This document shows positions 1 to 64,000 of a stretch of DNA of 64,000 nt, one piece after another. The stretch covers positions 1-64,000 of the forward strand of contig NZ_PVTI01000004.1 of NCBI RefSeq assembly GCF_003002895.1. Reading direction: 5' to 3'. The first letter of the stretch is position 1. Every line of letters begins with the position of its first letter. Made by a program: the position numbers and the translations under genes. Under the pieces are notes generated by a model that had not been told where the DNA came from, did not search any database, and saw only the letters and a list, made by a program, of their open reading frames with translations. The stretch is from Knoellia remsis. Lineage in GTDB: Bacteria; Actinomycetota; Actinomycetes; Actinomycetales; Dermatophilaceae.

Positions 1-107
1 TGAGCGGCCGGCCGACACCCGGGAAGCGGGCGGCATACGCGCAGTGAGCGGCCGGCCGACACCCGGGAAGCGGGCGGCATACGCGCAGTGAGCGGACGGC
101 ATACGGA
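1..107. repeat. 44-bp tandem direct repeat, two full copies and a partial third
   Basis: Bases 1-44 and 45-88 are identical. A third copy starts at 89 with TGAGCGG and then jumps to the 3' part of the unit, ACGGCATACG. Each unit ends with the octamer CGGCATAC followed by GCGCAG. The array may continue to the left of the window. It lies directly upstream of the promoter of the murA-like gene. No protein is expected here. Confidence 0.9.
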
Positions 108-121
108 ATGCGCCGCGGAAC

Positions 122-149
122 TTGCGTTATCTCATATCTGACATACGCT
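122..149 (+). promoter_or_regulatory. promoter of the murA-like gene, probably leaderless
   Basis: A TTGCGT -35-like hexamer (122-127), a 16-nt spacer and a TACGCT -10-like hexamer (144-149) sit just before the ATG at 157, seven nt after the -10. No Shine-Dalgarno sequence is present. The spacing fits a transcript starting at or next to the ATG. The spacer is AT-rich for this genome. It could hold an operator for the HTH domain encoded downstream, but that is speculation. Confidence 0.55.
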
Positions 150-156
150 GTTCGGC

Positions 157-1692
157 ATGACTGAGTCCAGCTACCTCACCCGGATCGGGACCCTCATCAG
201 GGACGCGCGCCGCCACCAGGGCCTGACCCAGAACGAGCTCGCCGACAAGCTCGGCACGAGCCAGTCCGCCGTCGCCCGCATCGAGCAGGGCCGGCAGAAC
301 CTCAGCCTCGAGATGCTCGCCCGCGTGGGCGAAACCCTCGGCAGCGAGTTCGTCTCGCTCGGCCACAGCGGCCCGCAGCACCTGCGCATCGAGGGCGGCA
401 AGAAGCTCTCCGGCTCCATCCCCGTCAAGACGAGCAAGAACGCTGCCGTCGGCCTGCTCTGCGCCGCCCTGCTCAACAAGGGCCGCACGACCCTGCGCAA
501 CCTCGCGCGCATCGAGGAGGTCAACCGGATCATCGAGGTGCTCACGTCGATGGGCGTCAAGGTCCGCTGGCTCCCCGACAGCAGCGACCTCGAGATCATC
601 CCGCCGGCCGAGCTCGACCTCGCCGCGATCGACGTCGCGGCGGCGCGCCGCACGCGCACGGTGATCATGTTCCTCGGTCCGCTGCTGCACCAGTTCGACA
701 CGTTCTCCCTGCCGTATGCCGGTGGGTGTGACCTCGGCACGCGCACCGTCGAGCCGCACCTCACCGCGCTCAAGGCGTTCGGTCTCGACGTCACCGCGAC
801 GCACGGCTTCTACGAGGCCAAGGTCGACCGGACGGTCCACCCGGAGAAGGCCATCGTCCTCACCGAGCGCGGCGACACCGTCACCGAGAACGCGCTCTTC
901 GCGGCCGCCCTCAACCCCGGCACGACGATCATCCGCAACGCGTCGTCGAACTACATGGTCCAGGACGTCTGCTTCTTCCTGCAGGAGCTCGGCGTCGAGA
1001 TCGAGGGTGTCGGCACGACGACGCTCAAGGTCACCGGCCTCGAGTCGATCGACGTCGACGTGGAGTACGCCCCGAGCGAGGACCCGATCGAGGCGATGAG
1101 CCTCATCGCGGCTGCGGTCGTCACCGAGTCCTCGATCACCATCGAGCGGGCGCCGATCGAGTTCCTCGAGATCGAGATGGCGACCCTCGAGGGCATGGGC
1201 CTGCAGTACGAGCTGTCCGAGGAGTACCTCGCCAAGAACGGCCGCACGCGGCTCGCCGACATCACCATCCTCCCGAGCGACCTCACCGCGCCGATCGACA
1301 AGATCGCGCCGATGCCGTTCCCGGGGCTCAACATCGACAACCTGCCGTTCTTCGCGCTCATCGCGGCCTGCGCCGAGGGCACGACCATGATCCACGACTG
1401 GGTCTACGAGAACCGCGCGATCTACCTCACCGAGCTGACCAAGGTCGGCGGGACGGTGCAGCTGCTCGACCCGCACCGGGTCATGATCACCGGCAAGACG
1501 CCGAAGTGGCGCCCGGCCGAGGTCATGTGCCCGCCGGCGCTGCGTCCCGGTGTCGTCGTGCTGCTTGCCATGCTCGCGGCGAACGGCACGTCGGTGCTGC
1601 GCAACGTCTACGTCATCAACCGCGGCTACGAGGACCTCGCCGAGCGCCTCAACGCCCTGGGCGCGACGATCGAGATCTTCCGCGACATCTGA
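157..1692 (+). CDS. Xre-family HTH domain fused to a MurA-like enolpyruvyl transferase
   Basis: The protein has 511 aa, about 90 more than usual MurA (about 420). Residues 10-60 form an Xre/Cro-type helix-turn-helix (LTQNELADKLGTSQSAVARIE). From about residue 75 to the end it is an EPSP-synthase/MurA fold. K94-N95 in KTSKNAA match the MurA substrate-binding Lys-Asn. C191 in GGCDLGTR matches the PEP-binding, fosfomycin-target Cys. LRPG near the C-terminus keeps the conserved Arg. The loop normally FPTDxQ reads FPGLNIDNLP, so this site is altered. MurA enzymes start peptidoglycan synthesis by adding PEP to UDP-GlcNAc in the cytoplasm. Whether this one is the housekeeping enzyme or a DNA-binding paralogue cannot be decided here. 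The start is set by the -10 box seven nt upstream. Confidence 0.85.
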   Translation: MTESSYLTRIGTLIRDARRHQGLTQNELADKLGTSQSAVARIEQGRQNLSLEMLARVGETLGSEFVSLGHSGPQHLRIEGGKKLSGSIPVKTSKNAAVGLLCAALLNKGRTTLRNLARIEEVNRIIEVLTSMGVKVRWLPDSSDLEIIPPAELDLAAIDVAAARRTRTVIMFLGPLLHQFDTFSLPYAGGCDLGTRTVEPHLTALKAFGLDVTATHGFYEAKVDRTVHPEKAIVLTERGDTVTENALFAAALNPGTTIIRNASSNYMVQDVCFFLQELGVEIEGVGTTTLKVTGLESIDVDVEYAPSEDPIEAMSLIAAAVVTESSITIERAPIEFLEIEMATLEGMGLQYELSEEYLAKNGRTRLADITILPSDLTAPIDKIAPMPFPGLNIDNLPFFALIAACAEGTTMIHDWVYENRAIYLTELTKVGGTVQLLDPHRVMITGKTPKWRPAEVMCPPALRPGVVVLLAMLAANGTSVLRNVYVINRGYEDLAERLNALGATIEIFRDI

Positions 1693-1871
1693 GCCATCCC
1701 CTGCTGGGAGAGTCGTTCCTTGCTGGGTGAGCTGGCCCCTCGGCGCGTGAGTCGTCCCTTACTGGGTGAGCTGTCCCTCCCTGCATGAGTCGTCCCTTGA
1801 TAGAGGGACGAGTCAGCAGCAAAGGGACGAGTCAGCAGCGAAGGGGCGACTCGACAGCGCTGGGGGGCTCG
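1690..1871. repeat. 19-bp repeat array 1: six forward units, then inverted units
   Basis: Forward units start at 1691, 1710, 1729, 1749, 1768 and 1787, a 19-bp step with one of 20. They read GAG-TCGTCCCT (type A) or GAG-CTGTCCCT (type B), mostly alternating, then usually a CTGGGT-like end. After 1797 the units turn round: AGGGACGAGTC at 1804-1814, then inverted units anchored at 1833, 1852 and about 1870. The central pair 1787-1797/1804-1814 forms a hairpin with one mismatch. The first unit begins inside the TGA stop of the murA-like gene. This fills the 289-bp gap before the next gene; I see no coding potential. Confidence 0.85.
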
Positions 1872-1981
1872 CCAGCGCAGCAGCAGCGCACCGCTGGTCC
1901 AGCACCGCGACTCGTCCGGCACCGCGACGCGGCCTGTGGATGACGGCGCCGTCGCCGTCGCGAAAACTGTCACGATCGAGC

Positions 1982-2941
1982 ATGGCCACACAGCGACCCA
2001 CGCCGTTCGACCCGACGCTGCTGCGCGCGACGGCTGATCTGCGCCGTCTCGGCGAGGATCCCGGCGCGCGCGATGCCGACGGGGCGGCCACGTGGGCTCG
2101 AGTTCGCCATGGGGTCGTCGTCGGCGCGCCGGAGTGGAAGCGTTCGACGCCTGAGCAACGACACGCTGCCCTCGTCCACGCGACGGCCATGCACGTGCGT
2201 GGTGACACGATCCCGACGTTCTCACATGCCGCGGCGGCGGCGGTGTGGCGGCTCCCCCGGGTCTCCGCGTGGCCGGCGCGCGTCGACGTCCTGACCACGA
2301 AGGCCCGGCGTTCGTCGGACACGATGCGGCGCCACCTCGGCCAGCCCGGCATGGTCGAGACCGTCGACGGGCTACCTGTCACGTCGCTGACCCGCACGCT
2401 CATCGACATCGCGCGGACCGAGGACCTCAAGGACGCTGTCGCGGCGATGGACCATGCCCTCCATCACGCACTGTGCACGCGTGAGCAGCTGCGCGCCGAA
2501 CTGGACCTCGTCCCCGCCGGTGCTCGGGGCCGCGCCCAAGCCGAGCTGGCCGTCAGCCTCGCCGACCCGGGGGCGATGTCCGTGGGCGAGTCGCTCTCGA
2601 GGGTTCAGATGTTCCGGTTCAACCTGCCGCGCCCTCAGCTGCAGGTTCGGATCGAGGACGCCGACGGACTGGCTGGGGTGTGTGACTTCGGCTGGGTCGG
2701 GCTCGGGACCCTCGGCGAGTTCGACGGGCGCAAGAAGTACGGTCTGGATGGCTTGGAGGGCGACCGCGTTGCCGAGGTGATGTGGCGCGAGAAGAAGCGT
2801 GAGGACCGGATTCGGGCTCGCGGGCACCGGATGGCCCGATGGGTGTGGGCCGACGCTGCCGACGGCTCCCGGATGGTGCGCATCCTGGCCGCTCAGGGTG
2901 TGCGTCCCACGCGCAGGAACACATGGCTCGACGCCGCCTGA
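1982..2941 (+). CDS. AbiEi/DUF559-like protein with a PD-(D/E)XK-type motif, function unknown
   Basis: The protein has 319 aa and no signal peptide or membrane segment. An N-terminal part contains the SHAAAAAVWRLP stretch seen in actinobacterial AbiEi-like proteins. Residues 130-145 (GLPVTSLTRTLIDIAR) are also typical of that group. The C-terminal part has D235 in VCDFGW and E246-x-D248-x-x-K251 in GEFDGRKKY, matching the D...ExDGxxK layout of Vsr/DUF559 nuclease-fold proteins. The ATG at 1982 was chosen because the region further upstream is repeat array 1 and gives only low-complexity peptide. No partner toxin or antitoxin is next to it. The gene is framed on both sides by related 19-bp repeat arrays. 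Nuclease activity is inferred from the motif only. Confidence 0.6.
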   Translation: MATQRPTPFDPTLLRATADLRRLGEDPGARDADGAATWARVRHGVVVGAPEWKRSTPEQRHAALVHATAMHVRGDTIPTFSHAAAAAVWRLPRVSAWPARVDVLTTKARRSSDTMRRHLGQPGMVETVDGLPVTSLTRTLIDIARTEDLKDAVAAMDHALHHALCTREQLRAELDLVPAGARGRAQAELAVSLADPGAMSVGESLSRVQMFRFNLPRPQLQVRIEDADGLAGVCDFGWVGLGTLGEFDGRKKYGLDGLEGDRVAEVMWREKKREDRIRARGHRMARWVWADAADGSRMVRILAAQGVRPTRRNTWLDAA

Positions 2942-3000
2942 GCGAGGAGCCTGCCCAAGCACCCGCACGAGTCAACCGCGCGGCAGGCGCGAGCAGCAGC

Positions 3001-3219
3001 GAGTTGTCGCTCCCGGCACAAGTCGTCCCCCGGCTGCTGAGTTGCCCCTCCCTGCACGAGTCGTCCCCAGGCTGCTGAGTTGCCCCTCCCTGCACGAGTC
3101 GTCCCCTGGCTGCTCAGTCGTCCCTCCATGCAGGGACGACTCACCCAGAAAGGGACGAGTCACCACGGCAGGGGCAGCTCACCGCGACAGGGACAGCTCA
3201 CCACGACAGTGGCAGCTCA
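3001..3219. repeat. 19-bp repeat array 2: seven forward units, then five inverted units
   Basis: Forward units start at 3001, 3020, 3039, 3058, 3077, 3096 and 3115. Inverted units are anchored at 3142, 3161, 3180, 3199 and 3218. Both halves keep an exact 19-bp phase. Types alternate B-A-B-A-B-A-A, for example GAGTTGCCCCTCCCTGCAC and GAGTCGTCCCCAGGCTGCT, then A-A-B-B-B inverted. The centre is a perfect 10-bp hairpin: AGTCGTCCCT at 3116-3125 and AGGGACGACT at 3132-3141. The last inverted unit lies in the dxs stop codon (3217-3219). Bases 2942-3000 before it hold nothing recognisable. Confidence 0.9.
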
Positions 3220-5085
3220 GCGCAGGACGTCGAGCAGGCGCGCCGAGATCGCGTCCGGGGTGAGCCCCACCCGGTCGAGCACCTGGCCGCGCGAGCCATG
3301 GTCGAGGAAGTCGCGCGGCAGTCCGAAGAGGTCGACGGGTGCATGGATCCCGGTGTCGCACAACGCCCGTGACACATGCGTGCCCACGCCACCGGAGACC
3401 GAGTTGTCCTCCACGACCGCGACCCGACCGGCACTGCGGGCCAGCTCCACCACGGCGTCGGGCACCGGCAGCGCCCACACCGGGTCGACCACGCGCACCC
3501 GCAGCCCCTCGGCACCGAGCTTCTCGGCGACAGTGAGCGACGGCGCGACCATCGCACCGACGGCGACGAGCAGCAGGTCGACCTCCCCGTCGTCGGGCTC
3601 GGCGAGGATGTCGACGCCGTCGACGGTGCGCACGGCCTCGATGGCCTCACCGACCGAGCCCTTCGGGAAGCGGATCACCGTGGGCCCGTCCGACACGTCG
3701 ACCGCGGCGCGCAGCGCGACCGGGATCTGCTGACCGTCACGCGGCGCGGCGAGGCGCAGTCCGGGCACGATCCCGGCGATCGACATGTCCCACATGCCGT
3801 GGTGCGACGCGCCGTCGGGGCCGGTGATCCCCGACCGGTCCAGCACGAAGGTCACTCCCGCGCGATGCAGCGCACAGTCCATGAGGAGCTGGTCGAACGC
3901 CCGGTTGAGGAAGGTGGCATAGATCGCGACGACCGGATGCAGACCGGCATACGCCAACCCAGCAGCCATCGTCGTGGCGTGTTGCTCGGCGATGCCGACG
4001 TCGAAGGTGCGCTCCGGGAACCGCTCGCTGAAGGCCTCGAGTCCGACGGGGATCATCATCGCGGCGGTGATGGCGACGACGTCGTCGCGCTCCTCGCCGA
4101 TCTCGACGAGGGCGTCGCTGAACTCGTCGGTCCACGACCGGCCGGAGATCTCGAGCGGCAGGCCGGTCTCGGGGTTGATGACGCCGACGGCGTGGAACTG
4201 GTCCCCGACGTGGTTCATGGCGTGGTCGTAGCCGCGGCCCTTCTGGGTGATCGCGTGGACGAGCACCGGCCCGCCATAGGCCCGGGCACGCCGCAGCGCC
4301 GCCTCGAGCGCGGCCACGTCGTGGCCGTCGACCGGGCCGACGTACTTGAGCCCCAGGTCCTCGAAGAGCCCCTGCGGCGCGACGATGTCCTTGATGCCCT
4401 TCTTGACGCCGTGCAGCGTCTCGTACATCGCGCCGCCGACGACGGGCGTGCGGTTGAGGGTGTGCTTGCCCCAGTCGAGGAAGCGCTCGTAGCCGCGGGT
4501 CGTGCGCAGCGTCGCAAGGTGGTCGGCGAGGCCGCCGCGCGTCGGGGCGTAGGAGCGTTCGTTGTCGTTGACGATGATGACGAGCGGCAGGTCGCGCTCG
4601 GCCGCGATGTTGTTGATGGCCTCCCAGGCCATGCCACCGGTGAGGGCACCGTCGCCGATGACCGCGACGGTGTGCCGGTCCCGTTCCCCCGCGACGGCGC
4701 GCCCCGCGGCGATGCCGTGGGCCCAGGACAGTGAGCTCGACGCGTGCGAGCTCTCGACGATGTCGTGCTCGGACTCGGACCGGCTCGGGTAGCCGGACAG
4801 CCCTCCCTGGGTTCGCAGGCCGGAGAAGTCATGACGCCCGGTGAGCAGCTTGTGCACGTAGGACTGGTGGCCGGTGTCGAAGACGACGGCGTCACGCGGG
4901 CTGTCGAAGACGCGGTGGATCGCCATCGTCAGCTCGACGACGCCGAGGTTCGGGCCGAGGTGGCCACCGGTGCGCGACACCTCCTCGACGAGGAAGGTCC
5001 GGATCTCCTCGGCCAGCGTGTCCAGCTCGCCGCGGCTCAGCGCCTTGACGTCCTCGGGGCCCTGGATGCCCTCCAACACGCTCAC
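3217..5085 (-). CDS. dxs: 1-deoxy-D-xylulose-5-phosphate synthase
   Basis: DXS joins pyruvate and glyceraldehyde 3-phosphate into DXP, the first step of the MEP isoprenoid pathway and a supply for thiamine and pyridoxal. The 622-aa length is normal. The thiamine-diphosphate binding signature [16 protein letters not shown] is present, as is the N-terminal [20 protein letters not shown] segment typical of DXS. The second half carries the transketolase pyrimidine-binding and C-terminal domains. The GTG at 5085 is preceded by an AAAGG-like ribosome site. A TAGACT -10-like box lies about 40 nt upstream on the same strand. Its stop codon is overlapped by repeat array 2. Confidence 0.96.
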
Positions 5086-5203
5086 GCCATCAACCTTTCG
5101 TTCCCTCGGTGTGTCATCTGCTCGAGTCTAAGTGCCCGGTGCTGCGCCTGCGCGCACGCACGCGCGGCACACGGGCAGTCTTCACCTGCCCCACAGATCC
5201 CGA

Positions 5204-5659
5204 CTACAGACGCGGCACGAAGTGATGCCCCTGCATCGCCTCGAGCACCAGGCCGGCGGCGCGACGGGCCGCGAGCAGCCGCGCCCCCTCGGCCTCGAGT
5301 GCGGCGAGGGCGGCGGCGACGCCCTCCGGCTCGACGTGCTCGGCGAGGTCGACCCGCAGGCCTCGGTATGCCGTCCGCATCGCTCCCAGCTGCGCGTCGA
5401 GGTGGTGCGTGGTCACCCAGGCGAGGGCGACCGGATGCCGGCGCCACACGGCATACATGCGGTAGTCCGACGGGCAGTGGTCGAGGAGCCAGCCGACGGC
5501 GGGCACCTGCCAGCCGGTCGCCTGCGGGGGCGGCACCCGGTCCGGCCAGCCCGGCGGTCCCGGTCGCCGGGAGCCTCCCGGGGCGCCGGGGCTCGCCGCC
5601 CGGCGCAGGGGCGGCGGGCTCACCGGTGCGGCGCGGCGAGCCTCAGCCGATTCGTACAT
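5204..5659 (-). CDS. conserved actinobacterial protein of unknown function
   Basis: The protein has 151 aa. Its proline/arginine-rich N-terminus is followed by an ordered domain starting near QATGWQVPAVGWLLDHCPSDYR and ending in LVLEAMQGHHFVPRL. It has no signal peptide and no membrane segment. The family looks familiar from actinobacterial genomes but I cannot assign a function. The ATG at 5659 is chosen over upstream in-frame starts because TAGAAT lies exactly seven nt before it, a leaderless layout repeated elsewhere in the window. It is divergent from the sulfite reductase operon, and the two share a 130-bp promoter region. Confidence 0.7.
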   Translation of the reverse strand: MYESAEARRAAPVSPPPLRRAASPGAPGGSRRPGPPGWPDRVPPPQATGWQVPAVGWLLDHCPSDYRMYAVWRRHPVALAWVTTHHLDAQLGAMRTAYRGLRVDLAEHVEPEGVAAALAALEAEGARLLAARRAAGLVLEAMQGHHFVPRL

Positions 5660-5666
5660 GTGTTCG

Positions 5667-5739
5667 ATTCTAGGGCCACGGTCATAGGGGCGGTCACATC
5701 GTGGACCGCTCCACGATCGCCATAACCGCGACTTATGCT
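5667..5739. promoter_or_regulatory. divergent promoter region with a palindromic operator candidate
   Basis: On the minus strand TAGAAT (5667-5672) lies seven nt before the ATG of the hypothetical gene. On the plus strand TATGCT (5734-5739) is a -10 candidate for sir. Between them is a perfect palindrome, ATCGTGGA-CCGC-TCCACGAT (5698-5717), whose right half overlaps the -35 position of the sir promoter. This position suits a repressor or activator of sulfur assimilation. The regulator is not in the window. Confidence 0.5.
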
Positions 5740-5789
5740 TTCCATCAGCACAACCGCTGCATCCACTCCCCTGCCGAGAAAGCGAGCCC

Positions 5790-7490
5790 ATGACGACCGT
5801 CGCCCCGAACCGCGCCCTGAGACCACCTCGCACCGGGCGGTCCAACGGTCAGTGGGCGGTCGACGGGCGTGAGCCGCTCAACCACAACGAGACGTTCAAG
5901 GCGCACGACAACGGCCTCAACGTCCGTGAGCGGATCGAGACCGTCTACGCCCGCGAAGGGTTCGACGCCATCCCGAGTGACGACCTCCACGGCCGGTTCC
6001 GCTGGTGGGGCCTCTACACCCAGCGCAAGGCCGGGATCGACGGCGGCCGCACCGCGCAGCTCGAGCCGCACGAGCTCGAGGACAAGTACTTCATGATGCG
6101 GGTGCGCAGCGACGGCCAGGCGCTCAGCGCCGAGCAGCTGCGCGTCCTCGGCGACATCTCGACCGACTTCGCCCGCGGCAGCGCCGACATCAGCGACCGG
6201 CAGAACATCCAGTACCACTGGATCGCGATCGAGGACGTGCCCGAGATCTGGCGCCGGCTCGAGGCCGTCGGGCTGCAGACGACCGAGGCGTGTGGCGACA
6301 CCCCGCGCGGCTTCCTCGGCAGCCCGGTCGCCGGCATCGCCGCCGACGAGATCATCGACCCGACGCCGGTCATCCGCGAGATCACGACGCGCTGGCTCGG
6401 CGACCCCGAGCTGTCCAACCTGCCGCGCAAGTTCAAGACCGCGATCACCGGCCACCCGAGCCTCGACGTCGTCCACGAGATCAACGACGTCTCGCTCGTC
6501 GGCGTCGTCCACCCCGAGCTCGGCCCCGGCTTCGACCTCTGGGTCGGTGGCGGACTCTCGACCGCCCCTCGGCTCGCCGAGCGCATCGGCGTCTTCGTCT
6601 CCGAGGCCGACGCCCCCGACGTGTGGCACGGCGTCATCTCGATCTTCCGCGACTACGGCTTCCGCCGGATGCGGACCAAGGCGCGCCTGAAGTTCCTCCT
6701 CGCCGAGTGGGGGCCCGAGAAGTTCCGCGAGGTCCTCGAGACCGAGTACCTCGGCCGCGCCCTGCCCGACGGCCCGGCACCCCAGCCCGCGACCGGCCCC
6801 GGCGACCACGTCGGCGTCCACCGCCAGAAGGACGGCCGCTTCTATGTCGGTGCCGCCCCCACCGTCGGCCGCGTCGGCGGCGGCGTGCTCTCCGGGCTCG
6901 CCGACCTCGTCGAGCGGACCGGCTCCGACGCCGTCCGGCTCACCGCCCACCAGAAGCTCGTCGTCCTCGGCGTCCCCGAGGACCAGGTCGACACCCTCGT
7001 CGCGGGACTCGGCGAGCTCGGCCTCACGACGACGCCGAGCCCGTTCCGGCGCACGACGATGGCGTGCACCGGCATCGAGTTCTGCAAGCTCGCCATCGTC
7101 GACACCAAGGACACCGCCGTCGCCGTCATCGCCGAGCTCGAGGAGCGGCTCCGGGGCATCGAGCTCGACACCCCGATCTCGTTGCACGTCAACGGATGCC
7201 CGAACTCCTGCGCCCGCATCCAGACCGCCGACATCGGCCTCAAGGGGCTCATCACGACGACCGACGCCGGTGACCAGGTGCCCGGCTTCCAGGTGCACCT
7301 CGGCGGTGGCCTCGCCTCCCCCGAACGCGACGAGGCCGGTCTCGGCCGCACCGTGCGCGGGCTCAAGGTTCCCGCGGCCGACCTCGCCGACTACGTCGAG
7401 CGGCTCGTGCGTCGGTATGCCGCGCAGCGCACCTCCGCGGAGACGTTCGCCTCGTGGGCCCACCGCGTCGACGACGAGGAGCTGACATGA
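5790..7490 (+). CDS. sir: ferredoxin-dependent assimilatory sulfite reductase (NirA type)
   Basis: The enzyme reduces sulfite to sulfide with six electrons, using siroheme coupled to a [4Fe-4S] cluster. The protein has 566 aa. The cluster cysteines are C426 and C432 (CTGIEFC) and C470 and C474 (NGCPNSC), the CX5C...CX3C pattern. Y76 in WWGLYTQR and C168 in TTEACGD correspond to the Tyr-Cys pair that is covalently linked next to siroheme in mycobacterial NirA. It leads the operon sir-cysH-cysD-cysN-cobA/cysG, all overlapping. The sulfur neighbours favour sulfite over nitrite as substrate. The stop overlaps the cysH start (ATGA). Confidence 0.93.
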   Translation: MTTVAPNRALRPPRTGRSNGQWAVDGREPLNHNETFKAHDNGLNVRERIETVYAREGFDAIPSDDLHGRFRWWGLYTQRKAGIDGGRTAQLEPHELEDKYFMMRVRSDGQALSAEQLRVLGDISTDFARGSADISDRQNIQYHWIAIEDVPEIWRRLEAVGLQTTEACGDTPRGFLGSPVAGIAADEIIDPTPVIREITTRWLGDPELSNLPRKFKTAITGHPSLDVVHEINDVSLVGVVHPELGPGFDLWVGGGLSTAPRLAERIGVFVSEADAPDVWHGVISIFRDYGFRRMRTKARLKFLLAEWGPEKFREVLETEYLGRALPDGPAPQPATGPGDHVGVHRQKDGRFYVGAAPTVGRVGGGVLSGLADLVERTGSDAVRLTAHQKLVVLGVPEDQVDTLVAGLGELGLTTTPSPFRRTTMACTGIEFCKLAIVDTKDTAVAVIAELEERLRGIELDTPISLHVNGCPNSCARIQTADIGLKGLITTTDAGDQVPGFQVHLGGGLASPERDEAGLGRTVRGLKVPAADLADYVERLVRRYAAQRTSAETFASWAHRVDDEELT

Positions 7491-8260
7491 CGACGACGCC
7501 CGCGACAACGACAGGGGCACCGACCCCGCACGGCACGGCACGGCATACCGGCATCGAGTCCGCACGTCCGAAGCGCAGCATCGAGGAGCTGCGCGCCCTC
7601 GCGCTCGAGGGCGCCGAGCTCGACGACACCAACGCCGAGGGCGTCGCCCGCTGGGCCGCGCAGGCCTTCCCCGGCACCCTCGCCGTCGCCTGCAGCATGG
7701 CCGAAGGCGTTCTGCCGCACCTCATTTCGCAACACGCCCCGGGTGTCGACGTCCTGTTCCTCGAGACGGGCTACCACTTCGCCGACACCCACGGCACCCG
7801 CGCCCGCGTGGCCGACGAGCTCGACGTCACCGTCGTCGACGTCCTGCCCGAGCTCACCGTCGCCGAGCAGGACGCGAAGTACGGCCCGCGCCTCTTCGAG
7901 CGCGACCCGGCCCGTTGCTGCGCGATGCGCAAGATGGAGCCGCTGGCTCGCACGCTCGCCGGCTACGAGGCCTGGGTCACCGGCGTCCGCCGCGACGAGG
8001 CCCCGACCCGGACGAACACCCCGCTCGTGACGTTCGACGAGAAGCACGGCCTCGTCAAGGTCAACCCCCTGGTGACGTGGTCACTCGACGACGTCACGGC
8101 ATACGCGCACGAGCATTCCGTGCCCGTGAACCTGCTGATGTACGACGGCTACCCCTCGATCGGGTGCGAACCGTGCACCCAGCGCGTCGCCCCCGGAGAC
8201 GACCCACGATCCGGCCGCTGGGCCGGCCTGTCCAAGACCGAATGCGGGATCCACACATGA
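7487..8260 (+). CDS. cysH: adenylyl-sulfate (APS) reductase, 4Fe-4S type
   Basis: The enzyme reduces adenylyl sulfate to sulfite and AMP with thioredoxin. The protein has 257 aa. C144-C145 (ARCCAMRK) and C227-x-x-C230 (GCEPC) are the four [4Fe-4S] ligands typical of bacterial APS reductases; PAPS-only enzymes lack them. C253 in the C-terminal ECGIHT is the catalytic cysteine carrying the thiosulfonate. The start is the ATG at 7487 overlapping the sir stop, which implies translational coupling. No APS kinase gene is seen in the operon, in line with direct use of APS. Confidence 0.94.
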   Translation: MTTTPATTTGAPTPHGTARHTGIESARPKRSIEELRALALEGAELDDTNAEGVARWAAQAFPGTLAVACSMAEGVLPHLISQHAPGVDVLFLETGYHFADTHGTRARVADELDVTVVDVLPELTVAEQDAKYGPRLFERDPARCCAMRKMEPLARTLAGYEAWVTGVRRDEAPTRTNTPLVTFDEKHGLVKVNPLVTWSLDDVTAYAHEHSVPVNLLMYDGYPSIGCEPCTQRVAPGDDPRSGRWAGLSKTECGIHT

Positions 8261-9228
8261 GCGCCACCATCATCGACCGAACCGACCGAACCCACACCGA
8301 CGAGGTCGTGCACGCCCAGGAGACCGCGCAGCCCCGAGTCCTCAGCCAGCTCGACGCCCTCGAGAGCGAGGCCATCCTCGTCATCCGCGAGATCGTCGGC
8401 GAGCTCGAGCGCCCCGCCCTGCTCTTCTCCGGCGGCAAGGACTCGGTCGTCATGCTGCACCTTGCGGCGAAGGCGTTCTGGCCGGCGCCGATCCCGTTCC
8501 CCGTGCTGCACGTCGACACCGGGCACAACTTCCCCGAGGTCCTCGCCTACCGCGACGAGACCGTCGACCGGCTCGGCCTGCGGCTCGTCGTCGCCAACGT
8601 CCAGGACTACATCGACGACGGTCGCCTCCGGGAGCGTCCCGACGGCCTGCGCAACGCCCTCCAGACCGTGCCGTTGCTCGACGCCATCAACGAGAACCGG
8701 TTCGACGGCGTCTTCGGCGGCGGCCGGCGCGACGAGGAGAAGGCCCGCGCCAAGGAGCGGATCGTCAGCCTGCGCGACGAGTTCGGGCAGTGGGACCCCA
8801 AGAACCAGCGCCCCGAGCTGTGGAGCCTGTTCAACCCGCGCCACCGCCCCGGCGAGCACGTGCGCGTCTTCCCGATCAGCAACTGGACCGAGGTCGACGT
8901 GTGGAGCTACATCGAGCGCGAGAACATCCCGCTCGCTCCGCTCTACTACGCACACGAGCGCGACGTCTTCCGCCGCGACGGCATGTGGCTCGCCGTCGGT
9001 CCGCACTCCCAGCCGCGCGAGGACGAGACCGTTGAGACGCGCACGGTCCGCTACCGCACCGTCGGCGACATGTCCTGCACCGGCGCCGTCGAGTCCCCGG
9101 CCCGCACCAACGCCGAGATCGTCGTCGAGGTCGCCGCGTCAACGCTCACCGAGCGTGGCGCCACCCGCGCCGACGACCGCATCTCCGAGGCCGCCATGGA
9201 GGACCGCAAGAAGGAGGGATATTTCTGA
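8257..9228 (+). CDS. cysD: sulfate adenylyltransferase subunit 2
   Basis: CysD is the catalytic ATP-pyrophosphatase subunit of ATP sulfurylase. It makes APS from sulfate and ATP, driven by GTP hydrolysis in CysN. The protein has 323 aa. The PP-loop SGGKDS is at residues 58-63, followed by PFPVLHVDTGHNFPEVL. The GGGRRDEEKARAKER and NPRHRPGEHVRVFPISNWTE stretches are typical of the family. The ATG at 8257 overlaps the cysH stop (ATGA), so longer in-frame starts further upstream are rejected. The stop overlaps the cysN start by one base (TGATG). Confidence 0.95.
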   Translation: MSATIIDRTDRTHTDEVVHAQETAQPRVLSQLDALESEAILVIREIVGELERPALLFSGGKDSVVMLHLAAKAFWPAPIPFPVLHVDTGHNFPEVLAYRDETVDRLGLRLVVANVQDYIDDGRLRERPDGLRNALQTVPLLDAINENRFDGVFGGGRRDEEKARAKERIVSLRDEFGQWDPKNQRPELWSLFNPRHRPGEHVRVFPISNWTEVDVWSYIERENIPLAPLYYAHERDVFRRDGMWLAVGPHSQPREDETVETRTVRYRTVGDMSCTGAVESPARTNAEIVVEVAASTLTERGATRADDRISEAAMEDRKKEGYF

Positions 9229-10577
9229 TGGGTGCCCTGACCTCGCAGGCCCCGGTGACTTCGGGAACGCTGCTTCGGCTCGCGACCGCCGGATCCGTCG
9301 ACGACGGCAAGTCCACCCTCGTGGGCCGCCTCCTCCACGACACGAAATCCGTTCTCTCCGACCAGCTTGCGGCCGTGGAGCGGGTCTCGCGCGACCGCGG
9401 CCTCACGGCCGCCGACCTCGCCCTCCTCACCGACGGCCTGCGCGCCGAGCGTGAGCAGGGCATCACCATCGACGTCGCCTACCGCTACTTCGCCACGGCC
9501 CAGCGCTCCTTCGTCCTCGCCGACTGCCCGGGCCACGTGCAGTACACCCGCAACACCGTCACCGGCTCGAGCACCGCCGACGTCGTCGTCCTCCTCGTCG
9601 ACGCCCGCAAGGGCGTGCTCGAGCAGACCCGCCGCCACCTCGCCGTCACCGCGCTGCTCCGCGTCCCGCACGTCATCGTCGCGGTGAACAAGATCGACCT
9701 CGTCGACTTCTCGCAGGAGGTCTTCGACCGCGTCAACGCCGAGGTGCAGCAGGTCGCGCATGAGCTCGGCGTCGAGGAGGCCACCGCCATCCCGGTGAGC
9801 GCTCTCGACGGCGACAACGTCGCCGAGCCGTCGGCCCGCACACCGTGGTACTCCGGGCCGACCCTCCTCGGCCTCCTCGAGACGTTGTCCCCGGCCGACG
9901 ACCCGGTGCGCGAGTCCTTCCGTATGCCGGTGCAGCTCGTCATCCGCCCGCAGGGCGCCGCGCGCGACGCGGCGCACCGCGACTACCGCGGGTATGCCGG
10001 CCAGGTCGCCTCCGGCGTCGTCCGGGTCGGCGAGGAGGTCGTCACCCTCCCGTCCGGGCAGCGCTCGACGGTCGCGGGCATCGACCTCGGCGAGCGGACC
10101 CTCGACGAAGCGTTCGCGGGTCAGTCGGTGACCCTGCGCCTCACCGACGAGATCGACATCTCCCGCGGGGACGTCATCGCCGCGGTGGACGGCGCGCCCG
10201 ATCCGACCCAGGACATCGAGGCGGTCGTCTGCTGGCTCGGCGATGCACCACTGCGCCCCGGTCAGCGCCTGTTGCTCAAGCACGGGTCGCGCACGGTGCA
10301 GACCGCGGTGCGCACGATTGATGGGGCACTCGACCTCGACGACCTGCACGCCGTGCCGTCGGAGACGTTGTCGCTCAACGACATCGGGCTCGTCCGGCTG
10401 CGTCTCGCCGGGCCGGTTCCCGTCGAGAACTACTCGGTCTCCCGCCGTGGCGGCTCCTTCCTCCTCATCGACGCCCACGACGGGCGCACCGTCGCCGCGG
10501 GCATGGTCGGCGCCACGCTCCCGACCGCCGCGGACGCGCCGACCCGACCGGAGGGTGACGAGGAATGGGAGATCTGA
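9228..10577 (+). CDS. cysN: sulfate adenylyltransferase subunit 1 (GTPase)
   Basis: CysN is the regulatory GTPase of ATP sulfurylase, of the EF-Tu-like translational GTPase class. The protein has 449 aa. G1 is GSVDDGKST (22-30), G3 is DCPGH (99-103) and G4 is NKID (154-157), followed by two beta-barrel domains. There is no C-terminal APS-kinase (CysC) fusion of the kind found in mycobacterial CysNC. This fits the APS-type CysH upstream. Its end overlaps the next gene by 13 nt. Confidence 0.95.
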   Translation: MGALTSQAPVTSGTLLRLATAGSVDDGKSTLVGRLLHDTKSVLSDQLAAVERVSRDRGLTAADLALLTDGLRAEREQGITIDVAYRYFATAQRSFVLADCPGHVQYTRNTVTGSSTADVVVLLVDARKGVLEQTRRHLAVTALLRVPHVIVAVNKIDLVDFSQEVFDRVNAEVQQVAHELGVEEATAIPVSALDGDNVAEPSARTPWYSGPTLLGLLETLSPADDPVRESFRMPVQLVIRPQGAARDAAHRDYRGYAGQVASGVVRVGEEVVTLPSGQRSTVAGIDLGERTLDEAFAGQSVTLRLTDEIDISRGDVIAAVDGAPDPTQDIEAVVCWLGDAPLRPGQRLLLKHGSRTVQTAVRTIDGALDLDDLHAVPSETLSLNDIGLVRLRLAGPVPVENYSVSRRGGSFLLIDAHDGRTVAAGMVGATLPTAADAPTRPEGDEEWEI

Positions 10578-11779
10578 AGGGCGCACTCCCCCTCGTCCTC
10601 GACCTGGGTGACCGGCTCGTCGTCATGTGCGGCGGTGGTCCGGTCACGGCGCGGCGCCTGAGGGCGGTGCTGGACGAGGGCGCACTGGTGCGCCTCGTGA
10701 CGCCGTGGGCCTGTGAGGACGTCCACGACCTCGTCGAGGCCAACGCCGAGCGGGTCGACTGGCTTCGCCGCGACTACACCGGGCCTCTCGACCTCGACGG
10801 TGCGTGGCTCGTGCACACCGCGACCGGCGACCCCCTCGTCGACGCCGCGGTGCGCGACGACGCGACCGCTCAGCGGACCTGGTGCATCGACGCGACCGAT
10901 GCGTCGGCGACCACGGCCTCGGTTCCCGCCCGTGCCACGGTGGCGACACCGGACGGGGAGGTCACCGTCGCCGTGCACACCGGCGCGGATCCCCTGCGCG
11001 CCAGCACGATTCGCAACGGCATCGACCTCGCCCTGCGCACCGGACAGCTCGACCTGCGCCGGCACCGACCGCGCGACGGCGGATGGGTCGCCCTCGTCGG
11101 CGGCGGCCCCGGCGCGGACGGACTGCTCACGACCCGCGGCCACGAGCTGCTCGCGACCGCCGACGTCGTCGTCGTCGACCGCCTCGCCCCGCGCGCCGTC
11201 GTGGACCGGCTGCCGCAGACCGTGCGCGTCATCGACGTCGGCAAGACCCCCGGCAACCACCCGGTGCCACAGACCCGGATCAACGAGATCCTCGTCGAGG
11301 AGGCACAGCGCGGCCACGGCGTCGTCCGCCTCAAGGGCGGCGACCCCTACGTCCTCGGCCGTGGAGGTGAGGAACGCCTCGCGTGCGAGGCACACGGCAT
11401 ACCCGTCGAGGTCGTGCCCGGAGTGACGAGCGCGATCTCCGTCCCTGCGGCGGCCGGCATCCCGGTGACCCACCGCGGTCTCGCGAAGTCGTTCACCGTC
11501 GTCACGGGTCACGAGCAGATCCCCGACCTGCCCGTCGGCTCGGACCACACCCTCGTGCTCCTCATGGGGGTATCCGGCCTGAACGACACCGCGAAATCCC
11601 TTGTGGCACAGGGCCGCTCGCCGCAGTGCCCCGTCGCGATCATCGAACATGGCTTCCTCCCGACGCAACGCGTCACCATCGGGACCCTCGCGGATATCGG
11701 ATCTCTCGCCCTGGAGCGCGGCGTCGAGTCCCCGGCCGTCGTCGTGGTGGGCGACGTCGTCTCGCTCGCGACGCACTGA
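10565..11779 (+). CDS. cobA/cysG: siroheme synthase: precorrin-2 dehydrogenase-like domain plus uroporphyrinogen-III methyltransferase
   Basis: The protein has 404 aa. The N-terminal part (about 1-165) resembles the Rossmann-type dehydrogenase/chelatase domain of CysG (VVMCGGGPVTARRLRAVL). From about 175 it is a SUMT methyltransferase, with VGGGPGADGLLTTRG, RLKGGDPYVLGRGGEE and VPGVTSAISVPAAAGIP. It would turn uroporphyrinogen III into precorrin-2 using SAM, then sirohydrochlorin and siroheme. The product is the cofactor of the sulfite reductase at the start of the same operon. The ATG at 10565 lies inside the end of cysN. Whether the N-terminal domain still has dehydrogenase and chelatase activity is not proven. 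Confidence 0.9.
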   Translation: MGDLKGALPLVLDLGDRLVVMCGGGPVTARRLRAVLDEGALVRLVTPWACEDVHDLVEANAERVDWLRRDYTGPLDLDGAWLVHTATGDPLVDAAVRDDATAQRTWCIDATDASATTASVPARATVATPDGEVTVAVHTGADPLRASTIRNGIDLALRTGQLDLRRHRPRDGGWVALVGGGPGADGLLTTRGHELLATADVVVVDRLAPRAVVDRLPQTVRVIDVGKTPGNHPVPQTRINEILVEEAQRGHGVVRLKGGDPYVLGRGGEERLACEAHGIPVEVVPGVTSAISVPAAAGIPVTHRGLAKSFTVVTGHEQIPDLPVGSDHTLVLLMGVSGLNDTAKSLVAQGRSPQCPVAIIEHGFLPTQRVTIGTLADIGSLALERGVESPAVVVVGDVVSLATH

Positions 11780-11804
11780 GCCGACACGCCTCGCCGCCGT
11801 CCCC

Positions 11805-11831
11805 TTGCACATCCGGCCGGATGGGTATTGG
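11805..11831 (+). promoter_or_regulatory. possible promoter of the LpqY-like operon, with a palindrome
   Basis: A TTGCAC -35-like hexamer (11805-11810) is followed by the perfect 12-bp palindrome ATCCGGCCGGAT (11811-11822) and a weak TATTGG -10-like hexamer (11826-11831). The palindrome lies in the spacer, a usual place for a repressor site. No regulator gene is adjacent to this operon. Confidence 0.3.
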
Positions 11832-11877
11832 GTGAGACGCAGGTCACACCGTCGTGGCCGAGGAGGAGGTTCCCCCG

Positions 11878-13167
11878 ATGACCCGACGACGCACGACGTC
11901 GCGCCGGTCCGGACACACCCGCCGCCGGTGGGTCGCCGGGGCCGGCGTCATCGCCCTGACAGCGGTCACGGCCGCGTGCTCGAACGGCCCCGAAGGCAAG
12001 GTCATCAACCTCTATGGTGGCGCCTCGGACGTGAAGTTCGACGAGATCATCGCGAGCTGCAACAAGGAGGCCGCCGGCAAGTACCGCATCGTCGGCAACC
12101 TTCTCCCCAGTGACGCCGACGGCCAGCGCGAGCAGTTCGTCCGGCGCCTCGCGGCCCGCGACGACAGCCTCGACCTGCTCGGCATGGACGTCACGTGGAC
12201 CGCGGAGTTCGCCGAGGCCGGCTGGATCCGTGAGCTCACCGGCGACAAGGCCCAGGCCGCGACCGAGGGCGTCCTCCAGCCGCCCATCGACACGGCGATG
12301 TGGAAGGACAAGCTCTACGCCATCCCGCGCACGACGAACGTCCAGATCCTCTGGTACCGCAAGAGCCTTGTCCCGAAGGCGCCGGAGACGTGGGACCAGT
12401 TGCTCGAGCAGGCGCAGGCGCTCAAGGACGAGCAGAAGCCCTACCTCATCTCGCTGACTGGCGCGCAGTACGAGGGCTACGTCGTCAACATCACGAACAT
12501 GCTCAACGCCTATGGCGGGACCTTCGTCAACGAGGACTCGACCAAGGTCACCCTCGACGACAAGGCGGTCCAGGGCCTCGGCCTGATGAAGAAGATCGCG
12601 ACCTCCGGACTCACCAGCGATTCACTCTCCAACGCCCAGGAGCCCGAGGTCTTCGCTGACCTCCAGTCCGGGCGTGCGGCCTTCGCGCTCAACTGGCCCT
12701 ACGTCCTGTCGGCGATGCGGGAGGCCAACCCCGAGGTCGCCCAGGATCTTGGGTACGCCCCGTTCCCGACCGTCAAGGCCGGTGAACCGCCGAAGGTCAC
12801 CCTTGGCGGCATGAACTACGCCATCAGCACCTACAGCAAGAACCCCGAGGAGACCTACGAGGCGGCCATGTGCCTGCGCAACGAGCAGAACCAGGTCAAG
12901 GCCGCCCTCGACGCCGGCGCGGCGCCCGTCCTCGAGAAGATCTACACGAGCAACGCGCAGTTCCGCGAGCAGTACCCCATGGGCGACGTCATGCTCGAGG
13001 AGCTGAAGAACGCCGTGCCGCGGCCGCGCACCCCGATGTACCAGAACATCTCGACGCTGGTGTCGACGAACCTGTCGCCGCCGTCGGCCATCAACCCCGA
13101 GTCCTCGACGTCCGAGCTCCGCTCACTCATCGAGGAGACCCTCGACGGAAAGGGGATCCTGCCGTGA
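11878..13167 (+). CDS. sugar ABC transporter substrate-binding lipoprotein (LpqY-like)
   Basis: The protein has 429 aa. It starts with an Arg-rich n-region, a hydrophobic stretch and a lipobox ending TAAC, so it should be a membrane-anchored lipoprotein. The mature part is a family-1 solute-binding protein (KVINLYGGASDVKFDEI, WYRKSLVPKAPETWDQL). The order binding protein, two permeases, ATPase matches mycobacterial LpqY-SugA-SugB-SugC, which recycles trehalose. The sugar here is inferred and could be another alpha-glucoside. The ATG at 11878 follows a strong GAGGAGG ribosome site; an earlier in-frame ATG at 11854 lacks one. The stop overlaps the next start (GTGA). Confidence 0.85.
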   Translation: MTRRRTTSRRSGHTRRRWVAGAGVIALTAVTAACSNGPEGKVINLYGGASDVKFDEIIASCNKEAAGKYRIVGNLLPSDADGQREQFVRRLAARDDSLDLLGMDVTWTAEFAEAGWIRELTGDKAQAATEGVLQPPIDTAMWKDKLYAIPRTTNVQILWYRKSLVPKAPETWDQLLEQAQALKDEQKPYLISLTGAQYEGYVVNITNMLNAYGGTFVNEDSTKVTLDDKAVQGLGLMKKIATSGLTSDSLSNAQEPEVFADLQSGRAAFALNWPYVLSAMREANPEVAQDLGYAPFPTVKAGEPPKVTLGGMNYAISTYSKNPEETYEAAMCLRNEQNQVKAALDAGAAPVLEKIYTSNAQFREQYPMGDVMLEELKNAVPRPRTPMYQNISTLVSTNLSPPSAINPESSTSELRSLIEETLDGKGILP

Positions 13168-14156
13168 GCAACGCCGGCGAGGCCGCAGCGGCCGACATCA
13201 TCGACGAGACCGAGGACCCGAGGAACAGCGGACCGGGCCGAGGGAGCGACGCCGACGAGGGCACCGAGATCGCCCGCAAGAGGTTCAGCGAGGGCAAGCG
13301 CGCCGAGCGCAACCTCGGGATCAAGCTCGTCGCACCGGCGGTCATCCTCATGGTCGCCGTCACGGCATACCCGATCGTCTACGCAGTCTGGCTGTCCCTC
13401 AACCGCGCCGACCTGCGCACCCCCGACGCCAACGAGTTCGTCGGTCTCGAGAACTACGTCACCGTCCTGTCCAGCCCGATCTGGTGGCAGGCGTTCGGCG
13501 TGACGATGCTCATCACCGTCGTCAGCACCTTCTTCGAGCTGATCTTCGGCATGCTCCTCGCGATCGTCATGCACCGCACCATCGTCGGCCGCGGGCTGGT
13601 CCGGACGTCGGCACTCGTGCCCTACGCGATCGTCACCGTCGTGGCTGCGTTCTCGTGGCGGTTCGCGTGGACCCAAGACCTCGGCTGGCTCGCCGGGGAC
13701 AGTGCTCCCCTCACCGGCAAGTGGTCCTCGATCGCCATCATCATCCTCGCCGAGGTCTGGAAGACCGTGCCGTTCATGGCCCTGCTCCTCATGGCCGGCC
13801 TCGCGCTCGTCCCGGAGGACCTGCACAAGGCGGCGGCGATGGACGGCGGCTCGGCGTGGCAGCGGTTCTGGCAGATCACCGTCCCGCTCATCAAACCGTC
13901 GATCCTCGTGGCGCTGCTCTTCCGCACCCTCGACGCGTTCCGGATCTTCGACAACATCTTCGTCCTCACCGGCGGGTCCAACGACACGGCGTCGGTGTCG
14001 ATGCTCGGCTACAACAACCTCATCAAGGGACTCAACCTCGGCATCGGCTCGACCATGGCGGTGCTGATCTTCCTCACGATCGCGATCATCGCGGCCATCT
14101 TCATCAAGGTCTTCGGTGCAGCCGCACCGGGCAACGACGACGGCGGAAGGCGCTGA
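13164..14156 (+). CDS. sugar ABC transporter permease (SugA-like)
   Basis: The protein has 330 aa. A hydrophilic, acidic N-terminal tail of about 55 residues is followed by six predicted membrane helices of the MalF/UgpA type. The cytoplasmic EAA-type loop, [26 protein letters not shown], is the docking site for the ATPase. The segment [20 protein letters not shown] is close to SugA-type permeases. The GTG at 13164 overlaps the stop of the binding-protein gene. It forms the heterodimeric membrane channel with the next gene product. Confidence 0.88.
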
Positions 14157-14157
14157 G

Positions 14158-14991
14158 ATGCAGCAGGAGACACCACGGCTCAAGCTGACCTGGTCACTGG
14201 TCAACGTCCTCGTCCTCATCTACGCCTTCGTGCCGGTCATCTGGATCATCTCGCTGTCCCTCAAGGACAGTGCGACCCTCAACGACGGCAAGTTCCTGCC
14301 GGTGTCGCCGAGCTGGGAGAGCTACTCGCAGATCTTCGGCAACCCCGACTTCACCCGGGCGCTCATCAACTCGATCGGGATCTGCCTCATCGCGACATTC
14401 GTCGCGATCGTCTTCGGGACGATGGCGGCATACGCCATCGCGCGACTCGACTTCCCCGGCAAGCGGACCATCGTCGCGATGTCGCTGCTCATCTCGATGT
14501 TCCCCCAGATCGCGCTCGTGACACCGCTGTTCAAGATCGAGACGACGCTCGGCATCTTCGACACCTGGCTCGGCCTCATCATCCCGTACATCACCTTCGC
14601 CCTCCCGCTCGCGATCTACACCCTCTCCGCCTTCTTCCGCGAGATCCCGTGGGAGCTCGAGAAGGCGGCGAAGATGGACGGCGCGACGCCCTACCAGGCG
14701 TTCCGCCAGGTGATCACCCCGCTCGCGATGCCCGGTGTCTTCACCACCGCGATCCTCGTCTTCATCGGCTGCTGGAACGACTTCCTGTTCGCCATCTCGC
14801 TGACGTCGACGTCGGCGTCGCGCACCGTGCCCGCGGCGATGTCGTACTTCACGGGTGCGACGACGTTCGAGAAGCCGACCGGCCCGATCGCGGCCGCAGC
14901 CGTCGTCATCACCATCCCCATCGTCATCTTCGTCCTGCTCTTCCAGCGACGGATCGTGGCCGGACTGACGTCCGGCGCCGTCAAGGGCTGA
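14158..14991 (+). CDS. sugar ABC transporter permease (SugB/MalG-like)
   Basis: The protein has 277 aa and six membrane helices of the MalG/UgpE type. The EAA loop is [27 protein letters not shown]. The C-terminus, [14 protein letters not shown], is typical of the family. The ATG at 14158 lies two bases after the previous stop, so an upstream in-frame ATG at 14116 inside the previous gene is not preferred. It is the second subunit of the importer channel. Confidence 0.9.
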
Positions 14992-15040
14992 GCCCACCAC
15001 CACACTCCCCAGCACCCGCGCCGGACCCGAAGGAGCAGTC

Positions 15041-16240
15041 ATGGCAGAGATCGTCCTCGACAACGTCGTCAAGAGGTACCCCGACGGTGCGCTCGCCGTC
15101 GACAACTTCAACCTCGAGATCGCCGACGGTGAGTTCATCATCCTCGTCGGCCCGTCCGGCTGCGGGAAGTCGACGACCCTCAACATGGTCGCCGGCCTCG
15201 AGGACATCACCCAGGGCAAGCTGCTCATCGACGGTGAAGTCGTCAACGACAAGGCCCCGAAGGACCGCGACATCGCCATGGTGTTCCAGTCCTACGCGCT
15301 CTACCCGCACATGACGGTCGGCGAGAACATGGGCTTCCCGCTCAAGCTCGCCGGGGTCGACAAGGCGACGATCCAGCAGAAGGTCGGCGAGGCCGCCGAG
15401 ATGCTCGAGCTGAGCCAGCACCTCGACCGCCGGCCGTCGAACCTCTCCGGCGGCCAGCGACAGCGGGTGGCGATGGGACGCGCGATCGTGCGCTCGCCCA
15501 AGGCCTTCCTCATGGACGAGCCGCTGTCGAACCTCGATGCGAAGCTGCGCGTCCAGATGCGCACCCAGGTGTCCCGCATCCAGAAGAGCCTCGGCACGAC
15601 GACGATCTACGTCACCCACGACCAGACCGAGGCGATGACGCTCGGGGACCGCGTCGTCGTCATGCGCAGCGGCGTCATCCAGCAGGTCGGCTCCCCCACC
15701 GAGCTCTACGAGCACCCGAACAACCTCTTCGTCGCCGGGTTCATCGGCAGCCCGTCGATGAACTTCCTCCCGGGCCGGCTCGAGGGCGGTGGCCGCATCA
15801 CGACCGCGCTCGGCGAGGCGACCCTGCCCGACGAGCAGCGGCAGGCCCTCGAGGCGGCGGACGCGTCCTCGCGCGACGTCATCGTCGGCATCCGCCCGGA
15901 GCACTTCGAGGATGCCCGGCTCGTGCCCGAGGGCAAGCCCGGTGCGAGGTTCACGACGCCGATCGACCTCGTCGAGGCGATGGGCTCGGACATCTACGCC
16001 TACTTCACCGTGCGCGGCGAGGGAGCGTCGTCGGCCGATCTCGACGACCTCGCGGCCGACACCGGCAACGACATGACCGGCGGCGGCACGCAGGTCACGG
16101 CCCGTCTCGACCCCGCGGCGCGCACGCAGGCGGGTCAGGACGCCGAGCTCTGGTACGACACGGCACAGATGCAGGTCTTCGACGCCAAGAGCGGCGAGAA
16201 CCTCCTCGCCGGACAGCAGCGCGAGACCGCCCAGGCCTGA
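15041..16240 (+). CDS. carbohydrate ABC transporter ATP-binding protein (SugC/MsmX/UgpC class)
   Basis: The protein has 399 aa. Walker A is GPSGCGKST, the signature is LSGGQRQRVAMGRAIVR, Walker B is AFLMDEPLSNLD and the H-loop is YVTHDQTEAMT. A C-terminal TOBE/OB regulatory domain follows (about 240-399). It powers the importer encoded just upstream and sits on the inner face of the membrane. It is the only sugar-importer ATPase in the window, while two further binding-protein/permease sets have none, so it may serve all three, as MsmK/MsmX do in other Gram-positive bacteria. Confidence 0.93.
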   Translation: MAEIVLDNVVKRYPDGALAVDNFNLEIADGEFIILVGPSGCGKSTTLNMVAGLEDITQGKLLIDGEVVNDKAPKDRDIAMVFQSYALYPHMTVGENMGFPLKLAGVDKATIQQKVGEAAEMLELSQHLDRRPSNLSGGQRQRVAMGRAIVRSPKAFLMDEPLSNLDAKLRVQMRTQVSRIQKSLGTTTIYVTHDQTEAMTLGDRVVVMRSGVIQQVGSPTELYEHPNNLFVAGFIGSPSMNFLPGRLEGGGRITTALGEATLPDEQRQALEAADASSRDVIVGIRPEHFEDARLVPEGKPGARFTTPIDLVEAMGSDIYAYFTVRGEGASSADLDDLAADTGNDMTGGGTQVTARLDPAARTQAGQDAELWYDTAQMQVFDAKSGENLLAGQQRETAQA

Positions 16241-16259
16241 CGCTCGCTCGCAACCCAGC

Positions 16260-16321
16260 GACCGTATGCCGTCCGTGCGCGTCGCGGATTCACGCGCGCG
16301 TCGCGCGGACGGCATACGGTC
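16260..16321. terminator. hairpin made from an inverted pair of the GTATGCCG octamer
   Basis: A perfect 16-bp inverted repeat: GACCGTATGCCGTCCG (16260-16275) pairs with CGGACGGCATACGGTC (16306-16321), with a 30-nt G+C-rich loop. It lies between two convergent genes, and its right arm runs into the stop codon of the minus-strand ParB-like gene. There is no clear T-run. The place suggests a bidirectional terminator. Confidence 0.6.
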
Positions 16322-17171
16322 AGCGTTTGGGCGCCTTGCGCCGGGAGCGCGCGATCTCCTCGAAGACCTCCTCGGACCACACATGCGCACCCATGAGGTG
16401 GTAGCGCGTGCCCGCGAGCCGGACGTAGGCGTCACCCTCGTCCTCACCCGGTTCGACGAACCCGCCGTCGCGAGCGAGGTCCATGACCATGGTGAACTCC
16501 TCGGCATACCACCGCGCCGCCGCGTGGGAGGCCGTGAGCAGGACGCCTTCGCGGAACATGAGCCGCGCCGACCACGCCTCGACCATCTCGGCGAGCTCCG
16601 GATAGTGCTGCGGCTCAGCGCATCTCACCTCACCGCGGGCGAGCCGGTCGAGCGGCACCCGTTCGAGGAAGAGCCGGCGCAGGTTCTTGCCGCGCAGGTC
16701 CTCGCGGCCGCGGATGCCGCTCGCGTCCAGGGTCGTGCGGATCCGCGTGACGTCGGCCTCGATGGCCGTGTCCCCCAGCGCCTTCATGACCGAGACGCGG
16801 TGGTGCCCGTCCCGGACGAAGTAGAGATCGCCGACCTGGTAGACGTCGATGGGCGGGATGGGCTGCCCTCGACGCACGGCCTCGGCGAGGCGCTCCCACC
16901 GGGCGCGGTTGCGACCGGACGTCGGCCGGAAGCTCGGGTCGAACTCGCGCACCTTGTCGACCGACCCGACGATCTTGTCGAGCGGGATGCTCTGCACCCC
17001 GAGCGCCTCCTCGCCGCGGTTGCCGACCGCCTGGAGGACCTCGTCGAGGGAGAGCACGCGACGCTGCTCACCGCGCACCTTGCGGGCGAGGCCGGAGACG
17101 CGCTGCTGGCGGCGCACCTTGAGGAAGTCGGCCTCGGCGTCGGCGCGCGGGAAGCCGGTGTCAGAGGGCAT
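16320..17171 (-). CDS. ParB N-terminal-domain (ParB/Srx-like) protein
   Basis: The protein has 283 aa. After a basic coiled N-terminus (DFLKVRRQQRVSGLARKVRGEQ) it has a ParB-like core: IVGSVDKVREFDPSFRP, then ERLAEAVRRGQPIPPIDVYQ, GDLYFVRDGHHRVSVMKALG. This core binds or hydrolyses nucleotides in the ParB/sulfiredoxin superfamily. It lacks the HTH and dimer domains of the chromosomal ParB, so it is not the main partition protein. The ATG at 17171 overlaps the end of the upstream phosphoesterase gene by 11 nt, which implies a two-gene operon. The precise role is unknown. Confidence 0.75.
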   Translation of the reverse strand: MPSDTGFPRADAEADFLKVRRQQRVSGLARKVRGEQRRVLSLDEVLQAVGNRGEEALGVQSIPLDKIVGSVDKVREFDPSFRPTSGRNRARWERLAEAVRRGQPIPPIDVYQVGDLYFVRDGHHRVSVMKALGDTAIEADVTRIRTTLDASGIRGREDLRGKNLRRLFLERVPLDRLARGEVRCAEPQHYPELAEMVEAWSARLMFREGVLLTASHAAARWYAEEFTMVMDLARDGGFVEPGEDEGDAYVRLAGTRYHLMGAHVWSEEVFEEIARSRRKAPKR

Positions 17172-17871
17172 GGGTCCAGCTCTCGCGCTCGCTGGTCGCC
17201 CAGCCGGAGCCACCTCGGGACTCGACGTCGAAGAGGCGCACCGGCACGACGTTGCGCACGGTCGTCCCGCCCATCTGGCGGTCCTCACGGCGGATCCCGT
17301 GCGGATGGATGTGTCCGTGCAGCAGCCAGGTCGGACGGAGTCGCTCGACGAGGCCGTGCAACGCCTCGATCCCGACGTGGGGACGGTCGTCCTCGTCGCC
17401 GACCCCGCGGGGAGGGGCGTGCGTGAGGAGGATGTCGACGCCACGAGGGTCGCGCCGACGGTGCAGCCACAGCCGCCACCTCAGGAGCAGCGCCCGCCGC
17501 CGGTACTCGGCCTGCGAGTACATGTTCGGCCCGGGTCGGTAGCGCACACACCCGCCGAGCCCGGCGATCCGCAGGCCGGCGACGTCGGCGACGCGCCCGT
17601 CGACGTTGATGCCGCCGATGGGTCGCGGTGTGGCACAGGGCATTCCGGCCTCGAGGTGCATCCCCGAGCGCGAGAGCCGCGTGCGAGCGAGCGCGGGGTC
17701 GTGGTTGCCCGGCACGAAGACGAGAGGCACATTCGCGGCAGATGCCACGGCCTCGACGTAGTCCCACGGGAGGTCGCCGGCGCTGACGACGAGGTCAGGC
17801 GCCATCCGAGCGAGCCGCTCCCCCACCAGGGAGTGGTCCACCTCGTCAGCGATGGCGAGGACACGCACCAT
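17161..17871 (-). CDS. calcineurin-like metallophosphoesterase
   Basis: The protein has 236 aa and no signal peptide. Metal-binding motifs are in order: D in IADEVD, GDLPWDY, VPGNHDP, LLTHAPPRG and LLHGHIHPHG. The first motif reads D-E-x-D where most family members have D-x-H, as in some actinobacterial homologues. It probably hydrolyses a phosphodiester or phosphomonoester; the substrate cannot be told. The ATG at 17871 follows a CATACT -10-like box by six nt. It is the first gene of an operon with the ParB-like protein. Confidence 0.8.
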   Translation of the reverse strand: MVRVLAIADEVDHSLVGERLARMAPDLVVSAGDLPWDYVEAVASAANVPLVFVPGNHDPALARTRLSRSGMHLEAGMPCATPRPIGGINVDGRVADVAGLRIAGLGGCVRYRPGPNMYSQAEYRRRALLLRWRLWLHRRRDPRGVDILLTHAPPRGVGDEDDRPHVGIEALHGLVERLRPTWLLHGHIHPHGIRREDRQMGGTTVRNVVPVRLFDVESRGGSGWATSERESWTHAL

Positions 17872-17900
17872 CGCCCCAGTATGCCGCTGCAGCACCCAAG

Positions 17901-18020
17901 CGAACGGAAACGGCAATCAGTCCCCACTGATTGCGCACAGTTCGCAGGCCCGCGGACCCCAGCCGCCCGGCATACCGACGACTTATTGCCCGTTGTGGCA
18001 GCCACAACGGGCAATCAGTC
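17901..18020. terminator. two hairpins of a related family between convergent genes
   Basis: The first hairpin has the 9-bp stem GCAATCAGT (17913-17921) with ACTGATTGC (17926-17934), extended by an outer CGAAC/GTTCG pair. The second has arms 17980-17999 and 18001-18020 with one mismatch; its core is TTGCCCGTTGTGGC. Both share the outer word ACTGATTGC/GCAATCAGT. They lie between the start of the phosphoesterase and the stop of the glucosidase, both on the minus strand, so they would end an upstream transcript or insulate the two. Related sequences recur at 30.08 and 40.2 kb. Confidence 0.65.
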
Positions 18021-18037
18021 GGGTCGAGAGTGGCCGC

Positions 18038-20086
18038 TCAGGCGACGGTGACGTCGAGACCAGGAGCGTCGACGTCGATGACCTCGCCCTCGGCGTTCAT
18101 CCGGACCGAGACCGGGACGTCCCCGACCCGCAGCCCGCGGACGGTCATCGCACCGAACGGCGAGGCCGCGACGGGCGACAGGCGGAGCGAGCGGCGAGGC
18201 GCGTCAGGCGCGAGTCCGAGTGAGGCCTCGACGAGGGCGCCGACGCTCGCCGCGGCCCACGCCTGCGGCCGACAGGACGCCGGATAGGGCACCGGCGAAC
18301 CGAGCAGCAGCTCGCCGCCGTACAGCTCGGGCCAGCGGTTCTCGACCCGCGACGCCACGTCGACGAGACACCGTATGACGCGACCGGCCTCATCGGCGAA
18401 GCCCTCAGCGGCGAGACCGAGCACGGCCACCGCGTTGTCGTGCGTCCACACCGAACCGGTGTGGTAGCCGATCGGGTTGTATGCCGGGTTGTCCCGCGAG
18501 AGGGTGCCGATGCCTCCCGCGCCGAGCAGGTCCTCGCGGGTCAGGACGTGCGCGGTGCGTCGCGCCTCGGCGTCGGTGAGCAAGCCAGTGCCGAGCACGT
18601 GGCCCATGTTGCTGCCGATGCCGTCGACCTGCCGACCCTCACCGTCGATGGCCATGGCGAGGAACCGCGGTGAGACGTCCTCCACCCAGAACCGTTCCCG
18701 CACAAGGCCACTCAGGTCGTCGGCCCAGCTCCGCCACGAGTCGCCGTCCTCTCCCCAGACCGACTCGAGGAGGTCAGCGGCCCCGCGAGCCGCCGCGACG
18801 GCATACGCCTGCGTCTCGACGAGCGCGATGGGCGCGGGGGCGACGCTGCCGTCGTCGCGTCGCATCGAGTCGCCGGAGTCCTTCCAGCCCTGGTTGGCGA
18901 GCCCGCTGCCGCTCTCGTCGACGTAGCGCAGCAGGCCGTCACCGCTCTCGGCCTGCTCGGCCAGCCACCCCAGCGCGGCATCGATGTGCGAACGCAGGGC
19001 GCGGACCTCGGACTCGTCGATCCCCCACCGCCATGCGTCGTGAACGAGCCTGAGCCACAGGGGAGTTGCGTCGACCGAGCCGTAGTAGACCGGGGGCAGG
19101 GCCATCCCTGTCACCGGGTCGACGTATGCCGTCCGGCGCACCTCGTGGAGGATCTTGCCGGGCGCCTCGGCCGTCGTGGGGTCGGTGCGGGTTCCCTGAC
19201 GGCGAGCGAGGGCGCGCAGCGTCCCACCCGCGAGCTCGGTGCCGAACGGCAGCATGAAGCGCGCGGCCCAGAGGGAGTCCCGGCCGAAGAGGGTGAGGTA
19301 CCAGGGCGTGCCCGCCCCGGCGAAGACGTCGGCCGGCTCCTCGGGATCGGTGAGCAGCAGGCCGCGCAGGTCGGTGACCGACTGCGCGACGACCGCGCCG
19401 AGCCGGGGGTCGTCACTCGTGACCTCGACGGCGTCCCAAGCTGCGCGGTCCCAGCCAGCATCCGTGGCAAAGACGGCACCCTCGCTCCTCGCGACGTCGA
19501 TGCTCAGGGTCAGGGTCTGGCTGCCACCCGGCGGGACGCTGACGACCCAGCTCCAGCGCGCCCTCGTGGGGCCTGTCGTCTCCGCGCTGCCAGCATCGCC
19601 GGTGAGCCGGAGCGAGTGGCGCGGCGTGTGCCACTCCACGCCCGTGTCACTGACGGTGAGCTCGCGCAGCGGGTCGGAGGCCCCGCCCTTGACGGTCGCG
19701 ATGTCCGCACCGTCGGCGGCGAGGTCGAGCGTCACGGTGGCGGTGACCGGCTGGCCGGCGTGGGAGGCGATCGTCACCGTCTCGACCATGCCGTGGTCGA
19801 CGAGACGCCGCTCACGGTGCAGCTCGACCGTGGGGTCCGGCCCGGTGTCGCCGAGCCCGCGTGCGACCCCGGACGTCCGCGTGAGGTCGCCGGTGCTCCC
19901 GGAGGCCAAGGGAGCGGGTGCCTCGCCGTCGACGGTGAGGGACCACACGGTGACGACCCGCTCGTCGTCGACGAAGAGCCCGGTCCCGGCCGCACCCATG
20001 TCGCCGAGGCGGTCACCGAGCGAGGTGACGTTGCCGCGCACCGCGATCTCGAGGTCGTGGAGCCACGGCTGCTGGTACCTCGTCAT
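18038..20086 (-). CDS. glycogen-debranching-type glycoside hydrolase (amylo-alpha-1,6-glucosidase-like)
   Basis: The protein has 682 aa and no signal peptide, so it acts in the cytoplasm. The N-terminal beta-sandwich (about 1-230) matches the debranching N-terminal domain (VWSLTVDGEAPAPL, LRLTGDAGS). The C-terminal (alpha/alpha)6 barrel contains TPWYLTLFGRDSLWAARFMLP, NQGWKDSGDSMRRDDG and NPIGYHTGSVWTHDNAVAVLGL. It would cut alpha-glucosidic links of an imported oligosaccharide or of glycogen. It is divergent from a LacI regulator and its sugar importer, which links it to that uptake system. The ATG at 20086 was chosen because the extra upstream residues look like untranslated sequence. Confidence 0.8.
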   Translation of the reverse strand: MTRYQQPWLHDLEIAVRGNVTSLGDRLGDMGAAGTGLFVDDERVVTVWSLTVDGEAPAPLASGSTGDLTRTSGVARGLGDTGPDPTVELHRERRLVDHGMVETVTIASHAGQPVTATVTLDLAADGADIATVKGGASDPLRELTVSDTGVEWHTPRHSLRLTGDAGSAETTGPTRARWSWVVSVPPGGSQTLTLSIDVARSEGAVFATDAGWDRAAWDAVEVTSDDPRLGAVVAQSVTDLRGLLLTDPEEPADVFAGAGTPWYLTLFGRDSLWAARFMLPFGTELAGGTLRALARRQGTRTDPTTAEAPGKILHEVRRTAYVDPVTGMALPPVYYGSVDATPLWLRLVHDAWRWGIDESEVRALRSHIDAALGWLAEQAESGDGLLRYVDESGSGLANQGWKDSGDSMRRDDGSVAPAPIALVETQAYAVAAARGAADLLESVWGEDGDSWRSWADDLSGLVRERFWVEDVSPRFLAMAIDGEGRQVDGIGSNMGHVLGTGLLTDAEARRTAHVLTREDLLGAGGIGTLSRDNPAYNPIGYHTGSVWTHDNAVAVLGLAAEGFADEAGRVIRCLVDVASRVENRWPELYGGELLLGSPVPYPASCRPQAWAAASVGALVEASLGLAPDAPRRSLRLSPVAASPFGAMTVRGLRVGDVPVSVRMNAEGEVIDVDAPGLDVTVA

Positions 20087-20141
20087 GGGACCTGATCCTC
20101 TCGCGCTCTTGACACCCACGGTGACGCGGGCCACAGTAAGG

Positions 20142-20164
20142 ACCCTAGCGACTTGAAGGTTCAA
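20142..20164. promoter_or_regulatory. LacI-type operator and promoter elements in the divergent intergenic region
   Basis: TTGAAGGTTCAA (20153-20164) is a perfect palindrome of the TTGAAnnTTCAA kind, though with GG instead of the usual CG centre. A TAGGGT box on the minus strand (20142-20147) lies next to it and could be the -10 of the glucosidase gene. The LacI-family gene starts 45 bp away. The likely reading is autoregulation plus control of the glucosidase. Confidence 0.55.
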
Positions 20165-20208
20165 ATTCGAGTCGTCCAGAGACTGTTCTCACCGCCGAGG
20201 AGTCCGAG

Positions 20209-21231
20209 ATGGCCACCGTCCCCACCGGCCGCAGCCGCGCGACGATCATCGACGTCGCGCAGGCCGCCGGGGTCTCGCGCCAGACCGTCTCCAACTCCCT
20301 CAAGCACCCCGAGCGGGTGCGGCCGGACACCCTCGAGCGCGTGCTCGCCGAGATCGACCGGCTCGACTACACCCCCTCGACCGCGGCGACGTCACTGCGC
20401 GACCAGCGGGCCGGCGCGGTCGGCATCGAGCTGACCGGTCTCGGGACCACCCCGAGCGAGGCGCTCGCGCCATTCCTCCTCGGGCTCGCGGTCCACGCGC
20501 CCGCCCACGACTGCCACATCGTCACCTTCGCCACCGACGCGGACCGCCCGGAGCCGGAGCGCTACCGGTCGATGTGGCGCAGCCGGCTCGTCGACGCGTT
20601 CGTCATGATGGACACCCACCCCGACGACCCGCGACCCGGCTGGCTGCGTGAGCGACGGGTCCCGTTCGCCTCGTTCGGTCGCGTCTGGGACGACCCGTCC
20701 TTCACGGCATGGGCCGACGTCGACGGCCGGGCCGGCACGTCCGACGCGGTGGACCACCTCGCGGCACGCGGCTACGAGCGCATCGGCTGGCTCGGGTGGC
20801 CCGACGGGTCGGCCATCGGGGACGAGCGACGCTCCGGATGGGTGGATGCCCTCGAGCGGCACGGTCTCGACGGACCGGAGGCGCGGGCCGAACAGGATCT
20901 CGTCAGCGCGATGGCCGCCGCCGAGGGACTCGTCGACTCCGTGGGAGGAGGAGGCGCGATCGTGTGCACGTCCGACGTGCTGGCGCTGGGCGTCCACCAG
21001 GTCCTCCTACGCCGCGGGCTCATCCCCGGGCGGGACGTCGGCATCGTCGGCTTCGACGGCTCCCAGACGGCACGGACCCACGGCCTCACGAGCGTCCACC
21101 AGCCCTACGGCGCCATCGCCGACACCCTGCTCACCCAGGTGCACGACCAGCTCACCGACGATGAGCTCCCTTCTGCCGGAGTGATGCTCGCCCCCGAGCT
21201 CGTGCCGGACGCCAGCACCGAACGCACCTGA
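20209..21231 (+). CDS. LacI-family transcriptional regulator
   Basis: The protein has 340 aa. The N-terminal HTH is TIIDVAQAAGVSRQTVSNSLKHPERV, followed by the hinge LDYTPSTAATSLRDQRAGAVG and a periplasmic-binding-protein-like effector domain. It probably senses a sugar carried by the importer downstream and represses the importer and the divergent glucosidase. A LacI-type palindrome lies just upstream. The start follows a GAGGAGTCCGAG ribosome site. Its gene is 92 bp upstream of the binding-protein gene, likely in the same transcript. Confidence 0.9.
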   Translation: MATVPTGRSRATIIDVAQAAGVSRQTVSNSLKHPERVRPDTLERVLAEIDRLDYTPSTAATSLRDQRAGAVGIELTGLGTTPSEALAPFLLGLAVHAPAHDCHIVTFATDADRPEPERYRSMWRSRLVDAFVMMDTHPDDPRPGWLRERRVPFASFGRVWDDPSFTAWADVDGRAGTSDAVDHLAARGYERIGWLGWPDGSAIGDERRSGWVDALERHGLDGPEARAEQDLVSAMAAAEGLVDSVGGGGAIVCTSDVLALGVHQVLLRRGLIPGRDVGIVGFDGSQTARTHGLTSVHQPYGAIADTLLTQVHDQLTDDELPSAGVMLAPELVPDASTERT

Positions 21232-21323
21232 CCACTCTCCCGGGTGGGCCTGCGAGGACGACGCGCGCACCCGGCATACGACCACTGACACCAACCCCTG
21301 CCACCCCCCTTGGAGGAGACACC

Positions 21324-22577
21324 ATGAAGTCCACGACACCGCGGCGCAGCCGCGCCGCCATCGTCTGCACCGGCACCCTCGCCCTCGCCCTCACCGCCTG
21401 CGGAGGGGGCGGCTTCGAGGAGGAGGCCGGCTCGCCGCAGCAGTCGAGTGGCCCCGCCAAGCTGACGATCCTCATCGGCACCTCCGGTGACGCAGAGACC
21501 AACGCCGTCAAGGCCGCAGCCGACGCGTGGGCGAAGAAGTCCGGCAACACGGCCGAGGTGGTCGTGGCCTCCGATCTCAACCAGCAGCTTGGCCAGGGCT
21601 TCGCCGGCGGCAACCCGCCAGACGTCTTCTACACCGACGCCTCGCGTGTCGGCGACTTCGCCAAGGCGGGCAACCTCTACGCCTACGGCGACGAGGTCAA
21701 GGACGCCGGCTTCCTCGACAGCCTCGTCCAGACCTACACCTACGACGGCAAGCTCCAGTGCGCTCCGAAGGACTTCTCGACCCTCGGCCTCGTCATCAAC
21801 TCCGACCTGTGGGCCAAGGCCGGCCTCACCGAAGCCGACATCCCCAAGGACTGGCCGAGCCTCGAGGCCACGGCCAAGAAGCTCACGAGCGGCAACGTCA
21901 CCGGGCTCGTCATCAGCGGTGAAGCCGCCCGCGTCGGCGCCTTCATGAAGCAGGCCGGCGGCTGGATCGTCAACGAGGACGGCACCGAGATGACGGCGAA
22001 CTCGCCGGAGAACGTCGAGGCGCTGACCTTCGTCAAGAAGATGCTCACCGACGGCACGATGAAGTACGCCAAGGAGGTCGACGCCGGCTGGGGCGGCGAG
22101 GCTCTCGGCAAGGGCACCGCGGCCATGACGATCGAGGGCAACTGGATCCGCGGTGCCCTCCAGAAGGACTTCCCGAACGTCAAGGCCACCGTGGCAGAGC
22201 TGCCCGCGGGACCCAAGGGCAAGGGCACGCTGCTCTTCAGCAACTGCTGGGGCATCGCCGCCAAGTCGAAGAACCAGGCGGCGGCGGTCGATCTCGTCAA
22301 GAGCCTGACCTCGACCGAGCAGCAGATGGAGTTCGCCAAGGCGTTCGGCGTCATGCCGTCGACGACCGCGGGCGTCGAGCAGTACGCCAAGGACTTCCCG
22401 CAGGACGCGGCGTTCGCCGCCGGCGGAGAGTACGGCCAGGGTCCGGTCAACCTCGCGGGCTACGAGCCGGTGAACGCCGCCTTCAACACCGACCTCGAGC
22501 AGCTGAAGTCCAAGGACCCCAAGGCCATCCTCGACACGCTGCAGAAGAACGGCGAAGCCGTCATCCAGGGGAAGTGA
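21324..22577 (+). CDS. sugar ABC transporter substrate-binding lipoprotein
   Basis: The protein has 417 aa. A signal peptide ends in the lipobox LTAC, so the protein is a membrane lipoprotein. The mature part is a family-1 extracellular solute-binding protein (LTILIGTSGDAETNAVKAAADAW, GFAGGNPPDVFYTDASRVGDF, FSNCWGIAAKSKN). A strong GGAGGAG ribosome site precedes the ATG. The stop overlaps the next gene (GTGA). The ligand is unknown; the neighbouring glucosidase suggests an alpha-gluco-oligosaccharide. Confidence 0.88.
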   Translation: MKSTTPRRSRAAIVCTGTLALALTACGGGGFEEEAGSPQQSSGPAKLTILIGTSGDAETNAVKAAADAWAKKSGNTAEVVVASDLNQQLGQGFAGGNPPDVFYTDASRVGDFAKAGNLYAYGDEVKDAGFLDSLVQTYTYDGKLQCAPKDFSTLGLVINSDLWAKAGLTEADIPKDWPSLEATAKKLTSGNVTGLVISGEAARVGAFMKQAGGWIVNEDGTEMTANSPENVEALTFVKKMLTDGTMKYAKEVDAGWGGEALGKGTAAMTIEGNWIRGALQKDFPNVKATVAELPAGPKGKGTLLFSNCWGIAAKSKNQAAAVDLVKSLTSTEQQMEFAKAFGVMPSTTAGVEQYAKDFPQDAAFAAGGEYGQGPVNLAGYEPVNAAFNTDLEQLKSKDPKAILDTLQKNGEAVIQGK

Positions 22578-23767
22578 CGCCGGTGACGACCGACGTGTCC
22601 GCCACCCGCGGCCGGGTGACGCCCGGCCGCGGGTCGGGGCCGCGCCGCGGCGGGTCTGCGCGCGGCCGCGGACGTCGCGGTGACGCCGCCGCCGGGTGGC
22701 TCTTCACCGCGCCGATGATCGCCATCCTTGGGGTGTTCCTCTTCATCCCCGTGCTCATGGCGCTCTATGTCAGCCTGACGTCGTGGAACGGTAACGGCTC
22801 GCCGTTCGGTGGCGGCGAGAACGCGCGGTTCGTCGGGCTGGACAACTACACCGCGCTCTTCACCGAGGACGGGCTGACGCGTGAGACGTTCATGCAGTCG
22901 CTCGGCAACAACTTCTGGTTCGTGCTCTTCGTCGTGCCGCTGCAGACGGCGCTCGCGTTCTTCCTCGCGCTCATCGTCAACAACCGGTTCCTCAGGGGGA
23001 AGGGCTTCTTCCGGACCGCCTTCTACTTCCCCTCGGTGACGAGCTCGATCGCCATCTCGGTCGTCTTCATCTTCCTCTTCGCGAACTCGGGCGCCGTCAA
23101 CGCGGTGCTGTCCTGGTTCGGCATCGACGGTCCGGCATGGTTCTCCGACTCTCGCGGGCTCTTCCACATCGTCGCGGGCGCGTTCGGGGTCGACGGGACA
23201 CCGGCGTTCGCGCAGGCGGAGGTGTTCGGGCGCACCCTCTGGGAGTGGTTCGCCGGGCCGTCGGTCGCGATGTGCGTCGTCATCTTCCTCGTCGTGTGGA
23301 CGACGACCGGCACGTTCATGCTCATGTTCCTCGCGGCGCTGCAGGACCTGCCCGAGGAGGTCGACGAGGCGGCGCTGCTCGACGGCACGTCGGGCTGGCA
23401 GAAGCTGCGGCACATCACCATCCCGATGCTCAAGCCGGCGTTCTTCCTCGTGACGACGCTCGGCCTCATCGGCACCTGGCAGGTCTTCGACCAGATCTAC
23501 GTCATGGGCAAGGGCGCCCCTGCGAACACGACCCTCACGCCGGCGTTCCTGTCCTACAAGCAGTCCTTCACGAGCCTCGACTACGGCACCGGCGCGGCGA
23601 TCTCGTTCGTCGTCTTCGCGCTCATCGTCGCCATCACGTCGTTCCAGCGCTGGCTGTTGCGAGACCGCGACGCCGCACCCCGCCGCCGGCGCCGGGGCCT
23701 CGGCCTCGGCCGCCCGGTCGGCTCGACGACGAGCGGCGCCGCCGCAGAGGCAGGAGACCGCGCATGA
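22574..23767 (+). CDS. sugar ABC transporter permease (MalF/UgpA type)
   Basis: The protein has 397 aa. A basic Gly/Arg-rich N-terminus of about 35 residues precedes the membrane helices. A long loop (about 190-235) holds the family insertion. The EAA loop is LPEEVDEAALLDGTSGWQKLRHITIPML. The tail is rich in Arg (RRRRRGLGLGRP). The GTG at 22574 overlaps the stop of the binding-protein gene; a second GTG at 22583 is possible. It pairs with the next permease. Confidence 0.88.
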   Translation: MTPVTTDVSATRGRVTPGRGSGPRRGGSARGRGRRGDAAAGWLFTAPMIAILGVFLFIPVLMALYVSLTSWNGNGSPFGGGENARFVGLDNYTALFTEDGLTRETFMQSLGNNFWFVLFVVPLQTALAFFLALIVNNRFLRGKGFFRTAFYFPSVTSSIAISVVFIFLFANSGAVNAVLSWFGIDGPAWFSDSRGLFHIVAGAFGVDGTPAFAQAEVFGRTLWEWFAGPSVAMCVVIFLVVWTTTGTFMLMFLAALQDLPEEVDEAALLDGTSGWQKLRHITIPMLKPAFFLVTTLGLIGTWQVFDQIYVMGKGAPANTTLTPAFLSYKQSFTSLDYGTGAAISFVVFALIVAITSFQRWLLRDRDAAPRRRRRGLGLGRPVGSTTSGAAAEAGDRA

Positions 23768-24615
23768 CCGCCCGCACGCCCACGTGGAAGCTCGCGCTGT
23801 TCTACGGGCTGCTCATCCTCTTCGCACTCTTCTTCATCTACCCGTTCTTCATCCAGATCGCGACGTCGTTCAAGTCGGACGCCGCGGCGACGGACAACCC
23901 GCTCGGGCTCATCCCGAACCCGCTCGACCTGTCGGCCTGGAAGCGGATCTTCGGCATCGGCGGCTCCGCCGTCCCGATCATGACGTGGACGCAGAACTCG
24001 TTCCTCGTGGCGATCGTCATCACTGCGGGCCGGGTCTTCCTCGACAGCCTCGCCGGCTATGCCTTGTCCCGACTCAAGTTCCGCGGCCGCGGCTTCCTCT
24101 TCGCCACGGTCCTCGCTGTCATGAGCGTGCCCGGTGTCGCCCTGCTCATCCCGAAGTTCCTCATGGTGAAGTACCTCGGGATCTACGACACCTACACCGC
24201 GATGATTCTGCCGCTCATCGTCGACGCCGCCGGCGTCTTCATCATGAAGCAGTTCTTCGACACGATCCCCGTCTCGATCGAGGAGGCCGCGCGCATCGAC
24301 GGGGCGAGTGTCTTCCGGACGTTCTGGTCCGTGGTCCTGCCGATGGCCAAGCCGGCCCTGCTCACCCTGACGATCCTGTCCTTCCAGGGGTCGTGGAACG
24401 AGTTCACCCACTTCCTCGTCACGACGCAGAGTCCCGAACGCAAGACCTTGGTCACGGGGCTCGCGAGCCTGGCCAGCGGCGAGCTGAGCTCCGGCACGCA
24501 GTACCCGCTCAAGCTCGGCGCGGCCCTCCTCACGACCATCCCCGTGGCGATCCTCTTCTTCGCCTTCCAGCGCCACTTCACCCGCGGTGCCAACGAAGGA
24601 GGAGTCAAGGGCTGA
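23764..24615 (+). CDS. sugar ABC transporter permease (MalG/UgpE type)
   Basis: The protein has 283 aa and six membrane helices. The EAA loop is IPVSIEEAARIDGASVFRTFWSVVLPMAKP. The C-terminus (RHFTRGANEGGVKG) is the usual family ending. The ATG at 23764 overlaps the previous stop (ATGA). No ATPase gene follows, so this importer needs one from elsewhere. The 167 bp after the gene hold only a weak CCCAGC/GCTGGG inverted repeat and the promoter of the next gene. Confidence 0.9.
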   Translation: MTARTPTWKLALFYGLLILFALFFIYPFFIQIATSFKSDAAATDNPLGLIPNPLDLSAWKRIFGIGGSAVPIMTWTQNSFLVAIVITAGRVFLDSLAGYALSRLKFRGRGFLFATVLAVMSVPGVALLIPKFLMVKYLGIYDTYTAMILPLIVDAAGVFIMKQFFDTIPVSIEEAARIDGASVFRTFWSVVLPMAKPALLTLTILSFQGSWNEFTHFLVTTQSPERKTLVTGLASLASGELSSGTQYPLKLGAALLTTIPVAILFFAFQRHFTRGANEGGVKG

Positions 24616-24769
24616 CGACCCAGCAGCCCTCCCCGAACCCCGGCTGGGCGCGCGTGACCCCCTGCCCGCGCGTCCAGTCGGTCTCTCTCCCCCTCCCGGG
24701 CACCCTGAGCTCGCCGGCGTCGACACAACCTCAGCAACACAACGGTCAGGAACTGACCTGAATCGTCCC

Positions 24770-24775
24770 TAGCGT
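24770..24775 (+). promoter_or_regulatory. -10 box of the DinB-like gene (leaderless)
   Basis: TAGCGT is followed by seven nt and then the ATG at 24783. There is no ribosome site. The same TAGCGT box and spacing recur before the AAA+ gene and the first RCK gene. Confidence 0.5.
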
Positions 24776-24782
24776 GGTGTCC

Positions 24783-25382
24783 ATGACCACGACACGACCC
24801 ACCACCGCAGCAACGTCCGCCACCGCCGCACGCACCACGGCCGGCTCGACCACGACGCTCACCGGAGAGCGTGCCGACCTCGTCGAGTCCCTCCGCCGCC
24901 ACCGCGGCTTCCTCCTCACGACGGTCCAGAACCTCTCCGACGAGCAGGCCCGCGAACGCAGCACCGTCAGCGAGCTCACCCTCGGCGGCCTCGTCAAGCA
25001 CGTCACCCAGACCGAGGCACAGTGGGCGACCTTCATGCGCGAGGGTGCCGGAACCGCCCCGGACATCGACTGGGAGTCGATCGACTGGTCGAACCCGCCC
25101 GCCGAGGTCCGCGCCTTCCAGGACTCCCACCGCCTCCTCGACGACGAGACCTTGGCGCACTGGGTCGAGGAGTACGAGCGGGTCGCCGCGGCGACGGACG
25201 AGCTCGTCGCCACACTCGACCTCGACACCCGCCACGACCTGCCGCGGGCGCCGTGGTTCGAGCCCGGCGCCCAGTGGTCGGTGCGGCGAGCGGTGCTGCA
25301 CATCATCGCCGAGACGAGCCAGCACGCCGGCCACGCCGACATCATCCGCGAGTCCATCGACGGCCAGAAGACGATGGGCTGA
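24783..25382 (+). CDS. DinB/DUF664-family putative metal-dependent protein
   Basis: The protein has 199 aa. After a Thr/Ala-rich N-terminus of about 25 residues it is a four-helix DinB-like bundle. Three candidate metal-binding histidines are visible: LVKHVTQTE in helix 2, and two in HIIAETSQHAGHADIIRE near the end. DinB/YfiT relatives often are thiol-dependent (mycothiol or bacillithiol) transferases or isomerases; the substrate here is unknown. It is a single gene between the importer and the AAA+ gene. Confidence 0.8.
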   Translation: MTTTRPTTAATSATAARTTAGSTTTLTGERADLVESLRRHRGFLLTTVQNLSDEQARERSTVSELTLGGLVKHVTQTEAQWATFMREGAGTAPDIDWESIDWSNPPAEVRAFQDSHRLLDDETLAHWVEEYERVAAATDELVATLDLDTRHDLPRAPWFEPGAQWSVRRAVLHIIAETSQHAGHADIIRESIDGQKTMG

Positions 25383-25450
25383 GAACCCGCGGTGCGGCCC
25401 TACGACCACGGACTGGACGCACGGCATACCCAAAGTCGCGGCGGCGGAGT

Positions 25451-25456
25451 TAGCGT
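25451..25456 (+). promoter_or_regulatory. -10 box of the AAA+ gene (leaderless)
   Basis: TAGCGT is followed by six nt and then the GTG at 25463. No ribosome site is present, which favours GTG 25463 over the adjacent TTG at 25460. Confidence 0.5.
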
Positions 25457-25462
25457 GAGTTG

Positions 25463-26923
25463 GTGACGACCCCCTCGCACCAGCCCCCTGCCACTTCGTC
25501 CACCACCGCGTCCACCCCGCCGCCCACCCCGGCTCGCACCGAGCCGCCGGAGCCGCGCACCCTCGGCCAGCTGCGCGAGTCCGGCCACGAGGAAAAGCCC
25601 CTCCGACAGGAGATCCGCGACAACCTCGTCGCGGCGCTCGCCGAGGGGCGCGACCCGTGGCCGGGCCTGCACGGCTTCGAGGACACCGTCATCCCGCAGC
25701 TCGAGCGCGCCCTCCTCGCCGGCCACGACATCGTCCTGCTCGGCGAGCGCGGCCAAGGCAAGACCCGACTGCTCCGCAGCCTCGTCGGCCTGCTCGACGA
25801 ATGGACGCCGGTCATCGACGGCTCCGAGTTCGGCGAGCACCCCTACTCCCCCATCACGCCCGAGTCGAAGCGTCGCGCCACCGAGCTCGGCGACGACCTC
25901 CCCGTGACGTGGCGGCACCGCGAGGAGCGGTATGCCGAGAAGCTCGCCACCCCGGACACGTCGGTCGCGGACCTCGTCGGCGACGTCGACCCGATGAAGG
26001 TCGCCGAGGGCCGCTCGCTCGGCGACCCCGAGACGATCCACTTCGGCCTGATCCCCCGCAGCCACAGGGGAATCGTCGCCATCAACGAGCTGCCCGACCT
26101 CGCCGAGCGCATCCAGGTCGCGATGCTCAACGTCATGGAGGAGCGCGACATCCAGATCCGCGGCTACGTCCTGCGCCTCCCCCTCGACGTCCTCGTCATG
26201 GCCAGCGCGAACCCCGAGGACTACACCAACCGCGGCCGCATCATCACCCCGCTGCAAGACCGCTTCGGAGCCGAGATCCGCACCCACTACCCGCGCGAGC
26301 TCGAGGCCGAGATGGCCGTCATCCGGCAGGAGGCCGACCTCGTCGCCGAGCTGCCCGACCACCTCGTCGAGATCCTCGCCCGCTTCACCCGAGGGCTGCG
26401 CGAGTCGTCGTCGGTCGACCAGCGCTCCGGCGTCTCGGCACGGTTCGCCATCGCCGGCGCGGAAACCGTTGCGGCGGCGGCACTTCACCGCGCGACGCGG
26501 CAGGGCGAGGACGAGGCTGTCGCCCGCGTCGTCGACCTCGACAGCGCCGTCGAGGTGCTCGGCGGCAAGATCGAGTTCGAGACCGGCGAGGAAGGCCGCG
26601 AGCAGGACATCCTTACCCACCTGCTGCGGACCGCTGTCGCCGAGACTGCCCGCTCCCGTCTCGGTGGCATCGACCTCGCGCTCCTCGTCTCGGCGCTCGA
26701 GGAGGGCGCGACGGTGACGACCGGTGAGCAGGTCTCGGCCCGCGACGTCCTCGACGGGCTGCCTGTGCTCGGCGAGTCGGACCTGTACGACCGGATCGCC
26801 GAGCGGCTCGACGCCACCTCCGACGGCGCCCGGGCCGGCGCGGTAGAGCTCGCCCTCGAGGCGCTCTACCTTGCCCGCCGGGTCGACAAGGACAGCGCCG
26901 ACGGCGAGACGGTCTACGGATGA
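25463..26923 (+). CDS. AAA+ ATPase of the MoxR/magnesium-chelatase (ChlI-like) class
   Basis: The protein has 486 aa. A Pro/Thr-rich disordered N-terminus of about 40 residues is followed by an AAA+ module. Walker A is variant, LGERGQGKTRLLRSL. The ESKRRATELG...WRHREERYAEKLATP insert, a Walker B/sensor region near GIVAINELPDLAERIQVAMLNVMEERDIQIRGY and LVMASANPEDYTNRGRIITPLQDRF resemble ChlI/BchI. The C-terminal helical region is acidic. It overlaps the VWA gene (ATGA); such pairs act as chaperone-like or metal-insertion machines. No tetrapyrrole magnesium-insertion gene is nearby, so true Mg-chelatase is unlikely. The client is unknown. Confidence 0.8.
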   Translation: MTTPSHQPPATSSTTASTPPPTPARTEPPEPRTLGQLRESGHEEKPLRQEIRDNLVAALAEGRDPWPGLHGFEDTVIPQLERALLAGHDIVLLGERGQGKTRLLRSLVGLLDEWTPVIDGSEFGEHPYSPITPESKRRATELGDDLPVTWRHREERYAEKLATPDTSVADLVGDVDPMKVAEGRSLGDPETIHFGLIPRSHRGIVAINELPDLAERIQVAMLNVMEERDIQIRGYVLRLPLDVLVMASANPEDYTNRGRIITPLQDRFGAEIRTHYPRELEAEMAVIRQEADLVAELPDHLVEILARFTRGLRESSSVDQRSGVSARFAIAGAETVAAAALHRATRQGEDEAVARVVDLDSAVEVLGGKIEFETGEEGREQDILTHLLRTAVAETARSRLGGIDLALLVSALEEGATVTTGEQVSARDVLDGLPVLGESDLYDRIAERLDATSDGARAGAVELALEALYLARRVDKDSADGETVYG

Positions 26924-29007
26924 GCGAACGACCCGGTATGCCGTCCGCTCCCGGTCCCGGCACCGGCGGCGGTATGCCGCGGGGTCACCGCGCGCGCTAC
27001 GCGCGCTACTCCGGTGGGCCCGACCCGCTCGCTCCCCCGGTCGACCTCGCCGAAGCCCTCGACGCCATCGGCGAGGAGGTCATGGCCGGCTACTCCGCCG
27101 AGCACGCGATGCGGGAGTTCCTGCGTCGTGGCGGACGCGACCAGCGCGGTCTCGACGACCTGGCGGCACGGGTGGCGCAGCGCAAGAACGAGCTGCTGCA
27201 ACGGCATTCGCTTGACGGGACGATGCGCGAGGTGCGTGAGCTGCTTGACCGCGCGGTGCTCGAGGAACGCAAGCAGCTCGCCCGCGACCTCGACGACGAC
27301 GCGCGGTTCGCGGAGCTTCAGCTGGAGAACCTGCCGTCCTCGACGGCCGGCGCTGTGAGCGAGCTGTCGGATTACTCGTGGCGGTCCTCGCAGGCCCGCG
27401 AGGACTTCGACCGCATCAAGGACCTCCTGGGCCGCGAGGCGCTCGACCAGCGGTTCACCGGCATGAAGCAGGCGCTCGAGAACGCCACCGACGAGGATCG
27501 CGCGGCAGTGCAGGAGATGCTGTCCGACCTCAACGACCTGCTCGCCGCCCACGCCCGGGGCGAGGACACAAGCGAGCAGTTCCGCGAGTTCATGGACAAG
27601 CACGGTGAGCACTTCCCCGAGAACCCGCAGAACGTCGACGAGCTCATCGACAACCTCGCGGCCCGGTCGGCCGCGGCGCAGCGGATGCTCAACTCGATGA
27701 CACCCGAGCAGCGTGAGGAGCTGATGTCGCTCTCCGCGCAGGCGTTCGGCAGCCCGGCGCTCATGGACGCGCTCGACCAGCTCGACGCGAACCTGCAGGC
27801 TCTGCGCCCCGGCGAGGACTGGGGCGGCAGCGAACAGTTCGACGGGTCCGAAGGACTCGGGCTCGGCGACGGGACCGGCGCCTTCCAGGAGCTCGCCTCG
27901 CTCGACCGCCTGAGCGAGCAGCTCTCACAGGCCTATCCGGGCGCTCGCCTGGACGACATCGACCTCGACGCCCTCGCCCGTCACCTCGGTGACGACGCCG
28001 CCGTCGACGCCCGCACCCTCGCCGAACTGGAGAAGGCGCTGCGCGACTCGGGCTACCTCGGCCGCACCTCCGACGGCCAGCTCCGGCTCTCACCGAAGGC
28101 GATGCGCCAGCTCGGCCGGGCCCTGCTGCGCGACGTCGCCGAACGACTGAGCGGCCGCCAGGGACAACGGGATACGCGTCAGGCCGGTGCTGCGGCCGAG
28201 CCCAGCGGAGCCACCCGGGAGTGGCAGTTCGGTGACACCCAGCCGTGGGATGTCACCCGCACGGTGACGAACGCCGTGCTCCGCACGGCGAGCGAGGGTG
28301 GGGCGACGCGCGGCGGCATACGGCTCAACATCCGGGACGTCGAGGTGAGCGAGACCGAGGCCCGCACCCAGGCCGCCGTGGCGCTGCTCGTCGACACGTC
28401 GTTCTCGATGGCGATGGACGGGCGGTGGGTGCCGATGAAGCGCACGTCGCTCGCGCTGCACCACCTCGTGCAGACGCGGTTCCGCGGCGACCACCTGCAG
28501 CTCATCGGGTTCGGACGGCACGCGGAGGTCATGGAGATCGAGGAGCTCACCGCGCTCGAGGCCGAGTGGGCCAAGGGCACGAACCTGCACCATGCGCTGC
28601 TCCTCGCACAGCGGCACTTCCGCAAGCACCCGAACGCCCAGCCCGTCCTCCTCGTCGTCACCGACGGCGAGCCGACCGCACACCTCGAACCGGACGGCGA
28701 GGTCGCGTTCGCCTATCCCCCGCACCCGCTGACGATCGCCCACACCGTGCGTGAGCTCGACGCCGTCGGGCGGCTCGGGGCGCAGGTGACGTTCTTCCGT
28801 CTCGGGGAGGACTACGGGCTGGCGCGGTTCATCGAGCAGATGGCACGGCGGGTCGACGGGCGCGTCGTGGCGCCCGAGCTCGACGACCTCGGCGCCGCGG
28901 TCGTCGGCAGCTATCTCGGGTCTCGGGGCTCGCGCGGTCCTGGCGGTGGGTCCTACCGTGACCACTTCGGGGACCTGTTCGGCTCGCGGGGTTTCTGGGC
29001 GGGCTGA
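26920..29007 (+). CDS. VWA-domain protein partnered with the AAA+ ATPase
   Basis: The protein has 695 aa and is cytoplasmic, with no signal peptide or helix. The N-terminal two-thirds is helical, charged and likely coiled (ELLQRHSLDGTMREVRELLDRAVLEERKQL; DEDRAAVQEMLSDLNDLLAAHARGEDTSEQF). The C-terminal VWA domain starts near LLVDTSFSM, a MIDAS motif DxSxS variant (D-T-S-F-S), with the later T in AKGTNLHHALLLA and VVTDGEPTAH. It ends in a Gly/Ser/Arg-rich tail. Overlap with the ATPase gene implies a stoichiometric complex of the ChlD or CoxE/VWA kind. The target is unknown. Confidence 0.82.
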   Translation: MSERPGMPSAPGPGTGGGMPRGHRARYARYSGGPDPLAPPVDLAEALDAIGEEVMAGYSAEHAMREFLRRGGRDQRGLDDLAARVAQRKNELLQRHSLDGTMREVRELLDRAVLEERKQLARDLDDDARFAELQLENLPSSTAGAVSELSDYSWRSSQAREDFDRIKDLLGREALDQRFTGMKQALENATDEDRAAVQEMLSDLNDLLAAHARGEDTSEQFREFMDKHGEHFPENPQNVDELIDNLAARSAAAQRMLNSMTPEQREELMSLSAQAFGSPALMDALDQLDANLQALRPGEDWGGSEQFDGSEGLGLGDGTGAFQELASLDRLSEQLSQAYPGARLDDIDLDALARHLGDDAAVDARTLAELEKALRDSGYLGRTSDGQLRLSPKAMRQLGRALLRDVAERLSGRQGQRDTRQAGAAAEPSGATREWQFGDTQPWDVTRTVTNAVLRTASEGGATRGGIRLNIRDVEVSETEARTQAAVALLVDTSFSMAMDGRWVPMKRTSLALHHLVQTRFRGDHLQLIGFGRHAEVMEIEELTALEAEWAKGTNLHHALLLAQRHFRKHPNAQPVLLVVTDGEPTAHLEPDGEVAFAYPPHPLTIAHTVRELDAVGRLGAQVTFFRLGEDYGLARFIEQMARRVDGRVVAPELDDLGAAVVGSYLGSRGSRGPGGGSYRDHFGDLFGSRGFWAG

Positions 29008-29068
29008 CCCGCACGACGGCGCGGCGTATCGTGGCGAGGGACGCACCCGCCATGAAGGGACCTCACGG

Positions 29069-29989
29069 ATGAGCTCGTCACGTCGTACCGTCCGCACCGC
29101 CGTCGCCGCTGCGTGGGCTGCTGCGCTGCTCGTCGCCGTGCCCGGTGCCCAGTCGATGGCCGCGACCGAGCGGGCGTCGGCGCCCACGCAGGCCGCGCCC
29201 GCCCCGGACGGCGACGCACCGGCATACGAACGCTATGTCGCCCTCGGCGACTCCTACACGGCGGCGCCGCTCGTGCCGAACCTCGACATCGCGGGCGGCT
29301 GCTACCGCTCGACGAACAATTACCCGAGCCTGCTCGCGCGCGAGCTCGGTGTGACGACGTTCGTCGACGCGAGCTGCTCCGGCGCGGACACGACGGACAT
29401 GACGCAGAGCCAGCTCGCCGGCGTCGCACCGCAGCTGGACAACCTCACCCCCGACACCGACCTCGTCACGCTGAGCATCGGCGGCAACGACTTCAACGTC
29501 TTCGGCACCCTCGTCGGCTATTGCACGACGCTGCGGGCGAGCGACCCGACGGGCAGCCCGTGCCGGGACGAGATGCGCAGCGACGGGCAGGACCGGCTGC
29601 TCGCCGCCGTCAAAGAGACCCGGGCACGCATCGACGCGGTCATCGCCGAGATCGAGGAGCGCTCACCGGACGCGCGCATCCTCGTCGTCGGGTACCCGCA
29701 GATCGCGCCGCGTCAGGGCACCTGCCCCGACCTGCTGCCGCTCGCCGACGGTGACGTGTCGTATGCCGTGCAGGTCAACAAGCGCCTCACCGACGCGCTG
29801 CGGCAGGCGGCCAAGAGCAACCAAGTGGAGTACGTCGACGTGTGGAAGGCGAGCCAGGGGCACGACATCTGCTCCGGCGACCCGTGGGTCAACGGGCAGG
29901 TCACCGACATCACCCGGGCGCAGAACTACCACCCGTTCGCGAACGAGCAGCGCGCCATCGCCGACCTGCTCATCGACGAGCTCACCTGA
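29069..29989 (+). CDS. secreted SGNH/GDSL-family hydrolase
   Basis: The protein has 306 aa. A signal peptide (RRTVRTAVAAAWAAALLVAVPGAQSMA) directs secretion; there is no lipobox. Block I is ALGDSYTAAP (nucleophile Ser in GDS), block II SCSGADTTDM and block III SIGGNDFNVFG (Asn). The family Asp-x-x-His end motif is only partly clear, near NYHPFANEQRAIADLL. Pairs of cysteines (GGCYR, DASCSG, GYCTT, SPCRDE, GTCPD, HDICSGD) suggest disulfides, typical of secreted actinobacterial SGNH esterases and lipases. The ATG at 29069 follows an AAGGGA-type site. A strong hairpin lies 80-130 bp downstream. Confidence 0.88.
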   Translation: MSSSRRTVRTAVAAAWAAALLVAVPGAQSMAATERASAPTQAAPAPDGDAPAYERYVALGDSYTAAPLVPNLDIAGGCYRSTNNYPSLLARELGVTTFVDASCSGADTTDMTQSQLAGVAPQLDNLTPDTDLVTLSIGGNDFNVFGTLVGYCTTLRASDPTGSPCRDEMRSDGQDRLLAAVKETRARIDAVIAEIEERSPDARILVVGYPQIAPRQGTCPDLLPLADGDVSYAVQVNKRLTDALRQAAKSNQVEYVDVWKASQGHDICSGDPWVNGQVTDITRAQNYHPFANEQRAIADLLIDELT

Positions 29990-30076
29990 GGACCACCACC
30001 GGGGCATCACGATGGCCCCTGGGTGAGACCCTCACTCCTCGGTGAGCTCTTGGGCAGCGATGCCTTGAAAGACCGA

Positions 30077-30121
30077 ATGGCCCGTTCGGGCTGCGTCGTT
30101 GCGCAGACCCGAACGGGCCAT
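30077..30121. terminator. bidirectional terminator hairpin between SGNH hydrolase and aconitase
   Basis: ATGGCCCGTTCGGG (30077-30090) pairs perfectly with CCCGAACGGGCCAT (30108-30121). An inner CTGCG/CGCAG stem follows after a one-base bulge, with a 6-nt loop. It lies between two convergent genes. Its arm contains GCCCGTT..GG, also seen in the hairpin at 17.98 kb and in a half-copy at 40.17 kb. Confidence 0.75.
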
Positions 30122-30135
30122 CCGTCGAAAGTCGC

Positions 30136-32922
<2,787 letters not shown>

Positions 32923-32967
32923 GAGCTGTGCTCCTTCCGCGCGTCCTCGCGCTCGTCGGTCCCGATT

Positions 32968-32985
32968 TATCTTGATATCAAGATA
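32968..32985. promoter_or_regulatory. 18-bp perfect palindrome upstream of acnA
   Basis: TATCTTGATATCAAGATA is fully self-complementary and AT-rich in a G+C-rich genome. On the acnA (minus) strand it follows directly on a TAGTAT -10-like box, so a bound protein would cover the transcription start. It resembles operators of TetR- or MarR-type repressors. No regulator gene is adjacent, and the sequence differs from the corynebacterial AcnR site as I remember it. Confidence 0.65.
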
Positions 32986-33103
32986 CTAGCGACCGTATGC
33001 CGTGTCCACCGCTTCGGGGTCGGTGTGCCGTTGCGTGTCCCACACTCCCACGCCACCCGCCGCACCGGTAGACCGACCTGAGCCACGCCGCACCGGCGGG
33101 GAG

Positions 33104-34420
33104 TCACTGCGCGACGAGGTCCCGGTCACGCGTCTCGGGCAGGGCGAGGACAGCAAGGAGGCTGACGACGGCGACACCCATCAGGTACAGACCCACGGCC
33201 CCCGCGCCGTAGTCGGCGGCCAGTCGAGCGGCAAGGAGCGGCGCCGCGGCACCACCGATGACACCGCCGAGGCTGTAGGCCAGGGCCGAGCCGGAGTAGC
33301 GCGTCGTCGCCGGGAACAGCTCCGGCAGGAAGGCGCCCATCGGGCCGTAGACGGCACCCATGCACCACAGCGCACCGCAGATCGCGAGCAGCAGGCCGGC
33401 ATACGCACCGGTGTCGATGAGCGGGAACATCGCCGGCGCGAACAGCACCGACATGACCACCGCCGCGATGAGGGTCGGGCGGCGGCCGAACCGGTCGGAC
33501 AGGCGCGCACTGACCCACGTGCCGAGCGCCATGAACGCCGCGCCGACGAGGGTCGCGCCGATCGCCTCGGGCCGCGAGAAGCCACGCTCGTCGGCCGTCG
33601 CGTAGGTGAGCGAGAACGTCGTCGCGGTGTAGAAGAGTGAGTAGGCGATCGCCATCGCGAGGGCGCCGAGCAGCACGGGCAGCCAGGACTGGCGCAACAG
33701 GACGAAGAGCGGCACCTTGGCCCGCTCCTGCTGGTCCATGACCCTGGCGAAGGCGGGTGTCTCGGCGATCTGCAGCCGCACCCACAGCCCGACGCCCACG
33801 AGCACGATCGAGATGAGGAACGGCACACGCCAGCCCCACGACTCGAAGGTCGACTCGCTCATCGTCAGGGTGAGCGCGAGGAAGATCCCACTCGCCGCGA
33901 TGTAGCCGATCGACGGACCGAGCTGCGGGAACGCACCGAACAGGCCACGCTTCCCGGGCGGTGCGTGCTCGGTCGCGATGAGAGCGGCGCCTCCCCACTC
34001 GCCACCGAGCCCCAGCCCCTGGGCGAACCGGAGCAGGACGAGGAGCAGTGGCGCGAGCACCCCGATCGACGAGTAGCCCGGCAGCAGACCGATGGCGAAC
34101 GTCGCCAGCCCCATGGTGAGCAGCGACGCGATGAGCATCGACTTGCGTCCCACGCGGTCGCCGAAGTGCCCGAAGAGCGCCGACCCGAGCGGCCGTGCGA
34201 CGAACGCGACCGCGAACGTCGACAGCGCCGCGAGCGTGCCGGCCACGTCGGAGAGCTCGGGGAAGAACGCGCCCGAGAAGACCAGCGCCGCGGCCGTCCC
34301 GTAGATGTAGAAGTCGTAGAACTCGATCGCGGTGCCCATGAAGCTCGCGACCGCGATGCGGGCGGTGCTCTGGGTCCCGGTCGCGTGCGCGGGTGGTGGC
34401 TCGGCGATGAGGTCGGACAT
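33104..34420 (-). CDS. MHS-family metabolite:proton symporter (MFS)
   Basis: The protein has 438 aa and 12 predicted helices. The MFS motif A appears as GHFGDRVGRKS in the first half and again as ARLSDRFGRRPT in the second. SFMGTAIEFYDFYIYGTAAALVF at the start and RFAQGLGLGGEWGGAALIATEHAPPGKRG are hallmarks of the metabolite:H+ symporter subfamily (ShiA, ProP, KgtP type). The substrate is probably an organic acid, shikimate or an osmolyte, and cannot be fixed from sequence. The ATG at 34420 has a CACGAT -10-like box eight nt upstream. It stands alone between acnA and a three-gene operon. Confidence 0.9.
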   Translation of the reverse strand: MSDLIAEPPPAHATGTQSTARIAVASFMGTAIEFYDFYIYGTAAALVFSGAFFPELSDVAGTLAALSTFAVAFVARPLGSALFGHFGDRVGRKSMLIASLLTMGLATFAIGLLPGYSSIGVLAPLLLVLLRFAQGLGLGGEWGGAALIATEHAPPGKRGLFGAFPQLGPSIGYIAASGIFLALTLTMSESTFESWGWRVPFLISIVLVGVGLWVRLQIAETPAFARVMDQQERAKVPLFVLLRQSWLPVLLGALAMAIAYSLFYTATTFSLTYATADERGFSRPEAIGATLVGAAFMALGTWVSARLSDRFGRRPTLIAAVVMSVLFAPAMFPLIDTGAYAGLLLAICGALWCMGAVYGPMGAFLPELFPATTRYSGSALAYSLGGVIGGAAAPLLAARLAADYGAGAVGLYLMGVAVVSLLAVLALPETRDRDLVAQ

Positions 34421-34536
34421 GGGCAGCCATCGTGCCACCGTGGGTTCCGCAGTGCGGACACCCGTCTCAGTCAGTGATCCGTATGCCGGTGAGTGCGGTC
34501 TGCGTCCGACCTCGCCTTCCGAGGGGGCGACCCGGA

Positions 34537-35397
34537 TCAGCCGGTCCGGCGCATCCGGTAGTGCAGGCGCAGCGCGCGGGCCGGGCCGAACCGCAGCTCG
34601 TGGTCGGTGCGCAGCTCCCCACGTTCGTCGACGTAGACCGTGAACTCCTCGTGGATCGGCGCCTTCGCGGCCCAAGCGGTGCCGTCGGGCTGCCGGGCGA
34701 GGACGTAGGCGCCGTCCCTGCCGAACGGGCCGCGGGGCGAGGACAGCACGAGGGCACCGTCGTTGCGGGTCGACGGCCGGAGAAACACCTGCACGTTGCC
34801 GAGCTCGAGCGGGAAGGTGACGTGGATGCTCGGGCGGTCGGCCCCGGGAAGCCTGCGCACGCCATACGCACCGCTGAAGAGGAACTGGTCGGTGCGCCGC
34901 AGCCGGCGCAGCCACGCCGCCCACACCTGGGCCCCCATCGCATCGCGGATCGCGACGACCTCGCTGTCGATGCCGTGGCTGACGTCGAGCGGCTGCACGG
35001 GCAGGGCGAGCTGCTGCATCCGCCGGCCGAAGAGGTGCTCGACGAGCATGCCTCCGGGCTGGAAGACCGGTGACCAGCTGGACCAGGCGTCCATGACCCA
35101 GTCGCTCGTGTGCTCGTAGAACTCGCGCACCGGCGCGGCGAGGTCGTCGGCGTCGAAGCCGGGACCGTCGAGGACGGCGAGGTCCGGCACGAGGCCGTGT
35201 GGTCCGCGTTCGGCCGTCCCGCCGACCGACGTCGCTGCCTCCTCGATCCACGACTCTCCCACGACACCGGCGCGGGCCTCGGGCGCGCGCAGCCAGGCGT
35301 GCTCGCCGTCGAGGTCAGCCTGTCGCCCCACCCCACGCCAGAACCGCCGCGTCGACGCGTCGAGCGCCCGGAAGGCGTTCTCCCGCAACGGACTCAT
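34537..35397 (-). CDS. conserved actinobacterial protein of unknown function
   Basis: The protein has 286 aa and no signal peptide or membrane helix. It begins MSPLRENAFRALDASTRRFWRGV and has a Trp-rich middle (DWVMDAWSSWSPVFQPGG). The C-terminal beta-rich half is HVTFPLELGNVQVFLRP to YVDERGELRTDHELRFGP. I do not recognise a catalytic motif. It starts seven bases after the RNA methyltransferase stop, so it is the third gene of the operon kimA-like, methyltransferase, this gene. Confidence 0.7.
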   Translation of the reverse strand: MSPLRENAFRALDASTRRFWRGVGRQADLDGEHAWLRAPEARAGVVGESWIEEAATSVGGTAERGPHGLVPDLAVLDGPGFDADDLAAPVREFYEHTSDWVMDAWSSWSPVFQPGGMLVEHLFGRRMQQLALPVQPLDVSHGIDSEVVAIRDAMGAQVWAAWLRRLRRTDQFLFSGAYGVRRLPGADRPSIHVTFPLELGNVQVFLRPSTRNDGALVLSSPRGPFGRDGAYVLARQPDGTAWAAKAPIHEEFTVYVDERGELRTDHELRFGPARALRLHYRMRRTG

Positions 35398-35404
35398 GCG
35401 CGAC

Positions 35405-36715
35405 TCATGTGCGCTCGAAGATGGCGACGCACTCGATGTGGTGGGTCATGGGGAAGGCGTCGAAGGCACGCAGGCTCCTCAGCTCGTAGCCGCGCTCCAT
35501 GACGTATGCCGTGTCCCGCGCCAATGCAGCCGGGTCGCAGGCGACGTAGGCGATGGCGCGTGGCCCGAGCGCTGTCACCGCCCCGACAACAGCGGCACCG
35601 GCGCCTGTGCGCGGCGGGTCGAGGACGACGAGGTCGGCCGACGGCGGCATGAGCGAGTGCGGCCGGCGCGGCTTGCCCGACCGGCGGCGCGACCGGCCCC
35701 GGCCACCGGCCACTCGCCCGCGCGACTCCACCCCCAGCACGTCGTCAACGCGTCCCGCGACAACCTGGACCCACGGCGTCGCAGCCACGTTGTCGCGCGC
35801 GTGCGCCACCGCGACCGCATCGGACTCGACCGCGAGCACCTGACCCGACTCCCCCACCGCCTCCGCCAGCGCCGACGCGAAGACTCCCACCCCGGCATAC
35901 AGGTCGAGACACCGCTCCCCCGACCGCGGCTCCAGACCCGCGACCACCGCGTCGACGAACGTCGCTGCCGCCCCCGGATGCACCTGCCAGAAGCCCCGAG
36001 CGCTGACCTCGAACGAGCGCGAGATCGACTGTCCCGCAACGGTCTCGGTCACCACCGGCACCTCGTCTGCATCCGAGACCGGTACCCGCACGACGACCGC
36101 CTCGCCATCCGATGGAGCCACGACGTCGATGGCCTTGACGTCGTCCCATCGTTGCCCGAGGACACCGGTCCCGACGACCCGCTCCCCCGCGATGAGACAG
36201 TCCTCCACCGGCAGCACGTCGTGGCTCCGGTGCCGCCGCATCCCCGCGCGCCCATCCTCGTCGACGGCGAACTCGGTGCGGGTGCGCCAGCGCAGCCCGT
36301 CGACGTCACCGGGCACCGGCCCGACCGTGACGTCGACGTCGAGTCCCGCCAGGCGCTGCAGCTGCTCGCGGACGACATCGGCCTTGAGACCCCGCTGCGC
36401 CGACAACGCGACATGCTGGAAGTCGCAGCCACCGCAGAGGCCGGGACCGGCATACGGACACGGCGCAGCCACCCGGTCGGGCGAGGCCACCAGCACAGCC
36501 ACTGCGTCACCGCGCAGGAACCGGTCCCCCGCACCGCCCTCGGTGACGCGCACGACCACCCGCTCCCCGGGCAGCGCGTGACGGACGAAGATCACCCGTC
36601 CCTCGTGCCGCGCGACGACGAAGCCGCCGTGCGCGATCGGCCCGCAGTCGACCTCGACCTCGTCACCGACCGCGAGCTCACCCGCAGCCGACGCCGACGC
36701 CTCGACCTCGCTCAT
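35405..36715 (-). CDS. TRAM-domain class I SAM-dependent RNA methyltransferase (TrmA/RlmD type)
   Basis: The protein has 436 aa. An N-terminal TRAM domain (about 10-65; LAVGDEVEVDCGPIAHGGFVVARHEGRVIFVRHALPGERV) is followed by cysteines of a [4Fe-4S] site (CPYAGPGLCGGCDFQH). The SAM fold has DLYAGVGVFASALAEAVG, and the catalytic region DPPRTGAGAAVV is followed by VACDPAALARDTA. An Arg-rich insertion precedes DPPR. The enzyme should make 5-methyluridine in rRNA or tRNA. The start overlaps the upstream transporter stop (ATGA). Confidence 0.9.
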   Translation of the reverse strand: MSEVEASASAAGELAVGDEVEVDCGPIAHGGFVVARHEGRVIFVRHALPGERVVVRVTEGGAGDRFLRGDAVAVLVASPDRVAAPCPYAGPGLCGGCDFQHVALSAQRGLKADVVREQLQRLAGLDVDVTVGPVPGDVDGLRWRTRTEFAVDEDGRAGMRRHRSHDVLPVEDCLIAGERVVGTGVLGQRWDDVKAIDVVAPSDGEAVVVRVPVSDADEVPVVTETVAGQSISRSFEVSARGFWQVHPGAAATFVDAVVAGLEPRSGERCLDLYAGVGVFASALAEAVGESGQVLAVESDAVAVAHARDNVAATPWVQVVAGRVDDVLGVESRGRVAGGRGRSRRRSGKPRRPHSLMPPSADLVVLDPPRTGAGAAVVGAVTALGPRAIAYVACDPAALARDTAYVMERGYELRSLRAFDAFPMTHHIECVAIFERT

Positions 36716-38721
36716 CCCTCGCCGCGCCGGACGTCGCCGACGACCGGGCCGTCCATCCGCTCTTCGGCGCCCGCCGACGACGCGAGCTGCCACGGCACGC
36801 TCGACACCATGACACCCGGCGTGAAGAGCAGCCGGGTCCGCAGCCGCAGGGCGCTCTGGTTGTGCAGGATCTGCTCCCACCAGTGGCCGAGGACGTACTG
36901 CGGGATGTAGATGACGACGAGGTCGCGCGGGTTGCCGCTGCGGATCGACTTGACGTACTCGACGACGGGGCGGGTGATCTCGCGGTAGGGCGAGTCGAGG
37001 ACCTTGAGGGCGACGGGGATGTCGCGGGAGTCCCACTCACGCTGCAGGGCCGCGGTGTCCTCGGGGTCGACGTCGACGGTGAGCGCCTCGAGGATCGACG
37101 GTCGGGTCGCCCGCGCGTAGGCAAGCGCCCGCAACGTCGGCTTGTGGATCTTCGAGACGAGGACGATGGCGTGCACGCGCGAGGGCAGCAGCTGCGCCTG
37201 CGTGTCGCCGGGCGTCACGGCGAGCTCGTCGCGCACGTGGTCGTAGTGACGGCGGATGCCGACCATGATGAAGAACAGCACCGCCATCGCCGCGATGGCG
37301 TAGCCGGCGCCGTGGGTGAACTTCGTGATGAGGACGACGATGAGGACGACCCCGGACATGACCGCGCCGACGGCGTTGATGGCCCGGCTACGGATCATCC
37401 GGCCGCGCTCGCGCGGGTCGCGCTCGAGGGCGAGCTTGCGGTTCCAGTGGCGGACCATGCCCGTCTGGCTCAGCGTGAACGACACGAAGACACCGACGAT
37501 GTAGAGCTGGATGAGCTTGGTGACCTGCGCGTCGTAGATGGCGATGAGGGCCGCGGCGGCACCGGCGAGGATGAGGATGCCGTTGGAGAACGCGAGGCGG
37601 TCGCCGCGGGTGTGCAGCTGACGCGGGAGGAACCCGTCGCGCGCGAGGATCGAGCCGAGGACCGGGAAGCCGTTGAAGGCCGTGTTCGCGGCGAGGATGA
37701 GGATGAGGCCGGTGACGATGGACACGAGGACGACGCCCGGCATGAACCCGTCGAAGACGGACTTGGCGACCTGGCCCATGACGGTGTCCTGGACGTAGTC
37801 CTCGCCGACGGGGACGCCGTCCTTCATCAGCTGGACCTCGGGGTCCTCGGCGATCTTGACGCCGGTCCAGCGTGCGAGCGCGACCATCGAGACGAGCATC
37901 GTGATGGCGATCGAGCCCATGAGGAAGAGGGTCGTCGCGGCGTTGCGGCTCTTGGGTTTCTGGAAGGCGGGGACACCGTTCGAGATCGCCTCGACGCCGG
38001 TGAGCGCGGCACAGCCCGACGAGAAGGCGCGCAGCAGCAGGAAGGCCATCGCCGCGGTGCCGAGGGCACCCATACCCGGCTCGGGAGCGAGCTCGTATGC
38101 CGCGCTCTCGGCAGGCGGGAGCGTCCCGGTCGCCTCCCGGAAGAAGCCGACGACGGCCATGGAGAGGATCGTGAACATGAAGAGGTAGGTCGGCACAGCG
38201 AACGCCTTGCCCGACTCGCGCACCCCGCGCAGGTTCATCGCCGTGAGCAGCACGACGATGACGACGGCCGCGGCCACTTCGTGGCCGCGCAGGAACGTGA
38301 ACGCCGACGCCGCGTTCTGCACGCCGGAGGACACCGACACCGCGACCGTGAGCACGTAGTCGACGAGCAGGGCGCTGCCGACGCTCAGCCCCGCCTTCGG
38401 CCCGAGGTTGACGCTGGCCACCTCGTAGTCGCCACCACCGGAGGGGTAGGCGTGCACGTTCTGCCGGTAGCTCGCGACGACGACCATCATGACGACGACG
38501 ACGGCGAGTGCGATCTGCCACGAGTGGGTCGCGGCGAAGGCACCGCCGGCGAGGCCGAGGGTGAGGATGATCTCGTCCGGGGCGTAGGCCACGGACGACA
38601 GCGCGTCGCTCGCAAAGACCGGCAGGGCGAGCTTCTTGGGAAGCAGGGTCTCGCCGAGGCGGTCCGAGCGCATGGCGCGACCGAGGATGACGCGTTTGAC
38701 CACGCGACCTGAGGAACTCAC
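36712..38721 (-). CDS. APC-superfamily transporter, KimA-like (potassium uptake)
   Basis: The protein has 669 aa, with about 12 membrane helices and a C-terminal cytoplasmic domain of about 180 residues. The start (ILGRAMRSDRLGETLLPKKLALPVFASDALSSVAYAPDEI) and SYRQNVHAYPSGGGDYEVASVNLG are close to Bacillus KimA, a K+/H+ symporter, and unlike amino-acid permeases. Two RCK (TrkA-type) proteins are encoded back to back with it, which supports a potassium role. KimA is inhibited by c-di-AMP; whether this one is cannot be seen. The GTG at 38721 is fixed by TAGAGT seven nt upstream. First gene of a three-gene operon. Confidence 0.78.
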   Translation of the reverse strand: MSSSGRVVKRVILGRAMRSDRLGETLLPKKLALPVFASDALSSVAYAPDEIILTLGLAGGAFAATHSWQIALAVVVVMMVVVASYRQNVHAYPSGGGDYEVASVNLGPKAGLSVGSALLVDYVLTVAVSVSSGVQNAASAFTFLRGHEVAAAVVIVVLLTAMNLRGVRESGKAFAVPTYLFMFTILSMAVVGFFREATGTLPPAESAAYELAPEPGMGALGTAAMAFLLLRAFSSGCAALTGVEAISNGVPAFQKPKSRNAATTLFLMGSIAITMLVSMVALARWTGVKIAEDPEVQLMKDGVPVGEDYVQDTVMGQVAKSVFDGFMPGVVLVSIVTGLILILAANTAFNGFPVLGSILARDGFLPRQLHTRGDRLAFSNGILILAGAAAALIAIYDAQVTKLIQLYIVGVFVSFTLSQTGMVRHWNRKLALERDPRERGRMIRSRAINAVGAVMSGVVLIVVLITKFTHGAGYAIAAMAVLFFIMVGIRRHYDHVRDELAVTPGDTQAQLLPSRVHAIVLVSKIHKPTLRALAYARATRPSILEALTVDVDPEDTAALQREWDSRDIPVALKVLDSPYREITRPVVEYVKSIRSGNPRDLVVIYIPQYVLGHWWEQILHNQSALRLRTRLLFTPGVMVSSVPWQLASSAGAEERMDGPVVGDVRRGEG

Positions 38722-38728
38722 GGTGGCC

Positions 38729-38779
38729 ACTCTATGCACCTGACATGCCCGCTGTGCCGCACGTTCCGCGGTGTAGCGT
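38729..38779. promoter_or_regulatory. back-to-back promoters of the potassium module
   Basis: On the minus strand TAGAGT (complement of 38729-38734) lies seven nt before the GTG of the KimA-like gene. On the plus strand TAGCGT (38774-38779) lies seven nt before the GTG of the first RCK gene. The two start codons are only 65 bp apart and both transcripts would be leaderless. Confidence 0.55.
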
Positions 38780-38786
38780 CGGAGCC

Positions 38787-39449
38787 GTGCACTTCGTCAT
38801 CATGGGCTGCGGCCGTGTCGGCGCCTCTCTCGCCCGCGCTCTCGAACGCGCCGGACACGACGTCGCGATCATCGACCAGAACGAGGCCGCCTTCCGCCGC
38901 CTCGGCGCATCCTTCGAAGGACGCCGCGTCGTCGGTGTCGGCTTCGACCGGGACACGTTGCGACAGGCCGGGATCGAGGACGCCTACGCGTTCGCCGCCG
39001 TCTCCAGCGGCGACAACTCGAACATCCTCGCGGCGCGGGTCGCGCGCGAGAAGTTCGGCGTCGAGAACGTCGTCGCCCGCATCTACGACCCGGGCCGCGC
39101 CGAGATCTACCAGCGGCTCGGCATCCCCACCGTTGCCACGGTGAAGTGGACCAGCGACCAAGTGCTGCGGCGCCTCCTCCCCCAGGGTCACGTGCCCGAG
39201 TTCACCGACCCGAGCGGCAAGATCGTCATCGCCGAGATGCCCATCCATGACGGCTGGGTCGGTCGTCGCTTCCCCGATCTGGAGGAAGCGGTCGGAGGTC
39301 GGGTCGCCTACGTCAGCCGGCTCGGAGAGGGACTGCTCCCCCGGTCCGACACCGTCTACCAGGACGGCGACCTCGTCCACTTCGCCCTCGAGCGGGACCG
39401 GCTCGCCGACGCCGAACGCGTCCTCGACCAGGCGCCCCCCGCTCACTGA
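38787..39449 (+). CDS. TrkA/KtrA-type RCK potassium-channel regulatory protein 1
   Basis: The protein has 220 aa. An N-terminal Rossmann (RCK-N) domain has the dinucleotide motif GCGRVGASLARALERAGHDVAIID. A C-terminal RCK-C ligand domain follows from about residue 135. Such cytoplasmic proteins gate Trk/Ktr-type or related K+ transporters on binding NAD(H), ATP or c-di-AMP. The GTG at 38787 is supported by the TAGCGT box seven nt upstream; an upstream ATG at 38745 would include the promoter. It is followed 27 nt later by a paralogue. Confidence 0.88.
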   Translation: MHFVIMGCGRVGASLARALERAGHDVAIIDQNEAAFRRLGASFEGRRVVGVGFDRDTLRQAGIEDAYAFAAVSSGDNSNILAARVAREKFGVENVVARIYDPGRAEIYQRLGIPTVATVKWTSDQVLRRLLPQGHVPEFTDPSGKIVIAEMPIHDGWVGRRFPDLEEAVGGRVAYVSRLGEGLLPRSDTVYQDGDLVHFALERDRLADAERVLDQAPPAH

Positions 39450-39476
39450 GCGACGACAGAGGAAGAGAGCACACAC

Positions 39477-40166
39477 ATGCGCGTCGTCATCGCCGGAGCC
39501 GGGAGCGTCGGTCGCTCCATCGCCCGCGAGCTGCTCCGCAACGGCCACCAGGTCCTGCTCGTCGACAAGGAGGCCGACGGGGAGCGGGTGACCAAGGTCC
39601 CCGATGCCGCCTGGCTCCAGGCCGACGCCTGCGAGCTGAGCGCCCTCACCGAAGCCGGTGTCGCCGACTGCGACGTCGTCGTCGCCGCAACCGGTGACGA
39701 CAAGGCCAACCTCGTCGTCTCGCTGCTTGCCAAGACCGAGTTCGGCGTCCCCCGCACCGTTGCCCGCGTCAACAACCCCAAGAACGAGTGGATGTTCGAC
39801 GAGGCGTGGGGTGTCGACGTCGCCGTGTCGACGCCGCGCCTCATGACGGCCCTCATCGAGGAGGCCGTCTCGATCGGCGACCTCGTGCGCATCTTCGAGT
39901 TCCAGCAGGGACGTGCCGCGATGGTCGAGATGACGTTGCCCGAAGGCAGTCCGTATGCCGGTGCGCGCGTCGGCGACGTCGCCTTCCCTCCCGACACGGT
40001 CCTGACCGCGATCATCCGCGAGGGGGCGCCGATCGCGCCGAGTCGCGACGACGCGCTCGAGCCGCTCGACGAGCTGCTCTTCATCACGACCGGTGACGGC
40101 GAGTCCGAGCTCGAGTCGATGCTCAGCCCCGGAACCCAGCGCCAGAAGCGCGAGCTCGACGACTGA
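39477..40166 (+). CDS. TrkA/KtrA-type RCK potassium-channel regulatory protein 2
   Basis: The protein has 229 aa. The Rossmann motif is GAGSVGRSIARELLRNGHQVLLVDKE, and RCK-C begins near residue 140 (IFEFQQGRAAMVEMTLPEGSPYAGARVGDV). It is a paralogue of the protein encoded just upstream. A GAGGAAGAGAG ribosome site precedes the ATG. No classic TrkH/KtrB channel gene is present, so the partner may be the divergent KimA-like transporter or a distant channel. A strong hairpin follows the stop. Confidence 0.88.
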   Translation: MRVVIAGAGSVGRSIARELLRNGHQVLLVDKEADGERVTKVPDAAWLQADACELSALTEAGVADCDVVVAATGDDKANLVVSLLAKTEFGVPRTVARVNNPKNEWMFDEAWGVDVAVSTPRLMTALIEEAVSIGDLVRIFEFQQGRAAMVEMTLPEGSPYAGARVGDVAFPPDTVLTAIIREGAPIAPSRDDALEPLDELLFITTGDGESELESMLSPGTQRQKRELDD

Positions 40167-40253
40167 CTGCCCGTTCCGGCACCCCGGTCGACGACTGATT
40201 GCGCAGAGTTCGCATCCGATGCGCAGCGAGGATGCGAACTCTGCGCAATCAGT
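40167..40253. terminator. 24-bp perfect hairpin plus half-copy of a related hairpin
   Basis: Arms 40194-40217 and 40230-40253 are perfectly complementary over 24 bp with a 12-nt loop. The arm starts with ACTGATTGCGCAGAGTTCGC. Just before it, 40164-40187 carries CGACTGACTGCCCGTTCCGG, similar to the arm of the 17.98-kb hairpin but unpaired. The site separates the convergent RCK gene and DUF3159 gene and should stop both transcripts. Confidence 0.75.
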
Positions 40254-40269
40254 GGGAAATGAAAAGCCG

Positions 40270-40962
40270 TCAGGAGTCGGGCGCCGGCGACTGTTGCGGG
40301 GTGCGGCCGCGCACGAGCAGCCAGCCCATCACCGAGATCGCCGCCACCCAGAGCGGCCAGCCGAGGACGATCTTCGCCACCCCCAGCGCCTGGACCTGCC
40401 CCGCGAGGTAGAGCGGCACCTGGATCGCGAGCCGCACGACATACAGCGCGACGAGCACCCATGTCAGCCGCGAGCACACGGCGACCATGCCGCGGTCACG
40501 CCGCCACGCGAACGGGTCCTCGGATGCGCGCGGGTCGCCGGCGCCGACGAGGAAGCCGACGACGGGCCAGCGCACGAGGATCGACACCACGGTCCCGACG
40601 AGATATGCCCCGGACAGCAGCATCCCGGGGAGGAAGGCATCTTCCGCACGCCCGCTGCGCATCGCGAAGAAGGCGGCGATCGCGGTCGCGAAGACCGCGG
40701 CGAGGACGTGCTGAAGGCTCGATCGCTGCGCGATACGCACGAGCGCGAGAATCACGGCCACCGCCAACGCGGCATACACCGCCAGCCGCAGGTCCTCGCG
40801 CCAGGTCCACAGCGCGATGAAGGCAACGGTGGGCAGTGCGGTCTCGATCGAGCCGCGCCACCCACCAAGCGCGGTGGAGAGCCGGTGGCGGATGAGCTCC
40901 TCGACGGTCTCCGCGGTCGCTGCGGGAACCTCGGTGCTCGGGGCGGGCGGTCGCTCGGTCAC
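40270..40962 (-). CDS. DUF3159 membrane protein
   Basis: The protein has 230 aa. About 40 soluble N-terminal residues are followed by six or so hydrophobic helices (IETALPTVAFIALWTWRE, LAVYAALAVAVILALVRIA, VLAAVFATAIAAFFAMRS and others). It matches the actinobacterial DUF3159 layout; the function is unknown. The GTG at 40962 overlaps the stop of the OB-fold gene (GTGA). It is the last gene of dut-DUF3710-OB-DUF3159, an order I recall from many actinobacteria, usually followed by TrkA genes as here. Confidence 0.85.
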   Translation of the reverse strand: MTERPPAPSTEVPAATAETVEELIRHRLSTALGGWRGSIETALPTVAFIALWTWREDLRLAVYAALAVAVILALVRIAQRSSLQHVLAAVFATAIAAFFAMRSGRAEDAFLPGMLLSGAYLVGTVVSILVRWPVVGFLVGAGDPRASEDPFAWRRDRGMVAVCSRLTWVLVALYVVRLAIQVPLYLAGQVQALGVAKIVLGWPLWVAAISVMGWLLVRGRTPQQSPAPDS

Positions 40963-41327
40963 TTCGTCGGGACGATCTGGTAGTCGGGGTTGAAGATCGT
41001 GGGCTGGCCCTTGACCTTCGCGATCCGGCCCTGCGCCTTGAGGAAGACGCCGGGCTCGATGCCGGCGATACGACGCCGGCCGATCCACACGAGGTTGACC
41101 GACCGCTTGCCGTCGAAGAGCTCGGCCACGAGGACGGGCACGCTCTGGCGCGGCGGCATGGTCGTGCAGCGCACACAGCCGGCAACCGTGGCCGGGCGAC
41201 GCTCGACCAGTGGGGTGGAGCAGGCCTGCGCGACGGAGGGGTCCTCGAGGGTGCGCTCACGGATCTCGTCGGCCTCGAGCTGGGTCTCGGTGCGGGCGAG
41301 GTCGCGCAGCTTCTCCTTGAGGCCCAT
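40959..41327 (-). CDS. small OB-fold nucleic-acid-binding domain protein
   Basis: The protein has 122 aa. A helical N-terminus is followed by an OB-fold-like beta barrel (ATVAGCVRCTTMPPRQSVPVLVAELFDGKRSVNLVWIGRRRIAGIEPGVFLKAQGRIA). It resembles the anticodon-binding/OB domain proteins found next to DUF3159 in actinobacteria. The substrate is not known. Both ends overlap neighbours: ATGA with DUF3710 upstream and GTGA with DUF3159 downstream. Confidence 0.82.
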   Translation of the reverse strand: MGLKEKLRDLARTETQLEADEIRERTLEDPSVAQACSTPLVERRPATVAGCVRCTTMPPRQSVPVLVAELFDGKRSVNLVWIGRRRIAGIEPGVFLKAQGRIAKVKGQPTIFNPDYQIVPTK

Positions 41328-42127
41328 CACCGCACCTCGGTGATCTCGGGCCCGCGCTCGAAGGGGTTGAGGTCGTCGGTGCTGCGCGGCGTGCCCTCGG
41401 TGGCCTGCTCGTCTCCGGCGTCGGTCGCCGCCGGCATCGGAGCGGCCTCCTCCTGCGGCAGGCGCAGCTGGAGGAGCTCACGCGGCGCCATCGGGTCGGA
41501 CCCGCGCACGACGACGGTCTCGCGGAAGACGTCGAGCAGCGGCGCGGCCGCCTCGTCGTCGATCGCCCCGCGGCCGCTGATGACCCCGCGCAGGAACCAT
41601 CGCGGCCCGTCGACGCCGAGGAAGCGCGCCGGCGCGAAGACGGTCCGACCGTCCGGGCCGGCACTCGGCATGCGGGTGCGCAGCTCGGCTCCGAGGACGC
41701 CGCGCTCGTGGTCGGCCGTGCCGCCCTGGGCCTCGATGGCCTCGGCGATCTCGGTGCGGATGTCACGCCACAGCCCGCCGGAGCGCGGCGCGGCGAAGGC
41801 CTGCAGCTGCAGCGCGGACTCGCCGATGACGGCGGTCGCGGCGACGACGTGCTGCTGCTCCTGGTCGATCTCGAGGCGCAGCTCCATCCCTTCGACGCCG
41901 GTGATCCGGATGGCGCCGAGGTCGAGCCGGCCGTCGTCGTCCGCGACCTCGCTCGCGTCGTACGGTCCGTTGCTGCGGTCGGCGGGAGCGTCGAGACCGT
42001 CGTCGTCCTCCGCCTCGATCGCGGCGTCACCCTCGGTCGCGTCGCCCTCGGCGGACTCGACGTCGGTGCTCAGGTCTTCGGTGGTGTCGGTGGCGTCCTC
42101 GGCCTTGCGCCGGCGAAAGATGCTCAC
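41327..42127 (-). CDS. DUF3710 protein
   Basis: The protein has 266 aa. A basic N-terminus ([10 protein letters not shown]) is followed by an acidic, likely disordered stretch of about 60 residues. The DUF3710 domain runs from [21 protein letters not shown] to [11 protein letters not shown]. It has no membrane helix. The function is unknown. The GTG at 42127 overlaps the dut stop. Confidence 0.85.
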
Positions 42128-42627
42128 GGTGCGGTCACTTCCTCGAAGGTGTTTGCGGTCCCGCGAGCCTGTCCCGCGAAACCACCGGTGGATCCATGTC
42201 CAGTCTCCCCCCGGACGCTCTCCGGCAGGGCATCGGCCTCGGTGAACTCGGCATGCACATAGTGCTGCACGACGAGCTGGGCGATGCGGTCGCCCACCTC
42301 GACCGTGAAGCTCTCGGTGCGGTCGAGGTTCACGAGGTTGACGAGGATCTCCCCGCGGTAGCCGGAGTCGACGGTCCCGGGAGCGTTGACGATGCTGATG
42401 CCGTGCCTGGCCGCGAGACCGGAGCGTGGGTGCACGAGGCCCACAGTCCCCGGCGGCAGTGCGACGGCGAGACCGGTCGGCACGAGCGCGCGCTCCCCCG
42501 GTGCGAGGGTCACCCGGGCGACCGAGCTGAGGTCGGCGCCGGCGTCGCCGTCGGTGGCGTATGCCGGCACGCGCGCCTCCTCGTGGAGTCGCCGGAAGGC
42601 CACGGGAACGCGAGAAGGGCCAGTCAC
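42124..42627 (-). CDS. dut: deoxyuridine 5'-triphosphate nucleotidohydrolase (dUTPase)
   Basis: The enzyme hydrolyses dUTP to dUMP and pyrophosphate, keeping uracil out of DNA and feeding thymidylate synthesis. The protein has 167 aa. Conserved motifs are in order: DAGADLSS (1), [19 protein letters not shown] (2-3: substrate and uracil loop with [11 protein letters not shown]) and RIAQLVV (4). The C-terminal motif V is degenerate: [15 protein letters not shown] holds the Gly-rich P-loop-like end. The GTG at 42627 has TAGGGT eight nt upstream. Confidence 0.94.
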
Positions 42628-42635
42628 GGGGACTG

Positions 42636-42641
42636 ACCCTA
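42636..42641 (-). promoter_or_regulatory. -10 box of dut (leaderless)
   Basis: TAGGGT on the minus strand lies eight nt before the GTG of dut. No ribosome site is present between them. The same hexamer is found before hemH and tdk. Confidence 0.45.
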
Positions 42642-42680
42642 TCTCGGTTCGCTGGCCCTGCCGGACCACCTGCGGCTCGC

Positions 42681-42980
42681 TCAGGCCGCGCACTCGCTGC
42701 AGACCATCTGGCCGTTCTTCTCGGACGCCAGCTGGCTGCGGTGGTGCACGAGGAAGCAGCGCGAACAGGTGAACTCGTCAGCCTGCCGCGGGATGACCCG
42801 GACCGACATCTCCTCGCCGGAGAGGTCCGCACCGGGGAGCTCGAAACCCTCGGCCTGCTCGGTCTCGTCGACGTCGACGCTGGAGGACCGCTTGTCGTTG
42901 CGGCGGTTCTTCAGCTCCTCGATCGAGTCCTCGGACAGGTCGTCGTCGGTCTTGCGTGGAGCGTCGTAGTCAGTCGCCAT
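42681..42980 (-). CDS. DUF4193 zinc-ribbon-like protein
   Basis: The protein has 99 aa. The acidic, Lys/Arg-rich N-terminus ([27 protein letters not shown]) is followed by a two-CxxC zinc ribbon: [13 protein letters not shown] and CSEC. It matches actinobacterial DUF4193. The function is unknown; homologues are conserved next to dut. In other actinobacteria a DUF3093 gene often lies between the two and is missing here. An AAAGGGCGA ribosome site precedes the ATG. Confidence 0.88.
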
Positions 42981-43134
42981 GGCTCGCCCTTTCCGATGTC
43001 GTGGTGCCGTCTGCCGGGAAGGGGACGGCTCGCTGGTTGCCCTGCTCGCCCGGTCAACGCACGGGTGCCGGGTTTTGTGCCCGCGCGAGCGGAGATTGTG
43101 CACCATCGGCCTGCAGAACGCCATGCCGGGTTCG

Positions 43135-44025
43135 TCAGGCGTCCCGAAGGTGCCTCCGGGTACCCTCCGCGACCAGCTCGGGGAGGGTCCCGACCAGGCC
43201 CGGGGCGCAGGCCCAGGTGAGTGCTGAGCCCGGCCCGTCGAAGCCCCCGACCGCGGCTCCCGCCTCGGTCGCGACGAGCCAGCCCGCGGCGAGATCCCAT
43301 GGGTTGAGGCCGGTCTCGTAGTACGCGTCGAGAGAGCCGGCCGCGACGGCGCACAGGTCGAGTGCGGCGCTGCCGATGCGCCGGATGTCCCGGACCTGCG
43401 GAAGGAGGTCGAGGACGAGGCGAGCCTGCCGCTCACGCCGCTGTGCGGCATACCCGAACCCCGTGCCCACGAGCGCGAGCGCCGGGTCGGTGCACGCCGT
43501 CGGGGCGAGCATGCGGTCGCTGTCGTCGGCGAGGACGAGCCGCGCTCCGCCGCCGGTTCGCGCCCGGAACAACTCGCCGGTGACGGGGTTGTGCACGGCT
43601 CCCGCGAACGGGCGCCACGCGCCCTCACGGGTCGGGTCACCGACGACGGCGGCGACGGACACGGCATACGCGGGTATGCCGTAGAGGTAGTTCACGGTGC
43701 CGTCGATGGGGTCGATGACCCACGTGATCCCGGACGTGCCGGTGGCACCGCCGCGTTCCTCGCCGAGGACGGCGTCGTCGGGCCGGGCCTCGCGCAACCG
43801 CGCGACGAGGTGGTCCTGGGAGCGCTGGTCCATGACCGTGACCACGTCGGTCGCGGTGGACTTCGTCGACGCCACCTCGACGGCGTCCGGTCGCTCGTCG
43901 ACGATGAGCCGTCCGGCCGAGAGGGCCACGGCGGCGGCGAGCTCCTCGAGCTCGGCGGCGACGTCATCGTCCGGAAGGGCCGGTATGGCCGCCCGCTCGC
44001 CGTGGTGCGCGCCGTGCGTCGTCAT
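43135..44025 (-). CDS. inositol monophosphatase family protein
   Basis: The protein has 296 aa. The metal-binding motifs are GEERGG, WVIDPIDGTVNYLYG and, near the end, NPWDLAAGWLVATEAGA. The family hydrolyses inositol 1-phosphate or related sugar phosphates such as histidinol phosphate or 3',5'-PAP. Myo-inositol is needed for mycothiol and phosphoinositides in actinobacteria, so that is one plausible role. It starts one base after the ferrochelatase stop and is co-transcribed. The 154 bp after it, up to DUF4193, hold that gene's ribosome site and nothing else clear. Confidence 0.88.
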   Translation of the reverse strand: MTTHGAHHGERAAIPALPDDDVAAELEELAAAVALSAGRLIVDERPDAVEVASTKSTATDVVTVMDQRSQDHLVARLREARPDDAVLGEERGGATGTSGITWVIDPIDGTVNYLYGIPAYAVSVAAVVGDPTREGAWRPFAGAVHNPVTGELFRARTGGGARLVLADDSDRMLAPTACTDPALALVGTGFGYAAQRRERQARLVLDLLPQVRDIRRIGSAALDLCAVAAGSLDAYYETGLNPWDLAAGWLVATEAGAAVGGFDGPGSALTWACAPGLVGTLPELVAEGTRRHLRDA

Positions 44026-44026
44026 C

Positions 44027-45148
44027 TCAGTCCCTTCCGCAGAGGGCGGGCAGGGCCTCGCGCAGGTTCGGGCAGCAGCCGGCGTCGCACACCGACGGCC
44101 GGAGGTCGCCGGAGTCGGCGTGCGCCGGGAGCACCACCTCTCCGCGGGCCTCGGCGGCACGCTCCTCGACGAGGTCGACGAGGGTCTCGACGAACACCGG
44201 ATGGGTGCCCGCGGTGGGGACCCGCACGAACCGCACCCCGAGCCGCTCGGCGGTCGCCCGCGCCTCCCGGTCGAGGTCGTTGACGACCTCCATGTGGTCG
44301 GAGACGAAGCCGATCGGCGCGACGACAACCGTCGTGACCCCTTCGGCGGCGAGCTCGGTGATGCGGTCGTTCACGTCCGGCTCGAGCCAGGGTGTGCGCG
44401 GGCTGCCGGAGCGGGAGCAGAAGACGAGCTCGTGCTGCAGGTCGCGGCCGGTGCGCTCCCGCAAGCCCTCGGCGACGAGGGCGCCGACGCGCAGGTGCTG
44501 GTCGACGTAGAGGTTGCCCTCGCCGTCGCCCGGCCCGGAGGTGTCGTCCATCGCCTCGGGGACCGAGTGGGTGACGAAGAGCAGGCGGGTCGAGGCGTCG
44601 CCGTTCTCCGGCAGGTCGGCGATGGCCTCGACGAGCGCCTCGGTGTTGACGGCCACGAAGCCGGGATGGACGGCATACGGGCGGACCTTGTCGATGACGA
44701 GGTCGGCGGCGGCGACGCCCAGCTCCTCGGTCGCGGCGGCGAGGTTCTCGCGGTACTGCCGGCAGCTCGAGTACGACGAGTAGGCGGAGGTGAGGACGAC
44801 GCAGAGGCGCAGCAGCCCCTCGGCCCGGGCTGCCCGGAGGGTGTCGGCGAGGAACGGGTCGCTGTTGCGGTTGCCCCAGAGGACCGGCACGTCGGAGCCG
44901 CGGCGGGCGATCTCGTCGGTGAGGGCCGCGACGAGGGCGCGGTTCTGGTCGTTGATGGGGCTGCGCCCGCCGAAGTGGTCGTAGTGGGCGGCGACGTCGA
45001 GGAGGCGCTCCTCGGGGACGTCACGACCGGCGGTGACCCGGCGGAGGAAGGGCATGACCTCGTCGGGCGCTTCGGGCCCGCCGAAGGAGACGAGGAGGAC
45101 GGCGTCGTACGGGGCGAGGACGTCGTCGTCGGAGGGCAGGGGCGTCAT
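44027..45148 (-). CDS. hemH: ferrochelatase (coproporphyrin type)
   Basis: The enzyme inserts Fe2+ into a porphyrin; in actinobacteria the substrate is usually coproporphyrin III (CpfC). The protein has 373 aa. VSFGGPEAPDEVMPFLRRVTAG opens the fold. The catalytic region includes FVTHSVPEAMDD (His) and DHMEVVNDLDREA. Cysteines in SSCRQY and the C-terminal CDAGCC suggest the [2Fe-2S] cluster found in actinobacterial ferrochelatases. The ATG at 45148 has TAGGGT six nt upstream. Confidence 0.92.
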   Translation of the reverse strand: MTPLPSDDDVLAPYDAVLLVSFGGPEAPDEVMPFLRRVTAGRDVPEERLLDVAAHYDHFGGRSPINDQNRALVAALTDEIARRGSDVPVLWGNRNSDPFLADTLRAARAEGLLRLCVVLTSAYSSYSSCRQYRENLAAATEELGVAAADLVIDKVRPYAVHPGFVAVNTEALVEAIADLPENGDASTRLLFVTHSVPEAMDDTSGPGDGEGNLYVDQHLRVGALVAEGLRERTGRDLQHELVFCSRSGSPRTPWLEPDVNDRITELAAEGVTTVVVAPIGFVSDHMEVVNDLDREARATAERLGVRFVRVPTAGTHPVFVETLVDLVEERAAEARGEVVLPAHADSGDLRPSVCDAGCCPNLREALPALCGRD

Positions 45149-45154
45149 GCGACC

Positions 45155-45160
45155 ACCCTA
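45155..45160 (-). promoter_or_regulatory. -10 box of hemH (leaderless)
   Basis: TAGGGT on the minus strand lies six nt before the ATG of hemH, with no ribosome site between. Confidence 0.45.
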
Positions 45161-45269
45161 TGAGGCGCGTGCGGCAACTCGGCGGGCCCCAACCGGGCGT
45201 GGTGCTTTGTCGCGGCCCTGCGAGATGGCACAGTCAAGGGTGACCTGACCACTGCCCGGGAGATCTGCG

Positions 45270-46565
45270 ATGAAGGACCTTCGTCTCATCGGCGTCCACG
45301 AGGACGGCGAGCACATGCTGCTGTCCGATGCCGACGGGGTGCGCTACCGGGTGCAGCTCGACGAGGCGATGCGTGCCGCGGCCCGCCGCGACCGTCCCCG
45401 GCTCGGCCAGCTGCAGATCGAGATCGACGGTGGGCTGCGTCCCCGCGACGTCCAGGCCCTCATCCGCTCCGGTCTGTCGACCGAGGAGGTCGCGGACCGC
45501 GCCGGGTGGACGGTGGAGAAGGTGCAGCGATTCGAGGGCCCGGTGCTCGCCGAGCGGGAATACGTCGCGAACCTCGCCAAGGCGGTCGTCGTCGGGTCCG
45601 GTCGGGGGGCGTCGCGGCGTGGCTCCGGTGCCGTCGAGTCCGACCAGACGCTCGGCGCTCGCGCGGACGAGCGGTTCAAGGCCCGAGGGGTGCCCGAGGA
45701 GCTGATCCGGTGGGACTCGCTGCGTCTTGACGACGGTCGCTGGACCGTCCAGGCCCTCTTCCCCGCTGGCGGCCGGGAGCGCACGGCGTCGTGGACGTTC
45801 GACCCGCGACTGAAGTCGCTCATGGCGACCAATGACGAGGCGCGCTGGCTCAGCGAGGACGCCTCGGGCGACATGACGATCCCGACGCCGCACGTGGCGA
45901 CGAGTGCGAACCGGGCCAGTGCGGTGTTCGACGTCGAGTCCTACGGTGACGACGAGGGACCCGCTCCGCTGCCCGAGGTCCCTCAGGTCGACGGTTCGCA
46001 GGGCGGGGCCGAGACCGAAGCCGGTGCCGACCCCGACGCCGACGCAGCGCCGGCACCCAAGCGCGGGCGCCGGGCCACGTCGCGCGAGCCCATCGACCTC
46101 ATGGCCGCGATGCGCGAGCAGTCCAACCGGTCGCGCCGTAGCGGCAAGGGACGGGGGCGCAGCCGCAAGAGCTCCCCGGCGCAGACCCCGGGCGATGACG
46201 CACCCCGCGAGGACGCCCTCCCCCTTGAGGAGCTGACGATGGACCCCGCCGAGGCGCCCGAGCCTCCCGCGGCCCGCGGCTCGCACCCCGAGAGCGCCCA
46301 CCTCGACGAGCGCGCACCGGCCGACGGTGCCGACACGGACCCGGACGCGCGCGTGGGTGACCGCGGCGACGCGGACGCGGACCGGGATGTCCGAGTCACG
46401 GACGACGAAGCCGACTCGGGGACGACCGACCTCGAGGACGCCGAAGACGAGGCGGCCGACTCCGCACAGCCATCCTCGCGCCGTGGCGGGTCGCGCAAGT
46501 CCGGCCGACCGAGCGTCCCGAGCTGGGACGACATCATGTTCGGCGGAGGCCGCGGCAAGGGCTGA
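45270..46565 (+). CDS. sepH: septation protein SepH (DUF3071)
   Basis: SepH binds FtsZ and promotes Z-ring assembly in actinobacteria. The protein has 431 aa. The N-terminal DUF3071 domain (about 1-110: MKDLRLIGVHEDGEHMLLSD, RLGQLQIEIDGGLRPRDVQALIRSGLSTEEVADRAGWTVEKVQRFEGPVLAEREYVANLA) contains the helix-turn-helix that is the FtsZ-binding part. The rest is a long acidic, Arg- and Pro-rich disordered region ending in SWDDIMFGGGRGKG, the usual C-terminal signature. The ATG follows a GGGAGA site. It stands alone. Confidence 0.93.
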   Translation: MKDLRLIGVHEDGEHMLLSDADGVRYRVQLDEAMRAAARRDRPRLGQLQIEIDGGLRPRDVQALIRSGLSTEEVADRAGWTVEKVQRFEGPVLAEREYVANLAKAVVVGSGRGASRRGSGAVESDQTLGARADERFKARGVPEELIRWDSLRLDDGRWTVQALFPAGGRERTASWTFDPRLKSLMATNDEARWLSEDASGDMTIPTPHVATSANRASAVFDVESYGDDEGPAPLPEVPQVDGSQGGAETEAGADPDADAAPAPKRGRRATSREPIDLMAAMREQSNRSRRSGKGRGRSRKSSPAQTPGDDAPREDALPLEELTMDPAEAPEPPAARGSHPESAHLDERAPADGADTDPDARVGDRGDADADRDVRVTDDEADSGTTDLEDAEDEAADSAQPSSRRGGSRKSGRPSVPSWDDIMFGGGRGKG

Positions 46566-46647
46566 GCCCCGCCGAGGTTCTCACCGGAACCTCGTGGCTT
46601 CCATGGGGCACGCGATCCAGTCGGGGGTGAGTCCATCCCTGTCCGAT

Positions 46648-46712
46648 GCTCTGATCTTGCGTCGTCCTTTGGGCCAGTCCGAGTGGTCCAAAGGACGACG
46701 CAAGATCAGAGC
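46648..46712. terminator. 25-bp perfect hairpin after sepH
   Basis: Arms 46648-46672 and 46688-46712 are fully complementary over 25 bp, with a 15-nt loop that can pair further (CCA/TGG). The 5' flank reads GATGCTCTGATCTTG, similar to that of the next hairpin. It is the first structure downstream of sepH. There is no long T-run. Confidence 0.7.
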
Positions 46713-46800
46713 GCTGCGGACTCGATGACTCCCCGACGTCGATGGCATCCCCGCACGCCGCCGGTGTCGCCGCGCTCGCGGTCGGCGCCCACGATGCTCA

Positions 46801-46862
46801 GGTCTTGACCCGTACTCTGGAACGCTCCGTCCGACGGGTGTTCCAGAGTACGGGTCAAGACC
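46801..46862. terminator. 23-bp perfect hairpin between sepH and tdk
   Basis: Arms 46801-46823 and 46840-46862 are fully complementary over 23 bp with a 16-nt loop. The flank reads GATGCTCAGGTCTTG, close to that of the hairpin 150 bp upstream, while the rest of the stem differs. It may terminate tdk from the other side. Confidence 0.7.
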
Positions 46863-46901
46863 CAACTGCCCGGGAGCGATCCAGCGCCCGGAACCGGCAG
46901 G

Positions 46902-46931
46902 CCCGCAACCTGCAGACCCGCAACCTGCAGA
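46902..46931. repeat. 15-bp direct repeat, two copies and a partial third
   Basis: CCCGCAACCTGCAGA is present twice head to tail (46902-46916 and 46917-46931). It is followed by the degraded CCCACAACTGGAGCA and CCCACAGCTGCAGCG. The function is unknown. Confidence 0.8.
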
Positions 46932-47019
46932 CCCACAACTGGAGCACCCACAGCTGCAGCGACCTGCGAGCTCCGTCCGTCTCCGGCGAGCCCGTCCGCG
47001 AAGAGAAGCGAAAGCGCTC

Positions 47020-47709
47020 TCAGCCTCGCGGCGGCACGGGACAGACGTCGAGGTCGAAGGGCAGCACGTCCGGGGTCGCCGACGCGAGCCGCGCGGCATG
47101 GCTGTTCATCCGGCGCATGTAGTGCCGCCGGCACAGCACCTCGTACTCGACGTGCGCCTCGTCGATGACGCCACCCTCACCGCTCGTGTCACCCACGACG
47201 ACCTGCTCGCCCTCGACGACCATGACCCCGTCGATGATGCGCGCGTTGTGCGTCGCCCGCTCGCCGCACCAGCAGAGCGCGGGCACCTGGAGCACCTGCA
47301 CGCGGTCGGCGAGCTCGAACAGCCGCTTCGAGCCCGGGAAGAGCTCGGTCCGGAAGTCCGCCGTGATCCCGAAGCAGTTGACGTCGATCCCGAGCTCGTC
47401 GACGACGCGCGCCAGCTGCTCGACCTGCGCCGCCGTGTAGAACTGCGCCTCATCGCAGATGAGGTAGTCCACTCGCGCACCATGCGTGAGGTGCTCGACG
47501 ACGACCTCCCAGAAGTCGAGGTCGTCACCCACCTCGTGCGCCGGCGTGGACAGCCCGAGCCGCGACGACAGTACCGACTCCCCCATCCGGTCGAGCTTGG
47601 TGAAGATCAGCCCGACCCGGCCGCGCGCAGACTGGTTGTGGTCCATCTGCAGGGCGAGGGTCGACTTGCCACAGTCCATCGTCCCGGAGAAGAACACCAG
47701 CTCAGCCAC
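47020..47709 (-). CDS. tdk: thymidine kinase (type II)
   Basis: The enzyme phosphorylates thymidine with ATP in the salvage pathway. The protein has 229 aa. The P-loop is FFSGTMDCGKST, the catalytic region is DYLICDEAQFY and the lasso/zinc part has CWCG and CRRH as metal ligands. A C-terminal tail of about 35 residues extends beyond typical TKs. The GTG at 47709 has TAGGGT eight nt upstream, which rules out longer in-frame starts. Confidence 0.94.
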   Translation of the reverse strand: MAELVFFSGTMDCGKSTLALQMDHNQSARGRVGLIFTKLDRMGESVLSSRLGLSTPAHEVGDDLDFWEVVVEHLTHGARVDYLICDEAQFYTAAQVEQLARVVDELGIDVNCFGITADFRTELFPGSKRLFELADRVQVLQVPALCWCGERATHNARIIDGVMVVEGEQVVVGDTSGEGGVIDEAHVEYEVLCRRHYMRRMNSHAARLASATPDVLPFDLDVCPVPPRG

Positions 47710-47717
47710 GAGGCGAC

Positions 47718-47723
47718 ACCCTA
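47718..47723 (-). promoter_or_regulatory. -10 box of tdk (leaderless)
   Basis: TAGGGT on the minus strand lies eight nt before the GTG of tdk. It also overlaps the last codon region of the upstream phosphatase gene, which ends at 47721. Confidence 0.45.
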
Positions 47724-48878
47724 GACGCCGCGAGCCGGCACGTGGAACAACGGCACGGGTACCTCGTCGTCGGTGAGCGACCCGTGCAGCCCGATGAGCG
47801 CGAGCAGCTCGGGGCGGTGGTGGCGCGAGTCGACGACGGCGTGCGGACCGCGCATCGCGACGACGACGTCGCCGATGCGGGTCACGTGCTCGGGTGCGAC
47901 CGCGCCGAACAGCCCTGCGCCCACGGCCTCCTCGCGCGGCATGACCCAGGCGAACTCCCCCACCCGCGCCGTCCACGTCGCCAGCACGTCGTCGAGCGCA
48001 CCGGTCTCGCAGTAGAGCTGCGGCGCCCGTGGCTCACCACCGACGTGCCGTATGCCGTCCGCGAGCTCGCCGTCGTGGGCGAGGTCCAGCCGGTTCGCCA
48101 TCGGCACGTCCACCATCCCGTGGTCGGCGGTGATCGTGAGCGAGCAGCCCGACGGCAGACCGTCCGCGAGACGGGCGAGCTCGCGGTCGATCGACTCCAG
48201 CTCGTCACCCCACTGCCACGACTCGCAGCCGTGGACGTGCCCGACCTTGTCGAGGTCGCCCCAGTAGAGGTAGGTCAGCGCGGCAGGCTGCGAGCGCACG
48301 TGCGCCAGCGTCGCGTCGACGCGGGCCTCGAGCGAGTTCGCCGCGACGAACCTTCCGCCCCGCAGGGCCGCCCGCGTCAGGCCAGACCCGTCGAAGAAGC
48401 CCGGGCCGATCCGCACGACGTCGACCCCGGCCGCGGCGGCCCGCTCGAACCACGTCGCCCGCGGCTGCCACAGCTCGGGCACCGGGCCGTCCTCCCAGGA
48501 CAGCTCGTTGAGCAGCCGGTCCTCCCCCGGGACGAGCACCTCGAAGCCGACCATCCCGTGGGCTCCAGGCGCGAGGCCGGTCCCGAACGACCCCATGGAC
48601 ACCGGCGTCGTCGAGGGGAACCCGCTCACGATCCGCTTCCCCGAGTCGAAGAGCGAACGCAGCCACGGCGCGTGCCCACCGCGACGCCTCAGCAGGTCGT
48701 GCCCGAGCCCGTCGACGAGCACGACGACGGCGCTGCGGGCCGGCGGCAGCTGCCACAGCGACTGCACGCCCCCGACACCGAGGGAGGCGACGACGGACGG
48801 TAGGACGTCGGGAAGGCCGCCGTCGGCGTAGGCCGGCGCGGGCGGCATACGCCGCTCGTCACCGAGGGCTCCGGTCAC
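47721..48878 (-). CDS. alkaline-phosphatase-superfamily (nucleotide pyrophosphatase/phosphodiesterase-like) protein
   Basis: The protein has 385 aa and no signal peptide. The metal and nucleophile motifs are VVVLVDGLGHDLL, then FPSTTPVSMGSFGTGLAPGAHGMVGFEV (Thr nucleophile in STTP), LYWGDLDKVGHVHG and ITADHGMVDVP. These match the NPP/phosphodiesterase branch, which cuts nucleotide or sugar phosphodiesters. The GTG at 48878 overlaps the DUF5998 stop (GTGA), so the two are co-transcribed. The physiological substrate is unknown. Confidence 0.85.
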   Translation of the reverse strand: MTGALGDERRMPPAPAYADGGLPDVLPSVVASLGVGGVQSLWQLPPARSAVVVLVDGLGHDLLRRRGGHAPWLRSLFDSGKRIVSGFPSTTPVSMGSFGTGLAPGAHGMVGFEVLVPGEDRLLNELSWEDGPVPELWQPRATWFERAAAAGVDVVRIGPGFFDGSGLTRAALRGGRFVAANSLEARVDATLAHVRSQPAALTYLYWGDLDKVGHVHGCESWQWGDELESIDRELARLADGLPSGCSLTITADHGMVDVPMANRLDLAHDGELADGIRHVGGEPRAPQLYCETGALDDVLATWTARVGEFAWVMPREEAVGAGLFGAVAPEHVTRIGDVVVAMRGPHAVVDSRHHRPELLALIGLHGSLTDDEVPVPLFHVPARGV

Positions 48879-49468
48879 TGCCCCAAGGCCGCCGAGAGCG
48901 CGTGCGCGAAGCCGACGGCCTGCTGGAGCGCGGAGTCACCGTCGGCGGTGGCCGAGACGCGCAGGGCGATGTCGTCGCTCGCGATGGTGCCGTCGTAGCC
49001 GTGGTCGGCGTCGCAGCCGGGGTCGCCGCAGGTCGCCGGGAGCAGGTCCACCCGCGACACCGCGCCCCAGCCGAGGGTGAGGGTGAGCTCGCGGCCGAGC
49101 GAGCCGGGCACGTAGTTCTGCGGGTCGGCGACGACGTGGGTGAGCATGACGCCGCGGACGGCCGACAGCGGGATGCTCTCGGTGGTCGCGGTCGCGACCT
49201 CCTGCTCCCCCGCACCCGCGGCCTCATCGGCGTGGTCGTCGGCATGCGCGATGACGAGCCGGGTAGGGGTGAGGACGAGGACGGTGACGTGGCGGCGGAT
49301 GACGTCACGGTCGAAGGTCGTCTCGAGGTGGACGAGGTGGGAGCGGACCTCCTCGCCGACGAGAGCGGCGGAGACGACGTCGGCGACGAGCGCCGGGTAG
49401 TAGCCGGCCCGCTCGATGGCCTTGGTGAGGTCGGCCGGCAGCGTCGGGACGTCGAAGGTGCGCTTCAT
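48875..49468 (-). CDS. DUF5998 family protein
   Basis: The protein has 197 aa. It is a soluble alpha/beta protein: MKRTFDVPTLPADLTKAIERAGYYPALVADVVSAAL, then a PH-like or beta-barrel stretch (DRDVIRRHVTVLVLTPTRLVIAHADD). A short Cys pair (CGDPGCDADHG) is present. Actinobacteria encode this family next to the phosphodiesterase-like gene as here; the function is unknown. The ATG at 49468 has CAGAAT seven nt upstream, so it is preferred to two upstream starts. Confidence 0.82.
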   Translation of the reverse strand: MKRTFDVPTLPADLTKAIERAGYYPALVADVVSAALVGEEVRSHLVHLETTFDRDVIRRHVTVLVLTPTRLVIAHADDHADEAAGAGEQEVATATTESIPLSAVRGVMLTHVVADPQNYVPGSLGRELTLTLGWGAVSRVDLLPATCGDPGCDADHGYDGTIASDDIALRVSATADGDSALQQAVGFAHALSAALGQ

Positions 49469-49475
49469 GCCGGAC

Positions 49476-49481
49476 ATTCTG
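49476..49481 (-). promoter_or_regulatory. -10 box of the DUF5998 operon (leaderless)
   Basis: CAGAAT on the minus strand lies seven nt before the ATG at 49468. A TANNNT-like match with a C at position 1. No ribosome site is present. Confidence 0.4.
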
Positions 49482-49534
49482 GCAGGCACCCCCGTCGACG
49501 GTCCCGCGAAGCCTGCTCACGGGGTGGTTGCCGC

Positions 49535-52204
49535 TCAGGTGAGCGAGCGCCGCCCTGGGTCGGTGCGGCGCTCCATCGGCGCGACCGTCACCTCGGCACC
49601 GAGCACCTCGACACCACCGGGGTGTGCGTTGACCGGCGCGAGCCGCAGCGACTCGATCTCGGGCATGTCGTCGCTGATGACCGAGACGCGGGCGATGAGG
49701 TCGGCGAGCGCCGCCCGGTGGACGGGAGTCGAGCCGCGGTGGCCGTGCAGGACCGGCGCCGCCTTGACCGACGAGATGAGCTCGGAGACGGCGACGTCGG
49801 TGAGCGGCGGGATGCGGTGCGAGATGTCGTCGAGCAGCTCGGTCGGCAACCCGGCCACCCCGAAGCTCACGACCGGCCCGAAGAGCGGGTCCTCGTCGGC
49901 AGTGACGACGCAGGCGACACCGGGAGTCGCCATGCGCTGCACCTCGAGCTGGCCGGCGGCGAGCGGTGACAGCCGCTCGTGCAGGGACGCCCACGCCTCG
50001 CGCACCGCCTGCTCGTTCGCAAGATCCACGCGCACCCCGGTGACCCCGCCCTGATGACGCAGCATCGGCGCGGTGGACTTGAGCACGACGGGGTAGCCGA
50101 TGTCCTCGGCCGCGGCGACCGCGTCGTCGACCGTCGCGACCCGGCGCGTCGGCCACACCTCGATGCCGTAGGCCGCGAGCAGGGCGCTCGTCTCGTCGGG
50201 GTCGAGACGGCGGCCCTCGGGCGAGACCGAGAGGACCGTCTGGACGACGTCCTCGGCAACGCGCCGGTTGATGCCCGTCGGCGCCACCGGCTCGCCGTGG
50301 TCCTTGCCGCGCCACTGGGCGTACTTCGTCGCCTTGCCGAGGGCGTAGGCCGCGTCCTCCGGCATCGCGTACACCGGGATGGCCTGGTGGGACTCCCCGC
50401 CCTCTGCCAGATGACTGTCGGGCGACACCCCGCTCATGCCGAGGAACGTTGCGACACAGGTCTTCTCAGACTGGCGAGCCGCTGCCCGCACCGCCTCGGT
50501 GACCTCCTCGTCGTGCGCGACGATCGGCGGGATGAAGCAGGTGAACACCGAGTCGACGTCCGGGTCCGCGAAGGCCTCGTCGAGGGCCGCGCGGAACTGC
50601 TCGGCGGTCGCGTCGCTCGGGAGGTTGACCGGCCCGTGCGTCACCTCGAGGCCGCGCCCGGCGAGCGCCCCGGCAGACAGCGCGCCGAGGGCCGAGGAGT
50701 TGCCGACGACCGCGACGCGACGCCCCGCGGGCAGCGGCTGGTGCACGACGAGCTGGGCGACGTCGAAGAGCTGGTGGACGTTGGAGACCTGGATGACACC
50801 GGCCTGGCCCAACATCGCGGCGAAGACCTCGGGCCGTGCCTTGGTGCGACGCACCCGGTGACCCGGCGGCACGCCATACGCGGAGACGCCCGAGCGCACG
50901 ACGATGACCGGCTTGATGCGCCCGAGGTTGCGGGCGATCCGCGAGAACTTGCGCGGGTTGCCCATCGACTCGAGGTAGAGCCCGACCGCCTCGGTGGCGT
51001 CGTCGTCGATCCAGTACTGCATGAAGTCGTTGCCGGAGACGTCGATCCGGTTCCCCGCGGACGCGAAGGTCGACAACCCGAGACCCCGTCGCTCGGCGGA
51101 CGCGAGGACCGCGATGCCGAGGGCTCCGGACTGGGCGAAGAGCCCGAGCCGACCGGCCGGGGGCAGCGACGGCGACAGCGAGGCATTGAGCCGCACCTCG
51201 GCGTCGGTGTTGATGATCCCGAACGAGTTGGGGCCGACGATGCGCATGCCCGAGCCGCGCACCCGCCGCACGAGCTCGGCCTGCCGGTCATCCCCCTCCC
51301 CGTCCGCGCGCTCGGCGAACCCGGCGCTGACGACCAGCAGCGCGTCGACGCCCGCCGCCGCGCACTCGTCGACGACGCCGAGTACCTTCTCCGCGGGCAC
51401 CGCGACGACGGCGAGGTCGACCGGTCCCGGGACGTCGGCGATCGTGTCGTATGCCGTCCGCCCGAGGATCTTCTTCGCGCGCGCGTTGACGGGGTGGACC
51501 GTGCCGGTGAAGCCGGCGTCGAGCAGGTTCCCCAGGAAGTGGTGCCCCATCGAGTCGGGCGACCGCCCGGCGCCGATGACGGCGACGACCTGCGGGCGCA
51601 GGATGCGGCTCACCGACAGCGCCTCGGCGCGGTGCTCGCGCGACATCGCCACCGCCTTGGACCGGTCGGTCGGCTCGATGTCGAAGTGCAGCGAGACCAC
51701 ACCGTCCTCGACCTTGCGGCTCACCTCGTAGCCGGCGTCGGAGAAGACGGCGAGCATCTTGCGGTTCTGCGGCAGCACCTCGGCGGTGAACCGGGTGATG
51801 CCGAACTCCTGGGCGATCGCCGCGAGGTGCTCGAGCAGGACCGAGCCGATGCCCTTGCCCTGGTAGTGGTCGCTCACGTTGAACGCGACCTCGGCCGACG
51901 TCGGCGAGACCCGGTCGTACCGTCCGATGCCGATGATCTCGTCGCGCAGGGTGAGGACGAGCGCGACCCGGTCCTCGTAGTCCACGTGGGTGAACCGGTG
52001 CACGTCCTTGTCGGAGAGCCGGCGCAGCGGCGCGAAGAACCGGAGGTAGATCGACTCCTCGCTCTGCCGGGCATGGAAGGCGTGGATGCCCGCGGTGTCG
52101 CTCGGCTTGATCGGGCGGAGGTGCGCGACGCTGCCGTCACGCAGGACGACATCGGCCTCCCACTGCACGGGATAGCCCGGCGGAAGCTCGTTGCCCGTGC
52201 CCAT
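49535..52204 (-). CDS. GNAT acetyltransferase fused to NDP-forming acyl-CoA synthetase-like protein (Pat family)
   Basis: The protein has 889 aa. Residues about 30-190 are a GNAT domain (VAFNVSDHYQGKGIGSVLLEHLAAIAQ, the acetyl-CoA pyrophosphate loop). Residues about 200-650 match the CoA-binding and ligase-like parts of ADP-forming acetyl-CoA synthetase (VAVIGAGRSPDSMGHHFLGNLLDAGFTGTVHPVNA; VGPNSFGIINTD). The end is an ATP-grasp-like domain. Order GNAT first is the actinobacterial layout of protein lysine acetyltransferases. The usual phospho-His loop SHTG reads PPGHRVRR, so synthetase activity may be lost. Likely role: acetylation of acyl-CoA synthetases. ATG 52204 has CACGAT seven nt upstream. 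Confidence 0.85.
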   Translation of the reverse strand: MGTGNELPPGYPVQWEADVVLRDGSVAHLRPIKPSDTAGIHAFHARQSEESIYLRFFAPLRRLSDKDVHRFTHVDYEDRVALVLTLRDEIIGIGRYDRVSPTSAEVAFNVSDHYQGKGIGSVLLEHLAAIAQEFGITRFTAEVLPQNRKMLAVFSDAGYEVSRKVEDGVVSLHFDIEPTDRSKAVAMSREHRAEALSVSRILRPQVVAVIGAGRSPDSMGHHFLGNLLDAGFTGTVHPVNARAKKILGRTAYDTIADVPGPVDLAVVAVPAEKVLGVVDECAAAGVDALLVVSAGFAERADGEGDDRQAELVRRVRGSGMRIVGPNSFGIINTDAEVRLNASLSPSLPPAGRLGLFAQSGALGIAVLASAERRGLGLSTFASAGNRIDVSGNDFMQYWIDDDATEAVGLYLESMGNPRKFSRIARNLGRIKPVIVVRSGVSAYGVPPGHRVRRTKARPEVFAAMLGQAGVIQVSNVHQLFDVAQLVVHQPLPAGRRVAVVGNSSALGALSAGALAGRGLEVTHGPVNLPSDATAEQFRAALDEAFADPDVDSVFTCFIPPIVAHDEEVTEAVRAAARQSEKTCVATFLGMSGVSPDSHLAEGGESHQAIPVYAMPEDAAYALGKATKYAQWRGKDHGEPVAPTGINRRVAEDVVQTVLSVSPEGRRLDPDETSALLAAYGIEVWPTRRVATVDDAVAAAEDIGYPVVLKSTAPMLRHQGGVTGVRVDLANEQAVREAWASLHERLSPLAAGQLEVQRMATPGVACVVTADEDPLFGPVVSFGVAGLPTELLDDISHRIPPLTDVAVSELISSVKAAPVLHGHRGSTPVHRAALADLIARVSVISDDMPEIESLRLAPVNAHPGGVEVLGAEVTVAPMERRTDPGRRSLT

Positions 52205-52211
52205 GGCGCCC

Positions 52212-52229
52212 ATCGTGTCACGGCACGAT
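52212..52229. promoter_or_regulatory. overlapping divergent CACGAT promoter boxes
   Basis: On the minus strand CACGAT (complement of 52212-52217) lies seven nt before the ATG at 52204. On the plus strand CACGAT (52224-52229) lies six nt before the ATG at 52236. The two form one imperfect palindrome, CATCGTG-TCACGG-CACGATG (52211-52230). The intergenic space is only 31 bp. Confidence 0.5.
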
Positions 52230-52235
52230 GGGTCC

Positions 52236-52877
52236 ATGGACTTGCGTGAGGTGGTGTCGCGGCGGCGGATGGTGCGCCGCTTCGACCCGGACCGGCCGGT
52301 GCCGCTCGACGTCGTCCGGGATCTCGTCGCCCTGGCGCAGCGGGCGCCGAGCGCGGGCTTCACGCAGGGCTGGGACATGCTCGCCCTCGTCGACGCCGCG
52401 GACCGCGAGCGCTTCTGGGAGGTGGCCCGTGAGGAACGGAGCCCGGCACCCGACCCGGGCAGCGCCTGGCTGCGGGGAGTCTCGGCAGCGCCGGTGCTGC
52501 TCGTCCTGCTCAGCGACCCCACGGCATACCTCGACCGGTATGCCGAACCCGACAAGGGCTGGACCGACCGCTCCCCCGACCGGTGGCCGATCCCCTACTG
52601 GGACACCGATGCCGCGATGGCGGCCATGCTCGTCCTCCTCGGCGCGACCGACCGCGGTCTCGGTGCGCTCTTCTTCGGGGTCCCGGCCGGGCGCCACGAG
52701 GCCGTCAAGGCGGCGTATGCCGTCCCGCCCGGTCGCCGCGTCGTCGGCGTCATCGCGGTGGGTCACGAGGCGCATCGGGTACGCAGCCCCTCGCTGAAGC
52801 GCGGCCGGCGGGCGCTCGGTGACGTGCTGCACGTCGGGCGGTTCGGCGCGCCCTCCGCGGAGGCGCCGCAGCCCTGA
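52236..52877 (+). CDS. nitroreductase-family protein
   Basis: The protein has 213 aa. The N-terminus ([22 protein letters not shown]) has the basic FMN-phosphate-binding motif of the family, and [15 protein letters not shown] continues the fold. [14 protein letters not shown] is the C-terminal FMN-binding part. It probably binds FMN and uses NAD(P)H. The true electron acceptor is not known; it could also be a dehalogenase- or BluB-like member. The ATG at 52236 is chosen because a CACGAT box lies six nt upstream. It precedes parC by 64 bp. Confidence 0.85.
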
Positions 52878-52941
52878 GAGAGGATGCAGTGATCGCCCGG
52901 CCGCGTCCCGGGACCACCGACGAAGAGGCACGACCCGCTCC

Positions 52942-55404
52942 ATGGCCAAGCGCACGACCAAGACCGCCCAGACCGACGAAGACATCGCCGAGAACGTCGT
53001 CGACATCGACGTCGGGCTCGAGATGCAGAACGCGTTCCTCGAGTACTCCGTCTCGGTCATCCACTCGCGCGCCCTGCCGGACGTGCGCGACGGGCTCAAG
53101 CCGGTCCAGCGGCGGATCCTCTACTCGATGTCGGAGATGGGCCTGCGCCCCGACCGCGGTCACGTGAAGTCCTCGCGCGTCGTCGGCGACGTCATGGGCA
53201 AGTACCACCCGCACGGCGACACGGCGATCTACGACGCGCTCGTGCGCATGGCGCAGCCGTTCACGATGCGGCTGCCGCTCGTCGACGGACACGGCAACTT
53301 CGGCTCGCTCGACGACGGCCCGGCCGCGTCGCGCTACACCGAGGCCCGGCTCGCCCCGGCCGCGCTCGTCATGACCGAGAGCCTCGACGAGGACACCGTC
53401 GACTTCGTCCCCAACTACGACGACCAGCTCACCCAGCCGGGCGTCCTGCCCGCGGCCTACCCCAACCTCCTCGTCAACGGCGTGAGCGGCATCGCCGTCG
53501 GGTTCGCGACGAACATGCCGCCGCACAACCTCGTCGAGGTCGTCGGCGCCGCGCGCCACCTCATCGCCCACCCGGACTGCAGCCTCGACGACCTCATGAA
53601 GTTCGTCCCCGGCCCGGACCTGCCCCTCGGCGGCAAGATCGTCGGGCTGGACGGCATACGCGACGCCTATCTCACCGGCAAGGGGACGTTCCGCACGCGC
53701 GCGAGCGCACGGATCGAGAAGGTGACCCCGCGCAAGTCCGGCATCGTCGTCACCGAGCTGCCCTACCTCGTCGGCCCGGAGAAGGTCATCGAGCGGATGA
53801 AGACGCTCGTGCAGTCCAAGAAGCTCCAGGGCATCTCCGACGTCAAGGACCTCACCGACCGCAAGAACGGGCTGCGTCTCGTCATCGAGGTCAAGAACGG
53901 GTTCAACCCCGAGGCCGTCCTCGAGCAGCTCTACAAGCTCACGCCGATGGAGGACTCCTTCGGCATCAACAACGTCGCGCTCGTCGACGGCCAACCGCAG
54001 ACGCTCGGCCTCAAGGACCTGCTGAGGCACTACGTCGAGTTCCGCATCGACGTCGTCCGGCGGCGCACGCAGTTCCGGCTCGGCAAGGCCCAGGACCAGC
54101 TGCACCTCGTCGAGGGCCTGCTCATCGCGATCCTCGACATCGACGAGGTCATCCAGCTCATCCGTTCCAGCGATGACACGGCGACGGCGCGCACCCGCCT
54201 CATGGACGTCTTCGACCTCAGCGAGCTGCAGGCGAACTACATCCTCGAGCTCCAGCTGCGCCGGCTGACGAAGTTCTCGCGGCTCGAGCTCGAGAAGACG
54301 CGCGACGAGCTGCAGCGCCAGATCCAGGAGCTCGAGGCGATCCTCGGCGACGAGAAGCTGCTGCACAAGACGGTCTCCGGCGAGCTCGCCGAGGTCGCGA
54401 AGAAGTACGGCACGCCTCGCCGCACCGTGTTGCTCGAGTCGGCCGGCAACCCCGTCTCGACCGCGACGCCGCTCGAGGTCGCGGACGACCCGTGCTGGGT
54501 GCTGCTCTCCTCGACCGGCCTGCTCGCGCGCACCTCGGACGCCGAGCCGATCCCCGCCGAGGGGCCGCGTGCGAAGCACGACGCGGTCATCGGCGCGGTC
54601 CGCACGACGGCGCGTGGCGAGGTCGGCCTCGTCACGTCGCGCGGCCGGATGATCCGGATCTCGGCGTTGGAGCTGCCGGCGCTGCCGCCGCTCGGTGGGG
54701 CCCCGTCGCTCTCCGGTGGCGCGCCGCTCGCGGCCTATGTCGACCTGCCCCGGGGCGAGGAGCCGATCACCATCGTCTCGCTCGACCCGAACGGTCCGGG
54801 CCTCGCGCTCGGCACCGCCCAGGGTGTCGTCAAGCGGGTCACCGCGGACGCGCCCAAGGCCCACGACTGGGAGGTCATCTCGCTCAAGGACGGCGACAGC
54901 GTCGTCGGCGCCGGCCAGGTCGTCACCGGCGACGAGGACCTCGTCTTCGTCACCTCCGACGCCCAGCTGCTCCGGTTCTCGGCGTCGGCGGTGCGGCCGC
55001 AGGGGCGTTCGGCCGGCGGTGTCGCGGGTGTGCGCGTCGGCTCCGGGCAGCGGGCCGTGTTCTTCGGGGTCGTCGACCCGGCGCGCGAGGCCGTCGTCGT
55101 CACGGCCTCCGGGTCGTCCGACGCGCTGCCTGGCACGCAGCCCGGTGCCCTCAAGGTCACGCCGTATGCCGAGTACCCCGCCAAGGGTCGCGGCACCGGA
55201 GGCGTGCGCGCGCACCGGTTCCTCAAGGGCGAGGACACGCTCGTCCTGGCGTGGGTCGGTGCGACGCCGGTGCGGGCCAGCGGCGCCGGCGGGGTCGCGA
55301 TCGAGCTGCCCGAGGCGACGGGCAAGCGCGACGGGTCCGGCACCCCCGCCCCGTCCGTCATCGCCGGCCTTGCAGCACCACCCGCAAACGCGCGCGTTAC
55401 GTGA
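52942..55404 (+). CDS. parC: DNA topoisomerase IV subunit A
   Basis: Topoisomerase IV decatenates replicated chromosomes. The protein has 820 aa. The 5Y-CAP domain has [18 protein letters not shown], the quinolone-pocket [20 protein letters not shown] (Thr94, Asp98) and catalytic Y132 in [11 protein letters not shown] coiled-coil gate and a beta-pinwheel C-terminal domain follow. The pinwheel lacks the GyrA box QRRGGKG; the corresponding spot reads [11 protein letters not shown], which favours ParC over GyrA. Its partner parE is at 61710-63857 on the other strand, about 6.3 kb away. The ATG at 52942 has only a weak GAGG site. Confidence 0.92.
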
Positions 55405-55444
55405 TCGTGACCGAGGGATTCGCGCACAATGGCTGACTGACCGG

Positions 55445-55462
55445 TGCAACCGCTTTTACACT
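55445..55462 (+). promoter_or_regulatory. LacI-type operator over the -10 box of the agl-like operon
   Basis: TGCAACCGCTTTTACA (55445-55460) fits the LacI-family consensus TGnAAnCGnTT with a slightly altered right end. It overlaps a TACACT -10-like box (55457-55462). The binding-protein gene starts 70 nt downstream, and a LacI regulator is the fourth gene of the same operon. Repression by steric block with sugar induction is the likely mode. Confidence 0.6.
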
Positions 55463-55531
55463 CCAGAACTGTCCCTCAGCGTCGAGACCCTCGCGGGCAG
55501 CGACGCGTCCCCTGCACAGATGGAGGCGGGC

Positions 55532-56911
55532 ATGTCCCTCACTTCCCAGCGCCGCAGCGTCAAGGTCTTCGCGAGCGTCGCGGTTCTCTCCCTCGGTCTC
55601 GCCGCGTGCGGGTCCAGCGACAGCGGTGACGGCGGCGACGCCGGCTCCGGTGACGCCGGCGCGAGCAAGATCGACTGCGCCCCCTACGAGGCGTTCGGCG
55701 ACCTCAAGGGCAAGGAGGTCTCGGTCTACACCTCGATCACCGCGCCCGAGGACCAGCCGCACATCGACCCCTACAAGCCCTTCGAGGACTGCACCGGCGT
55801 CAAGGTCAAGTACGAAGGCTCCAAGGAGTTCGAGGCCCAGCTGCCGGTCCGCGTCAAGGGTGGCAACGCCCCCGACATCGCCTACCTCCCCCAGCCCGGT
55901 CTGCTCCAGACGATGGTCGCGACCGGCAAGGTCATCGAGGCCCCGCCGGAGGTCGTCAAGAACGTCGACGCCAACATGCCCGACTTCAAGGAGTACGGCA
56001 CGGTCGACGGCAAGTTCTACGCCGCCCCGCTCGGCGCGAACGTCAAGTCCTTCGTCTGGTACTCGCCCTCGGCCTTCGCCGACAAGGGCTACGAGGTCCC
56101 CAAGACCTGGGACGAGCTCATGACGCTCACCCAGAAGATCGCCGCCGACAACCCGGACAGCAAGCCGTGGTGCGCCGGCATCGAGTCCGGTGACGCCACC
56201 GGTTGGCCGGCCACCGACTGGCTCGAGGACGTCATGCTCCGCACGGCCGGCCCGGAGACCTACGACAAGTGGGTCAAGCACGAGATCCCGTTCAACGACC
56301 CGTCCGTGCAGACCGCGCTCGCCGAGGTCGGCAAGATCCTCAAGGACCCGAAGTTCGTCAACGGTGGCTACGGCGACGTCAAGACCATCGCGTCCACGTC
56401 GTTCCAGGACGCCGGCCAGCCGATCCTCGACGGCAGCTGCTACATGCACCGCCAGGCGTCGTTCTACGCCGCCAACTGGCCCGAGGGCACGAACGTGGCC
56501 GAGGACGGCGACGTGTGGGCCTTCTACCTCCCGGCCAAGGACGAGTCGAGCAAGCCGGTCCTCGGTGGTGGCGAGTTCGTCGCCGCCTTCGCCGACCGTC
56601 CCGAGGTCAAGGCCTTCCAGACCTACCTCTCCTCGGTCGAGTGGGCCAACGAGCGCGCCCGCACCTGCGGCTCCGGCGGCTGCGTCACGGCGAACAAGAA
56701 CGCCGACGTCTCGCTGCTGAAGAACCCCGTCGACAAGCTCTCCGCGGAGCAGCTCACCGACGAGAGCGCGACGTTCCGCTTCGACGGCTCGGACCTCATG
56801 CCGGGCGCCGTCGGCGCGGGCACGTTCTGGAAGGGCATGACCAACTGGATCACCGGACAGGACGACAAGGCCACGCTCGACTACATCGAGAACTCCTGGC
56901 CCAAGTCCTGA
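55532..56911 (+). CDS. aglE: alpha-glucoside ABC transporter substrate-binding lipoprotein (AglE-like)
   Basis: The protein has 459 aa. The signal peptide ends in the lipobox LAAC followed by a Gly/Ser/Asp-rich linker. The mature protein (GKEVSVYTSITAPEDQPHIDPYKPFEDCTGVKVKYEGSKEFEAQLPVRVKGGNAPDIAYLPQPGLL) is typical of AglE, which binds sucrose, maltose, trehalose or similar alpha-glucosides. The ATG at 55532 has GGAGG five nt upstream; an in-frame ATG four codons earlier is part of that site. The next two genes are AglF/AglG-like permeases. Confidence 0.85.
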   Translation: MSLTSQRRSVKVFASVAVLSLGLAACGSSDSGDGGDAGSGDAGASKIDCAPYEAFGDLKGKEVSVYTSITAPEDQPHIDPYKPFEDCTGVKVKYEGSKEFEAQLPVRVKGGNAPDIAYLPQPGLLQTMVATGKVIEAPPEVVKNVDANMPDFKEYGTVDGKFYAAPLGANVKSFVWYSPSAFADKGYEVPKTWDELMTLTQKIAADNPDSKPWCAGIESGDATGWPATDWLEDVMLRTAGPETYDKWVKHEIPFNDPSVQTALAEVGKILKDPKFVNGGYGDVKTIASTSFQDAGQPILDGSCYMHRQASFYAANWPEGTNVAEDGDVWAFYLPAKDESSKPVLGGGEFVAAFADRPEVKAFQTYLSSVEWANERARTCGSGGCVTANKNADVSLLKNPVDKLSAEQLTDESATFRFDGSDLMPGAVGAGTFWKGMTNWITGQDDKATLDYIENSWPKS

Positions 56912-57011
56912 CCTGACGTTCGCGAGGAGGGTGGGGCCGCTCGGCTCCGGGCGCCCCGCCCTCCTCGTGGGCTCCCCTGCCCTTCCCCTGTCCACTCCCG
57001 GAGGTGGAGAC

Positions 57012-58055
57012 ATGACGACCTCGTATGCCGGGAACGTCGCGTATGCCGTTCCGTCGGCGATTCCCTCGGCGATCCTTCCCGAGCCCCTCCTGCGGGCCGA
57101 GAGCACCGCAGGCAAGTTCCTGCTCATGTTCGCCGCGGTCGCGATCTTCGCGATCGTCTTCGGCCTCATCCTCTTCCTCGCCTCCCTCTTCAAGGGGCGA
57201 CGGGGCGAGCAGGCCCAGGGTGCGCTCTTCGCCGCACCGGTCGTGCTGCTCCTCGCGGTCGGACTGCTCTACCCGGCCCTGCTGACGATCCAGCAGTCCC
57301 TGCGCGGACGGAAGGGCGACGGCGCCTACGGGTTCTCCAACTACGCCGAGATCTTCACCCAGCCAGAGCTGCTCACCGTCATCCGCAACACCGCGATCTG
57401 GGTGCTGCTCGTGCCGTTCCTCGCGACGGCCGTCGGGCTGCTCTACGCGATCCTCATCGACCGGGCGCGCGGCGAGGCCTTCGCCAAGGCGCTCATCTTC
57501 CTGCCCATGGCGATCTCCATGGTCGGCGCGAGCATCATCTGGAAGTTCGTCTACCAGTACAAGCAGACCGAGCGCCCGCAGATCGGCCTGCTCAACCAGG
57601 TCCTGAAGTCGCTCGGGTTCGAGACCCAGCAGTTCCTCCTCGACGCACCCCGCAACACGATCATGCTCATCATCGTCATGGTGTGGATCCAGGCGGGCTT
57701 CGCGATGACGGTCCTGTCGGCCGCGATCAAGGCCATTCCGGACGACATCATCGAGGCCGCCCGCCTCGACGGCGTCTCCGGGTTCCGGATGTTCCGCTAC
57801 ATCACCCTGCCGAGCATCCGCGCGGCCGTCGTCGTCGTCCTCACGACCATCGGCATCGCCACCCTCAAGGTCTTCGACATCGTGAGAACGATGACCGCCG
57901 GACAGTTCGAGACCTCGGTCGTGGCCAACGAGTTCTACAACCAGAGCTTTCGGTATGACGCGCAGGGACTCGGTGCCGCACTGGCTGTCCTGCTGTTCGT
58001 TCTCGTCATCCCCATCGTCGTCTACAACATCGTCCAGATGCGCAAGGAGGCCTGA
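57012..58055 (+). CDS. aglF: alpha-glucoside ABC transporter permease (AglF-like)
   Basis: The protein has 347 aa. An N-terminal extra helix (KFLLMFAAVAIFAIVFGLILFLASLF) precedes the six core helices. IGASIIWKFVYQYKQ-type and AMTVLSAAIKAIPDDIIEAARLDGVSGFRMFRYITLPSIRA (EAA loop) are AglF marks, as is the ending PIVVYNIVQMRKEA. A GGAGGTGGAGA ribosome site precedes the ATG. Partner of AglG for alpha-glucoside uptake. Confidence 0.87.
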   Translation: MTTSYAGNVAYAVPSAIPSAILPEPLLRAESTAGKFLLMFAAVAIFAIVFGLILFLASLFKGRRGEQAQGALFAAPVVLLLAVGLLYPALLTIQQSLRGRKGDGAYGFSNYAEIFTQPELLTVIRNTAIWVLLVPFLATAVGLLYAILIDRARGEAFAKALIFLPMAISMVGASIIWKFVYQYKQTERPQIGLLNQVLKSLGFETQQFLLDAPRNTIMLIIVMVWIQAGFAMTVLSAAIKAIPDDIIEAARLDGVSGFRMFRYITLPSIRAAVVVVLTTIGIATLKVFDIVRTMTAGQFETSVVANEFYNQSFRYDAQGLGAALAVLLFVLVIPIVVYNIVQMRKEA

Positions 58056-58058
58056 GCC

Positions 58059-59012
58059 GTGAGCACCCTCCAGCCGGCTGCGACGCCGGAGTCCCTCCCC
58101 ACCGAGAGCGGCGAGACCGTCACCGGGTCCCGTGTCGGTCGCGGCAAGGGCGCCACGAGCAAGGCTGCCGGCGCCCTGGGGTCCCGGTGGGCCTCGCTCG
58201 TCGCTGTCCTCATCGCCGTCCTGTGGACCACCCCCACGCTGGGCCTGCTCGTGACGTCGTTCCGCTCCGCTCGCGACATCAACACGAGCGGGTGGTGGAC
58301 GGTCTTCACCGACCCGAGCGGCCTCACCCTCGACAACTACCGGCAGGCGCTCGAGCCCGGTGCGCAGTCGAGCTTCACGCAGTACCTCATCAACACCGTC
58401 GTCATCACGATCCCCGCGGTGCTGCTGCCGATCTTCCTCGCCTCGCTCGCGGCCTACGCGTTCGCGTGGATGCCGTTCCCGGGCCGGGACGCGCTCTTCG
58501 TCGCGGTCTTCGCGCTGCAGATCGTGCCCCTGCAGATCGCCCTCATCCCGCTGCTCGACATCTACACCAACAAGCTCGGGTTCGGACAGTCCTACTGGAG
58601 CGTGTGGCTCTCACACACGATCTTCGCGTTGCCCCTGGCGACGTTCCTCATCCACAACTTCATGCGCGAGCTGCCCGGCGAGCTCATGGAGGCGGCGCGC
58701 GTCGACGGTGCCGGGCACGTGACGATCTTCTTCAAGATCCTGCTGCCGCTCCTCACCCCGGCGCTGGCCGCGTTCGGCATCTTCCAGTTCCTCTGGGTCT
58801 GGAACGACCTGCTCGTCTCCCTCGTCTTCCTCAGCGGCCCCGAGTACGCACCGATCACCGTCCGGGTGGCCGAGCTGTCCGGGTCGAGAGGCAGCGCGTG
58901 GTACCTGCTGTCCGCCGGCGCCTTCATCTCGATGGTCGTCCCGGTCGTCGTGTTCCTCTCGCTCCAGCGGTTCTTCGTCCGCGGCCTCCTCGCGGGTGGC
59001 CTGAAGGGCTGA
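58059..59012 (+). CDS. aglG: alpha-glucoside ABC transporter permease (AglG-like)
   Basis: The protein has 317 aa. About 50 soluble residues precede six helices. The EAA loop is LPGELMEAARVDGAGHVTIFFKILLPLLTP. The end, GSRGSAWYLLSAGAFISMVVPVVVFLSLQRFFVRGLLAGGLKG, is close to AglG. The GTG at 58059 follows AGGAGG inside the end of the previous gene. No AglK ATPase follows; the next gene is a LacI regulator. Confidence 0.88.
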   Translation: MSTLQPAATPESLPTESGETVTGSRVGRGKGATSKAAGALGSRWASLVAVLIAVLWTTPTLGLLVTSFRSARDINTSGWWTVFTDPSGLTLDNYRQALEPGAQSSFTQYLINTVVITIPAVLLPIFLASLAAYAFAWMPFPGRDALFVAVFALQIVPLQIALIPLLDIYTNKLGFGQSYWSVWLSHTIFALPLATFLIHNFMRELPGELMEAARVDGAGHVTIFFKILLPLLTPALAAFGIFQFLWVWNDLLVSLVFLSGPEYAPITVRVAELSGSRGSAWYLLSAGAFISMVVPVVVFLSLQRFFVRGLLAGGLKG

Positions 59013-59014
59013 CC

Positions 59015-60073
59015 ATGAGCGCGGGCGACCGCCGTCGGCGGATGAGCACGATCACGGATGTCGCGCGGGAGGCCGGGGTCTCGGTGGCCACGGTCTCCCG
59101 CGCCCTCCGGGGCCTGGACCGGGTCAGCCCACGCACCCGTGAGCGGGTGCTGCGCGTCGCCGAGGAGCTCGACTACGTCGCGAGCCCGACGGCGACGTCC
59201 CTGGCCTCCGGGCGCACCCAGGTCGTCGGTGTCGTCGCGCCGTTCCTCACGAGGTGGTTCTTCGCCACGCTCGTCAGCGCCATCGAGAAGACGCTGCGCC
59301 AGCACGGTCACCACGTCCTCCTCTTCGACCTCGAGGACGACACCTACGACAAGCGGCTCCCCCTCTCGCAGAACATGCTCTGGAAGCGCGTCGACGGCGT
59401 CATCACCCTCAACCTGCCGATGACCGACGCCGAGCTCGAGCTCGTCGACCGGCTCGGCCTCCCCCTCGTCGCCATCGGAACGCCCGTCGCGGACCGGCCC
59501 AACGTCCGCATCGACGACGCCGAGGTCATGCGCATCGCGACCGAGCACCTCATCTCACTGGGCCACGAGCGCATCGCCTACGTCGGTGCCGTCCCGACCA
59601 ACGTCGCGCACATCCAGACGCCGCAGGCGCGCCTCGACGCCTTCCGCGAGACGATGCGCAACCACGGGCTCGAGGAGCACAAACAGTGGATCCTCTCGTC
59701 CGCGTGGACGGCCGACAGCGCCGCCGAGGACACGCGTGAGCTGCTCGCCTCCCCCGAGCGACCGACCGCCGTGGCCGCCGCATCGGACGAGATGGCCATC
59801 GGCGTCATGGCCGCCGCCCGCGACCAGGGCCTGCGCGTCCCCGAGGACCTGTCCGTCATCGGCATCGACGACCACGTCCACGCCAACGTCCTCGGGCTGA
59901 CGACGGTCCGTCAGGACGTCGCCGCCCAGGGCCGCATCGCCGCGGAGATCCTGCTGCGCCAGCTCGGGGTCGTGGGACCCGAGCCAGCCGAGCAGGGCAC
60001 GAGTCGGGCCCGGACCGAGGTCATCGTCCCGACCGACCTCGTCACCCGACGCAGCACCGCCGCCCCGGGCTGA
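59015..60073 (+). CDS. LacI-family regulator of the agl-like operon
   Basis: The protein has 352 aa. The HTH is TITDVAREAGVSVATVSRALRGLDRVS, followed by the hinge YVASPTATSLASGRTQVVGVV and the effector domain. It resembles AglR-type regulators. It lies two bases after aglG, so it belongs to the operon, and a LacI-type operator is found before aglE. ATG 59015 is followed by a second possible ATG at 59042. The gene ends 34 bp before the convergent permease. Confidence 0.88.
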   Translation: MSAGDRRRRMSTITDVAREAGVSVATVSRALRGLDRVSPRTRERVLRVAEELDYVASPTATSLASGRTQVVGVVAPFLTRWFFATLVSAIEKTLRQHGHHVLLFDLEDDTYDKRLPLSQNMLWKRVDGVITLNLPMTDAELELVDRLGLPLVAIGTPVADRPNVRIDDAEVMRIATEHLISLGHERIAYVGAVPTNVAHIQTPQARLDAFRETMRNHGLEEHKQWILSSAWTADSAAEDTRELLASPERPTAVAAASDEMAIGVMAAARDQGLRVPEDLSVIGIDDHVHANVLGLTTVRQDVAAQGRIAAEILLRQLGVVGPEPAEQGTSRARTEVIVPTDLVTRRSTAAPG

Positions 60074-60107
60074 GACACCCAGCCGGAGCCGGCAGCGCGG
60101 CGCGTGC

Positions 60108-61577
60108 TCAGTGGTGCTCGTGGTCGGGGTCGCCGAGCTCCTCCGGGTCACGCATGTAGGTCTTCTTCGCGTAGACGAAGCGGTTGACCACCCACGTGAT
60201 CGCCCACAGGACGACACCGAGCAGGAGCAGGTAGCCGGCGATCCTGTACTGGATCGTGTCGCGACCCGTCCACGGGCCGACCATGAACGCACAGGCGATC
60301 GCACCCAGCACCGGCAACACGGTCGGGGCGACGAAGTGCTTGCGGTCGATGACGTCCTTGCGGAGCACCAGCACGGCGATGTTGACGATGGTGAAGACGC
60401 CGAGCAGCAACAGCGCCGTGGTGCCACCCAGCGCGGCGATGATGTCCGAGTCCGACCTGGTCGCGACGAAGTAGATGAGGCCGAACGCGATGGCCGTCGT
60501 GAAGAGGATCGCGGCCCACGGGGTGCGACGGCCGGGGTGCACCTTGCCGAGGAAGGGCGGCAGCACCTCCTGCTTCGCCATGCCGTAGAGCAGCCGGCTC
60601 GCCATGAGCATGTTGATGAGGGCCGAGTTCGCGACGGCGAACATGCCGATGAACGGGAAGACCTGGTCGAACGGGAAGTTCGGCGCGCCGGCCCGCACCA
60701 CCTGCGTCAGCGCGGAGTCCGCCTCGGGGTCGGCGAGCTGCCCGACCGGCACGAGGGCCACGGCGGTGATCGAGACGAGCACATAGATCAGGCCGGTGAT
60801 GCCGAGGCCGGTGAGCATCATCCGCGGGAAGTCGCGCACCGGGTCCTTGGTCTCCTCGGCCATGTTGACCGAGTCCTCGAAGCCGACCATCGCGAAGAAC
60901 GCCAGCGACGTCGCTGCCGTGATGGCGAAGAAGGTGCTCTTGTCGCTCGGCGAGTCGAAGACCACGACTCGGGAGAAGTCCGCCTTGCCCTGCGTCACGG
61001 CATACACACCGATGAGGATGATCATCAGCAGACCGGACAGCTCCACCATGGTGAGCACGACGTTCGCCTTGACCGACTCCCCCACGCCACGGAAGTTCAC
61101 CGCCGCGACGAGGGCCATGAAGCCCAGCGCGATGAGCAGGATCGGGCCGCTGCCGGACTCCCACTCGGCGCCGATGCCGTCACGCAGGAAGCCCGCGAAC
61201 GCGTTCGAGGCGGTCGAGGCGGAGGTGATGCCCGAGCACATCACGGCGAAGCTCACGAGGAAGGTGAGGAAGTGGATCCCGAACGCCTTGTGCGTGTAGA
61301 GCGCCGCACCGGCCGCCTGCGGGTACTTCGTCACGAGCTCGAGATAGGAGAAGGCCGTGATCGTCGCGATGACGAAGGCGACGAGGAACGGCGCCCACGC
61401 CGCACCGCCGACCTCGCCGGCGACGGCACCCGTCAGCGCGTAGACGCCGGTGCCGAGGATGTCCCCGACGATGAAGAGCAGGAGGAGCTTGGGCCCCATC
61501 ACCCGCTTGAGCTCGTGCTGACCGGTCTCCGGGTTGATGACGTCGGTGTCGCCCCGCTCGTCGGTGTGACCACTCAT
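60108..61577 (-). CDS. APC-family amino-acid permease (CAT/YfnA type)
   Basis: The protein has 489 aa and about 12 helices. VGDILGTGVYALTGAVAGEVGGAAWAPFLVAF is the APC helix-1 motif (G-x-G-x-G). FSYLELVTKYPQAAGAALYTHKAFG is the family signature of helices 2 and 3. The substrate is probably a cationic or other amino acid; not fixable from sequence. An AAGGAGG ribosome site lies before the ATG. It has no sugar link despite the neighbouring agl genes and is transcribed alone. Confidence 0.9.
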   Translation of the reverse strand: MSGHTDERGDTDVINPETGQHELKRVMGPKLLLLFIVGDILGTGVYALTGAVAGEVGGAAWAPFLVAFVIATITAFSYLELVTKYPQAAGAALYTHKAFGIHFLTFLVSFAVMCSGITSASTASNAFAGFLRDGIGAEWESGSGPILLIALGFMALVAAVNFRGVGESVKANVVLTMVELSGLLMIILIGVYAVTQGKADFSRVVVFDSPSDKSTFFAITAATSLAFFAMVGFEDSVNMAEETKDPVRDFPRMMLTGLGITGLIYVLVSITAVALVPVGQLADPEADSALTQVVRAGAPNFPFDQVFPFIGMFAVANSALINMLMASRLLYGMAKQEVLPPFLGKVHPGRRTPWAAILFTTAIAFGLIYFVATRSDSDIIAALGGTTALLLLGVFTIVNIAVLVLRKDVIDRKHFVAPTVLPVLGAIACAFMVGPWTGRDTIQYRIAGYLLLLGVVLWAITWVVNRFVYAKKTYMRDPEELGDPDHEHH

Positions 61578-61709
61578 GTGAACCCTCCTTGGCCCGTCAG
61601 GCGCGGGAGAACCCCGCGCCTGCTAACCGCATACTGTGGCCCACATCACGCGTGAGGGCAACGCTCACGCGCGGTATGCCACGAAGTCGCCGTGCGTGCG
61701 CCCCGCGCC

Positions 61710-63857
61710 TCAGGCGTCGATGCGCTCGCGGTCGAGGTCGGCCGAGCCGCGCACGATGAAGTCGCGGCGGGGAGCGACGTCGTTGCCCATGAGCAGCTCG
61801 AAGATCTCCTCGGCCCGCTCGGCGTCCGCGAGGGTGACCTTGCGCAGGGTGCGGTGGCGCGGGTCCATCGTCGTCTCGGCGAGCTGGTCGGCGTCCATCT
61901 CTCCGAGGCCCTTGTAGCGCTGCATCGGCTGCTTGATGGTCCTGCCCTTCTTGGTCAGGGCGGCGACGGTCTTGCGCATCTCGGGCTCGGAGTACGTGTA
62001 GATGAGCTCACCCTTGCGCGACCCGGCGCCCGAGACCTCGATGCGGTGCAGCGGCGGCACCGCGGCATACACCTTGCCCGCCTCGACGAGCGGGCGCATG
62101 TAACGGAAGAACAGCGTGAGCAGCAGGGTGCGGATGTGCGCGCCGTCGACGTCAGCGTCGGTCATGATGATGACCTTGCCGTAGCGGGTGGCGTCGAGGT
62201 CGAACGTGCGCCCCGACCCGGCCCCGATGACTTGGATGATCGCGGCACACTCGGCGTTGCCGAGCATGTCGGTGAGCGAGGCCTTCTGGACGTTGAGGAT
62301 CTTGCCGCGGATCGGCAGCAGCGCCTGGACGTCGGAGTCGCGGGCGAGCTTGGCCGTGCCGAGCGCGCTGTCACCCTCGACGATGAAGAGCTCGGTGCGC
62401 TCGACGTCGTTGCTGCGGCAGTCGGCGAGCTTCGCGGGGAGCGAGGACGTCTCGAGCGCGTTCTTCTTGCGCTGGGTCTCCTTGTGCAGCCGCGCACTGA
62501 TGCGCGACTTCATCTCCGCGGTGACCTTCTCGAGGACGAGGGCGGCCTGCTGCTTCTCGCCGCGCTTGGTCGAGGTGAGCCGTGCGGTCAGCTCCCGCTC
62601 GACGACGCGGGCGACGATGGCGCGCACGGCGTTGGTGCCGAGCACCTCCTTGGTCTGCCCCTCGAACTGCGGCTCGGCGAGCCGGACCGTGACGACGGCC
62701 GTGAGGCCGGCGAGGATGTCGTCCTTCTCGACCTTGTCGCTGCCGACCTTGAGGCGGCGGGCGTTGACCTCGAGCTGCTTCTTGAAGACCTTGAGCAGCG
62801 CCTGCTCGAAGCCGGCGAGGTGGGTGCCGCCCTTGGGCGTGGCGATAATGTTGACGAAGGAGCGGACCTTGGACTCGTAGCCGGTGCCCCACCGCAGCGC
62901 GATGTCGACCTCGCACTCGCGCTCGACCTCCTGCGGGGTCATGTGCCCCTTGGCGTCGAGGACGGGCACGGTCTCGGTGAAGCTGCCGCTGCCCTGCAGG
63001 CGCCACACGTCGGTCACCGACGGGTCGGGGGCGAGGAACTCCACGAACTCGCTGATGCCGCCGTCGTGGACGAACACCTCCTCGTGCGGCCCGTTCTCCC
63101 CCGCGGTCCCGGGCAGGCCACGCTCGTCGCGGATGACGAGGGTGAGTCCCGGCACGAGGAAGGACGTCTGGCGGGCGCGCTGGACCAGCCCGTCGTAGTC
63201 GAACTCGGCGTCCTTGAGGAAGATCTGCGGATCGGCCCAGTAGCGGATGCGCGAACCGGTCGCGCCGCGCTTGGCCTTGCCGATGACGGCGAGCTCGGAG
63301 GAGCGCTCATAGGGCGTGAACTCGTGGTCGGGGCTCTTGTCGTCGCTCGCGACGTCGGGGAAGTAGCCGGGCTCCCCGCGCCGGAAGCTCATCGCATAGG
63401 TCTTGCCGCCGCGGTCGACCTCGACGTCGAGACGGGCCGAGAGGGCGTTGACGACGGAGGCCCCGACGCCATGGAGGCCACCGGACGCGGTGTAGGAGCC
63501 GCCACCGAACTTGCCGCCGGCGTGCAGCTTGGTGAAGACGACCTCGACACCGGTGAGCCCGGTCCGCGGCTCGATGTCGACGGGGATGCCCCGGGCCTGG
63601 TCGCGCACCTCGACCGAGCCGTCCTTGTGCAGGATGACCTCGATCCGGTCGCCGAAGCCGCCGAGCGCCTCGTCGACGGCGTTGTCGATGATCTCCCAGA
63701 GGCAGTGCATGAGCCCGCGGCTGTCGGTGGAACCGATGTACATGCCCGGCCGCTTGCGGACCGCCTCGAGCCCCTCAAGGACCTGGAGGTGGTGCGCGCT
63801 GTAGTCGGACGAGGACTTGCTCGTCGCGGCCTTCTTGGCCGTGGACGTGGGGCTCAT
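61710..63857 (-). CDS. parE: DNA topoisomerase IV subunit B
   Basis: ParE is the ATPase subunit of topoisomerase IV. The protein has 715 aa. The GHKL ATP-binding site has WEIIDNAVDEALGG (Asn), DQARGIPVDIEP and GGLHGVGASVVNALS. The TOPRIM domain has FIVEGDSALGTAK near 493 (ALGTA in place of the GyrB AGGSA) and DADVDGAHI near 567. The C-terminus has QRYKGLGEMDADQLAETTMDP. The sequence favours ParE over GyrB. An AGGAA site lies five nt before the ATG at 63857. Its 143-bp upstream region holds two GTATGCCG octamers and no clear promoter. Confidence 0.93.
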   Translation of the reverse strand: MSPTSTAKKAATSKSSSDYSAHHLQVLEGLEAVRKRPGMYIGSTDSRGLMHCLWEIIDNAVDEALGGFGDRIEVILHKDGSVEVRDQARGIPVDIEPRTGLTGVEVVFTKLHAGGKFGGGSYTASGGLHGVGASVVNALSARLDVEVDRGGKTYAMSFRRGEPGYFPDVASDDKSPDHEFTPYERSSELAVIGKAKRGATGSRIRYWADPQIFLKDAEFDYDGLVQRARQTSFLVPGLTLVIRDERGLPGTAGENGPHEEVFVHDGGISEFVEFLAPDPSVTDVWRLQGSGSFTETVPVLDAKGHMTPQEVERECEVDIALRWGTGYESKVRSFVNIIATPKGGTHLAGFEQALLKVFKKQLEVNARRLKVGSDKVEKDDILAGLTAVVTVRLAEPQFEGQTKEVLGTNAVRAIVARVVERELTARLTSTKRGEKQQAALVLEKVTAEMKSRISARLHKETQRKKNALETSSLPAKLADCRSNDVERTELFIVEGDSALGTAKLARDSDVQALLPIRGKILNVQKASLTDMLGNAECAAIIQVIGAGSGRTFDLDATRYGKVIIMTDADVDGAHIRTLLLTLFFRYMRPLVEAGKVYAAVPPLHRIEVSGAGSRKGELIYTYSEPEMRKTVAALTKKGRTIKQPMQRYKGLGEMDADQLAETTMDPRHRTLRKVTLADAERAEEIFELLMGNDVAPRRDFIVRGSADLDRERIDA

Positions 63858-64000
63858 GCGTTCCTATCGATCGTGGTGGCGTGCGACATCGTCGTATGCC
63901 GGCCGCGCGCCTGTCGTGCGTCGTCCTCAGGCTACGTCCGGGCACGGACGCACCCGGGCAGCGGCACGCTGACGGGGGCGGACGGCATACGTCCCGAAGT

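Follow-up and report, generated by a model that had tools for sequence, protein, structure and literature searches.

BIMEs of enterobacteria are extragenic clusters of short repeated units. In the REP/RAYT systems, every RAYT gene is described as standing between two REPs, with which it coevolves, and the presence of a RAYT goes with REP abundance (PMC2817692). CGTC-type REPs, reported from Proteobacteria and four other phyla, have stems of 8-9 bp and a CGTC tag and, in the words of their description, 'apparently lack a dedicated transposase' (PMC3733652). For AbiEi antitoxins, binding to tandem inverted sites of 23 bp next to the antitoxin gene itself is reported (PMC7319586).

The locus analysed here shares with the REP/RAYT systems and the TIRYT 'TIRtrons', as those are described, a nuclease-type gene with palindromes on both sides (PMC2817692, PMC3733652) and, with REP/RAYT, extragenic dispersed copies where the gene is present and a protein and repeats that diverge together. 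With the CGTC-type REPs it shares dispersed palindromes without an adjoining RAYT (PMC3733652), and with the AbiE systems (S. agalactiae AbiEi, Rv2827c) an AbiEi-like region and, as reported for AbiEi, inverted sites beside the gene (PMC7319586). There are also differences. The REP/RAYT protein is a Y1 tyrosine transposase, whereas the protein here is AbiEi-like plus PD-(D/E)XK-type, the repeats are 19-bp phased units with a central dyad, and same-orientation pairs of flanks outnumber inverted ones. The two REP tetramers are unenriched, GTAG occurring anywhere in 9 of 61 matched elements and CGTC anywhere in 41 of 61, against a control mean of 48.7 for the latter. The elements exceed CGTC-type REPs in length, have no tag and go with a gene, and unlike BIMEs they combine a fixed 19-bp spacing with one central inversion and a tie to a nuclease-type gene. 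In contrast to AbiE, the gene in the window has no adjoining toxin gene, its product has a C-terminal nuclease-type region, and the sites lie on both sides of it as well as dispersed, with 19 rather than 23 bp. Because REP/RAYT and AbiE each fail a defining feature, we regard this as a kind of its own, though one that would work most like REP/RAYT. Searches of the open-access literature showed no description of such an association of repeat arrays with a nuclease-type gene.

The window, by which we mean the whole stretch of DNA analysed, is the first 64 kb of contig C4 in a 3.57-Mb genome. Arrays 1 and 2 within it are the flanking elements of a module that consists of a palindromic array, a nuclease-type gene and another palindromic array:

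157 to 1692, + strand: left neighbour, an ORF of the EPSP_synthase family, outside the module
1690 to 1872: array 1, left flank of the 319-aa gene, with six units on the + strand (1690-1804) and four on the - strand (1804-1872), the last degraded
1786 to 1815: central dyad of array 1, made of the inner + unit, a 6-nt loop and the inner - unit
1982 to 2941, + strand: the 319-aa gene, with an AbiEi-like region at about residues 38-200 and a PD-(D/E)XK-type C-terminus
3000 to 3219: array 2, right flank of the 319-aa gene, with seven 19-bp units on the + strand and five on the - strand
3217 to 5085, - strand: right neighbour, 1-deoxy-D-xylulose-5-phosphate synthase (dxs), outside the module

Array 1 is located between the EPSP_synthase-family ORF, which we take to be MurA-like, and the 319-aa ORF, and array 2 between the 319-aa ORF and the convergent dxs. 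The TGA stop codon of the upstream ORF is also the start of the first unit of array 1, just as the TGA stop of the convergent downstream ORF is the start of the outermost - unit of array 2. The EPSP_synthase-family ORF (157-1692) carries an HTH_3 helix-turn-helix at its N-terminus; upstream of it, at the contig start (1-100), lies a 44-bp tandem repeat of 2.3 copies with 98% matches.

A first-pass annotation had placed forward units of array 1 at 1691, 1710, 1729, 1749, 1768 and 1787 and inverted units from 1814, 1833 and 1852. These positions are borne out, with spacings of 19, 19, 20, 19 and 19 bp between the forward units and with a degraded fourth inverted unit at 1861-1872. The 19-bp unit reads TGA[G/C]TCG[T/C]CCC, followed by eight bases of weaker conservation. 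Its phase gives a lag-19 self-match score of 25.5 in array 1 and 31.5 in array 2, where the best dinucleotide shuffle of array 1 scored 9.0 and the best shuffle of array 2 scored 11.5 (0 of 1000 reaching the observed score in either case). As an inverted repeat, array 1 by itself is weak (15.0, equalled in 47 of 1000 shuffles), and array 2 scores 26.0 (0 of 1000). The predicted RNA fold of array 1, at -133 kcal/mol on the + strand and -111 on the - strand, is mostly the single nested hairpin that had been foreseen. Also upheld is the view that the array is phased and inverted at its centre, that it is not a simple tandem repeat or terminator, and that it matches no named family: an Rfam search of window positions 1-6000 at E up to 5 returned a single match, at 5214-5285, outside the arrays and far under the cut-off. 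Two further suggestions stood in part. Units of the GAGTCG and GAGCTG types can be seen to alternate in arrays 1 and 2, and no alternation is evident by eye in the other 14 arrays of the genome; a 38-bp period is the stronger one in array 2 (69.0 at lag 38 vs 31.5 at lag 19) but not in array 1 (14.0 vs 25.5). The 38-bp period is local. The unit recurs elsewhere in the genome, where 16 arrays have the same core, and the 19-bp phase is kept at homologous loci; the annotation had named the opposite of each as grounds for refutation and so withstands both. Its observation is confirmed and its interpretation partly supported. It could not show that the array has a partner on the far side of a nuclease-type gene, that this gene family has such flanks in other species too, or that the unit sequence is a dialect and the 19-bp phase the recurrent feature.

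Of 149 family genomes sampled, 76 encode homologs of the 319-aa protein at E up to 1e-20. The PADLOC AbiEi models match all 26 aligned members (E up to 0.5, best 2.7e-15), the window protein among them at E 2.4e-10, and Pfam AbiEi_1 gives weak matches in 3 of the 26; the RefSeq name of a distant homolog is 'type IV toxin-antitoxin system AbiEi family antitoxin domain-containing protein'. Towards the C-terminus, all of 70 homologs, the three with an in-frame stop among them, retain E203, D235, E246 and K252, and by their motif we take these residues to be a PD-(D/E)XK active site. DUF559 and REase_MTES_1575, both PD-(D/E)XK, share C-terminal residues with the family, with sub-threshold Pfam matches to one or the other in distant homologs only (7 of 9), one of which passes the AbiEi_4 cut-off. 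The window protein, in contrast, matches neither of these models, nor does any of the 26 aligned members at E up to 1, and searches of Pfam and NCBIfam as a whole left the window protein without a match. A profile search of the PDB returned only urethanase and kinase chains, at E 0.06 and above and none of them credible, and a single-sequence structure model had a mean pLDDT of 37, unusable for a fold search. No AbiEii (DUF1814) toxin gene adjoins the 319-aa gene in the window, where its neighbours are the EPSP_synthase-family ORF and dxs.

Besides the two arrays that flank the gene, the 16 of this genome comprise 14 dispersed ones, a count that leaves out C4:116723 and C17:21272, core matches with 2-3 mismatches. 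The spacing of the inner dyad is identical in all 16. The longest two are those around the 319-aa gene, with 6+4 units in array 1 and 7+5 in array 2, and a tolerant count gives the other fourteen 1 to 5 on each side. According to GC3-based gene calls, which were used here rather than annotation, a gene 3' end lies at most 130 bp from 15 of the 16 arrays, and 7 arrays lie between convergent genes. The neighbours identified include asparagine synthase, phosphofructokinase, an ABC transporter, a phosphate transporter, a short-chain dehydrogenase, a Glu/Leu/Phe/Val dehydrogenase, a MerR regulator and a beta-keto acid cleavage enzyme, among others; since they are unrelated, a special tie to one neighbouring gene is disfavoured. 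For none of the 14 dispersed arrays was a counterpart detected at the homologous place in congeners, though flanks cut at contig ends may hide some, and this dialect, which we call A, yielded 0-1 matches, at 2 mismatches, in each of eight congeners. On contigs C9 (L005 1814-2401) and C16 (L011 1980-2461) of the same genome, pairs of arrays 570-675 bp apart surround small ORFs, one of which carries DUF4262; a remnant of the nuclease-type gene was looked for between these pairs and none was detectable. Separately, 24 stretches of named genomes, mostly Streptomyces (L056-L079), have one exact core palindrome each, which suggests chance or a conserved single site.

The possibility that the arrays are unique to this species was rejected, as congeners have the same layout with another unit, seen at three loci first. 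Sixteen congener copies align gap-free over 76 columns as an outer unit ACCAGTCGGGG, an inner unit GTGACGAGTCGGGG and then the inverse, with 19 columns from one AGTCG to the next. A covariance model of this dialect B recovered at least 38 elements (strands merged) in 7 of 8 congeners and none in G121 or in the window's genome; scoring covered the 150 top first-look candidates of each genome, so that all dialect-B counts are lower bounds. Five congeners hold 10 flanking and 21 dispersed elements (G065 9, G135 9, G141 6, G092 4, G129 3), and in each of them two elements 1.06-1.10 kb apart enclose a homolog of the window gene. G111 has six elements, one of them with a 21-aa gene remnant (76% identity) beside it, and G017 has one weak match, without a gene in dialect B. 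The module site is conserved, between an sdhB-like iron-sulphur gene and a CAAX-protease-like gene, and is common to six congeners, five having modules with the gene and one, G111, the remnant beside an element. The homologs of G065 and G129 contain an in-frame stop each, despite which G065 is one of the two genomes richest in dialect B. In the window's genome the flanked homolog sits at another place, with the MurA-like gene on one side and dxs on the other, and its arrays have a dialect of their own. In G121, the site between the CAAX-protease-like gene and sdhB where congeners have the module is taken up by a lone long hairpin (L229) of different sequence, by eye an element of another dialect.

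The dispersed copies of dialect B behave differently from the gene site. As many as 17 of the 27 have no detected counterpart at the homologous place in another congener, four (two pairs) share both flanks and six (three pairs) share one, figures in which flanks cut at contig ends may hide some counterparts. This turnover of the dispersed copies stands beside a gene site that is stable. Across two dialects and 9 genomes, dispersed copies accompany the cognate gene, the exceptions being G017 with its one weak copy and G111 with its remnant. Among the 16 one-dialect congener copies, pairs with double changes number 12 against 9.9 ± 1.4, a value reached by 59 of 500 shuffles, and the covariation score is 0.140 against 0.122, reached by 38 of 500. 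Since the covariation is not clearly beyond shuffles, a symmetric DNA-binding site fits at least as well as an RNA. A stand-alone structured RNA is rejected or weakened by this result and by the lack of an Rfam match in the arrays.

The pairing of elements around the gene was assessed at 70 homolog loci by comparing the upstream 300 bp with the downstream flank, a score of 20 or more counting as a match. These loci, many of them related by descent, are 69 of the 73 hits with E <= 1.4e-49, to which L187, a weaker hit from the genome of the window, was added; the other four hits are G022:C3, at a contig end, and three that had already been found flanked, G092:C34, G129:C3 and G065:3470427. A matched palindrome stands on both sides at 61 of the 70 loci, in 40 of 45 genomes, with a median score of 34; the remaining 9 homologs score below 20. 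By comparison, matches were seen in 10 of 561 cross-genome pairs, in 0 of 32 pairs from different copies in one genome (best 19.5), and in 0 of 68 distal segment pairs of the same loci, which were not picked as intergenic and probably include much coding DNA; for shared intergenic repeats the 32 same-genome pairs are the better control. The matched stretch has a median of 73 bp; the median distance from the end of the upstream element to the matched gene part is 94 bp, and that from the stop to the start of the downstream element is 12 bp. The two members of a pair have the same orientation in 45 cases and are inverted in 16. Three of the 70 homologs have an in-frame stop, in addition to the G065 and G129 genes described above.

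Flanks were also matched between genomes, where 2383 locus pairs gave 100 matches at 20 or more: 0 of 743 pairs below 40% protein identity matched, and 15 of 15 at 70% or above. This trend is partly plain relatedness, and matches between the flanks of different species can stem from conserved neighbouring DNA, which also scores, as well as from the element. A downstream neighbour that by eye we take to be AIM24-like is found at loci of four species, namely G121, G092, G135 and the C9 copy of the window's genome. Three element dialects occur beside it, and hence both flanks can change together at one place.

The 19-bp phase extends over this wider set. A lag-19 score of 8 or more was reached by 71 of 140 flanks vs 5 of 138 distal segments, lag 19 was the best lag in 41 of the flanks vs 2 of the distal segments, and a second peak, at lag 38, appeared in 22 vs 3. 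The distal segments of this comparison, too, were taken irrespective of coding content and probably include much coding DNA. The phase is recurrent though not universal, about half of the flanks staying below a score of 8. Among 20 distant family homologs, sampled from weaker hits, 12 are flanked at score 20 or more and 8 fall below; of the 40 flank segments of these homologs, slightly longer than the segments of the main set, 15 attain a score of 8 at lag 19, and some of the elements resemble plain long hairpins. Two of the four hits in plasmid records were examined. The homolog of Tsukamurella tyrosinosolvens (NZ_LR134451.1) is flanked at a score of 55.5, its element occurring at 2 places in the record, which are the two flanks. 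That of Collinsella aerofaciens (NZ_OY725717.1) is flanked at 38, with 7 places in the record, of which a tolerant count puts six in the gene's own flanks, and its repeats have a spacing of about 80 bp instead of 19. The viral contigs of IMG/VR gave no confirmed relative, a result by which a viral origin is rejected or weakened.

Other repeats came to light as well. A second family, GGTATGCCG...CGGCATACC, lies near gene ends in several family genomes (L175, L179, L182, L189, L190, L191) and looks like ordinary terminators. The reversed-pattern control brought up a multi-copy single hairpin, CTGAGCGGGGCA..TGCCCCGCTCAG, at 16 places in G105, and a 27-bp tandem repeat of hairpin-like units, perhaps inside coding sequence, lies at L032 1477-1736 (G138).

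Several simpler accounts of the module can be considered. The gene might encode an AbiEi-type regulator that controls only itself, the upstream array being its operator and the downstream one a terminator or second operator, with no mobility involved. The PADLOC matches to 26 of 26 aligned members fit this account, as does an upstream element that ends a median of 94 bp before the matched gene part, and AbiEi and Rv2827c are reported to bind inverted repeats of 23 bp that lie upstream of the respective gene (PMC7319586). By itself, autoregulation would account for no more than the upstream array. What it does not predict is an equal element right after the stop codon (median 12 bp), nor the 14 further arrays, nearly all near the 3' ends of unrelated genes, nor the 27 dispersed congener copies, and it has no need of the invariant nuclease-type residues; we consider it unlikely as the whole explanation. 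The same AbiEi models, together with the RefSeq AbiEi-antitoxin name on a distant homolog, could also point to a defence or toxin-antitoxin function, in which an AbiE-like anti-phage gene would be accompanied by arrays that mark self DNA or tune dose. No AbiEii toxin gene lies beside the 319-aa gene in the window, and locus-specific dialects and dispersed copies go unexplained, which leaves a role in defence quite improbable.

The gene could also be a mere passenger of bidirectional terminators or 3'-end stabilisers that spread via ordinary recombination. The arrays are indeed placed as such elements would be, 15 of 16 at most 130 bp from a gene 3' end and 7 of 16 between convergent genes, and the predicted hairpins are very stable, but the covariation is not clearly beyond shuffles, and the flanks of one gene match far above controls while those of different copies in the same genome do not (0 of 32). 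Given that flanks match and change together, a pure terminator reading fails to explain them, and we give it little credence. A classical REP/BIME system mobilised by a RAYT (TnpA-REP) is described as having the same overall layout of flanking palindromes, dispersed copies and coevolution (PMC2817692), yet Y1_Tnp (PF01797) was matched in 0 of 9 congeneric genomes, compared with 5 of 14 control genomes, and the flanked gene is without a Y1_Tnp domain; such a system is hardly credible here.

The reading that we favour, to which we assign a probability of about 0.58, is that of a REP/RAYT-like system built on an unrelated nuclease-type protein, which would recognise and spread its own phased palindromes. 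Its observed features are the layout and its recurrence, the locus-specific dialects, the 19-bp phase, the dispersed copies in the dialect of the resident gene, and the invariant catalytic-type residues. Binding, cutting and movement are steps that we infer. The AbiEi-like part would bind the 19-bp units, one protomer per unit, the protomers of an arm stacking with one orientation and the stacks of the two arms facing each other at the central dyad. Nicking or cutting of the palindromes, or of the hairpin that they can extrude, may then fall to the PD-(D/E)XK-type part, and repair from another copy would bring the element to new places, while repair from the gene-bearing locus could carry the gene along. 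Decay of the gene would leave arrays without it, and dispersed copies would gather near gene 3' ends, where harm is presumably least. By analogy with the AbiEi antitoxins and their inverted sites, this division of labour, with the AbiEi-like part reading the units and the nuclease-type part acting on the bound palindrome, is likely. Counterpoints to the spreading model are the low copy number, 16 arrays at most, and that neither an empty-site pair nor a target duplication nor movement was seen.

A more far-reaching proposal is that a class of selfish or mobile DNA occurs across Actinomycetota whose phased palindromes are both read and propagated by a single AbiEi/PD-(D/E)XK-type protein with no known transposase, as an independent counterpart of REP/RAYT with co-diversifying dialects of protein and site; this remains tentative, its chances falling a little short of even. 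If the gene were only an AbiEi-type autoregulator with extended operators, the novelty would be smaller. The paired flanks provide many natural pairs of protein and site in varied dialects, a data set for how the DNA-binding region reads its site. If the reading of a self-spreading module is true, a family of dispersed repeats would be driven by a widespread gene whose present annotation is 'hypothetical protein' or AbiEi-type antitoxin, and a non-transposase nuclease would become a candidate for the kind of enzyme behind the CGTC-type REPs as described (PMC3733652). REP-like DNA would then have arisen at least twice, with unrelated enzymes.
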